This document shows positions 1 to 43,840 of a DNA stretch of 43,840 nt, in pieces; the stretch's first letter is position 1; every line of letters starts with the position of its first letter. The position numbers were made by a program, and so were the translations under genes. The stretch is from assembly GCA_001819335.1 (NCBI GenBank), contig MHMH01000022.1, positions 1 through 43,840 on the forward strand, in the 5' to 3' direction. The notes beneath the pieces are model-generated. The model saw only the letters and a list, made by a program, of their open reading frames with translations, searched no databases and was not told the origin of the DNA. This DNA is from Candidatus Nealsonbacteria bacterium RIFCSPLOWO2_01_FULL_43_32. GTDB lineage: Bacteria > Patescibacteriota > Minisyncoccia > Minisyncoccales > MHMH01.

Positions 1-122
1 CTCTTCAAAAATTAACAACAGCAGAGTTAAATAATCAATTAACTAACCGGGAAACCGCGGAGAGACAGTGTGTCTAAAAAATGGGTACTTGACATCCGCA
101 GCTTTCCGAGATAATCAAAATT

Positions 123-869
123 TTGAAAAGTTCCGGAGTTCGAACACGACTCTCGACTAATACAACCATTCTTACGAAAGAGAAATCTTTTGAGTTAATG
201 GGGGCGGGTTTGGACTATATCGTATTTTCGGTGGATGGGAATACCAAAGAAACCTATGAAAAAATCAGAAGGGGAGGCATTTTTGAGGAAGTCGAAAATA
301 ACATTTTAAATTTCCTTAAAATAAAAAAAGATGAAAATTTCAAGATAGAAACGCAGGTCCAATTAGTAAGAACAAAAATAAATGAACGCGAGATTAAACC
401 ATTTATAAAAAAATGGAAAGAAACTGACATAAATTATATTAATGTGAAGTCTTTCTCGACTAGGGCATGGAGGGTTGCTGAAATTAACAAATTCAGTGAT
501 TCTTATAGGCTCGAAAAGAAAATTTTTAATCGACCACCCTGTTTTTTTCTGTGGGAAACACTTATTATTTTATGGAATGGGGACGTGCTGGCATGTTGCC
601 AAGATCTTTGCGGAGAGCTGAAGTTGGGCAATCTTAAGGAAAACAATTTCATGGAGATTTGGGATAATTCTAAGTTGATAGATTTAAGAAAGAGACAACT
701 TAACAATGATTTTTCAATGGAACCGTGCAATAGGTGCCCTGACTGGAAGGGTTATCCCAGAAATTATTTTCATTACTTTCTAGACGTTCTGTCGAGGCGG
801 TTTTTAAAGGAATTTTTCAATACAGAAAAAAAAGACGAGGGTATTCACATGATTTTTAATCGAAAATGA
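123..869 (+). CDS. Radical SAM/SPASM protein, N-terminally truncated (TTG start, possible pseudogene)
   Basis: SPASM-like C-terminus (CFFLWETLIILWNGDVLACCQD...CNRCPDW). In-frame upstream codons read HPQLSEIIKIL after a TGA, and no CxxxCxxC cluster is visible upstream. ATGA overlap with the next gene. Confidence 0.7.
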   Translation: MKSSGVRTRLSTNTTILTKEKSFELMGAGLDYIVFSVDGNTKETYEKIRRGGIFEEVENNILNFLKIKKDENFKIETQVQLVRTKINEREIKPFIKKWKETDINYINVKSFSTRAWRVAEINKFSDSYRLEKKIFNRPPCFFLWETLIILWNGDVLACCQDLCGELKLGNLKENNFMEIWDNSKLIDLRKRQLNNDFSMEPCNRCPDWKGYPRNYFHYFLDVLSRRFLKEFFNTEKKDEGIHMIFNRK

Positions 870-2104
870 AGCAAAAGCAATTTCGGTCAAGTCAAATCAA
901 GCAATTATCGAAGAATATTTTCACCTTTGTCCAAAAAGGAAGAGTGATTTTATTTAATAGGATAACGTTTCAACAAAAATATTTAGAAGATGCATCTTTC
1001 GCCGAAATAAAAAAAATAGCCAAGGAAATGGAGAGAGAAACACCCAAAATACGATTTTCTTTACCACAAACTAAAAAATTTAGGATTGAAATAACTTTTA
1101 ATTGTAATTTAAATTGCGACTACTGCTTGGTGTTTAAAAATAACCTGGTTCAATTGAATAATTCAATGAATGAGAATACCGCTAGAAAGACCATCGCTTT
1201 TTATAAAAAAAATATTCGCAAAGGATCATTAATGATAACCGGAGGGGAACCTTTAACTAATTGGCCAGTTGTGAAATTATTTATTTCAAAGATTAAAGAT
1301 CCAATCAAAATATTTACCAATGGAACGATTATCAGCCGGGACATTATCCGTACTTTAAAAGAGAACAGAAACGTTCAGTTGATAATATCTTTAGACGGCA
1401 GGAGGGCCGAAAATATAATGCGAAAATTCTCCAACGGAAAAGAGGTTTTCCCGCTTGTTATAAAAAATTTGAAAAGATTACGGCAGCAAAGTTGCAATTT
1501 AGGTATTGCCTGTCTTTACACGAATAAAAACGTTGATAAGTTATATGAAACTGTAAAATTTTTTACGAGAGAACTTGGGATCAGATTCTTGGGAATAAGT
1601 TTTCCCCACTACATTGCAAAAAACCTTAATAACGAGATCAATTCAGATATAAAGAAATACACAGAAGCAATGATAAAAATCTTTGACTTCGCGCTTAAAA
1701 ATAATATTTACATTGATCAACTGGCAAAAAGGTTCTCCCCGTTAATTAATGGGAGGTTTCGGTTTTACGCCTGCAAATTAGTCGGAGAGCAGAAAACTTT
1801 TTATCCTAATGGCGATCAGACTTTATGCACCAAAATAGATTCTTTAAAAAATCGTAAAAAATACGATTTGAGATATTTTGAAAATAAAATTCCGATAAAT
1901 AATAAATTTTGCCAAAAATGTCCGGCTATAGGGATTTGCGGCGGCGGGTGTTTTTGGGACGGAATAATGAGATTTAGAAACGGCGTCGATGAAAGAGAGT
2001 GTATTTTAAATAATAATTTACTTGATTATTTTTTGTGGAAGATATATTTTGCTTATAAAAATGGGGAGAATTTAGATAAAAAATTCCATTCACTAATCTT
2101 ATGA
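866..2104 (+). CDS. Radical SAM protein with SPASM-type C-terminal Cys cluster
   Basis: CNLNCDYC radical SAM motif; CQKCPAIGICGGGC C-terminal cluster; GGEPL motif. Confidence 0.88.
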   Translation: MKQKQFRSSQIKQLSKNIFTFVQKGRVILFNRITFQQKYLEDASFAEIKKIAKEMERETPKIRFSLPQTKKFRIEITFNCNLNCDYCLVFKNNLVQLNNSMNENTARKTIAFYKKNIRKGSLMITGGEPLTNWPVVKLFISKIKDPIKIFTNGTIISRDIIRTLKENRNVQLIISLDGRRAENIMRKFSNGKEVFPLVIKNLKRLRQQSCNLGIACLYTNKNVDKLYETVKFFTRELGIRFLGISFPHYIAKNLNNEINSDIKKYTEAMIKIFDFALKNNIYIDQLAKRFSPLINGRFRFYACKLVGEQKTFYPNGDQTLCTKIDSLKNRKKYDLRYFENKIPINNKFCQKCPAIGICGGGCFWDGIMRFRNGVDERECILNNNLLDYFLWKIYFAYKNGENLDKKFHSLIL

Positions 2105-2742
2105 AGCTGAATAAAAAAAAAGCATTCGAGGTTTTTTTTGGCACATTTGAACTTCCGGAAGGAATTATAATAATTACGCCTATTAGTAAAATATATAAAG
2201 AAATTCAAAGTCAGCATCATTTTATTGAAAAGAGTAAGGGTTGGTGGCAAAGAACAAAAACGCATATTAATTCAACCCCAGTAACGATTTTGAAAATCCC
2301 GCAGGGTGATTGCATCAAAGATTGTCTTAAAACATTCGATTATAAAAAAATTAGGAAAGTTATTTTTTTAGGTTTTTGTGGGGCTTTAAATCAAAACATA
2401 AAAATAGGTGAAATAGTAATTCCTCAGACTGCTATTTTTAGAAACCTTAGAGTAGCTTCACGGATTCGATTTAAAAGAAAATATAGAATAAAAACAGTCT
2501 CTTCAATAATTTTAGGCTCAATTTTTTTTAAGAAACTTTTGAGAAATAAAATTAATCTCTTGGATATGGAGACCTATTTTCTTTACAGTTGGGGTAAAAA
2601 ACATAAAGTTAAAGTAATTTCTATATTAATCGTAACCGATCAACCAATATCTTTACCCTTTTTTCTCTGTAAAGAAAAGGAGGTAAAATTAATTAATAAC
2701 TCAATTTCAAGGCTTGCGAATAAGGTAAGTCAATATCTGTAA
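2101..2742 (+). CDS. Nucleoside phosphorylase-like (PNP/UDP family) protein
   Basis: FLGFCGALNQNIKIGEIVIP and LLDMETYFLY resemble phosphorylase superfamily motifs; overlaps the preceding radical SAM gene. Confidence 0.65.
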   Translation: MKLNKKKAFEVFFGTFELPEGIIIITPISKIYKEIQSQHHFIEKSKGWWQRTKTHINSTPVTILKIPQGDCIKDCLKTFDYKKIRKVIFLGFCGALNQNIKIGEIVIPQTAIFRNLRVASRIRFKRKYRIKTVSSIILGSIFFKKLLRNKINLLDMETYFLYSWGKKHKVKVISILIVTDQPISLPFFLCKEKEVKLINNSISRLANKVSQYL

Positions 2743-2764
2743 TGCCCCAACAAAAGGGGTCTGC

Positions 2765-2793
2765 TTGACAAAAAAGTTAAAGGTTTTATAATG
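2765..2793 (+). promoter_or_regulatory. Sigma70-type promoter
   Basis: TTGACA - 16 bp - TATAAT upstream of the PfkB gene. Confidence 0.7.
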
Positions 2794-2832
2794 GGTTGAC
2801 AAAAGCACATTTACAAAAAGGAAGGTGTAAGG

Positions 2833-3861
2833 ATGAGAGAAGAAAGAATTTTCTGTTTAGGAAGGCCAATTGTTGATATTATGGTAGAAATCAGAGAAAG
2901 CCACCTGGAAAGCTTGGGATTGAGAGAGAGTCAAAAAGACGAAATATCGGACGAAGAAGTCAGAGGGCCGATACAAGCCTTGGCCGGAAAAGCTGATTAT
3001 TTCTTCGTATCGTCCGGTGGAATTGAGACCAACTTAGCTGTTAACATAAGTTTTCTGGGGATCGGAGTTGATTTTATTGGAACGGTGGGTAACGATCATC
3101 TCGGCTCGATTTTTATGGATGGCTTGATGCTGGAAAAGTCTCCAAATCTAAATTTATTTCTAACGTTGAAAGAAGGGAAAACAGCTTCAATCTTATTTAT
3201 TAGAGCAATAAGTGATAGCGGCGAAAGGCAAGATATAAAAGTGGTAAATTACGGAGTTTCTGACTATTTACCCTCGGATGTCTCAATAAAAAGTATTTTA
3301 AGCAGGGCTACGATATTCTTTAGCAGTCTTTTCAGTACAAATACTTTTGAGACGGTGGCTGTCTGGGAAGATGCAGTTAGAACCGCAAAGAAACTCGGTA
3401 AAAAAATCATCATCGACCTCGGCGGCATAAATACAATCCCAAGAAGCATATTAAAGCAGGTAGTAGGTGTTGTAAGGGAATGTGCCGATATAATCTCCAC
3501 AAACACGGGAGAGTGCGAATTCATACAGAATTACGGGAAAGAAGAGATATCTTCGATATTCTCAAAAACAAAGCTAATATTGGTTACACGAAGAAAAAGT
3601 GATTGCGTAATATTGGATAAGGGAAAGAGAATCTATATTCCATTTCCGACTGAAAAAATTCCAGATGAGAGTGAAAAGATTTTTGAGACGGGTTCAACTG
3701 ACGCATTTTGTGCAGGATTTATTTTCGCCCTCCTGAAAGGTGCTAGCTTAGAGCAGGCGGGTGAAATCGCTGCAGGGGTAAGCTTAACAAAGATTAGATA
3801 TCCCGAATCTCACCTTACAAAAACCAGCTTGAGTGATTGCAGGAGGATAATATGCATCTAA
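2833..3861 (+). CDS. PfkB-family carbohydrate/nucleoside kinase
   Basis: GGIETNLAVNISFLG and ETGSTDAFCAGFIFALLKG motifs. Confidence 0.85.
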   Translation: MREERIFCLGRPIVDIMVEIRESHLESLGLRESQKDEISDEEVRGPIQALAGKADYFFVSSGGIETNLAVNISFLGIGVDFIGTVGNDHLGSIFMDGLMLEKSPNLNLFLTLKEGKTASILFIRAISDSGERQDIKVVNYGVSDYLPSDVSIKSILSRATIFFSSLFSTNTFETVAVWEDAVRTAKKLGKKIIIDLGGINTIPRSILKQVVGVVRECADIISTNTGECEFIQNYGKEEISSIFSKTKLILVTRRKSDCVILDKGKRIYIPFPTEKIPDESEKIFETGSTDAFCAGFIFALLKGASLEQAGEIAAGVSLTKIRYPESHLTKTSLSDCRRIICI

Positions 3862-4202
3862 TGTATGAGATTTTCCGAGAAATTAAGAGTCTTGGAAAGA
3901 TAGAAGAGCTAAAAAAACTGCCTACGATTCAAGAAAGATACAGATTAATAGACGAAGCCGTAACTAGGGCCAACATATCAAAGACTCACTTTTCTTTTTA
4001 TGCGCAAGATGAACAACTATATTTGACCTACTTAATTCAGGAAAAAGGGGTAGATATGGGATTATGTCACTACTTCTATATTTTTTTCTCGAGAAGAAAT
4101 CAGAAGTTCCACCACGTATGCAAAGCCACTCCAAAGAAAGAAAGAACATATTGCGGAGGACAGATTCAAAAATGCGATAAAGGTGCCTACAGGGGCATAT
4201 AG
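3852..4202 (+). CDS. Hypothetical protein
   Basis: AGGAGG ribosome-binding site just before ATG at 3852; overlaps the kinase gene; followed by a terminator hairpin. Confidence 0.6.
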   Translation: MHLMYEIFREIKSLGKIEELKKLPTIQERYRLIDEAVTRANISKTHFSFYAQDEQLYLTYLIQEKGVDMGLCHYFYIFFSRRNQKFHHVCKATPKKERTYCGGQIQKCDKGAYRGI

Positions 4203-4240
4203 AATATCTAAATTCTATACGCCCCCTATTTATTTTTAAT
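4192..4240 (+). terminator. Intrinsic terminator-like hairpin
   Basis: GGGGCATATAGAAT / ATTCTATACGCCCC stem followed by a T-rich tract. Confidence 0.65.
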
Positions 4241-4375
4241 AGTGCCATTGTATAAAAAGAAAAATTTTCTCAAGTGAGTTAGCTCCAAGAGCGAACAAAT
4301 GCGAGGAGGAGCAGTTGGGGGCTTTGCCCCGCCCCCTTTTTACGTGGACTGTTCCCTACAATTTAAGAGTCCTCA

Positions 4376-5017
4376 TTAACTCTGGCCGACCCTTCTGGTA
4401 AATTCGTTAATTATTTTCTTATAGCCATCTTTTTGGACAACTTGCCAGGACTTTTTATAGTCCGGGAGAAAGCTGATTAGCTTGATATCCCTTTTTAATC
4501 TCTTTTCGTTGAAAAGCTTGTAATAAATGTGAGAATGAATAGCATGGAGAGGAATATGAATCCTGGTATTAAAGGGCAGGTTTTTATATCGACGGTGGAA
4601 ATACTGCCAGGCCCTTCTTGTTTTTTGTTCGTTGCCCGGTTGGATAAACAGATTATGGATTAATTCGTGGATTAAAACATCAACGAAATAATCCGGCATG
4701 TTTTCATAAATGTGAAGGGTTAAGGGGTCTGAAAACGGCTTACATTTTCCAACCACATAACAATTAATAGATTCCTCTTGCCAATTCAGGTGTGTAATCC
4801 TAGATAATTCTTGGAGGATTCTTTTTTCTTCTCTCCGCCACAAATTCTCCATTTTCTTTGTGTAGCTCAAAATTACCCTCGGAGAGGGATAGTTTTTCTT
4901 ACCGAACAAGTCTTTCCAGGTCTGATCGTAAATCCAAGAGTATTTAAAATTTATTTTAGGGTAAATTTCCATAAAAAGATGCTTAATAATTTTGCCACCT
5001 TTCATGTATTTTGTCAA
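4376..5017 (-). CDS. Putative zinc metallopeptidase-like protein (HELIH motif)
   Basis: FVDVLIHELIHNLF carries HExxH; start overlaps the ksgA 3' end. Confidence 0.6.
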   Translation of the reverse strand: MTKYMKGGKIIKHLFMEIYPKINFKYSWIYDQTWKDLFGKKNYPSPRVILSYTKKMENLWRREEKRILQELSRITHLNWQEESINCYVVGKCKPFSDPLTLHIYENMPDYFVDVLIHELIHNLFIQPGNEQKTRRAWQYFHRRYKNLPFNTRIHIPLHAIHSHIYYKLFNEKRLKRDIKLISFLPDYKKSWQVVQKDGYKKIINEFTRRVGQS

Positions 5018-5879
5018 AACAAAAACTTTCAGTCAATTTTAGCCAATCTTCAATACTTAATGTTTCCGCTCTTTGAGTAGGCTGGATTCCATTTTCCAGG
5101 AGCCAGTTCTCTACTTTCTTTTTATCATATTTTGCTTGCCCGCCGAAGCCTTGGCGAAGGCGGGACAGGTTATTGGCTAATTGCTTTCTGGGCTGGGTAA
5201 AGCCGGCCTTAACGATTTTGAAGAATAGACTAACGGGAAACAATCCCGATAGTTTGGGTTTGGGAGTAATTTTAATAATGGCCGCGTTCACTTCCGGCTT
5301 AGGCCAGAAAGAATTTTTGGAAACATAGGCGATGATTTTTGGTTCAGCGTAAACTTGGACGGAAACCGCTAGAATGTTCATGTCCGGCGGCTTTGAGCAG
5401 ATTCTCTGCCCCACCTCTTTTTGCACCACTAAAACCAGATACACGGGTTGAACCGGTGTATCTTCCAAAAACTTTCTAATGACGGGAGCGGTTAGGTAGA
5501 AGGGCAGGTTGCCGACGACTTTGTATTTTTGGGAGGTCGGACTTCCCCCAAAATTAAGGGGGAGGTCCGACCTCCTGATATCGTCGCAGATAATCTCCAC
5601 ATTTTCAAAATCCCCCACAGTTTCTTGTAAAATTTTCACCATATTCCGGTCTTTTTCTACGGCTATTACTTTTTTAGCCGTTTTTGCCAGTTCTTGGGTT
5701 AAAACGCCAATGCCCGGCCCGATTTCTAAAACCGTGTCTTGAGGAGTTAATTCGGCTGCAGCCACCACCCTGTTAAGCGCCTCCTCGTCAACCAGAAAGT
5801 TCTGGCCAAAGCGTTTGAGGGGCCTTAATGCGTGTTTTTCAAGCAGGTCTTTAATAATTCTTGGCGAGGCAAGATTCAT
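4983..5879 (-). CDS. ksgA: 16S rRNA dimethyladenosine transferase KsgA/RsmA
   Basis: KRFGQNFLVDEE, VLEIGPGIGVLT and VVGNLPFYLTAPVI motifs; carries two in-frame palindromic insertions. Confidence 0.95.
   Translation of the reverse strand: MNLASPRIIKDLLEKHALRPLKRFGQNFLVDEEALNRVVAAAELTPQDTVLEIGPGIGVLTQELAKTAKKVIAVEKDRNMVKILQETVGDFENVEIICDDIRRSDLPLNFGGSPTSQKYKVVGNLPFYLTAPVIRKFLEDTPVQPVYLVLVVQKEVGQRICSKPPDMNILAVSVQVYAEPKIIAYVSKNSFWPKPEVNAAIIKITPKPKLSGLFPVSLFFKIVKAGFTQPRKQLANNLSRLRQGFGGQAKYDKKKVENWLLENGIQPTQRAETLSIEDWLKLTESFCFDKIHERWQNY
5135..5167. repeat. Palindromic GC-rich element inside ksgA
   Basis: CCCGCCGAAGCCTTGGCGAAGGCGGG; encodes RLRQGFGGQA on the minus strand. Confidence 0.75.
5532..5575. 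repeat. Palindromic element inside ksgA
   Basis: GGAGGTCGGACTTCCCCC - loop - GGGGGAGGTCCGACCTCC, 17 of 18 paired. Confidence 0.8.
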
Positions 5880-5909
5880 TTTGATATTATACCATTTTTA
5901 AAGAGCATA

Positions 5910-5937
5910 TTGACAAAACTTTCGCTTCGTTTATTAT
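5910..5937 (+). promoter_or_regulatory. Promoter for trpS
   Basis: TTGACA - 16 bp - TATTAT; AGGAGG ribosome-binding site before ATG at 6005. Confidence 0.65.
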
Positions 5938-6004
5938 AAGAAAGACAGCAATTTAACAATTTATAGAAAGGGTTGTAGAATAAGAAAGGAGGTATCCTAT
6001 TATC

Positions 6005-7048
6005 ATGGCTACAAAAAGAATTCTTACGGGGATGAGGCCGACAGGCGCTTTGCATTTGGGTCATTATGTCGGTGCGCTTAAGCAATGGCTAGCGCTTCAA
6101 GATGAATATGAATGTTTTTTCTTGATTGCCGATGTCCAGGCGCTCACCACTCACGTTGACCGCCCAAGGGTGATTGAAGAGTCGGTACGCGAGGTTGTTC
6201 TTGATTGGCTTGGAGTTGGTTTGGATCCTACCAAGCCCAATGTTTGTTTCGTCCTTCAAAGCAGCCTTCCGGAATTGACCGAGCTGACCGCCTATTTCAC
6301 CATGTTGGTGCCGTTTACAAAAATGGAGCATAACCCCACGATCCGGGCCGAATTAAAAGATTTGAAAAAATCTGCCACTGCCGGATTTATGATTTATCCT
6401 ATTTCCCAGGCAGCCGATATTTTGCTTTTTAGCCCGTATCCGCCAGAAAAAAGCGATAAGCTGTTGGTACCAGTAGGCGAAGACCAGGTTCCCCATCTTG
6501 AAGAAACCAATCAGATTGCCAGGCGATTTAATGCTCTTTACGGCAAGACTTTTCTTGAGTGTAAGCCTGAAGTCGGAGAAATTGGCCGGCTTCCAGGCGT
6601 TGACGGCAAATCAAAAATGAGCAAATCGTTAGGCAACGCCATTCAGTTAAAAGATGGCCCCGATACCGTTAGCAAGCTGGTCAGCAAGATGTTCACTGAC
6701 CCGAAGAAACTGCATAGGGACGACCCGGGCCATCCTCAACGGTGCCCGGTTTACCTCTATCATCGCGCCTTCAGCACGTCTCAAATGTTCAGGGGGAGAG
6801 CTACTAAATGTAAAACGGGAAGGCTCGGTTGCGTAGAATGCAAAAAAGAGCTGGCCGATATTTTGAACAATTTTCTTGAGCCTATCAGAACCCGCCGGGC
6901 CGAAGCAGAAAAAGCCCCTCTTGATACGTATCTGCGCCAAGGGACAGAAAAAGCCAGAGAGATTGGGCAAAATATGATGAAGGTTATTCGTCACGCCATG
7001 CACCTTGATTACCCCTCGGTTAAAAGTTCGTTGACAAAAGGAGGGTAA
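6005..7048 (+). CDS. trpS: Tryptophanyl-tRNA synthetase
   Basis: GMRPTGALHLGHYVG (HIGH region) and KMSKS motifs. Confidence 0.96.
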   Translation: MATKRILTGMRPTGALHLGHYVGALKQWLALQDEYECFFLIADVQALTTHVDRPRVIEESVREVVLDWLGVGLDPTKPNVCFVLQSSLPELTELTAYFTMLVPFTKMEHNPTIRAELKDLKKSATAGFMIYPISQAADILLFSPYPPEKSDKLLVPVGEDQVPHLEETNQIARRFNALYGKTFLECKPEVGEIGRLPGVDGKSKMSKSLGNAIQLKDGPDTVSKLVSKMFTDPKKLHRDDPGHPQRCPVYLYHRAFSTSQMFRGRATKCKTGRLGCVECKKELADILNNFLEPIRTRRAEAEKAPLDTYLRQGTEKAREIGQNMMKVIRHAMHLDYPSVKSSLTKGG

Positions 7049-7049
7049 A

Positions 7050-8180
7050 ATGCCTAAGGAGTTAGATTTAAAAGAGTTGGGGAACAGGTTGAGAATGGTT
7101 GATAACCACTTGGTGACCATATTGGCTCAAAGAATGGAACTGGCAAAACAGGTCGAGGAATATAAAAGGGAGCATCACGAATCGCTTATCCGCCTTGCGG
7201 TCGAGGACCAAAGGATAGAAAGCGCTAAAGCCCTGGCAAAGACCAAAGGCCTCAATGCTAATTTTATTGCTGCTTTCCAGTATCTTATTATGGCCGAGGC
7301 TTGCCGCGTTGAAATTTTTCAGATGCAAGACGAGCCGGAGCTGAAGGAGCAAGAGCTTTCTCCCGAGCAACTAAAGGAAAACTTATTGGCTTTGACTAAA
7401 GAAATCGCTCCTTTATACGACCAGAATTACGGTTTGGACTTTTTCGCCACCAGGTCTTATCTCTCGTTTGAAGATAGTGTTATCAGCCGAGAAATAGGAA
7501 CGCTCAAAGCTCTGGGCATGCTGGATTCGGCTATAGATTTGGGTTGCGCTACGGGTAAAGTATCTTTTAAGCTAGCCGAAAGTTTCCAGCGGGTAGTCGG
7601 TTATGACATCAGCCCGGAAATGATTGGAGAGGCCAGAAATAATCTTCAGAAGGCGGGAGCTCCGAACAACATAGAATTTAAAGTGGCCGATATCGAAGAG
7701 AGCATCCCGGAAGAAAGCAATTCTGTTTCTCTGGTGGTGATGAGTTTGGGTACAGCCGGTGATATTTTAAACCTGCGGCAGGCGCTGGCCAGAATTAAAC
7801 GGATTCTCAAGCCCAACGGCCGGCTCATTCTTTCTTTCTACAACAGCAGCGCTCTGCTTTATCGATGTTGGTTTTTCCCCTGGCAAGTAAGCTTGGCTGC
7901 CTCCATTAATCAGACTAAGCACTGTTTGGATGTCCGCCTCAAAGAAAGGGTTTTCTCGATATACGCCCGGCCGTATTCTGTTTCAGAAATTAAAAAATTG
8001 CTCAATCAGGCCGGTTTTGAGAAGCCCACACTGTCCACCTACCCCACTATTAGCGCGATTTTACCTAACGAGTTTTTCGGAGAAGAAAGCATGCAGAACC
8101 TGATCAGTGATATTGACCATCAGCTGGCTGGTCTAGAAAGCGGTGCTTACACATTAGCTATAACCAGAAAGGGAACCTAA
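7050..8180 (+). CDS. Chorismate mutase-like (AroQ) N-domain fused to SAM-dependent methyltransferase
   Basis: N-terminus LGNRLRMVDNHLVTILAQRMELAKQVEEYKREH is AroQ-like; C-terminal AIDLGCATGKVSFKLAE...VVGYDISPEMI is a class I methyltransferase motif. Confidence 0.85.
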   Translation: MPKELDLKELGNRLRMVDNHLVTILAQRMELAKQVEEYKREHHESLIRLAVEDQRIESAKALAKTKGLNANFIAAFQYLIMAEACRVEIFQMQDEPELKEQELSPEQLKENLLALTKEIAPLYDQNYGLDFFATRSYLSFEDSVISREIGTLKALGMLDSAIDLGCATGKVSFKLAESFQRVVGYDISPEMIGEARNNLQKAGAPNNIEFKVADIEESIPEESNSVSLVVMSLGTAGDILNLRQALARIKRILKPNGRLILSFYNSSALLYRCWFFPWQVSLAASINQTKHCLDVRLKERVFSIYARPYSVSEIKKLLNQAGFEKPTLSTYPTISAILPNEFFGEESMQNLISDIDHQLAGLESGAYTLAITRKGT

Positions 8181-8195
8181 CGGTTCCCTTTTCCA
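8169..8195 (+). terminator. Intrinsic terminator
   Basis: AAGGGAACC TAAC GGTTCCCTT then TT. Confidence 0.7.
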
Positions 8196-8202
8196 TTAGG
8201 CC

Positions 8203-8236
8203 TTGACAAGGTTGCCTGGCCTGCTAAGGTTAGAAT
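8203..8236 (+). promoter_or_regulatory. Promoter of the T-box leader
   Basis: TTGACA - 16 bp - TAAGGT with upstream TGC (extended -10); same architecture as the nusA promoter at 26405. Confidence 0.6.
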
Positions 8237-8530
8237 ATAGCTCTTAGATAACCATTAAAGCCTGTGACTTGGGTGATTGGGCCCAACGAGGCGGTTGCTG
8301 CGCAAGTGGCGACCCGGCTTCCTCCGTAACCATAGGATAATCGATGAATCCCGGCGAATCTGGGAAGAGTCGGTGAAAGCGCCCGTCCATAGCTACGCAA
8401 TTGCTGGCGGGAAAAAGGGTGGTACCACGGGATCCTTCAACTCCGTTCAGGACAAGAAGACTTCTCGTCCCTGTTGCATAACATTTTTGGTTGTGCGATA
8501 GAGATGAGAAGTTTTTTATTAACACTTCTC
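8237..8530 (+). promoter_or_regulatory. T-box riboswitch, predicted tryptophan-specific
   Basis: T-box core AAAGGGTGGTACCACGGGA with distal CGTCCCT; Stem I base CUCUU (8241-8245)/AAGAG (8365-8369) with UGG-G specifier at 8361-8364; terminator hairpin 8460-8512 followed by T6. Confidence 0.88.
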
Positions 8531-8562
8531 GGAAAGTACATTAAAAAATAAGGAGGAAAGAA

Positions 8563-9225
8563 ATGAAAAGAATGGTTTGCGATTTTGATGAAACGCTGGT
8601 TTCTACCGGGCCAATCCATCGTCAATCGTTTGAAACAATAACCAGGAGGAAAATTTCAGATGCTTTGGCAAAAAATCTAAGAGGCAAAAGCGATACAGAA
8701 ATATTGCGCATATTAATTCCTCTTGGTGCCGATCTTGAAAATTTATTGGAGGAAAGACAGAAGTTATTAACCGAAATAGCAATCTTGGTAGATGTGGAAA
8801 AATTGAAAAAACCAGGGTTAGACGAATTTGTTACATGGCTGAGAGCAGAAGAACTAAAATGTGCAATCGCCTCAAGCAGTCCAAATGAATTTGTGAAAAC
8901 AATTATAAAAAATCTGGGCATAGAGGATGTATTTCCAGTAGCTATAGGAGCATCTGTAATCACTAAAGAGGAAGAAAAGAGGAAATTACCGAAAGGCAGC
9001 TTAGCCAAACCCAATCCCTTCTCTGTAGATTTAGCTGCGGAAAAAATGAGTCAAGATGGGAAGATTATATACTTAGGAGATAACGAGATTGATTGTTTAA
9101 CTTGTTGCCAAGGGAATTTTTTGGGGATTATTGTTACTGGGAACAAAGAACTTGCTGAAAAATACCCGACTATGGTATTCAGGAATAATTTAAAGGAGGT
9201 AATCGATGTAATCAAGGGGGTATAA
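8563..9225 (+). CDS. HAD-superfamily hydrolase (phosphatase-like)
   Basis: DFDETLV motif I, ASSSPNEF motif II, KPNPF and LGDNEID motifs. Confidence 0.85.
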   Translation: MKRMVCDFDETLVSTGPIHRQSFETITRRKISDALAKNLRGKSDTEILRILIPLGADLENLLEERQKLLTEIAILVDVEKLKKPGLDEFVTWLRAEELKCAIASSSPNEFVKTIIKNLGIEDVFPVAIGASVITKEEEKRKLPKGSLAKPNPFSVDLAAEKMSQDGKIIYLGDNEIDCLTCCQGNFLGIIVTGNKELAEKYPTMVFRNNLKEVIDVIKGV

Positions 9226-9252
9226 ATTGTTTTGTATCCCCCTTATTTTTTC
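9214..9252 (+). terminator. Intrinsic terminator
   Basis: AAGGGGGTATAAA / TTTTGTATCCCCCTT followed by ATTTTTT. Confidence 0.75.
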
Positions 9253-9266
9253 AAAATAAAATATTT

Positions 9267-10961
9267 ATGAAACCCGATTTGTTAATCCTTGGATCAATAA
9301 TCCATGAGAAAGTGGTAACTCCCTTTGTCAAAAAGGGCAGAGTTTCTATTGGCGGTTCAGCCGCTTATGCCGCTTTGTCAGCCTCTCGGTTCGCTAAGGT
9401 AGGGATCGTTTCCGCTATCGGCAGTGATTTTATCGATCAGGAACTGCTCTTTCTAAAAAAACAAAATATTAACATTAGTTCAATCACGAAATTAAATGGC
9501 CATACTTTAATTTGGGAGGTAGAATATAATCACCAGGGGAGTATCGTAAAACAAAAAGTTGACCTGGGTATTTATAAAGATTATAAACCCAAGATTAGCG
9601 CCCTAGGTAGAAAGGCCAGGGTTTTATTTATTGAAAGCACCAATCCAAAGTTCGGCCTGGCAGCATTAAAACAATTCGACAAGAATGTCTTAACAGCCAT
9701 GGATACGAGAGATTATTATATTAATAATCGTTTCCAGGATTTAAAAAAACTGTTGCGGCAGGTGGATGTATTATTTTTAAACGAAGGCGAGCTAGCCCTA
9801 ATCATACGAAAGCTTAATTTAAAAAACTTTTCCACCCGGCAATTACTTAAAAAATATACTAATCTGCAAGTGTTGTTCCTCAAGAGAGGAGCTGCTGGAC
9901 TCAGTATTTTTACTAGAGATAAGGTAGCTCATCTAGGGGCACTGCCAGTAAAAAAAATAGTAGATCCTACGGGAGCGGGCGATGTATTGGCCGGAGCTAT
10001 TTTAGGTGAAATGGCCAGTCACAAAAAAATAAATCTGGAAATAAACAGTTTGATAGAATTAGCAAAAATTGGTATGGTCATAGCTTCTTTCGTGATAGAA
10101 AAAAGAAGTTTCTTGGGACTAAGTAAAGCCAACCCCGCCGCCATAAGAAAGAGGTTAAAATTTTTGAATAAATCTAAAGTTCCCAGCATTTTGGATAAAA
10201 TTATTATCCAAAAACAGAAAGAATTAGAAGAGATAAAGAAGATCGTACCATTAGCCGCTATCAAAAAAAATCTTAAAGAACAAAAATGGTTAGGGCGTGA
10301 TTTTAAAAAAGCTTTATTGGAAGACAGCGGCATGTCATTAATTGCTGAAATTAAGAAATCATCGCCTTCAGCGGGGGTGATCAGTAAAAATTTTAACCTT
10401 AAAAGGATTGTCAACATTTACGCCAAGGCAAAAATTAATGCTGTTTCGGTAGTCACGGATAAAAAATTTTTCCAAGGCGACCTTCGATATTTAATGTTGG
10501 CTAGAAAAACGATTAAAGTACCGATATTAAGAAAAGATTTTATTATCGATCCTTATCAGCTCTATCAATCGAAACTCTATGGAGCAGATGCTATTTTACT
10601 TATCGCCGCTATTTTAGATAACAGAACAATAGATAGCTTTATAGAAATTTCCCGCAAGCTTAAGATGGATTGTTTAGTGGAAATTCATACTTTTGAAGAG
10701 TTAAAAAGAATTCAGAAAACCAAAGCGGAAATAATTGGGATCAATAATAGAAACCTGGACACATTTAAAGTTGACATTAAAACTTCTCTAGAGTTAGCGC
10801 CCCAGATCCTGCCTTCAAAAATTATTGTTAGCGAGTCAGGGATTCAATCTCGTCAGGATGTAAAAAAATTAAAGCAAGTTGGGATTAAAGCAATTTTAGT
10901 CGGCACGGCCTTAATGGGGTCTAAAAATATTTTAAAAACCATTAACCAATTAACTTTATGA
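9267..10961 (+). CDS. trpC: PfkB-family kinase fused to indole-3-glycerol-phosphate synthase (TrpC)
   Basis: N-domain [11 protein letters not shown]...[17 protein letters not shown]-domain [57 protein letters not shown]. Confidence 0.93.
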
Positions 10962-12136
10962 AATCTTCGGGAAAATTTGGGAAATATGGCGGCATGTTTG
11001 TGCCCGAGGCTTTGATGCCGGCCTTAGAGGATTTGGAAAAGGCTTATTTTGGAATTGTCAAAAAGAATAGAAAATTTAAAGAGGAACTAAACCAACTTCT
11101 GAAAGATTATGCTGGCCGGCCTACGCCCCTTTATTTCGCTAAAAATTTATCAAAAAAATTAGGGATCAAAATTTATCTAAAAAGAGAAGATCTTTTGCAC
11201 GGCGGTGCCCATAAGGCAAATAATGCCTTGGGGCAGGGATTATTAGCTAAGTATATGGGAAAAACCCGAATGATCGCCGAGACCGGTGCTGGCCAGCATG
11301 GTTTTGCCACAGCGATGGTTGGGGCTCTCTTGAACATTGGAACAGAAATTTATATGGGAGTTGAGGATATTGAGAGACAAAAAATGAATGTCTTGAAAAT
11401 GAAAGCTTGCGGAGCAAAAATTCATCCAGTTGAAGTAAGAAGGGGGGTAGGCACCCTTAAGGATGCCATTAATGAGGCTTTGCGCGATTGGATTACCAAT
11501 ATCAAAACTACTTATTATTTGATTGGTTCGGTCGTGGGCCCGCATCCCTATCCTTCTTTAGTTAGAGATTTTCAAAAAGTAATCGGTCAGGAGATTAAAA
11601 AACAAATCTTAGCAAAAGAAGGAAGACTGCCTCAAGCAATTGTCGCCTGTGTCGGCGGAGGCAGCAATGCCCTGGGCGCTTTTTATAGCTTTATTCAGAA
11701 CCCGGAAGTTTCTTTGGTCGGGGTTGAGGCGGCGGGTAAGGGATTAAATACGCCAAAACACTCGGCGACCATCAGCCGGGGGTCAGACGGCATTCTCCAC
11801 GGTTCTCTTTCAAAAATTTTGCAAACAAAAGACGGGCAAATTAAAGAGGTTTACAGTATTGCTGCCGGCCTGGATTATCCGGGAGTAGGGCCCCAACATT
11901 CATTTTTGGCAGAAATTAAGAGAGTAGCCTACGCTGCAGCGACCGATCGAGAGGCAATTGAAGCATTTAAGACTTTAAGCGAAATTGAAGGAATAATTCC
12001 AGCGTTAGAATCAGCCCATGCCGTTGCTTACATTTTAAAAGAAGCTAAAAAATATAAAAAAGGAGACATTGTGGTGATAAATCTCTCTGGCCGAGGAGAT
12101 AAAGATTTAGAAACAATGGAAAGATTTTATGAATAA
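10958..12136 (+). CDS. trpB: Tryptophan synthase beta subunit
   Basis: [20 protein letters not shown] and [16 protein letters not shown] overlap with trpC. Confidence 0.97.
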
Positions 12137-12932
12137 AGTAATTGAAAAATTCAAAGATTTGGGCGAAAAGAAAGAAATCGCCCTTGTTATTGGAACCGTT
12201 CCCGGCTATCCCGATTTGAGAATAAGCTTCGATATCATTAAAACGATTGTTGAAAGTGGGGCCGATATTCTAGAACTTAGCGCCTCATTTTCTGATCCGG
12301 TGGCCGATGGTCCAACATTGGTGAGGGCTCATCAGAAAGTTTTGAGTTCGGGCGTTACAAAAAATCAAATTTTCGATTTCTATAAAAAAATTTCTTCCAG
12401 TTTCGATATTCCGATTTTTGTGATTGAATATGCCAATGTCATTTATAAAATTGGGCTGGATAAATACTTCAAAAAACTGAAGAAATCTGGGATAGATACC
12501 TTGATTATTCCAGATGTTCCCCTGGAAGAATTAAGCCCTTTTTATGATACTTCATCCAAGCATAAAATTAATTTGGCTTTACTGGTTGCCCCGACAACCC
12601 CTCATCTTCGGCTGAAAGAAATTATCCGAAAATCAAAAAGCTTTATTTATTGTGTTTCGGTAACCGGAGTGACCGGTGCCAGAAAATCCGTTAACCCTAA
12701 AACCATTGAGCTTGTCAAACGAGTTAAAAAACTGACTGGGTTGCCATTAGTCGTCGGTTTTGGTATAAGCAAACCAGAACATATAAAGACTTTATCTGAT
12801 TGCGACATAAACGGAGCGGTAATATGCTCCCAGGTCATTAATATTGTTAACAATAATTTATCAGATAAAAAAAGGATGTTAGGCGAATTAAAAAACTATA
12901 TAGTCAATATGAAACGGGCAACAAAAAAATGA
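12129..12932 (+). CDS. trpA: Tryptophan synthase alpha subunit
   Basis: [19 protein letters not shown] and SVTGVTGAR; overlaps trpB. Confidence 0.93.
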
Positions 12933-12944
12933 CGGAGAGAGAAA

Positions 12945-13005
12945 GACTCTTCGTTTTTGGAGTGTAGAAATTACCTACACCATAGAGACGAGAAGTTTTT
13001 ATTAA
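12945..13005 (+). terminator. Hairpin/terminator after trpA
   Basis: GTGTAG-AAATTAC-CTACAC hairpin with extended flanking pairing, then GAGAAGTTTTTATT. Confidence 0.5.
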
Positions 13006-13045
13006 TTTCTCGGCAGTTCTTTGAAAGAAATAAAAGGAGGAAAAA

Positions 13046-13801
13046 ATGGAAACCACGGTGGGCATAGAACGAGAGCGGTTTATTGTCCGTCTTTCCGACG
13101 GGATGATTGTCCCGGCCATTAAGGACTTACTTCCAACGGTCCAAGTGGTGGCTCAAAAAAGAGGAATGTTGCCAGAATTATTTGGATATGAATTATTTGC
13201 TGGGCAAATCGAAGACAGAACCCCGCCATGTCGGTCTTTAGAAGACCTGAAGAACGCATTAATTATCAATGATCAAATTTTGGGAGAAGCATCTTTCCGA
13301 GATGGCTTGAGTTTTAATTTCACCGAATTCGCTGAAGAGTCTCAAATCACAGAATTAGTTGTCAATCCGTTCGACCGGCGGCATCAAAAAATTTGGGAAT
13401 CAATATCATCAGAACGACGTTTGGCTGCATCACGAGTAGCTGCTATTCACGTCCATGTAGCCGTAGTAGATACCAATATTGCTATTAAATTGTTGGGTCT
13501 TTGCAACGATAACATGATTGAATATTTATCAAAGATTGGCGATCATTCTGATGGCAAAAGACTTCTTGCCTACAGAACGATGTCGCAGTCAAAAGGAACC
13601 CCTCCAAAATTTTCAACCGGAGACGATTTATTAGAATATATCCGGGAACACGGAGGAGAAAGAGATGTCTGGGACTTGGTTCGTTACAAATCAAAGACGA
13701 GGACTGTTGAATTTCGTATGTTTGGCACTACCGAAGACGTTAACGAGATAATTAGATACGCAGAGGCGTGCCTTGCCCTGTATCGAATTTCACTAAAATA
13801 A
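13046..13801 (+). CDS. GCS2-type carboxylate-amine ligase (glutamate-cysteine ligase-like)
   Basis: TTVGIERERFIV, LFAGQIEDRTPPC, AAIHVHVAV, TVEFRMFGTTEDV. Confidence 0.75.
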   Translation: METTVGIERERFIVRLSDGMIVPAIKDLLPTVQVVAQKRGMLPELFGYELFAGQIEDRTPPCRSLEDLKNALIINDQILGEASFRDGLSFNFTEFAEESQITELVVNPFDRRHQKIWESISSERRLAASRVAAIHVHVAVVDTNIAIKLLGLCNDNMIEYLSKIGDHSDGKRLLAYRTMSQSKGTPPKFSTGDDLLEYIREHGGERDVWDLVRYKSKTRTVEFRMFGTTEDVNEIIRYAEACLALYRISLK

Positions 13802-13823
13802 CTGTTCGCAATAGATTCTTTGA

Positions 13824-13853
13824 AAAGCTTGCTTCAAAAGCAAGCTTTTTTTT
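13824..13853 (+). terminator. Intrinsic terminator
   Basis: AAAGCTTGC TTCAAAA GCAAGCTTTTTTTT. Confidence 0.85.
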
Positions 13854-13885
13854 CGGTTTTATTGTACAATAAACTTAATAATATT

Positions 13886-14593
13886 ATGAAGAGGAATATT
13901 CTCTTACTTCAATTTAGAGAAAATAAATTAGTAGCTCGACACGAGGAGAAATGTATTTTGAAATATCTTGGGAGGAGGGCTAATTTAATAAGCAAAAATG
14001 TATTTTTAGATGATTTTAATTTTTCTGATAGTTTTTCCCAAAGAATATCTGCTGTAATATTGGGAGGTTCTAATTTTAGTTTCTCGGAAAGGGGAAAATA
14101 CCCTTCCTTATGGGGCAAAATTAAAAAAATTACCCCCTTTTTAAAAAAAATTATCAAAAAAAATGTTTCCACTTTAGGGATTTGTTTTGGACATCAATAT
14201 TTAGCGTATGTTTTAAGGGCAAAGATAATTAAAGACGAATCTCAACAAGAAATAGGCACCTTTAAGGTTTCTTTAACTAAAAAGGGGCGAGCGGACGATT
14301 TGTTCCGCGGCATACCCTCAAAGTTTTTTGTTCAAGAGGCACACAAAGATAGTATAAAAAAATTACCGCAGAAAACCATTCTTTTGGCTGAGGGGAAGAG
14401 GTGTAAAATACAAGCTTTTCGTTATAAAAACATATATGGAGTCCAGTTCCATCCAGAATTGAATATTAAAGATATGAGGTTGAGATCGAGTTTTTACCCG
14501 GGCTACATTGTCGGGGAAACTGCTCGTTTTAAACCTACTCCATTTTGTAGAAAAGTTTTCGAAAATTTCTTTGATACAAATATCAAAAATTAG
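13886..14593 (+). CDS. Class I glutamine amidotransferase-like protein
   Basis: LGICFGHQYLA nucleophile elbow and GVQFHPE; start moved to 13886 because the ORF 5' end overlaps a terminator. Confidence 0.85.
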   Translation: MKRNILLLQFRENKLVARHEEKCILKYLGRRANLISKNVFLDDFNFSDSFSQRISAVILGGSNFSFSERGKYPSLWGKIKKITPFLKKIIKKNVSTLGICFGHQYLAYVLRAKIIKDESQQEIGTFKVSLTKKGRADDLFRGIPSKFFVQEAHKDSIKKLPQKTILLAEGKRCKIQAFRYKNIYGVQFHPELNIKDMRLRSSFYPGYIVGETARFKPTPFCRKVFENFFDTNIKN

Positions 14594-14669
14594 CTTGACA
14601 AGATGGATATTAAGGGTAGTCTAAAAATAGGTCCTTGAAATATAAAAAAGAAGCGGGAGGTTAAAGAAA

Positions 14670-15335
14670 ATGGTTGAAAAAGTTATCGAAATGGGCGACT
14701 GTATCATAAAATTAATTGATAATACAGAAGAATTTTTTACAGCAGGCGAAAATGAATCAATAATTTATCGGTTAAGAGAGATTGCGGCAGATAGTTTCGG
14801 CGTTGAGATTGAAGATAAAAGCCTAGAAGGTATCCGCGATCACGTTATCCATGTAGATGTGTGTGCTTTGGGCTATATCAATAAGGTGCTTATAGGTTTT
14901 GCCTCAGTCAGAATTCTACACGAGTTAGATATACTTTTTGTTCATGGAATAGCTGTTTTAATGGACGAGCAAACAAAAGGCGCTGGGTCGAAATTATTAA
15001 AAGCACTTATTGAACATTACACAAAAAATAGGCTGGCATTCACTACTCAAAATCCGGTAATGTATGATGTGATAAAAAAGTTTTGCCGAGACGTGTATCC
15101 TAGTTTAGAGCAGAAAGTGCCCGAAAAAATTCAGGGCATAGGTTGTAAATTAATGGAAGGCCGTAGAGGAGTTTTTAACCCTAGAACTTTCGTGTCGCAA
15201 AATCTTTACAGTTGTTGTCTTTACGATAGTATTCCTTTATCTAAAAAACCATTTGTCAATGAGTGGTTTGATAGAGTATTAAGAATCCAAAATAGAATTA
15301 CCTCCGATGGAATTTTATTAATCGGTAAACTTTAA
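14670..15335 (+). CDS. GNAT-like acetyltransferase
   Basis: LFVHGIAVLMDEQTKGAGSKLLKALIE resembles GNAT motif A. Confidence 0.65.
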   Translation: MVEKVIEMGDCIIKLIDNTEEFFTAGENESIIYRLREIAADSFGVEIEDKSLEGIRDHVIHVDVCALGYINKVLIGFASVRILHELDILFVHGIAVLMDEQTKGAGSKLLKALIEHYTKNRLAFTTQNPVMYDVIKKFCRDVYPSLEQKVPEKIQGIGCKLMEGRRGVFNPRTFVSQNLYSCCLYDSIPLSKKPFVNEWFDRVLRIQNRITSDGILLIGKL

Positions 15336-15385
15336 AAGTGTTGCTAGGAGGGATATAAGAGGCTTATTAAAGCTATAAAATAATA

Positions 15386-15413
15386 AAAGAGCAGTTGGTT
15401 GACTGCTCTTTTT
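15386..15413 (+). terminator. Intrinsic terminator
   Basis: AAAGAGCAGT TGGTTG ACTGCTCTTT. Confidence 0.8.
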
Positions 15414-15421
15414 AATTGGCT

Positions 15422-15496
15422 TGGTACGGGCGACAGGATTCGAACCCGCGACACTCGGTTTTGGAGACCGATGCTCTACCGCTGAGCTACGCCCGC
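15422..15496 (-). tRNA. tRNA-Trp (CCA)
   Basis: Full cloverleaf; anticodon loop CTCCAAA; encoded CCA; discriminator A73. Confidence 0.95.
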
Positions 15497-15531
15497 ACCT
15501 TAAAATAAGGTAGGAATATTCTTAATAATGA

Positions 15532-15783
15532 CTAATACCAGCATCCCAGGACGGTTTCACTTTTTCTTAGGCCTTGCTTTCTCAACGCCATATCTCCTTG
15601 CAGTATACGGCATACGTCAGCGGGGCCGACGCAATACTCTCTCTGACAATATATTTCTTGTGATATCCAGCAGGGAGTTTCTTTGTGATTGATAAGTTCA
15701 GTTAGCATCAGTAAGCAAGCCGGATTAGCGCAGATAGGCCACCAGGTGTCCTCGATATCGTTGTTGCAAATCAAGCATTCCAT
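15532..15783 (-). CDS. Small Cys-rich (zinc-ribbon-like) protein
   Basis: MECLICNNDIEDTWWPICANPAC preceded by AGGAGG. Confidence 0.6.
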   Translation of the reverse strand: MECLICNNDIEDTWWPICANPACLLMLTELINHKETPCWISQEIYCQREYCVGPADVCRILQGDMALRKQGLRKSETVLGCWY

Positions 15784-15926
15784 CTTTTCCTCCTTTTTAC
15801 GTTTTTTAAAAGAAGCAAATTGGCTATGCTTTATACTAAGAAAAGCAGCTTGGGCTGTCAAGTCCCTGTGGATAAAGAGCTTGACCGCCCCGTATCTGGG
15901 TGGTATCCTGAAGACAGGAGCAATTT

Positions 15927-17015
15927 ATGGTTATTTTCGGCAGCAGAGAGCTCAAAAACTTAATCGGGCCGTTATTCTTAACCTTAAGGGGATCTGCAAA
16001 AGACCCTTTGCTTTATTTAGGCCTGATTTCTGCTGTTTTGTTCTCAACTGTTTCTTTAACGGTGCCTTCTTCCATAGGTAAAACTCTTTTGCCATTTTCA
16101 AATGAAAGAGCTCAAGCCAGCAGCCTTTTTGCCCAACCGGGCATGAAGATTCAAGAGTCGCCCGAGCTAAGCTTGATCCAAAAAAACAGCTTAGCCGCCA
16201 TTTCCCCTCCCATAATGGTGACTCCCCAGATTTTAGGCGCTTTAATTACAGCGGCTGACTATGAGTGGTCGCAGAAGGAAGTGACCGAATACGCAGTCCA
16301 GCCCGGAGACAATCTTTGGTCCATTGCCGAAAAATTCAATGTTTCCCTGGAAACCGTGCTCTGGGCCAATGATTTGAGTAAAAACACGGCCATTCAGATC
16401 GGCCAGCGCTTAATCATTCCGCCGGTTTCCGGAGTCATCCACCATGTCCAGAAAGGCGATACTTTAAGCCAGATTGCTCAAATCTATAAGGCCGAAAAGG
16501 AAAAAATTGTTGACTTTAACAACTTGGCGACTGAAGACGACATCTATATCGGAGATATTTTAGTGGTGCCGGACGGCGTTCTGCCTCCGCCCACGGTTTA
16601 CGCGCCCGCTTATGTGCCGATTGCTTCAAGTTATTTTATCTGTCCCATCGGTTCGCCTTGCCGCATTACCCAGGGCCTTCATTGGTACAACGCTATTGAT
16701 TTCTCCAGGGGCAAGTGTGGCGACCCGATTTATGCGGCGGCAGCTGGCAATGTTTTAAAAGTAAAATTAACCAGTTCCATCTCTAAGTGGGCTTTTGGCG
16801 GCGCAGGCAATACCATTACGATTTTGCACCCCAATGGCGTAGTGACCAGCTATGGTCATATCCAATCAAGTTTGGTTAATTCGGGTGATTACGTTTACCA
16901 GGGTCAAATTATCGCCCTGGTAGGTGGAGCCTTAGGTATGCCGGGATCGGGCAACTCCACCGGGTGCCACGTGCACTTCGGGGTTTCAGGAGCCAGAAAC
17001 CCCTTTGCCCAATAA
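15927..17015 (+). CDS. LysM-domain M23-family peptidase
   Basis: Two LysM motifs (VQPGDNLWSIAEKF, VQKGDTLSQIAQIY); C-terminal M23 signatures (YNAIDFS, CHVHFGV). Confidence 0.92.
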   Translation: MVIFGSRELKNLIGPLFLTLRGSAKDPLLYLGLISAVLFSTVSLTVPSSIGKTLLPFSNERAQASSLFAQPGMKIQESPELSLIQKNSLAAISPPIMVTPQILGALITAADYEWSQKEVTEYAVQPGDNLWSIAEKFNVSLETVLWANDLSKNTAIQIGQRLIIPPVSGVIHHVQKGDTLSQIAQIYKAEKEKIVDFNNLATEDDIYIGDILVVPDGVLPPPTVYAPAYVPIASSYFICPIGSPCRITQGLHWYNAIDFSRGKCGDPIYAAAAGNVLKVKLTSSISKWAFGGAGNTITILHPNGVVTSYGHIQSSLVNSGDYVYQGQIIALVGGALGMPGSGNSTGCHVHFGVSGARNPFAQ

Positions 17016-17053
17016 TTAGATGTTTAACTTACGATGTTAAACATGGAAGAGAT

Positions 17054-17140
17054 ATGTTTTCCGAATTCATTTTAATTTGGGTTTTGCTCACCGGAGTAGT
17101 GATCTATATCTTGGGCAATACCTTTGGCATTATAGACTAA
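17054..17140 (+). CDS. Putative 28-aa single-TM microprotein
   Basis: MFSEFILIWVLLTGVVIYILGNTFGIID; GGAAGAG upstream; terminator directly after the stop codon. Confidence 0.5.
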   Translation: MFSEFILIWVLLTGVVIYILGNTFGIID

Positions 17141-17142
17141 AA

Positions 17143-17166
17143 ACCGCCCCCAGGCGGTCTTTTTAG
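17143..17166 (+). terminator. Intrinsic terminator
   Basis: ACCGCC CCCA GGCGGT CTTTTT. Confidence 0.75.
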
Positions 17167-17170
17167 TCCG

Positions 17171-17524
17171 TTATTTTTGGCATTTCATGCAAAGCCGGGC
17201 GGCGGGCATAATCTCTAATCTCTTTTCTTCTATGTCTTTGCCGCATTTCTCGCATTTGCCGTACCGGCCTTTTTCAATTTTTTCCAAAGCCAGAGCAATG
17301 TCTTTTAATCTCGTTTCCAGGCTGAATTCCACGGGCAATCTAGAGGTATATTCTTCCACCTCGTTGGCCGCTTCTTCCAGGTTGCCGTCAAATTTAGGGA
17401 AGCGGGAATCCCAATCCCCTTTCACATTAGGGTCCTGGTCGGCAAAAGTACGCAGCTGCTTTTCCAAAGCAGCTTTTTCTTTTTCCAATTTTTCTTTTGA
17501 TGCTTGAAGCAGTTTTTTGTCCAT
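17171..17524 (-). CDS. DksA/TraR-type C4 zinc finger protein
   Basis: YGKCEKCGKDIEEKRLEIMPAARLCMKCQ. Confidence 0.9.
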   Translation of the reverse strand: MDKKLLQASKEKLEKEKAALEKQLRTFADQDPNVKGDWDSRFPKFDGNLEEAANEVEEYTSRLPVEFSLETRLKDIALALEKIEKGRYGKCEKCGKDIEEKRLEIMPAARLCMKCQK

Positions 17525-17528
17525 ATAA

Positions 17529-19745
17529 TTATTCTACCAAACTTTCTTTTAATTGAATAATTTTTAAAACAGAAGAATTAATCCTTTCTTCTGATATCTC
17601 CTTGTTTGTCACGGCCGTATAAAGGATGGCTGCGGCTGCCCGGGCTTTGACCGGGTCGGAGCAGGTTAAAATGTCCACGCCGGCTTTGATGGGCAGCTTC
17701 ACGATTTCTTCTAAAGAAAATTGATCAAGCAAGGATTCTTGGCAAAGGTCGTCAGACACAATCAGATAATTCTCTCCCAGCTTGTTCTTCAAAAAATCAA
17801 TCGCTGCGGGGGAAAAAGTAAAGGGCAGGTTTTTATCTAAATCAGCATAAACGGCGTTGGCAGTCATAATCAGTTCCGGGGCAGCGGCTGCAGCCCGCAG
17901 AAAATAGCTGGTATCAGGAGTTTTGGGCAGAATGGCTAATTTTTTTTCCGGGTCAAAAATAATACCGTCATAGCCGGGAAAGTGTTTTAGGGCCGTAAAA
18001 ATGCCTGATTCTTTTTGGCCAAAGATTAAGGACTTGGCCAGCTCGGCAGCGGCGGCCAGGCCTTTCTGAAAGGAGCGGCTGAAAAGAAAATCGCCTGATT
18101 CGGCCGAGTCCAGCATTGGTCCCAGATTAAGATTAATGCCCAGGGCCAGCAGTTCCTCGCCTCTTTTCAGGCCGATTCGGAAGGCCTGGTCAGCGTCGGC
18201 TATGTCATTTTGGGCTGTTTTTTCTTGGGCAAAAGTCACTCTAGCAATAGCTCCGCCTTCCTGGTCAGTAGCGATTAAAAGAGGGAGGCCGGTGTAAGAC
18301 AAAGACGCTTTTTGCAGGCCCTGGGTCAGTTCTTTGAGCTGGGTTTCATCCTTAATATTGCCTTCCAATAAAAGCACGCTGCCGGGCTGGACGTTTTCCA
18401 GCAACTTATCCAGGGCTAGAGCGGTTGTTTTGTCGCCCAGGCCGACGAGCAAAACCTGCCCTATCTTCTCCTTAAGACTCAGGCTTTTTAAAACAAATTC
18501 AGCCCCTTGGTTAGGGCTGAATGGCAAAAGCGAGACTGGCTCTCCTTTTAACTTGTCTAAGATTTTCTGCAATCCCTGCCACGAGGTGGTCAGAATAAAA
18601 TATTCGTTATCAATAGTATAAACTATGCCTAAATCCTGCAGGGAGAAAGTTTGGAAGCGGAAAGGAACGTTGAGGTAAGAGCCGTTTTTGAAAGAAGGAG
18701 AAAGAGCCGGCGCTGTCTTGCCCAAAAGGTCAAAGAGTCCGGCCAAATCAGATTCCATAGTTTTTTCCCAAGAATCTAAAATAGGCGCAATGCCTTCTTC
18801 TTTGATTTTAGCCACCAAGGCTATTCTTTGGCCTTCTTCTTGAGAGGAGACGAGCAAGGTAAAATCATGATTAAGCTTAGCGATCAAACCATCGGGTGCT
18901 TTAATCGGCAGCGCCTCAAAAAATTCTTTGATCCCCCAAATCTTATTCTCGGTTGTGTTTTCCAAGACCAGCCTGGTGGATTGCCCCGGAGTGCCAGCTG
19001 TCTTTAAGAGCTCTGCTAAGGCGATATTTAATTCAGCGGCGTTTGAGAACTCAATGGTCTGACTGTTTTCAGAAGTGATTAAGGCAGCCGGGACGATTAA
19101 CTCTGTCTTGATATTTTCAGCCGGCGCTGGAGCCGGCTTTGTTCTGACTTTTGAATACCAGTACCAGAAGCTCGTCAAGCCCGCTATGACCGTCAAAACC
19201 AAGATGATTAAAACAATTCTGACGCCGAGCTTTTGGAAAAAAGAAGTTTTTTTAAAAAAGGATTTGGGGATTTCTTTTTGAGGTTGAGGCGCAGCTATGG
19301 GCGGAGGCGGCATGATTTCATCTTGCGTGTTTACGGGCAAGCTTTCTGCTTTGGCCGCCACTCTTTCTAAAAAACTTTTTCTTGCCTCTTCTTCCCTCGC
19401 TTGGGTTTCTTTCATTATTTCCTTAAAGCCCTCAGTCCTTTCTTCCTGTTTCGCCATTCCTTCTTTTTCTAAAATCGTCCCTTGCTGCTTTCTTTCTTCT
19501 CTCATTCTTTTCATTTCCTCCTCTCTTTTAATGGCTGCTTCTTCGGCCAATTTTCTTTCTTGAACTGCTTTTTGAGCCTCTCTTTCTCTTAATTGTTCTT
19601 TCTGTGTTTCTTCGGCGGTCTTGATTTGGGATATTTTTTCCCTTTCCTGTTTGGCTTCGCCCTCCCTAAGACCGGCCACATCTTTTTGCATGGTTTTTAC
19701 CTCTTCGCGCTTCAAATAGGCTAATTTTTTATCTTCTTCGGGCAT
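17529..19745 (-). CDS. Membrane-anchored GH3-like protein with cytoplasmic coiled coil
   Basis: Long K/E/R coiled coil, TM helix (IVLIILVLTVIAGLTSFWYWY), then GH3 N-domain motifs (LLIATDQEGG, LGPMLD, ALKHFPGYDG, LIVSDDL). Confidence 0.85.
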   Translation of the reverse strand: MPEEDKKLAYLKREEVKTMQKDVAGLREGEAKQEREKISQIKTAEETQKEQLREREAQKAVQERKLAEEAAIKREEEMKRMREERKQQGTILEKEGMAKQEERTEGFKEIMKETQAREEEARKSFLERVAAKAESLPVNTQDEIMPPPPIAAPQPQKEIPKSFFKKTSFFQKLGVRIVLIILVLTVIAGLTSFWYWYSKVRTKPAPAPAENIKTELIVPAALITSENSQTIEFSNAAELNIALAELLKTAGTPGQSTRLVLENTTENKIWGIKEFFEALPIKAPDGLIAKLNHDFTLLVSSQEEGQRIALVAKIKEEGIAPILDSWEKTMESDLAGLFDLLGKTAPALSPSFKNGSYLNVPFRFQTFSLQDLGIVYTIDNEYFILTTSWQGLQKILDKLKGEPVSLLPFSPNQGAEFVLKSLSLKEKIGQVLLVGLGDKTTALALDKLLENVQPGSVLLLEGNIKDETQLKELTQGLQKASLSYTGLPLLIATDQEGGAIARVTFAQEKTAQNDIADADQAFRIGLKRGEELLALGINLNLGPMLDSAESGDFLFSRSFQKGLAAAAELAKSLIFGQKESGIFTALKHFPGYDGIIFDPEKKLAILPKTPDTSYFLRAAAAAPELIMTANAVYADLDKNLPFTFSPAAIDFLKNKLGENYLIVSDDLCQESLLDQFSLEEIVKLPIKAGVDILTCSDPVKARAAAAILYTAVTNKEISEERINSSVLKIIQLKESLVE

Positions 19746-21801
19746 CTTTTAAGGATAAATTAATTCTGCCCTTCTCGTCAATTTCAATTACCTTAACCGG
19801 GATAATGTCGCCGACACGCACCACGTCTTCCACTTTTTCCACCCTGCGGTCGGCTAATTGAGAGATATGGACCATGCCCTCCTGGCCGGGTAGGATTTCC
19901 ACAAAAGCTCCGAAATTCAAGATTCTTTTCACCTTGCCCTGGAAAACCTCGCCCACTATAATTTCTCTGGTAAGGTTTTTAACCCATTCCACGGCTTTTT
20001 GGCCGGCCTCTTCTTTCTCCGCGGTGATGAAAACCTTGCCCGAGTCTTCAATATCAATGGAAACCTCGCATTTTTCAATAATTTCATTAATCACCTTGCC
20101 GCCCGGGCCAATCACTTCTCTTATTTTATCAGGATTAATCTGCAACGTATAGATTCTGGGCGCCCAGCGCGAAAGTTCTGGTCTGGGTTCGGGCAGGACT
20201 TTGCTGATTTTGTCTAAAATCTCCAGTCTGGCTTTTTTAGCCCGGTCCAAGGCTTCTTTGAGGATTTTTTCAGTGATGCCGTCAACCTTCACGTCCATTT
20301 GCATGGCCGTGAGGCCATTTTTGGTGCCGGCTGCTTTAAAATCCATGTCGCCGTGATGGTCTTCGGGACCCTGAATATCGGTTAAGAGCTTATAATCGCC
20401 TTTTTCATTACTCATTAAGCCGATGGCAATGCCGGCCGCCGGAGCTTTAATCGGCACGCCCGCATCCATCAGGGCTAAAGAGGCAGCCGAAACCGAAGCC
20501 ATGGAAGTGGAACCGTTGGAAGAAAGAATTTCCGTGACCACCCTCATAGTGTAAGGGAAGTCTTCAAAACTCGGCACCAGATGGAACAGAGCTTTTTCCG
20601 CGAGCATGCCGTGGCCGATTTCCCGTCGGCCGGGCCCTCTCATGGGCTTGACTTCCCCCGAGCAATAAGGCGGAAAATTGTAATGGTGCATAAAGCGCTT
20701 TTTGCCTCTGATTTCCATGCCCTCCAACAGCCTGACGTCGCTGGGTGTGCCCAAAGTTAGAATCGAAAGAGCCCTTGTGACGCCCCTGGCGAACATGCCC
20801 GAGCCGTGGGTTCTGGGCAAAAGGCCTGCTTCTAGCTGGATGGGTCTGATTTCGTCCAGTTTGCGGCCGTCCGGCCTTTTATCTTTGTTTAAAATATTTT
20901 CATGCAAGACCCGGTTGGTCTCTTTTTCCAGGAAGTCCCAAGCATACTTTGTCTTGTTAAGGCCCGGGTATTTGCCTTCGATAAAATAGCGTAAATCATC
21001 TTTAAGCTCGTCGCCTTTTCCTTCGGCCATGGCTTTTTCCAGCCTGTCTTTTAGAAAACCTCTGATTGCTTCTTCTAAGAGCGGGTCTGGGCTGGCTTCT
21101 TGCTGGACCAATTTTTCTTTACCAGCTTTTTTAATGATTTCCTTTTGAAAGTCGATGAGTTTTTCCAAATCAGGTTTGGCAAAATCATAGGCATTAGCAA
21201 TGATTTTTTCATCAATCTCGTCCCCTTCCATCTCAATCATATTAATCAGCTTTTCCATGCCCACCAACAGTAAATCCATTTGGCTTAGCTTTCTTTCTTC
21301 ATAAGTGGGATTTAAAATAAACCGGTCGTTGACTCTGGCCAGGCGCAAGGGAGCAATGGGGCCTGACCAGGGGATATCGGAAATAGCCAAGGCCAAGGAA
21401 GCGGCAACAAGGCCCACGACGTCAGGGTCATTTTCAGCGTCCCAAGAAAGGCAGGTGACGACCACCTGGACTTCTTTGTAAAAATCCTTGGGAAAGCGGG
21501 GTCTAATGGCCCGGTCAATGGCTCGGGCAGTTAAAATAGCCTCGTCCGAAGGCTTAGTTTCTCTCCTGATGAATCTAGACCCCAGGATTTTACCGGCGGC
21601 ATAGAATCTTTCTTCGTATTCCACTGTGAGCGGGAAGAAATCCACGCCTTCTCGGCCTTCTTTGGACATGACGGCCGTGGCTAAGACCACCGTGTCGCCG
21701 TACCTGACCAAGACATTGCCGTTCGCTTGCTGAGCCAAGTCTTTCAGCTCCACCACCAGGTCGCGGCCGTTGATAGTTAATTTGAAAGTCTCTTTAGTCA
21801 T
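19729..21801 (-). CDS. pnp: Polyribonucleotide nucleotidyltransferase
   Basis: Two RNase PH domains, KH (IREVIGPGGKVINEI) and S1 (GKVKRILNFGAFVEI). Confidence 0.97.
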   Translation of the reverse strand: MTKETFKLTINGRDLVVELKDLAQQANGNVLVRYGDTVVLATAVMSKEGREGVDFFPLTVEYEERFYAAGKILGSRFIRRETKPSDEAILTARAIDRAIRPRFPKDFYKEVQVVVTCLSWDAENDPDVVGLVAASLALAISDIPWSGPIAPLRLARVNDRFILNPTYEERKLSQMDLLLVGMEKLINMIEMEGDEIDEKIIANAYDFAKPDLEKLIDFQKEIIKKAGKEKLVQQEASPDPLLEEAIRGFLKDRLEKAMAEGKGDELKDDLRYFIEGKYPGLNKTKYAWDFLEKETNRVLHENILNKDKRPDGRKLDEIRPIQLEAGLLPRTHGSGMFARGVTRALSILTLGTPSDVRLLEGMEIRGKKRFMHHYNFPPYCSGEVKPMRGPGRREIGHGMLAEKALFHLVPSFEDFPYTMRVVTEILSSNGSTSMASVSAASLALMDAGVPIKAPAAGIAIGLMSNEKGDYKLLTDIQGPEDHHGDMDFKAAGTKNGLTAMQMDVKVDGITEKILKEALDRAKKARLEILDKISKVLPEPRPELSRWAPRIYTLQINPDKIREVIGPGGKVINEIIEKCEVSIDIEDSGKVFITAEKEEAGQKAVEWVKNLTREIIVGEVFQGKVKRILNFGAFVEILPGQEGMVHISQLADRRVEKVEDVVRVGDIIPVKVIEIDEKGRINLSLKDARRR

Positions 21802-22301
21802 TTTTTAAGTAAAAACTTCTCTGGTGTCTCTCCCAGGTCAATGAATTCATCGGCTATTTCTCTGAGTCTGGAAGAAGTTGATTTGCCGAAAGCAATCACT
21901 TCCGCTCTTTTGCCCTGGTTTTTTAAGTATTCCACCAGTTGGATAAAATCGCCGTCGCCCGAGACCAAAACAATCACATCCACTCCCGAGGCGGTTTTCA
22001 CCGCATCAATGGTAATGCCCACATCCCAGTCGGCTTTTTTCATGCCGCCGTAGAACTCCTGCAAATCCCTGACCCTGGTTTCAAGGCCCAGCTTGCTTAA
22101 GGCCTCAAAAAAAGGTTTCTCCTCTCCGGTTTTGGTCCTGACCACGTAAGCAAAAGCTCTGATGAGCTTTCTTTCTGAAACAGCGGCTTTTAAAATCTCG
22201 GCGAAATTCACCTTTTTGCCGTAAAGGTTCTTGGCCGAATGATACATATTTTGGACGTCGATCAAGACGGCCACCCTTTGCTCTTTGTGTTTAATAGGCA
22301 T
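21798..22301 (-). CDS. NYN/LabA-like domain protein
   Basis: VAVLIDVQNMYH, VDVIVLVSGDGDFIQLVEYL. Confidence 0.88.
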   Translation of the reverse strand: MPIKHKEQRVAVLIDVQNMYHSAKNLYGKKVNFAEILKAAVSERKLIRAFAYVVRTKTGEEKPFFEALSKLGLETRVRDLQEFYGGMKKADWDVGITIDAVKTASGVDVIVLVSGDGDFIQLVEYLKNQGKRAEVIAFGKSTSSRLREIADEFIDLGETPEKFLLKK

Positions 22302-22317
22302 GTTATTTAACGAATTT

Positions 22318-22584
22318 TTACTTCTCTAAGCCGACTGCTTTGGCAATCTTATTGTAGCGTCTCGTGTCTTCTTCTTTCAAATAGCCGAGCAGCTTTCTTC
22401 TTTTGTCCACCATTTTCAAAAGACCTCTCTTGGAATGAAAGTCTTTTTTGTGCTTTTTTAGATGTAAAAGTAATTGCTTAATTTCTTCGGAAAGCAAAGC
22501 AATCTGGACTTCCTCGGAGCCGGTATCGCCTTCGTGCCGCTTATATTCTTTGATGATTTTTGTTTTTTGTATCGGCGTTAGCAT
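22318..22584 (-). CDS. rpsO: 30S ribosomal protein S15
   Basis: [38 protein letters not shown]. Confidence 0.96.
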
Positions 22585-22591
22585 ATGATAT

Positions 22592-22789
22592 TTATTTTAC
22601 AACATGCGGCGGTTTTATGCCAAGATCTCGGCAGATTTTTCTTGCCAAGAAATCGTCAATTTCATTGTGGCGAGGCAGGGTTGAAGATTTCTTCATCAGA
22701 GGATGAAAAAAGACGCTATGCTTCGCGCCTTCCCTAATAAAAACGCATTTATTTTTGAAAAGATATTTTATTAAATCTCTGCGCTTCAT
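22592..22789 (-). CDS. hicA: HicA-like toxin
   Basis: [12 protein letters not shown] and IPRH-like LPRHNEID; paired with a HicB-like ORF. Confidence 0.82.
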
Positions 22790-23010
22790 TATAGGGATAC
22801 AGAAAGAGATTCGCGGATAACTCTTCCGCCGGAGAATTCTTTTTTATTAAGGAATCTGTTAGTTTCCAGGATTAATAAAAGCGCCTCTTTAAGATTTTCC
22901 TTCGTTTCTTTAAGGGTTTTGCCTTGGGTATTAACCCCCGGGATTTCTTCTATCCAACCCAAATACCACCCTCTGCTTTTTTTATAAATTGCCGTAAATT
23001 GTCTCGCCAT
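22789..23010 (-). CDS. hicB: HicB-like antitoxin
   Basis: GWYLGWIEEIPGVNTQGKTLKETKENLKEAL. Confidence 0.82.
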   Translation of the reverse strand: MARQFTAIYKKSRGWYLGWIEEIPGVNTQGKTLKETKENLKEALLLILETNRFLNKKEFSGGRVIRESLSVSL

Positions 23011-23047
23011 ATGTTTATCTTATCTTTTTTTAAAAAAATGTCAATTG

Positions 23048-23119
23048 TGCCCCCAGGAGGACTCGGACCTCCAACTCACAGCTTAAGAGGCTGTTACTCT
23101 ACCATTGAGTTATGGGGGC
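23048..23119 (-). tRNA. tRNA-Lys (CTT)
   Basis: Cloverleaf; ACAGC-CTCTTAA-GCTGT anticodon arm; CCA not encoded. Confidence 0.93.
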
Positions 23120-23127
23120 TCACGGTT

Positions 23128-23532
23128 TTATTGGCAGCCGATGTCATACCACTGTAAAACAGACGGCGACTGGACAATGCCAATCTGGGTAATAATCGTA
23201 TTGACAATCACCCAGGCGCAAAAAATAATCACCAGGCCGATGACCACCGAAGTCATAATGCCTTTTGCCTTGGTCAGCATGGCCGGGTTGACTCCGCCAA
23301 AAAAGAAGAGCACTCCCCCAACCACCAGCATCAAGGCGGCCACAATAAATACTACGCCGGTCGGAGGGAGCACAAAAAATTTGACAATGTCGTTAATCAT
23401 CACAAAAAAATCACAGAACTGGCAGGGGTCGTCAGTAGTATTGCCGCATGTGACCAAAGCCGCTTGCGTTGGCGACGGCATCAAGTAAAAGGCGAGCAAA
23501 ACTAAAAAACTTATCAAAAGTATTTTCCGCAT
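23128..23532 (-). CDS. Small secreted/membrane pilin-like protein
   Basis: Signal peptide (MRKILLISFLVLLAFYLMPSPTQA), two TM helices, Cys motif CQFCDF. Start moved to 23532 because the longer ORF runs into tRNA-Arg. Confidence 0.65.
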   Translation of the reverse strand: MRKILLISFLVLLAFYLMPSPTQAALVTCGNTTDDPCQFCDFFVMINDIVKFFVLPPTGVVFIVAALMLVVGGVLFFFGGVNPAMLTKAKGIMTSVVIGLVIIFCAWVIVNTIITQIGIVQSPSVLQWYDIGCQ

Positions 23533-23592
23533 CAACTTTATTGTAGCATGTTTTTGTTTCATAGCAAACATCTTTAATAAATTCTGCTCGGG

Positions 23593-23666
23593 TGCGCCCG
23601 GCAGGACTCGGACCTGCAACCTCTTGGTTCGAAGCCAAGCGCTCTGTCCAATTGAGCTACGGGCGC
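23593..23666 (-). tRNA. tRNA-Arg (TCG)
   Basis: Cloverleaf; CTTGG-CTTCGAA-CCAAG anticodon arm. Confidence 0.94.
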
Positions 23667-23725
23667 CGATATTTTTCTATTATACTCAAGATTTGGAAAA
23701 AATCAAATTTTAAGATATAATCTAA

Positions 23726-25219
23726 TTGATGATGATACCCAAAGAAGTAAAATCTGTTATTAAAAAACTCAAGGATAAAAAATTTGAAGCCTATATTGTG
23801 GGCGGCTGCGTCAGAGATTTTTTGAGAGGAATTGAGCCGAAGGATTGGGACATTACTACCAGCGCTAAACCCGAAGAAATCCGCAAAGTGTTTCCTAAAA
23901 ATTTCTACGAGAACAAATTTTTGACCGTGACCGTGCAGACGGGCAGCAAAGACCCCAAGCTCAAAGATATTGAAATTACCACCTATCGCAAAGAAGCCAG
24001 ATACACAGATAAACGCCACCCCGACGAGGTGAAATACGCCCAAATCCTGGGAGAAGACCTGGCCCGCAGGGATTTTACCATTAATGCCATAGCGCTAGAA
24101 ATCCAAAATAATCACCTCCCGAGGGTGATTAAATCCAACCACCCTCGGGAGGTAATACGGGATCCTTTTGAGGGTCAAAAAGACCTTAAAAACAAGCTCA
24201 TCCGGGCCGTAGGTAGGCCGGAAGACAGGTTTCAAGAGGATGCCTTAAGAATGCTCAGGGCAGTCAGGCTGGCCACTACCCTTGATTTTAAGATTGAGCC
24301 CAAAACAGCCGAAGCTATCCAGAAAAATGCTGGTTTGATGAGAGCTATTTCTCAAGAAAGAATCAGAGACGAGTTGATTAAGATTATCATGTCAAACAGG
24401 GCGGCTCAAGGCATTGAGCTTTTGCGGGTCACGGGCCTGTTAAAATATATTATGCCTGAGCTGGAGCAGGGTTATGGCGTGGGCCAGAATAAGCACCATA
24501 TTTACGAATGCTATCAGCATGCCTTACTCTCCCTTGAATATGCGGCCAAAAAAGGCTTTAATGAGCAGGTGAGATGGGCTGCTTTGCTGCATGATATCGG
24601 CAAACCCAGGGCTAAGCGGGGTGAAGGTCAGGATGCTACTTTTTACAACCATGAGGTCATAGGAGCTAAAATGACCGGCCAGATTCTTGACCGCTTGAGA
24701 TTTCCTAAAAAAGACGCGGAAAAGATTATTAAGCTGGTGAGATACCATTTGTTTTATTACAACGTTGACGAGGTGACTGATTCTTCGGTCAGAAGATTGG
24801 TCAGGCAGGTTGGGCTGGAAAACATGGAAGAATTGTTGCAGGTGAGAATGGCTGACCGGATTGGCTCGGGCGTGCCCAAAGCCGAACCGTATAAATTGCG
24901 ACATTTGAAATACGTCATTGACAAAGTATCGCAAGACCCGATTTCAGTTAAAATGCTTAAAGTAACAGGTAATGACGTAATGCGACAATTGGACATTCCG
25001 CCCGGCCCAAGAATAGGACATATTCTGGACATTTTATTGGGGAATGTCCTATTCGACCCTAAAAAGAACAAAAATGCGACATTGGAGCAAGAAATTGCGA
25101 CATTGGGCAAATTAAGCGGCCAAGAGCTTATGGAAATGTCGCAAAAGGCCAAGCAAGAAAGGGAAAAGGTAGAAATCAAGCAAGACCAGATGACCAAGCA
25201 AAAATATTGGGTCACTTAA
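23726..25219 (+). CDS. cca: CCA tRNA nucleotidyltransferase with HD domain
   Basis: YIVGGCVRDFLRG, DWDITTSA, RRDFTINAIA, LLHDIGKP. Confidence 0.94.
   Translation: MMMIPKEVKSVIKKLKDKKFEAYIVGGCVRDFLRGIEPKDWDITTSAKPEEIRKVFPKNFYENKFLTVTVQTGSKDPKLKDIEITTYRKEARYTDKRHPDEVKYAQILGEDLARRDFTINAIALEIQNNHLPRVIKSNHPREVIRDPFEGQKDLKNKLIRAVGRPEDRFQEDALRMLRAVRLATTLDFKIEPKTAEAIQKNAGLMRAISQERIRDELIKIIMSNRAAQGIELLRVTGLLKYIMPELEQGYGVGQNKHHIYECYQHALLSLEYAAKKGFNEQVRWAALLHDIGKPRAKRGEGQDATFYNHEVIGAKMTGQILDRLRFPKKDAEKIIKLVRYHLFYYNVDEVTDSSVRRLVRQVGLENMEELLQVRMADRIGSGVPKAEPYKLRHLKYVIDKVSQDPISVKMLKVTGNDVMRQLDIPPGPRIGHILDILLGNVLFDPKKNKNATLEQEIATLGKLSGQELMEMSQKAKQEREKVEIKQDQMTKQKYWVT
24112..24153. repeat. Palindromic element inside cca
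   Basis: ACCTCCCGAGGGTG / CACCCTCGGGAGGT, exact 14-bp inverted repeat. Confidence 0.82.
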
Positions 25220-25235
25220 ATGGTTTGACGTGAAA

Positions 25236-25307
25236 CGGGGGCTGGTGTAATGGCAACATGCACGCTTCGGGTGCGTGAGATTAGCAGTTCAACTCTGCTG
25301 CCCCCGA
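25236..25307 (+). tRNA. tRNA-Pro (CGG)
   Basis: Acceptor CGGGGGC/GCCCCCG; anticodon arm CACGC-TTCGGGT-GCGTG; discriminator A. Confidence 0.9.
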
Positions 25308-25309
25308 CT

Positions 25310-26119
25310 ATGAATAGCCAAAAAGGCCAAGTTGAAATTGTCGTATTTTTATTGGTTATCATCGGCGCAGTGGTTTTATTTTTCATTTTTTCCAAGCCAG
25401 GGAACAAAGAAACGCCCAAGTCCAATACATCACCTACCATCTCTTCGCCTGCTTCCCCTGCTTCTTCAGAACAAGAAGAACCAACCAATAACTCTGCCAG
25501 CCCCAGCCAAGCTGCTGACTACAATCCCCCTTATCGTTCTAACGGCCAGCCGTCCGGTGGTTTGTCTGCTTCAACCAGAATAGTAGCTGTGAGCTTGGAT
25601 ACTGATGAAAAAGCTGTTTGCCGGTATAGCGATGTTTCTAATCTGGGCTATGGCGCCATGAAGGTTTTTGCTCATACTGACTCCACTTTTCATTATACCG
25701 ACATTGCTGGTTTGAGCGAAGGCAGAGGTTATATTTATTATGTCAAATGCGCCGATGCCTACGGCAATACCAATACTGACGACCTCATGATTTATTTTTA
25801 CGTCAAAGCGCCGGATGATCTGATTTCGCCGGTGCTTAGCAATCAATATCCGACCGGCACTGTCTTGCCCAGGGGCACAACCCAAACCATGATCGGCATC
25901 AGCACTAATGAGCTTGCTTCGTGTCGTTATGATTCTCGGCAGGGCACATCTTACGATTCTATGAGTAAGAGTTTGGCTGATGACGGTACCAAGAAGTATC
26001 ATACAGCCCAAGTCACCGGTTTAATTGCTGGGAGCAACTATAATTATTTTGTCCGGTGCAAAGATACGGCAGGCAATGTCAATACCGGAGACGTCATGAT
26101 TTCCTTCAGCGTGCAATAG
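25310..26119 (+). CDS. Membrane-anchored extracellular protein with two tandem domain repeats
   Basis: N-terminal TM; duplicated CRYsd..YYVKCADAYGNTNTDDLMIYFYV / CRYDSR..YFVRCKDTAGNVNTGDVMISFSV. Start placed after tRNA-Pro. Confidence 0.75.
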   Translation: MNSQKGQVEIVVFLLVIIGAVVLFFIFSKPGNKETPKSNTSPTISSPASPASSEQEEPTNNSASPSQAADYNPPYRSNGQPSGGLSASTRIVAVSLDTDEKAVCRYSDVSNLGYGAMKVFAHTDSTFHYTDIAGLSEGRGYIYYVKCADAYGNTNTDDLMIYFYVKAPDDLISPVLSNQYPTGTVLPRGTTQTMIGISTNELASCRYDSRQGTSYDSMSKSLADDGTKKYHTAQVTGLIAGSNYNYFVRCKDTAGNVNTGDVMISFSVQ

Positions 26120-26134
26120 TTTCATATGAAATAC

Positions 26135-26208
26135 GGGCCTATGGTCCAGCGGCAAGACGCCACATTCGCATTGTGGAAACGGCAGTTCGAATCTGCCTAG
26201 GTCCACCA
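26135..26208 (+). tRNA. tRNA-Ala (CGC)
   Basis: Acceptor GGGCCTA/TAGGTCC with G3:U70; anticodon arm CCACA-TTCGCAT-TGTGG; encoded CCA. Confidence 0.85.
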
Positions 26209-26236
26209 TTTAAGTGACTCCCGAAGTCACTTAAAT
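26208..26236. repeat. Palindromic repeat ATTTAAGTGACT..AGTCACTTAAAT
   Basis: 12-bp stem; near-identical copy at 30632-30660 and a half-copy at 25211-25224. Confidence 0.75.
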
Positions 26237-26358
26237 AAAAAACCTCCAGCCAATTGGGAGCCTTTTGGCATAAAGCCGTTATCCCGCCTTTGGCGGGCCC
26301 TCAATAAGGAGGGAATGAGGCGAGACTCCCAAATGGTTGAAGGCATTCAGCGCTTAAT
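26237..26358 (-). ncRNA. Candidate structured small RNA (unassigned family)
   Basis: Minus-strand TTGACA (26393-26388) - 17 bp - TATCAT (26370-26365). Closing stem CCTTCAACCATTTGGGAG / CTCCCAATTGGCTGGAGG, 16 of 18 paired, then T6. Internal hairpins CCCTC/GAGGG and CCCGCC/GGCGGG. Confidence 0.6.
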
Positions 26359-26404
26359 GAATCTATGATACGTCCGTCACGATATTTTGTCAATAAATAT
26401 ATGA

Positions 26405-26432
26405 CTTGACAAAGAATTCTGGCCTGCTAAAC
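26405..26432 (+). promoter_or_regulatory. Promoter upstream of nusA leader
   Basis: TTGACA - 16 bp - TAAACT with TGC extension; shares TTGACAA-N7-CTGGCCTGCTAA with the T-box promoter. Confidence 0.6.
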
Positions 26433-26502
26433 TGAAATTAGTTTGGCCCGCCTACGTCCCGCTTTGCGGGACTACGGCGAGGCGAAGGAAAGCAAAGAAA
26501 CC

Positions 26503-26531
26503 TTGTCCGTTTGACCGCGGACAATTTTTTT
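26503..26531 (+). terminator. Terminator-like hairpin in nusA leader
   Basis: TTGTCCG..CGGACAA then TTTTTTT. Confidence 0.6.
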
Positions 26532-26534
26532 AGA

Positions 26535-26605
26535 AATCAGCGAATAGCGCATTGGTTACGAATTTACGAATTCGTATATTCGCGATAGGTTCGTTATTAG
26601 TTGAT
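26535..26605. repeat. Intergenic inverted-repeat family, copy 1
   Basis: AATCAGCGAATA...ACGAATTTACGAATTCGTATATTCG...TTCGTTATTAGTTGATTTA; related copy at 29969-30040. Confidence 0.6.
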
Positions 26606-26611
26606 TTATTT

Positions 26612-27919
26612 ATGGACATAAAAAATTTTACCTCGGCCTTAAGCCAGATTGCCGAGGAAAAAGGCATTCCGGCCGAAAAAGTCATTGAAACCATTGAAAT
26701 GGCTATTGCGGCTGCTTATAAAAAAGATTACGGCAAAAAAGGCCAAATCATTAAAGCCAAGTTTGATACAAAAACCGGCGATGTTAAGTTTTGGCAGGTG
26801 AAGCAGGTTTTAACGGAAGACATGATTTATTCAGACGCCGAGCTTTTAGAAATGAAAGCGCAGGCGGACGAAGATGAAGCAAAGCTTCATCGCCCAGAAG
26901 AAGAATTGGGAGACAAGGAGGGGAAAATCCGTTTCAACCCGGAAAAACACATCATGCTGGCCGAGGCTAAAAAAATCAACCCCAAGATTAAAGTCGGCGA
27001 AGACTTGGAAGCGTCTTTGGAGGCACAGGGCGATTACGGCCGGATTGCGGCTCAAACAGCGAAGCAAGTTGTCCTGCAGAGAATCAGGGAAGCGGAAAGA
27101 GAGGTTGTTTTTTCGGAATTCAAATCAAAAGAGGGCGAGATTATTTCCGGCATTGTCCAGAGAATTGAGGGCCGAACCGTTTTTTTTGACATCGGCAAAA
27201 CCTTAGGCATACTCTCGCAGGAAGAACAGGTGCCCAGGGAGTTTTATCGTACTGGTCAGCGGCTGAAAGTCTATATTATTAAGGTGGAAGAAACCTCAAG
27301 AGGCCCGGTGGTTTTTCTCTCACGGGCTTATCCCAAGATTATTTCTAAACTTTTTGAGCTGGAAGTGCCTGAAGTTTCGTCAGGCGCCGTCGCGATCAAA
27401 TCGGTCGCTCGGGAACCGGGTTCCCGTTCCAAAATAGCCGTGGCTTCAAACGTTGAAGGCGTTGACCCGATTGGCAGCATGGTCGGCCAAAGAGGCACGC
27501 GGGTGACCGCGGTCATCAATGAACTGGGCGGAGAAAAGATTGACATTATTGAATGGTCGGAAGACCCGGAAGCATATATTGCCCATGCCATGTCTCCGGC
27601 TAAAGTGGTTGAGGTTAAGGTGATGCCCAAGAATAAAGCTTTGGTTTTGGTGCCCGAAGACCAGCTTTCCTTGGCTATCGGTAAAGACGGCCAGAACGTC
27701 AGATTAGCGGCGAAATTAACCGGCTGGAAAATAGACGTGCGGTCCTTTGAAAGGGCCGAGGAGGAGAGGCAAGCAGCAGAAAAAGCAAAGGAAGAAAAAC
27801 CTAAAAAAGAAGTGAAGAAAGAGGTTAAGAAGAAAAAGTCGGCTAAAAAATCCGAAGCACGAAATCCGAAATCCGAAACAAACCCTAATGACCAAAGTTC
27901 AAAATCTAAAACAGTTTAG
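26612..27919 (+). CDS. nusA: Transcription termination/antitermination factor NusA
   Basis: S1 and KH domains (VDPIGSMVGQRGTRVTAVINELGGEKIDIIEWSEDP; LAIGKDGQNVRLAAKLTGWKIDV). Start MDIKNFTSAL at 26612. Confidence 0.96.
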   Translation: MDIKNFTSALSQIAEEKGIPAEKVIETIEMAIAAAYKKDYGKKGQIIKAKFDTKTGDVKFWQVKQVLTEDMIYSDAELLEMKAQADEDEAKLHRPEEELGDKEGKIRFNPEKHIMLAEAKKINPKIKVGEDLEASLEAQGDYGRIAAQTAKQVVLQRIREAEREVVFSEFKSKEGEIISGIVQRIEGRTVFFDIGKTLGILSQEEQVPREFYRTGQRLKVYIIKVEETSRGPVVFLSRAYPKIISKLFELEVPEVSSGAVAIKSVAREPGSRSKIAVASNVEGVDPIGSMVGQRGTRVTAVINELGGEKIDIIEWSEDPEAYIAHAMSPAKVVEVKVMPKNKALVLVPEDQLSLAIGKDGQNVRLAAKLTGWKIDVRSFERAEEERQAAEKAKEEKPKKEVKKEVKKKKSAKKSEARNPKSETNPNDQSSKSKTV

Positions 27920-27976
27920 AAAATTAGAATTTATAATTTTTAATTTGTTTCGAATTTCGATATTCGAATTTCGAAT
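27852..27976. repeat. Dispersed repeat, copy 1 (overlaps nusA 3' end)
   Basis: ATCCGAAGCACGAAATC...TTTAGAAAATTAGAATTTATA...TTTCGAATTTCG; related copy at 38500-38626. Confidence 0.75.
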
Positions 27977-27984
27977 TTAAACGT

Positions 27985-29964
27985 ATGTTATATTTCCCCA
28001 TTATCGTTTCTCTTTTCGTTTTAATCTTCGCCCTTTTTTTGATTAAACAGATCCAGCAAGCTCATGCTGGAGACGGCAAAATGCTCGCGGTGGCCAATTA
28101 CATTAAAGAAGGAGCTCTGGCTTACCTGAAAAGACAGTTCCAAAGCATTGTTCTCATAGCCCTGGCGCTTTTTCTGATTCTTTGGATTTTCTTGGGCTTT
28201 AAAACAGCCGCTGGATTTTTAATCGGCGCTGGTTTTTCCGCCCTAGCCGGGTTTGTGGGCATGCTCGTTTCCACCCAAAGTAATGTTAAAGTGGCCCAAG
28301 CCGCCCAAAATGGCCAAGGGCCAGCTTTTAACTTAGCTTTTAAGGGTGGTTCGGTCACCGGGTTTCTCGTGGTGGGACTGGGGCTTTTGGCGGTCGCTGG
28401 TTTCTATATTTTAACCCACGATCTTGAGGCCTTGATCGCTTTAGGTTTTGGCGCTTCTTTAATTTCAGTTTTTGCCAGATTGGGCGGAGGCATTTATACC
28501 AAGGCAGCGGATGTGGGGGCTGATTTGGTGGGCAAAATTGAAAAAGGCATGCCTGAAGACGACCCCAGAAATCCGGCGGTGATTGCTGATTTGGTAGGGG
28601 ATAATGTCGGAGATTGCGCGGGCATGGCCGCTGACCTTTTTGAAACGTATGTGGTGACCTTGGTAGCGGCTATGGTTTTGGGTTCTTTGCTTTTCCCTGG
28701 ACAAATAGCCGCCATTTTGCTGCCGCTTTCTTTGGGTTCAATCGGCGTTTTAGCTTCCATTATTGCTAGTTTCTTTGTTAAATTAGGCCAAAAAGGCGTC
28801 ATGCCTGCTCTTTATAAAGGCCTTTTTACCGCCGCTGTTTTATCTGCCCTGGGTTTTTTCCCGGTGATTAAAAACTCGGTTTCTTTTTTAAATCTTAGCT
28901 GGTGGCAGCTTTATCTGCCAGCTTTGATGGGCTTGCTGGTGGCTGGCGCCATGTTTTTAGTCACTGACTATTATACTGCTAAAAAATACCGGCCGGTCCA
29001 ATCTCTCGCCCAGGCTTCAGAAACCGGCCACGCCACCAATGTGATCGCCGGCCTCGCCCTGGGCATGAAAGCTACCGCAGCGCCCGTCATGGTGATTGCC
29101 TTAGCCATTTTAGTCAGTTTCGTCTCCGGCGGCCTGCCAGGCTTAGCCATCTCGGTTGTCTCTATGCTTTCTTTGGCCGGCATGATTGTGGCTCTGGACT
29201 CTTACGGCCCGATTACTGACAATGCCTCGGGCATTGCTGAAATGGCTGGCTTGCCGGATAAAATCAGAGAAGTCACCGATGCCCTTGACGCCGTAGGCAA
29301 TACCACCAAAGCCGTGACCAAGGCTTATGCCATTGCTTCGGCCGGCTTGGCCGCCCTGGTGCTGTTTGCTGCTTACGCCCAGGCCATTCAGGATTTGGGC
29401 GCTAGAGTGTTATTTCTTTTGGCAGATTACAAGGTGGTGATCGGATTGTTTTTAGGCGGCCTCTTGCCTTATCTTTTTGCTTCTTTGGCCATGACAGCCG
29501 TGGGCAAAACCGCGGGCAAAGTAGTCGCTGAAGTGAGACGCCAATTCAAAGAAATCACTGGCCTGATGGAAGGCCAAGCCAAGCCGGAATACGGCCGTTG
29601 CGTTGATATTGTCACCAAAGCTGCTTTGAAAGAAATGGTCGCGCCTGCTTTAATCCCGGTTTTAGCGCCTATTTTGGTTGGCTTTATCTTGGGCCCCGAA
29701 GCCTTGGGCGGTTTGTTAATCGGCAGCATTATCACCGGCTTTTTTGTCGCCATTTCCATGACCACGGGCGGAGCGGCCTGGGATAATGCCAAGAAATACA
29801 TTGAGGACGGCCATTTGGGCGGCAAAGGCAGCCTAGCGCACAGCGCGGCCGTGACCGGCGACACCATCGGCGACCCTTACAAAGATACGGCTGGTCCGGC
29901 CATTAACCCCATGATTAAAGTTTTAAATATCGTCGCCTTGCTAATTGTCAGCTTCTTAGTATAA
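27985..29964 (+). CDS. hppA: Membrane-bound ion-translocating pyrophosphatase
   Basis: [46 protein letters not shown]. Confidence 0.97.
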
Positions 29965-29968
29965 TAAA

Positions 29969-30040
29969 ATCAGCGAATAATTAATTTGTTTCGAATATAC
30001 AAATTCGTAAATTCGTGATTGATTCGTTTTTCGTTGATTT
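29969..30040. repeat. Intergenic inverted-repeat family, copy 2
   Basis: AATCAGCGAATAATTAA...CGAATATACAAATTCGTAAATTCG...TTCGTTGATTTAAT. Confidence 0.6.
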
Positions 30041-30043
30041 AAT

Positions 30044-30628
30044 ATGAACTTAATACCTACGGTCATCGAAAAATCGCAATATGGCGAAAGGGCCTATGAC
30101 ATTTATTCCCGGCTTTTGAAAGACCGCATTATTTTTTTGGCCGGGCCGATTAATGACGCGGTGGCCAATTCCATCATCGCCCAGATGCTTTTCTTGGCTA
30201 ACCAGGACCCCAAAAAGGATATCCAGCTGTACCTCAACACGCCCGGTGGCTCGGTGACCGCCGGCATGGCGATCTACGACACCATGCAATACGTGAAATG
30301 CCCCGTGTCCACGGTGTGCGTGGGCATGGCAGCCAGCATGGGCGCCACGTTATTGGCGGCCGGGGAAAAGGGCAAGCGTTTTGCTCTGCCCAATTCCGAG
30401 ATTCTACTGCACCAGGTGATGGGGGAAGCGGGCGGCCAGGCCGTGGAGATTGAAATTACCGCCCGCCAAATCATTAAAATCAAAGATAAATTAAATAAGA
30501 TTCTAGCCCTTCGCACGGGCCAGCCTTTGGCCAAAGTGGAAAAAGACACGGACCGGGATTTTTATCTGACGGCTGACGAAGCCAAAGTTTACGGCCTGAT
30601 TGATCAGGTTATCAAGACTAAAGATTAA
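30044..30628 (+). CDS. clpP: ATP-dependent Clp protease proteolytic subunit
   Basis: [54 protein letters not shown]. Confidence 0.96.
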
Positions 30629-30631
30629 GCC

Positions 30632-30660
30632 ATTTAAGTAACTTCGGGAGTCACTTAAGT
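30632..30660. repeat. Palindromic repeat, second copy
   Basis: ATTTAAGTAACTTCGGGAGTCACTTAAGT. Confidence 0.75.
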
Positions 30661-30713
30661 GGTTTGCGCACTTGCCCGGTTTTTTTGTTTTATGGTAAAA
30701 TATAGATAGCATC

Positions 30714-30950
30714 ATGATGAAGAAAATAATCATTTCGCTTATGGTCGCTCTGGCTTTGTTTTTGGCTCTGGCTGTTGGTGTTTTTTTAATCTTGAAATTC
30801 GGCGAGAAACAGCCGGTTCAGGCTCCCAAAGAAGAACAAACCCTGGAAGAAAAAATAAAAAGCGCTACAGCTCCCGCAAGAACGGGCCCCTTATCCACGG
30901 AAGAAGGGCAAAGAATAGAAAAATTATTAAAAAGCGTAACTGCGCCATAA
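30714..30950 (+). CDS. Small single-TM protein
   Basis: MMKKIIISLMVALALFLALAVGVFLILKFG hydrophobic N-terminus. Confidence 0.55.
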   Translation: MMKKIIISLMVALALFLALAVGVFLILKFGEKQPVQAPKEEQTLEEKIKSATAPARTGPLSTEEGQRIEKLLKSVTAP

Positions 30951-30970
30951 TAATTAATAAAAATAAATCT

Positions 30971-31834
30971 ATGCAAAAACAAGTTTCGCCAAAAATAGTC
31001 GCTTTAACCTTCGGGATTTTAACTATTGCTTTTCTGGCGGCTTTCTACGTCGTGGCCTGGCAGGAGCCGACCCAGGCTCCACCCGGAGGCAATGTGGCCG
31101 CACCCCTGAATATCAGTAATGTCGGCCAATCGAAGGAGGGCGGTTTGATTTTAAACACCGGCGGAGCAGAGTATGGTCTTATTGTAGATGAAGGAAAAAC
31201 CAAATTGGAAGGAAATGGCTTAATTCTTCCGCCGATTTATCGCCCAGATGCTCCAGAAATTGGTCAAATTTATCTCGATCAAAAAGATAATTATCTATAT
31301 TATTATAATGGTAACCAATGGATAAGAATAGGAACTTCTCTTTCGGGGGCAGGTTGTACTTCTCCCGAGGATTGTGAAAGTGGTTTTTGTTATCGAGATG
31401 AAGACGGTGATGGTTATAGTATGGCAACAGGACAAAAATTTTGTCAGACAGTTGCTTCTGCTGGGACCGACTGCTATGACGCAAACGTCAATGCCCGGCC
31501 GGGGCAGACCTCATACTTCACGGTCAACAGAGGAGATGGAAGTTTTGACTATGATTGTGATGGTATTCAGGGAGCTTCGTGTGCCACTGTTAGCAACCTT
31601 TCGCCGACGACCTGCAAATGGACTTACGGCAACGAAACCGACGAAGCAATAGGAGGCTGGCTGGGTTCCTCGCCCGCATGCGGTACCGTTGGCGTGCTCC
31701 GATATGTCAATTCTTTCGGTATGGTAGGTGGTTATTGTGTAGGAAAGCAGGGGTATCTCCTTGGATGTGGTCAGAAGTCTGGGCATGGGTATTATGGAAC
31801 ACTTGATCTTAGCGAGACGCAGACGTGTAAATAA
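30971..31834 (+). CDS. Surface/pseudopilin-like protein with PPGGNV module
   Basis: N-terminal TM; EPTQAPPGGNVAAPLNISNVGQSKEGGLILNTGG shared with the gene at 32794. Confidence 0.7.
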   Translation: MQKQVSPKIVALTFGILTIAFLAAFYVVAWQEPTQAPPGGNVAAPLNISNVGQSKEGGLILNTGGAEYGLIVDEGKTKLEGNGLILPPIYRPDAPEIGQIYLDQKDNYLYYYNGNQWIRIGTSLSGAGCTSPEDCESGFCYRDEDGDGYSMATGQKFCQTVASAGTDCYDANVNARPGQTSYFTVNRGDGSFDYDCDGIQGASCATVSNLSPTTCKWTYGNETDEAIGGWLGSSPACGTVGVLRYVNSFGMVGGYCVGKQGYLLGCGQKSGHGYYGTLDLSETQTCK

Positions 31835-31934
31835 ATTGAAAAACAGAGGCGTTCGGTATGTTTAAAATTTCAAAGCAGGCTTTGATTAAGATTGGAAAAT
31901 GTTTTTTGATTTTTTTTGGGGCGGTTTTAATCAA

Positions 31935-32342
31935 ATGAAAAAAGAAGATCGGCAAAATTTAATAAGATTATCAAAGAAAATTTTTCAGAAGGAGAGAGGG
32001 ATTTTGTTTTGTTATTTGTTTGGCTCTCAAACAACCAAAAATACCGTTTCGGATAGCGACGTGGATTTAGCTGTTTTCTTTGAGAAAAACCAGGTCAACG
32101 ATTTTTTTGAAAGACGATTGGAGTTGATTGGCGAGCTTTCAAAACTTCTGGGAAAAGAAGCGGATGTAGTAGTTTTAAATACTGCGCCGCCATTCTTGAG
32201 ATACGTGGTTTTAAAAGAAGGCAAGTTAATTTTTGAAAGAGATAAGGGCAAAAGAATCGATTTTGAGCTTAAAAGCCTTAATGAATATTTTGATTTCAAG
32301 CCTATTTTAGAAAAGTATCATCAACGATTATTAACTTCTTAA
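31935..32342 (+). CDS. MNT-type nucleotidyltransferase (antitoxin-like)
   Basis: LFGSQTTKNTVSDSDVDLAVFF (GSx10DxD). Confidence 0.85.
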   Translation: MKKEDRQNLIRLSKKIFQKERGILFCYLFGSQTTKNTVSDSDVDLAVFFEKNQVNDFFERRLELIGELSKLLGKEADVVVLNTAPPFLRYVVLKEGKLIFERDKGKRIDFELKSLNEYFDFKPILEKYHQRLLTS

Positions 32343-32351
32343 TGTTGATTT

Positions 32352-32783
32352 ATGACTTCTTTAACCCGCCAGAAAATTTTAGAAAAATTAGAGAATTTTC
32401 AGGAATATCTGAAATATCTTTATCAACTTCGGCAGGAAGCAAGGAGTGAGAAGGTGTTTTTAAGAGATTTCCATTTATTTGGGAATACCGAAAGATATCT
32501 TCAGCTGTCTATCCAGAGTATTATTGACATCGCCCATCTGATAATAATTGACCTCAATTTAAAGCGGCCCGAAGATAATTATGAAGCAATTTCAATTCTT
32601 TTTGAAAAAAGGATAATTTCCGATAGTTTGGCCCAAACATTGACAAAGATGGTTGGATTGAGGAATATCTTGGTTCATGAATACGGTAAAATAGATAGAA
32701 AAAAAGTTTTCAAAATTCTTACGGGAAAACTTCAGGATCTAGAGTTATTCAAAAAACAAATTATAGTTTTTCTTAAGAAATAA
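32352..32783 (+). CDS. HEPN-domain (DUF86-like) RNase toxin
   Basis: MVGLRNILVHEYGKI (Rx4H motif); follows the MNT gene. Confidence 0.85.
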   Translation: MTSLTRQKILEKLENFQEYLKYLYQLRQEARSEKVFLRDFHLFGNTERYLQLSIQSIIDIAHLIIIDLNLKRPEDNYEAISILFEKRIISDSLAQTLTKMVGLRNILVHEYGKIDRKKVFKILTGKLQDLELFKKQIIVFLKK

Positions 32784-32793
32784 ATAATTATTA

Positions 32794-33429
32794 ATGAATA
32801 TGCGAAAACAAATCTTTTCCAAAATTTCATCTTATTTCCCTCAAATATTAGCCCTGCTTTTATTGTCGGCTTTTGCGGCATATGGCTGGACAGAGCCGAC
32901 GCAGGCCCCGCCCGGGGGAAACGTGGCCACGCCGCTTAACACCAGCAATATTGGCCAGTCCAAAGAAGGCGGTTTGATTTTAAACACCGGCGGAGCAACT
33001 AACGGCCTGGTTATAGATAAAGGGAATCTTTGTCTTGGCGCTGATTGCAGGGGCAGTTGGCCCGTAGCGGGGGCAATCCCTTCCGGTATGATTGCTATGT
33101 TTGATACTTCCTGCCCTGCTGGTTGGACGAGGTTTGCGGCTTTGGATAACAAGTTCCCGCAGGGTGCGGCTACTTATGGCGGCACTGGAGGAGCATCTAC
33201 GCACACGCATGGTTATACTGATAAGATGTTGGGTACTCCGGGCGGGGCCGGTCCGCAGATAAGTTCGAGTGGGTCAGCATGTGGTGAGTACGGGAGCCGG
33301 ATATTCACCGTGGAGATCATACCAGGAGGTGGCGATGGGGCTCCAACCTGTTCAAGTGCCTCAAGAACTACTGGAAGCGGTGACAATATGCCGCCGTACC
33401 TCAATGTCATCTGGTGCAAAAAGGATTAA
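32794..33429 (+). CDS. Surface protein: PPGGNV module plus tail-collar-like C-terminus
   Basis: PPGGNVATPLNTSNIGQSKEGGLILNTGG then IPSGMIAMFDTSCPAGWTRFAALDNKFPQG...PPYLNVIWCKKD. Confidence 0.7.
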   Translation: MNMRKQIFSKISSYFPQILALLLLSAFAAYGWTEPTQAPPGGNVATPLNTSNIGQSKEGGLILNTGGATNGLVIDKGNLCLGADCRGSWPVAGAIPSGMIAMFDTSCPAGWTRFAALDNKFPQGAATYGGTGGASTHTHGYTDKMLGTPGGAGPQISSSGSACGEYGSRIFTVEIIPGGGDGAPTCSSASRTTGSGDNMPPYLNVIWCKKD

Positions 33430-33438
33430 AATAGATAT

Positions 33439-33528
33439 ATGCCGCGGAGAAAAATTATTTATATTTTCGTTGCAGTGATTTTAGCCGGAGGGTTGGTTTA
33501 TGCCGGGGCAAAACCGAATTCGAGGTAA
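33439..33528 (+). CDS. Short 29-aa membrane peptide (possible gene remnant)
   Basis: MPRRKIIYIFVAVILAGGLVYAGAKPNSR. Confidence 0.3.
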   Translation: MPRRKIIYIFVAVILAGGLVYAGAKPNSR

Positions 33529-33609
33529 AGACGATAAATATTTTATAGGTTATGAACCCCATTAGAAATCTCGTGTTTACAAACGAATTTCTCGAGTGGG
33601 GGAAAAACC

Positions 33610-33750
33610 ATGAATAATCTATCAAAGATTTCTAGCGGGGCAGGAAAAATATTATTTCTAACCATTTTAATAGTTTCCGGTTTTTTCCTTTTGCCGAAAG
33701 ACGCGGGGGCAGCTATCGCCGCTTTTGGGCATTGTGCGGGGTCGGGATAA
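33610..33750 (+). pseudogene. Truncated 5' copy of the surface gene at 34682
   Basis: MNNLSKISSGAGKILFLTILIVSGFFLLPKDAGAA then stop; contains the 52-bp exact repeat. Confidence 0.65.
33645..33696 (+). repeat. 52-bp exact direct repeat, copy 1
   Basis: AAAAATATTATTTCTAACCATTTTAATAGTTTCCGGTTTTTTCCTTTTGCCG; identical at 34690-34741. Confidence 0.95.
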
Positions 33751-33808
33751 GCACAATCTCAACCTCCGGTCTCTTCAATTGTTGCCGAAAATATGATAGA
33801 ATTAAATC

Positions 33809-34123
33809 ATGAAGAATCTTCCGGACGATTTCCCCCGGTCCCTTAAAAAATATTTTTGGGACACGGATTTCTCAAAATTAAATAAAAATTCTCATTCTCA
33901 ATTTATTATCGGGAGAATTTTAGAGTACGGAGATGAAAGAGCGATAAAGTGGCTGTTCAAATCTTTTAAAAGATCCGAGATTGGAGAAACGATTGAAAAG
34001 AGACGAAATATGTCGCCATTAAGCGCTCATTATTGGGGTTTGATTTTAAGCATCCCCAGAGATAAAATTTTATGTTTACAGCAACAATCTCAAAACAAAC
34101 TGCAGAAAACTTGGCCTCATTAG
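33809..34123 (+). CDS. Putative antitoxin (DUF6922-like) of AbiEii-type system
   Basis: FWDTDFSKL..SQFIIGRILEYGDERAIKWLFKSF; directly upstream of and overlapping an AbiEii-like gene. Confidence 0.65.
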   Translation: MKNLPDDFPRSLKKYFWDTDFSKLNKNSHSQFIIGRILEYGDERAIKWLFKSFKRSEIGETIEKRRNMSPLSAHYWGLILSIPRDKILCLQQQSQNKLQKTWPH

Positions 34124-34689
34124 GAAAGTCAAGGATACTCGGCGATGCTTATTTGGCCGGCGGCACCGCGCTTGCTTTGCAGATAGGTCATCGCATTTCT
34201 TATGACCTTGATTTTTTTACCGATAAAGAATTTAAAGCCCAGGTTTTTCTTAAAGCAATGAGTCGGTTCAAGCTATACCAGCATGAAAGGGTGGAGTGGG
34301 GAACAATCTTAGGCAAACTGGGGGGCGTTAAATTCAGTCTATTTTATTATCCCTATCCTCTTTTAAAAAAAACAATTAGTTTTAGAAATATCAATATCGC
34401 CAGTGTAACTGATATTGCGGCAATGAAGATAGCGGCTATCAGCGAAAGGGGAACGAAAAGGGATTTCATAGATTTATATTTTATTCTTCAAAAAACTACC
34501 CTTGCCGAAGTGTTTAATTTTTATAACAGAAAATATCAAAAATTATCTTCTAATTTGGTTCATATCAAAAAAAGTTTAGTTTATTTTAAAGATGCCGAGA
34601 ACGACCCTTCGCCAAAAATGATAATTCCCATTTCTTGGGGGAAAGTGGAATCTTTTTTCGAAAAAGAAATTAAGAATATCAATGTGTAA
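34072..34689 (+). CDS. AbiEii/AbiGii-like nucleotidyltransferase toxin
   Basis: YLAGGTALALQIGHRISYDLDFFTDKEF; DIAAMKIAAISERGTKRDFIDLYFIL. Confidence 0.85.
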   Translation: MFTATISKQTAENLASLGKSRILGDAYLAGGTALALQIGHRISYDLDFFTDKEFKAQVFLKAMSRFKLYQHERVEWGTILGKLGGVKFSLFYYPYPLLKKTISFRNINIASVTDIAAMKIAAISERGTKRDFIDLYFILQKTTLAEVFNFYNRKYQKLSSNLVHIKKSLVYFKDAENDPSPKMIIPISWGKVESFFEKEIKNINV

Positions 34690-36892
34690 AAAAATATTAT
34701 TTCTAACCATTTTAATAGTTTCCGGTTTTTTCCTTTTGCCGGATGCCGCTAAGGCAGCCGCCGAAATTTTAAGGCCCGATGCGCAAGGAAGCGAAATGGC
34801 TCCCTGGGGACTTTCGCAATATCCTTCAGAAGGAAATCGTTGGGATAAAGTGGATGATGTTTTGCCAGACGAACTTACTACCTTTATTGTGACTGTTTAC
34901 GATGGCGATGGCGCATACTACAGAGATCTATATAATTTACCTAACCATTCGGGCATCGGCAGTATCAATAAAGTTACTATTTACATCAGATTTGATGGGA
35001 GTCCCGACCCTTATCGCACTTACTATAAGCCCAGCTTGAAAACGAACGGGCAAAATTGGGATGGTTCAGAGACATCATGGACCAGCTGGGAGTGGCATAC
35101 GGCCAGCCAGGCATTAATTAAAAATCCTATTACCAATCAGCCGTGGACCTGGGAAGAAATAGATGCTTTGGAAATAGGCGCTAGTCTGAAATCGGGTCCT
35201 AATTATAGCGCTAAAGTGACCCAAATATATGCAGAGATTGATTATACGGTTCCTCCCTGCCAATCGCATAATGTTTCCGGCTGGGCGTGGTCTAATATGT
35301 ATGTCCCGCCCACTGACGAACAAACGCAGTCAGATAGCGGTTTTGCGATGAAGCTTATGGGGACGAGATTGGGCCAGAAAAAGACAATAAATAACGGCCA
35401 TGTTCCCAAAATAAGTTTCTATATGTACAAAGGGGGTTCTCCTGCGGGTAATATAACCTTTACCATTAGAAGAACTTCTAACGACAGCATTATTGTCAGT
35501 AAGGTGTGGGGGGACGCCAGCACCTTGCCCACTTCTCCGACCTGGGAATCTGTTATTTTTGACAGCCAGCCGTTAATTAATGAACAAATATACCTTCTTG
35601 CAGAATGGTCTGGCAGCGGCGGCTTCGTTATTCTAAAGGCATCGGGATCAGACGTGAAAGCAAATGAAAACGCAGTTGCTTATTCCAGTTCTTACGGTAA
35701 TTGGAGCGGTTACGATATTGCCTATAAAATTGAATATCTTTCGCCACCGCATGATGAAACCATCGGCTGGATTAGTTTCAGCTGTAAGAATCCAGAAGCC
35801 CCTGCTCCTTATGATTTCGGAGTAGATATTAATGGTGTAAGTGGTCTATTTTCCGGCCATGCCTGGTCGGAAAATATCGGCTGGATTGATTTTGCGCCGG
35901 CAGGACCCTATCCCGCTTCCCCAAATTATTCTGCTTGTTTGGATTTTCCGGGGAATGGCCAAGCTTGCGACGGCATAGGGAATTATAAAATTGGTGGCTG
36001 GGCCAGGGCCCTGAATTACGGCGGCGGTTGGGACGGCTGGATAAAATTAAGAGGTACTGCCCAAGATGGCAGTCCCTACGGAATAGATTTAAATCAGCAG
36101 AGCGGCGAATTATCGGGTTTTGCTTGGTCGGATGCGGTGATCGGCTGGATTAGTTTTAGCGGGAATAATTATCAAGTGAAAACTATATCTCCCAATCAGC
36201 CGCCCGACAAACCCACCGAAGCCTCGCCCACCACCTGGGACAATTGTATATTTTTAGACAGAAGCATCCCGACCTTTTACTGGACATATATTGACCCGGA
36301 CGATGTGCCCGCAGGTACTGATCCTCAAACTGCCTATATTTTGGAGGTGGATGAAAAGAGCGCAAGCTTTAACCCCCCGATATTCCATTACGTATCCGGC
36401 CCGACCGATTCCCATTTCTACACTTTGAACGTTGATTGGCTTAATTGGAATACAGAATACAAGTGGCGCGTCGGCGTTAAGGACAGCCACGACAACTGGT
36501 CAGCCACATCAACCCCGAAAGAATTTAAAACGCCGCATGAGGCCTATCCTTACTCCGGTTTCTCCTGGGATCCCCAAGACCCTAATCAAGGGGAAGTGGT
36601 TATTTTTACGCCCGATGACCCGGGTTTGGAATATCTTTGGACTATTACTGAAGGTGTGGAAAAGGCGACCTTTGTTGATGATACCGGACCCACTTCCGAA
36701 AACCCTCACATTATCTTCGGCAGCTGGGTCAATAAGATAAAACTCCAAGTAACCGAAAATTCTTATTCCTGCACGTCAGCGGAATACAAAATCAGCGCCG
36801 CCTTGCCTTTGCCCGAATACCGCGAAGTGCCGCCCATCATTTGGCTGCAGAAAGCCATGGCTTCTTTGATTGACTTTTTCCATACTTTTTGA
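34682..36892 (+). CDS. Large secreted surface protein with GWAWS/IGWISF repeats and FN3-like region
   Basis: Signal peptide; repeated SGWAWSN, GHAWSENIGWIDF, GFAWSDAVIGWISF. Confidence 0.75.
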   Translation: MCKKILFLTILIVSGFFLLPDAAKAAAEILRPDAQGSEMAPWGLSQYPSEGNRWDKVDDVLPDELTTFIVTVYDGDGAYYRDLYNLPNHSGIGSINKVTIYIRFDGSPDPYRTYYKPSLKTNGQNWDGSETSWTSWEWHTASQALIKNPITNQPWTWEEIDALEIGASLKSGPNYSAKVTQIYAEIDYTVPPCQSHNVSGWAWSNMYVPPTDEQTQSDSGFAMKLMGTRLGQKKTINNGHVPKISFYMYKGGSPAGNITFTIRRTSNDSIIVSKVWGDASTLPTSPTWESVIFDSQPLINEQIYLLAEWSGSGGFVILKASGSDVKANENAVAYSSSYGNWSGYDIAYKIEYLSPPHDETIGWISFSCKNPEAPAPYDFGVDINGVSGLFSGHAWSENIGWIDFAPAGPYPASPNYSACLDFPGNGQACDGIGNYKIGGWARALNYGGGWDGWIKLRGTAQDGSPYGIDLNQQSGELSGFAWSDAVIGWISFSGNNYQVKTISPNQPPDKPTEASPTTWDNCIFLDRSIPTFYWTYIDPDDVPAGTDPQTAYILEVDEKSASFNPPIFHYVSGPTDSHFYTLNVDWLNWNTEYKWRVGVKDSHDNWSATSTPKEFKTPHEAYPYSGFSWDPQDPNQGEVVIFTPDDPGLEYLWTITEGVEKATFVDDTGPTSENPHIIFGSWVNKIKLQVTENSYSCTSAEYKISAALPLPEYREVPPIIWLQKAMASLIDFFHTF
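34690..34741 (+). repeat. 52-bp exact direct repeat, copy 2
   Basis: Identical to 33645-33696. Confidence 0.95.
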
Positions 36893-36962
36893 TAGAGTTA
36901 ATATATCTTTAAATTTAACTTTGGACTTTTGGTGATGAACAGCCAAAATTTCATTCAAAAAC

Positions 36963-38492
36963 ATGGATTTATTGATTCCACTTATCGTGGCCACCTTGTG
37001 TTTGGCAGTCGGTTCGATTTTAGGTTACTTGGCTCGTCAATCAATTGCCAAAAAAAGAATCGGCACTGTCGAGCAAAAACTTCAGGAGAAAGTTTCTCAA
37101 GCTAAAAAAGAAGCTGAAATAATTTTATCTCAGGCCCAAGACAGGGCTTCAAGTATTGTCAGCAAAGCCAAAACGTCAGAAAACGAAGTTCGGGACCGTC
37201 TGGTCAGGGCAGAAAATATTCTTTTAAAAAGAGAAAGCCTTTTAGACCAAAAACTGTCCGAGCACGAAAAGAAAGAAAACGAATTCCAGCAAAAAGCAGA
37301 AAAGCTGAAAGAAGTTAAAGAAAATTTGGAAGTTTTGCGTCAGGAGGCGCTGACGAATCTGGAAAAAGTTTCCCATCTTTCCAAGGAAGAAGCCAAACAA
37401 GCGCTCTTAACGGGTTGCGAGAAAGAATTTGAGCAGGAGCTTTTAGCCAAAACCAGAAAACTGGAAAAAGAGGGTCAGGAAGCGATTGAAAATAAAGCCA
37501 AGGCCATGATTGCTTTGGCTATTCAGCGCTATGCCTTAAGCCAGGCCCAGGAAATGACGACTACCACGGTGGCCTTGCCTAGCGACGAAATCAAAGGCAG
37601 GATTATCGGCAAGGAAGGCCGGAACATCAGGGCTTTGGAAAATTTAACGGGCGTAGAAATCGTGGTGGACGAAACGCCTGAGGCTGTGGTGATTTCCGGT
37701 TTTGACCCCATCCGTCGGCAGATTGCTAAACTGACTCTGGAAAAACTGATTCAGGACGGCCGTATTCAGCCCACGAGGATCGAAGAAATCGTTAAAAAAA
37801 CCGAAACAGAAATCGTGGCCCAAATCAAACAAGCCGGCGAAACCGCGGTTTATGATGTGGGCGTCATCGGCCTTGACCCCAAGCTGATTCAGCTCTTGGG
37901 CCGATTGAAATTCAGAACCAGCTACGGCCAGAATGTTTTGCTTCATTCCATTGAGGTAGCTCATTTGGCTGGGGGATTGGCTGGCGAACTGGGTGCCAAC
38001 ATTGCTTTGGCCAAAAAAGCCGGGCTTTTGCACGACATCGGCAAAGCCATGGACCAACAGGTGGAAGGCTCTCACGTTGATATCGGCATCAAGATATTAG
38101 AAAAGTTCGGAGTGGAAAAAGAAGTGATTACGGCCATGAAAGCCCATCACGAAGATTATCCGGCCGAATCTTTGGAGGCGACTCTGGTCCAGGCTGCCGA
38201 CCAGATTTCCGGAGCCAGACCCGGCGCCAGAAAAGACACTTTAGAAAACTATCTTAAAAGATTGGGAGAGTTAGAGAATATTGCGACCTCTTTTGGCGGC
38301 GTGGAAAAAGCTTACGCCATTCAGGCGGGCCGGGAAATCAGAGTTTTCGTCAAGCCAACGGAGATTGACGACCTGTCCGCCCATCAATTAGCCAAAGAAA
38401 TAGCTAAAAGGATTGAAGACGAACTAAGCTATCCCGGAGAAATTAAAGTTAACGTTATCAGGGAAAGCCGGGTAGTGGAATACGCCAAGTGA
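36963..38492 (+). CDS. rny: Ribonuclease Y
   Basis: N-terminal TM, coiled coil, KH (GRIIGKEGRNIRALENLTGVEIVVDETPE), HD (LLHDIGKAMD). Confidence 0.96.
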   Translation: MDLLIPLIVATLCLAVGSILGYLARQSIAKKRIGTVEQKLQEKVSQAKKEAEIILSQAQDRASSIVSKAKTSENEVRDRLVRAENILLKRESLLDQKLSEHEKKENEFQQKAEKLKEVKENLEVLRQEALTNLEKVSHLSKEEAKQALLTGCEKEFEQELLAKTRKLEKEGQEAIENKAKAMIALAIQRYALSQAQEMTTTTVALPSDEIKGRIIGKEGRNIRALENLTGVEIVVDETPEAVVISGFDPIRRQIAKLTLEKLIQDGRIQPTRIEEIVKKTETEIVAQIKQAGETAVYDVGVIGLDPKLIQLLGRLKFRTSYGQNVLLHSIEVAHLAGGLAGELGANIALAKKAGLLHDIGKAMDQQVEGSHVDIGIKILEKFGVEKEVITAMKAHHEDYPAESLEATLVQAADQISGARPGARKDTLENYLKRLGELENIATSFGGVEKAYAIQAGREIRVFVKPTEIDDLSAHQLAKEIAKRIEDELSYPGEIKVNVIRESRVVEYAK

Positions 38493-38499
38493 TTAAAAT

Positions 38500-38626
38500 C
38501 CGAAGCACGAAATCACCGCTTCAGCGGGATCCCGCAATGGCGGGACAAATTCAAATGACCAGAATCCAAAATACGGGTTTAGAAAATTAAAAATTAGAAT
38601 TTAGATATTGTTTCGAATTTCGAATT
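38500..38626. repeat. Dispersed repeat, copy 2
   Basis: ATCCGAAGCACGAAATC...CAAATGACCAGAATCC...TTTAGAAAATTAAAAATTAGAATTTAG...TTTCGAATTTCGAATTT; includes GCGGGATCCCGC and CCCGCAATGGCGGG. Confidence 0.75.
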
Positions 38627-38627
38627 T

Positions 38628-38900
38628 ATGACAAAAGATAACTTAACTGATGCTTTAGTCAAAAAAATGGGAATTTCGGAAAGGCAGGCTTTGGAATGCA
38701 TTAATGTGCTTTTGGATGAAATCAGCAAGGCTTTGGCCAGGGGCGAAGAAGCGGTGCTGACCGGCTTTGGGAAATTCAAAGTGGCTCAAAGAAAAGAAAG
38801 AGCAGGCATTAACCCCAAAACCGGAGAAAAAATCAAGATCCCAGCTAGAAAAGCGCCGGTTTTCAAACCCGGCCAAACCCTTAAAGCCGCGGTCAAGTAG
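38628..38900 (+). CDS. HU-family DNA-binding protein
   Basis: MTKDNLTDALVKKMGIS...VLTGFGKFKVAQRKERAGINPKTGEKIKIPARKAPVFKPGQTLKAAV. Confidence 0.96.
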   Translation: MTKDNLTDALVKKMGISERQALECINVLLDEISKALARGEEAVLTGFGKFKVAQRKERAGINPKTGEKIKIPARKAPVFKPGQTLKAAVK

Positions 38901-38931
38901 AAAAATACACGGGTTCAACCCGTGTATTTTT
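38901..38931 (+). terminator. Intrinsic terminator
   Basis: AAAAATACACGGG TTCAA CCCGTGTATTTTT, perfect 13-bp stem. Confidence 0.9.
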
Positions 38932-39209
38932 CATTGGAGCGGGCGAAGAGAACGAAGTTCTCTTCTTTGCTCTGCACTCGGCTTTGCCTCGTTTGAGCGG
39001 GCGATGAATCTAAAGATTCATCTTCCACTCCTCGCTACTGCTCGGAGCAGGTTAGTAGACCAGGTTAGAACCTCTTTCCAGTCGCTAACCGATTACACTA
39101 TATTTGAAATAGTATCATCCTGGTAGCTTATTTTCAAGGGCTCCAGAGAGCTTCTAGACGGCGCAAGAGAGCAGAAAATGCCCTACATTGGTAAAATATC
39201 CTTCTACGG

Positions 39210-39458
39210 TTAGAACCTCGTCTGTGCCGTCACTTCCAGAACGTTCACTACATTCACATCGTTAATAAAAAAAATCGGCAAAAAATTGTTTCTTAGGTAC
39301 GCTTCCACAGGAAGCGCAGTTTTTTTATATTTGCAATATGGCAATATATAACCTTGTTGGTCTTCGGCTTCCATGCTCTTGCGAGCATATATACAATACT
39401 TAATAGGAGGAGCAATGACAGGAGTTTGACTGCGAATCTGCGTTGTTGTTTGTTCCAT
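39210..39458 (-). pseudogene. Serine recombinase N-terminal remnant
   Basis: IKYCIYARKSMEAEDQQ resembles the N-terminus of large serine recombinases; the rest of the domain is lost. Confidence 0.65.
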
Positions 39459-39670
39459 ATCTTTGAATGGTTGTTAATCGCTATATTCGACCTTTCAAGG
39501 GGAGGATGTCGCAACGGCCCTAGGGAGTCCAGACCCCCTAGTTGGTAAGTTATTGGTAACTAAGACTTCGTAAACTCTTGAATTTAAGCTAGGGTGTTGG
39601 CATAAAAGGTCGAAAGGTGTAAAATAAATTAAAGCTTTAAAATTATGCCACTATTTTTGGAATCTAGATT

Positions 39671-40540
39671 ATGTTACTTAAATCTTTAAATAAATCCCTC
39701 ATTTTAAGAATAGTCTTAATTATAGGAATTTTTTTAGTTGCAGTTTTTGTGACAAATCAAACTTTTAAGAAATCTTTATCTTTGCAGCAGGAACAAGAAC
39801 AAAAAGAGGTTGAAAGATTGTCTAAATTATCTCAAGATGAGTTAATAAAAGAAATGGAAGAAAAAACTATTTATCAACCCTGTCTCGAGATGGTGGATGC
39901 GTTAAAGAATGAGAATGATTGCGAAATATACCGTAAGACTACCGATCGAGATAGCTGTTATTTTTGTTTCGCGATTACACAAAAAGACAAATTATTTTGT
40001 AATAAAATAACTGAAGGGACTTCTTTAAGGAAAAGCTGTGAAAAAGAGTTTTTAGTAATCGAAGAAATGGAATGGGAAACTTATAACGGAGCTGGATACT
40101 CCATTGAATATCCCCCTTATTTTAAGGTTATTAATGATGAATTATCTTTTACGACCCTTGGATTTGGCGATCCAGATTTAACCAGAAAAGCCGGTTTTAA
40201 ACTCGAAGAATATATAACCATATCTGTCCAGATTATCGATTTGACTAGAGAAAGTATTGCCGCCGAAGCATTCCATAATTTTTTCAAAGAGGGAAGCGAA
40301 AAAGAAATTGATGGGCAGACATATAAAGATATTGAAGAAATTAATGGGCAGATATTTTATAAAAGAGAAAGTTGGTATTCCTACACCTCTTTAAAAGAGG
40401 TGACTTTCGCATATATTACAAAAAATCAAGAGGGGACAAGAGCTGCCATAATATATTTTGAATCACACAGAATTTTAAAAGATGATATTCCTTCAAAACT
40501 GAATTTTAAAGAAAAAGTGCTTTCCAGTTTTAAATTTTAA
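39671..40540 (+). CDS. Hypothetical single-TM protein with Cys-rich segment
   Basis: N-terminal TM; CEIYRKTTDRDSCYFCFAITQKDKLFC. Confidence 0.65.
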   Translation: MLLKSLNKSLILRIVLIIGIFLVAVFVTNQTFKKSLSLQQEQEQKEVERLSKLSQDELIKEMEEKTIYQPCLEMVDALKNENDCEIYRKTTDRDSCYFCFAITQKDKLFCNKITEGTSLRKSCEKEFLVIEEMEWETYNGAGYSIEYPPYFKVINDELSFTTLGFGDPDLTRKAGFKLEEYITISVQIIDLTRESIAAEAFHNFFKEGSEKEIDGQTYKDIEEINGQIFYKRESWYSYTSLKEVTFAYITKNQEGTRAAIIYFESHRILKDDIPSKLNFKEKVLSSFKF

Positions 40541-40575
40541 AGGTCGAAAATAAGTCATAAGTTAACCTAAATTTT

Positions 40576-41034
40576 ATGAAGAAACAAAGCTCTAATTGGT
40601 ATATCGCCGCAACTCATTATTTAACCGCTGGTTTTGTCGCCCCATTACTTTTGGGATTTTTAGCTTCTTTCTTGACTTCGATTATGCCTCTTTTTACTGC
40701 TGGAATCGGTAAAGTTTTGTTTGGATTTATTTTCCTGGTTTTAGCTATTTGGTTGGGGACTATGTACTCGGCCAGATACTTAAAGAAAACCTACGTTATA
40801 ACTTCTGAGAGCAAGCAACGGATTGCAAATCTAGCGACTATTTACTTCGTTGTCTTAAGATTGATTTTCTATATGTATGGTTTTTTATGGGCGATAACGA
40901 AAATAAGAATTAGCGGTGGCATGATAACGGATTTTCTGTTGAATATCTTGATTTTCGTGGCTATGGGCGGCGCTTTATTCTATTATCTAAGCCGGAAGTA
41001 TATTACCGAAGATTCTGCAATAACGAATCAATAA
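40576..41034 (+). CDS. Hypothetical multi-TM membrane protein
   Basis: About four hydrophobic segments; complete ORF. Confidence 0.65.
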   Translation: MKKQSSNWYIAATHYLTAGFVAPLLLGFLASFLTSIMPLFTAGIGKVLFGFIFLVLAIWLGTMYSARYLKKTYVITSESKQRIANLATIYFVVLRLIFYMYGFLWAITKIRISGGMITDFLLNILIFVAMGGALFYYLSRKYITEDSAITNQ

Positions 41035-41663
41035 AAATAACGAGATAAAATTGGAAGGGGCAGTTTTGATTTAGAGTGATGCACCTTATTTATAAATAAA
41101 AATAAGACACTTTGTGTCTACTTTTCGGGGTACACCATATTTTATTTAGCGGAACAGTATCCCAAAAGACGGCGTTTTGTGTTCCACTTGTCTTATTTCC
41201 CGAACAAAAATTTTCCACCTGTGGCAAATCCTGCTGCATGGGGCGGTCAATCCGGTTATTTTTATTGCATTTTCAAACGGCAAATCTGAATAAAGCAGAA
41301 TAAAACCCGAACTTTATAAAATTATAAATCCTATAGGGATTATAAAGTTATAAAGTTTAACCTGCAAAATCTATCAATTGAGTGGTAGGTTTTTTTTGTT
41401 TGTGCAAGATCGTGCAAGACAGCGTTGGCAATAACGACGTTTAAACATATTATATGTTTCCTGTCTTTGCTGGAGAAATGAATTCAAAATCCAAAGATTT
41501 CATTCGCCTAGAATAACTATAAAAGGGCCGTACATACCTTTGGTGGGTCAATTCTTTTAAATCTTAGCGTTGTAGAACGCTATTAGAGGGCAGACTGCGG
41601 GGTAAGTAATGGTTTATATCAAGGTAGTTGAAAAACCGTCAGATTTCAGTAGAATAGAAGTTG

Positions 41664-42419
41664 ATGAGCACTCAAAAACTGCCATTTGAAATAACTCCGC
41701 AGATTAAAAGATATTTGGAAGAAATATCAAATTTTAATAATGAATTTTTTGCACATGATTCAGGAAAAGTATTTACCCAAGAATTCTATTTAGCCAACGA
41801 AAAACCCACACATAGGTTAGAAGAAAGTAATCAGAATTTCTGGAAGTATTTGCAAGAAAATAAGGCGATTAAATTAGTTGGAAAACCAACCCTTAAGACG
41901 GTTTATTATTCTGACTTGGATGAAGGCATGGTGGTTCCCTTTCAGTACAGGTTTAAAGTACTGGACATAAAACCAATTGAAGAACTTTTGAAAAGAATTA
42001 AATCTGACGAAGAAGAAATACAAAAAATAGATGAGGTTATTCTGGCAGAAAACTATAGACCATCAAAAGTAGAGTTTGATGGACAAAGTGCTGTTTTAAG
42101 ATACAAGACACTCTCACACAAATTCCAAAAAGGTATTAGGGGCGACCCCCCAAAACTTAAATTATTCAAACAGTTATGGGATAACAGGTCGCATATAAGA
42201 AAGGGTAAAAAAATTGCGGTTGGCTCAACCCTTGACCATGTTGTATTGGCAGTTGATCTTGGTTTTGCGCAAGAGCGGCATTCATACGAACTAAACAAAG
42301 AACTTAGGAACAAGTTTGACCAGTTGGTTAAAGATGTAAAAAGACCATTAAAGAAAAAGGGATTTCCACTTGAAATAGAAAGAAAAAATGGTATTCAACT
42401 GGTTATTGTAGAAAAGTAA
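41664..42419 (+). CDS. Hypothetical protein
   Basis: 252-aa ORF with balanced composition; start at the first or second Met. Confidence 0.65.
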   Translation: MSTQKLPFEITPQIKRYLEEISNFNNEFFAHDSGKVFTQEFYLANEKPTHRLEESNQNFWKYLQENKAIKLVGKPTLKTVYYSDLDEGMVVPFQYRFKVLDIKPIEELLKRIKSDEEEIQKIDEVILAENYRPSKVEFDGQSAVLRYKTLSHKFQKGIRGDPPKLKLFKQLWDNRSHIRKGKKIAVGSTLDHVVLAVDLGFAQERHSYELNKELRNKFDQLVKDVKRPLKKKGFPLEIERKNGIQLVIVEK

Positions 42420-42444
42420 AAGAGTAAGAAAGGTGGTAAGTTTT

Positions 42445-42471
42445 GCCCCCAATAAAATGGGGGCTCTTTTG
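42445..42471 (+). terminator. Intrinsic terminator
   Basis: GCCCCCAATAAAATGGGGGC then TCTTTTG. Confidence 0.75.
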
Positions 42472-42555
42472 TTTTAATGGGGCAAACTTTCTATGCCCGT
42501 TTGCCCCCCGCAATTTTGGTAAGCTCGAAACATAATATTGTTTCGGGCTTTTTAT

Positions 42556-42762
42556 ATGATTTCGCAATCAGCATTAGAAAAATTCAAAGAGATTTATCAA
42601 AGGACGTTCAATGAGCGGTTGGATAACGCAGAAGCGTTAGATCGAGCCAATCGTCTTTTGAACATTTATTTGGCCGTTTACGGCAATCCTCTCGAGGAAA
42701 AGGTCGAGGGAGAGGAGGAAAAATTATCAATTAACAAGGAACAATATGAACACACAAAATAA
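42556..42762 (+). CDS. Small hypothetical protein of mobile-element type
   Basis: MISQSALEKFKEIYQRTFNERLDNAEALDRANRLLNIYLAVYG; adjacent to the Prim-Pol gene. Confidence 0.6.
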   Translation: MISQSALEKFKEIYQRTFNERLDNAEALDRANRLLNIYLAVYGNPLEEKVEGEEEKLSINKEQYEHTK

Positions 42763-43762
42763 GTTATTGGAAGAAGCATTGCGATATCTTGACCTGGGGT
42801 TTTCCATTATTCCGGTTCAAGGTAAAACTTGTCTTCTGCCAGGTTGGTCTGAATATCAGACGAGAAAACCGACAAAGGACGAGGTTGAAAACTGGTTTTT
42901 TGAGTTGAATCCCACAGGTATTGCCATAATAACAGGCGAGATTTCGGGGATAGTTGTCCTTGATGTCGAAAAAGACGCTGATGTTTCGGGGATTGATATT
43001 CCAGAAACACCGACGGTAAAAACAGGCGGCGGGGGTTGGCATTATTATTTCAAGCATCCCGAAAATACGAAACTCCAGAACGTCATTAGGATTAAACCCA
43101 AGATGGATTTCAAGGCTGATGGCGGCTATGTGATTGCTCCGCCATCTCAACACAAATCGGGAATTCGTTATGAGTGGTTGGTTGGTTTCGAAAAAGCGCA
43201 ATTAGCCGATATTCCGACTTGGCTGACTCAAGAAACTAGTCAAAAACAAACACAACCGAAAGATTGGGAAAAGATTCTTGAAGGCGTGCCAGAAGGCGAA
43301 AGACACACCAATGCCGTTTCGCTTGTCGGCAAATTATTCAGACACTTGCCGATGGACGAGTGGAAAACCGTTGTACTTCCGCTTGTGGAGGGTTGGAATG
43401 AAAGGAACGACCCACCGCTTGCCGAGGATGAGTTAATGCAAATCGTTAAATCTTTAGCAGTGAAAGAAGCGGCCGAAAAAGCGACAAGAGAAAGCGTTAA
43501 AAATACCGTTGCCGACGCTACCGATGCCGAAGAAATTGATTTAACCCTAGTAAGATTAGCGGATTTGCTTTCAAGAGAATTGCCCGAGATCCAATGGACC
43601 ATTGAACAGCTTATCCCAAAGGGCGGTCTTGTAGTTCTATCCGCGCCACCAGCACACCATAAAACTTGGCTGGCATTATACTTTGCCATTCAAGTTGCAC
43701 ACGGAGATTTGGTATTCGATCGGTTCGAGACTAAGCAATGCAATGTTGGCAGGTACCCCTAA
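42746..43762 (+). pseudogene. Bifunctional primase-polymerase/helicase, truncated by IS insertion
   Basis: Prim-Pol motifs (GIAIITGEISGIVVLDVEKD, KTGGGGWHYYFKHP, DFKADGGYVIAPPSQHKSG); ends just after a Walker A-like segment, with the stop codon inside an IS-like end. Confidence 0.8.
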
Positions 43763-43840
43763 AATTAGACACAGAGTCCATTCCTGCGGTATCCTGAAAG
43801 AAAAACTATGCCCAGAGGATACCCATCGCTCACTCCCGAG
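43750..43840 (+). mobile_element. Left end of an insertion sequence (IS3-like; family assignment tentative)
   Basis: TGGCAGGTACCCCTAAAATTAGACACAGAGTCC terminal-repeat-like end, then ATG at 43808 encoding MPRGYPSLTPE before the window ends. Confidence 0.6.

Follow-up and report, generated by a model that had tools for sequence, protein, structure and literature searches.

The hexamer CCUCCU is the core of the anti-Shine-Dalgarno (aSD) sequence and is complementary to AAGGAGG. CcsR1-4 are the Rhodobacter example of the alpha-r14 or 'cuckoo' small RNAs (sRNAs) of Alphaproteobacteria, and 6S RNA is recognized by a different architecture, a large bubble plus an apical stem. NfeR1 has hairpins with variable stems whose unpaired parts hold an ultraconserved CCUCCUCCC aSD motif; the RNA silences ntrB by occluding its ribosome-binding site (PMC10746234). 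Similarly, loop A of LhrC5 pairs with the SD sequence of fri (PMC13350326). A search of a paper library found no description of a conserved sRNA family in Patescibacteria, or of an RNA of the kind reported here. Members of this phylum have very small genomes and are often host-associated, and little seems to be known about their riboregulation.

The window analyzed here, a 43,840-nt stretch of a 553-kb, 88% complete patescibacterial genome, contains an sRNA gene on the minus strand between tRNA-Ala(CGC) (26135-26208, plus strand) and nusA. The original prediction had proposed a TTGACA-17-TATCAT promoter on this strand, and such a sigma-70-type site is indeed present, running from 26393 to 26365 with a score of 11/12. 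The RNA is predicted from this promoter to begin near 26358 and to end at a run of T residues, so that it would span 26237..26358, or about 120 nt; the closing stem together with this T6 (26242..26237) resembles an intrinsic terminator. The divergent arrangement with nusA also holds, the latter being encoded on the plus strand with a promoter-like site at 26406-26433, an ATG at 26612, and a Pfam NusA_N match. A genome-wide search indicated that the sRNA is single copy. As had been claimed, no plausible open reading frame covering it was found at the locus; the one small frame, 17 codons on the plus strand with an SD-like AAGGAGGG ahead of its ATG, was rejected because the ATG is lost in the homologue from the relative G005. 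A riboswitch or leader was also rejected, with no same-strand gene downstream in the window or at most loci.

The nusA 5' untranslated region of the window has a structure of its own. Between the nusA promoter and the start codon (26503-26530, plus strand), a hairpin GUCCGUU..AACGGAC is followed by a U-run, and a hairpin at this position was observed at approximately 25 of the order's 32 nusA loci (L003-L033), 15 of them with exact GTCCG..CGGAC arms and about 10 with related ones. Rfam gave no match to it, either in the window or at the loci scanned, and it has the look of a conserved attenuator in the nusA leader.

The minimum free energy of the sRNA was -55.7 kcal/mol (137 nt), compared to -37.1 +/- 3.65 kcal/mol for dinucleotide shuffles (z = -5.1), and none of 200 shuffles was as stable. 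The closing stem, P1, comprises 21 positions, 19 of them paired, with its 5' arm CCTTCAACCATTTGGGAGTCT at 26323..26343 and its 3' arm AGGCTCCCAATTGGCTGGAGG at 26243..26263; the 18-bp stem with 16 pairs originally described is exact (CCTTCAACCATTTGGGAG / CTCCCAATTGGCTGGAGG) and is lengthened here by three further pairs, and the internal hairpins and T6 described with it are both present. All of the enclosed parts are likewise on the minus strand. The P2 hairpin, CCUCA-UUCCCUCCUUAU-UGAGG (26299..26320), presents the loop motif CCCUCCUU (26306..26313), which is complementary to the SD sequence AAGGAGG(G). P2 is supported by covariation in relatives and lies about 1 kcal/mol from the minimum free energy structure, in which part of the loop is instead paired (CCCUC/GAGGG). 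P3, CCCGCC-AAA-GGCGGG (26283..26297), was identified by folding and in an 11-sequence alignment, and is followed by a linker, AUAAC (26278..26282), that alignments show to be conserved as GGAUAAY in the main architecture. The P4 hairpin, GGC-UUUAU-GCC (26267..26277; loop consensus YUURU), is 100% paired in the 11 sequences. A pseudoknot between AUAA and the P4 loop was also considered, and full pairing was seen in some members only.

With covariance models, relatives were identified at differing loci in six Paceibacteria families. Model R1, for which the window and G005 were the sole source sequences, was searched against 247 genomes of the order and matched G045 and G036, from two other families, at E values of about 1e-14. 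Model R2 recovered members in families f74, f93, and f54, and model R3 detected the RNA in 6/7 genomes of f74 and 6/9 of f93; these later models also added G253, while a weak R2 match in G445 (E 0.0016) was absent with R3 and was left out of the member count. Few candidates per genome were scored in the searches of >40 genomes, and the true range is therefore probably wider; the R3 search over a sample of the phylum was a first look that scored only 9 candidates per genome, which limits the meaning of absence in other classes. Four viral contigs matched a second sequence pattern, whose D at one position excludes the C of the window's own type, and none of them matched R3.

Of eight relatives in the window's own family, the RNA was detected in just three, as a diverged copy in G006 and a remnant in G001 besides the copy in G005. 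BLASTN against 100 relatives returned only G005 and the 37-bp G001 remnant, in which a deletion has left just the 3' arm and T-run. An exact two-block pattern, searched in 196 genomes of the order, genome contigs, and viral contigs, identified G005 (JAQUTZ010000035.1, Candidatus Paceibacterota); its other matches, scattered in other taxa, were taken for chance. The placement of the source genome in Paceibacteria is based on this G005 record. The core in G005 is near-identical to that of the window and has a perfect promoter (TTGACA-17-TATAAT), nusA synteny is retained, and the end of the contig cuts the RNA. This synteny is restricted to the window's own family and relatives occupy other loci, so the adjacency to nusA is local only. 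In G006, compensatory changes have kept the closing stem whole. The same G006 region (L008:900-1262, minus strand) has an RNA-like stem without a T-run followed by about 250 nt that are apparently non-coding, ending in a terminator-like GGACCAG..CTGGTCC hairpin that is not conserved in other members of the window's family; the idea of a longer RNA was dropped, the matches in G007 and G008 being shared promoter sequence only. G045 has a second copy, diverged and read as a tandem paralogue, that lies upstream of the first by about 150 nt (L108:1213-1352, plus strand), with a TTGACA-16-TATAAT promoter and the same P1 neck, GGGAAUCUUGCC..AAGAUUCCC.

The alignment of 11 sequences displayed changes on both sides of 24/32 pairs, compared to 5-12 for slid structures and 16 +/- 2 for shuffles, and a covariation score of 0.59, compared to 0.07-0.19 and 0.22, respectively. 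Both-side changes were found at all 19 pairs of P1. RNAalifold on the same alignment predicted 34 pairs, 26 of them with both-side changes. The proportion of paired cells, 96.3%, is inflated because the alignment was fitted to the model, and the first extension, to four sequences, agrees (10 both-side pairs versus 0-2 for slid structures). With homologues, many compensatory changes, and conserved promoters in hand, the original proposal of an unannotated structured sRNA is strongly supported.

One hairpin per RNA has CCUCCU in its apical loop in each of the 15 loop-bearing members examined (families f1, f29, f74, and f93; consensus UCCCUCCUU), and no two of these 15 are alike in the five stem letters beside the loop. 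In five f93 members, the order of the head is permuted (short hairpin, loop hairpin, P4) and the loop is the same; in those of the five that could be inspected, the model alignment placed the loop letters elsewhere, so the loop was not what the search selected. CCUCCU is absent from G045 and G253, where the fold is kept, and from the G006 relative, which has a different interior, so the loop is dispensable in some members. The family, its fold, and the conservation of its loop all follow from comparison of the genomes, and this aSD loop, overlooked by the original prediction, is the best indicator of function.

The loci of the relatives are varied. Most copies in f93 have as neighbors an RNase J-like gene (a name given by eye) and the gene of a conserved membrane protein, the G036 copy lies downstream of ispG, and the G045 copy continues directly into tRNA-Glu. 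In f74, clpP and gpmI converge on the RNA, which shares the strand of clpP in four genomes and that of gpmI in two. At this f74 site (L111-L116), the orientation of the RNA thus differs between genomes; as the P1 arms are inverted repeats, recombination may have inverted the element at its site. Most members have a promoter of the TTGACA-TATAAT type within about 35 nt upstream, scoring 10-12/12 in the window, G005, G036, G358, G376, G495, G474, G447 (12/12), G481, G305, and G253. Copies on the clpP strand have no promoter of this strength, and may be 3'-UTR products.

Because the hairpin loop copies the sequence with which the ribosome binds mRNA, the RNA probably silences genes by covering ribosome-binding sites. 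From the sequence, we infer transcription, pairing, and targets as follows. The RNA would be transcribed constitutively or under some control, P1 would both protect it and terminate its transcription, and P2 would keep the loop UCCCUCCUU open to pair with the SD sequence AAGGAGG(GA) of selected mRNAs, blocking 30S binding; for P4 and the AUAAY linker, the probable role is to bind a protein or to stabilize the fold. With gene starts that are crude, AAGGAGG was found before 17 of 509 starts and before none in shuffled letters. A strong SD thus precedes a small minority of genes in this genome, and the RNA would act on that subset. Using the same crude starts, loop pairing of <= -12 kcal/mol was predicted for 22 start regions, compared to 10 CDS controls and an average of 5 for shuffled loops, and at <= -14 kcal/mol the comparison was 5 versus 5, a modest enrichment of targets. 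Extended pairing was predicted for the start regions C13:15335-, C18:6369-, and C19:9448+, and for 8563+ and 7050+ in the window. By analogy with described aSD-bearing sRNAs, we consider it probable, as one joint proposition, that the window's RNA is the founding example of a Paceibacteria RNA family not described before and that it acts in trans to block translation of the few mRNAs with a strong SD. The patchy distribution among the eight relatives from the window's family counts against this explanation, as do the modest target enrichment, the members that lack CCUCCU, and the partial pairing of the loop in the window's minimum free energy structure, which is about 1 kcal/mol better than the open-loop form. 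A more specific version, put forward tentatively, is that of a dedicated aSD family discriminating between SD-led and SD-less mRNAs, in genomes with a strong SD at just a few per cent of genes, and switching that small regulon as one unit, which to our knowledge would make it the first sRNA family described in Patescibacteria.

Several other explanations bear on the same observations. The RNA might be a sponge or scaffold that does not pair with mRNA, its C-rich loop and P4/AUAAY element binding a protein or ribosome component. A protein site could equally take the form of a conserved unpaired loop carried by variable stems, P4 and the linker match the loop in conservation within the main architecture, and all three members that lack the loop motif keep P1 and the fold, G045 and G253 also retaining P3-AUAAY/AUGAU-P4. 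However, the conserved letters are exactly those of the aSD sequence, a known sRNA seed in unrelated lineages (PMC10746234, PMC13350326), and there is no candidate protein, leaving this reading unlikely although deserving of some weight. It is improbable that the element is mainly a terminator or 3'-UTR structure with an elaborate head, serving converging genes in both directions and lacking function in trans. P1 and the T-run would stop transcription, and the f74 copies, flanked by A- and T-runs, occur on either strand (4 versus 2 genomes) between convergent genes, but an invariant CCUCCU loop, P4, and a dedicated promoter would be superfluous for a terminator. Strong promoters lie just upstream in the window, G005, G036, G358, G376, and most f93 copies, and in several f93 copies a second terminator stands apart downstream. 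Finally, the general expectation of some inverted repeats between genes is all that speaks for a chance structure, and given the z of -5.1 and independent homologues with extensive covariation, we regard that probability as negligible.

No known family accounts for the RNA either. Consistent with the initial failure to recognize one, Rfam 15 (4227 families) gave nothing above the gathering threshold at the window locus or at twelve homologue loci, and a relaxed threshold added only tRNAs and sub-threshold chance matches. The suggested 6S likeness fared less well. On that reading, the RNA would mimic a promoter to bind RNA polymerase. The RNA is similar to 6S RNA (RF00013 and relatives) in its size, rod-like drawing, and stand-alone gene, and scanning the whole 553-kb genome at gathering thresholds recovered RNase P, tmRNA, 5S, LSU, and tRNAs, but neither 6S nor SRP RNA, so that no recognized 6S RNA lies elsewhere in it. 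Nevertheless, no 6S model matched even at a relaxed E-value. In place of the promoter-mimic bubble with its apical stem there is a three-hairpin junction head with the conserved letters in hairpin loops, and the RNA is found in few genomes of the order; 6S identity is therefore very unlikely. SRP RNA was rejected as an identity, with no RF00169 match at the locus and a patchy distribution. As a separate observation, RF00169 was found in none of 60 genomes of the order, the source genome included (controls positive in 11/14), and the Ffh/FtsY P-loop motif was not found in the source genome; this lineage may have lost the SRP pathway or have one that is unrecognizable.

The closest parallels are therefore in working mode. 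With alpha-r14, NfeR1, and the cuckoo RNAs, the window's RNA shares a small RNA gene and an aSD motif (CCUCCUCCC there, UCCCUCCUU here) in unpaired apical loops on freely varying stems, CCUCCU occurring in 15/15 loop-bearing members on 15 different stems. In contrast, NfeR1 has three hairpins, each with CCUCCUCCC, whereas here a single aSD hairpin per RNA sits inside a long closing stem with P3 and P4, and the alpha-r14 RNAs belong to a different phylum and have no sequence or model match to it. The LhrC family of Listeria shares a CU-rich loop, which there pairs with the target SD, but is built as stem-loop A, a single-stranded stretch, and a terminator, and is unrelated in sequence. A covarying RNA with an invariant aSD loop and its own promoter offers a testable entry point to riboregulation in Patescibacteria, and suggests that aSD loops arose in an unrelated phylum by the same design rule, a fixed loop on a free stem. 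We liken the window's RNA to NfeR1 and LhrC in its putative mode of action, and claim no relatedness.
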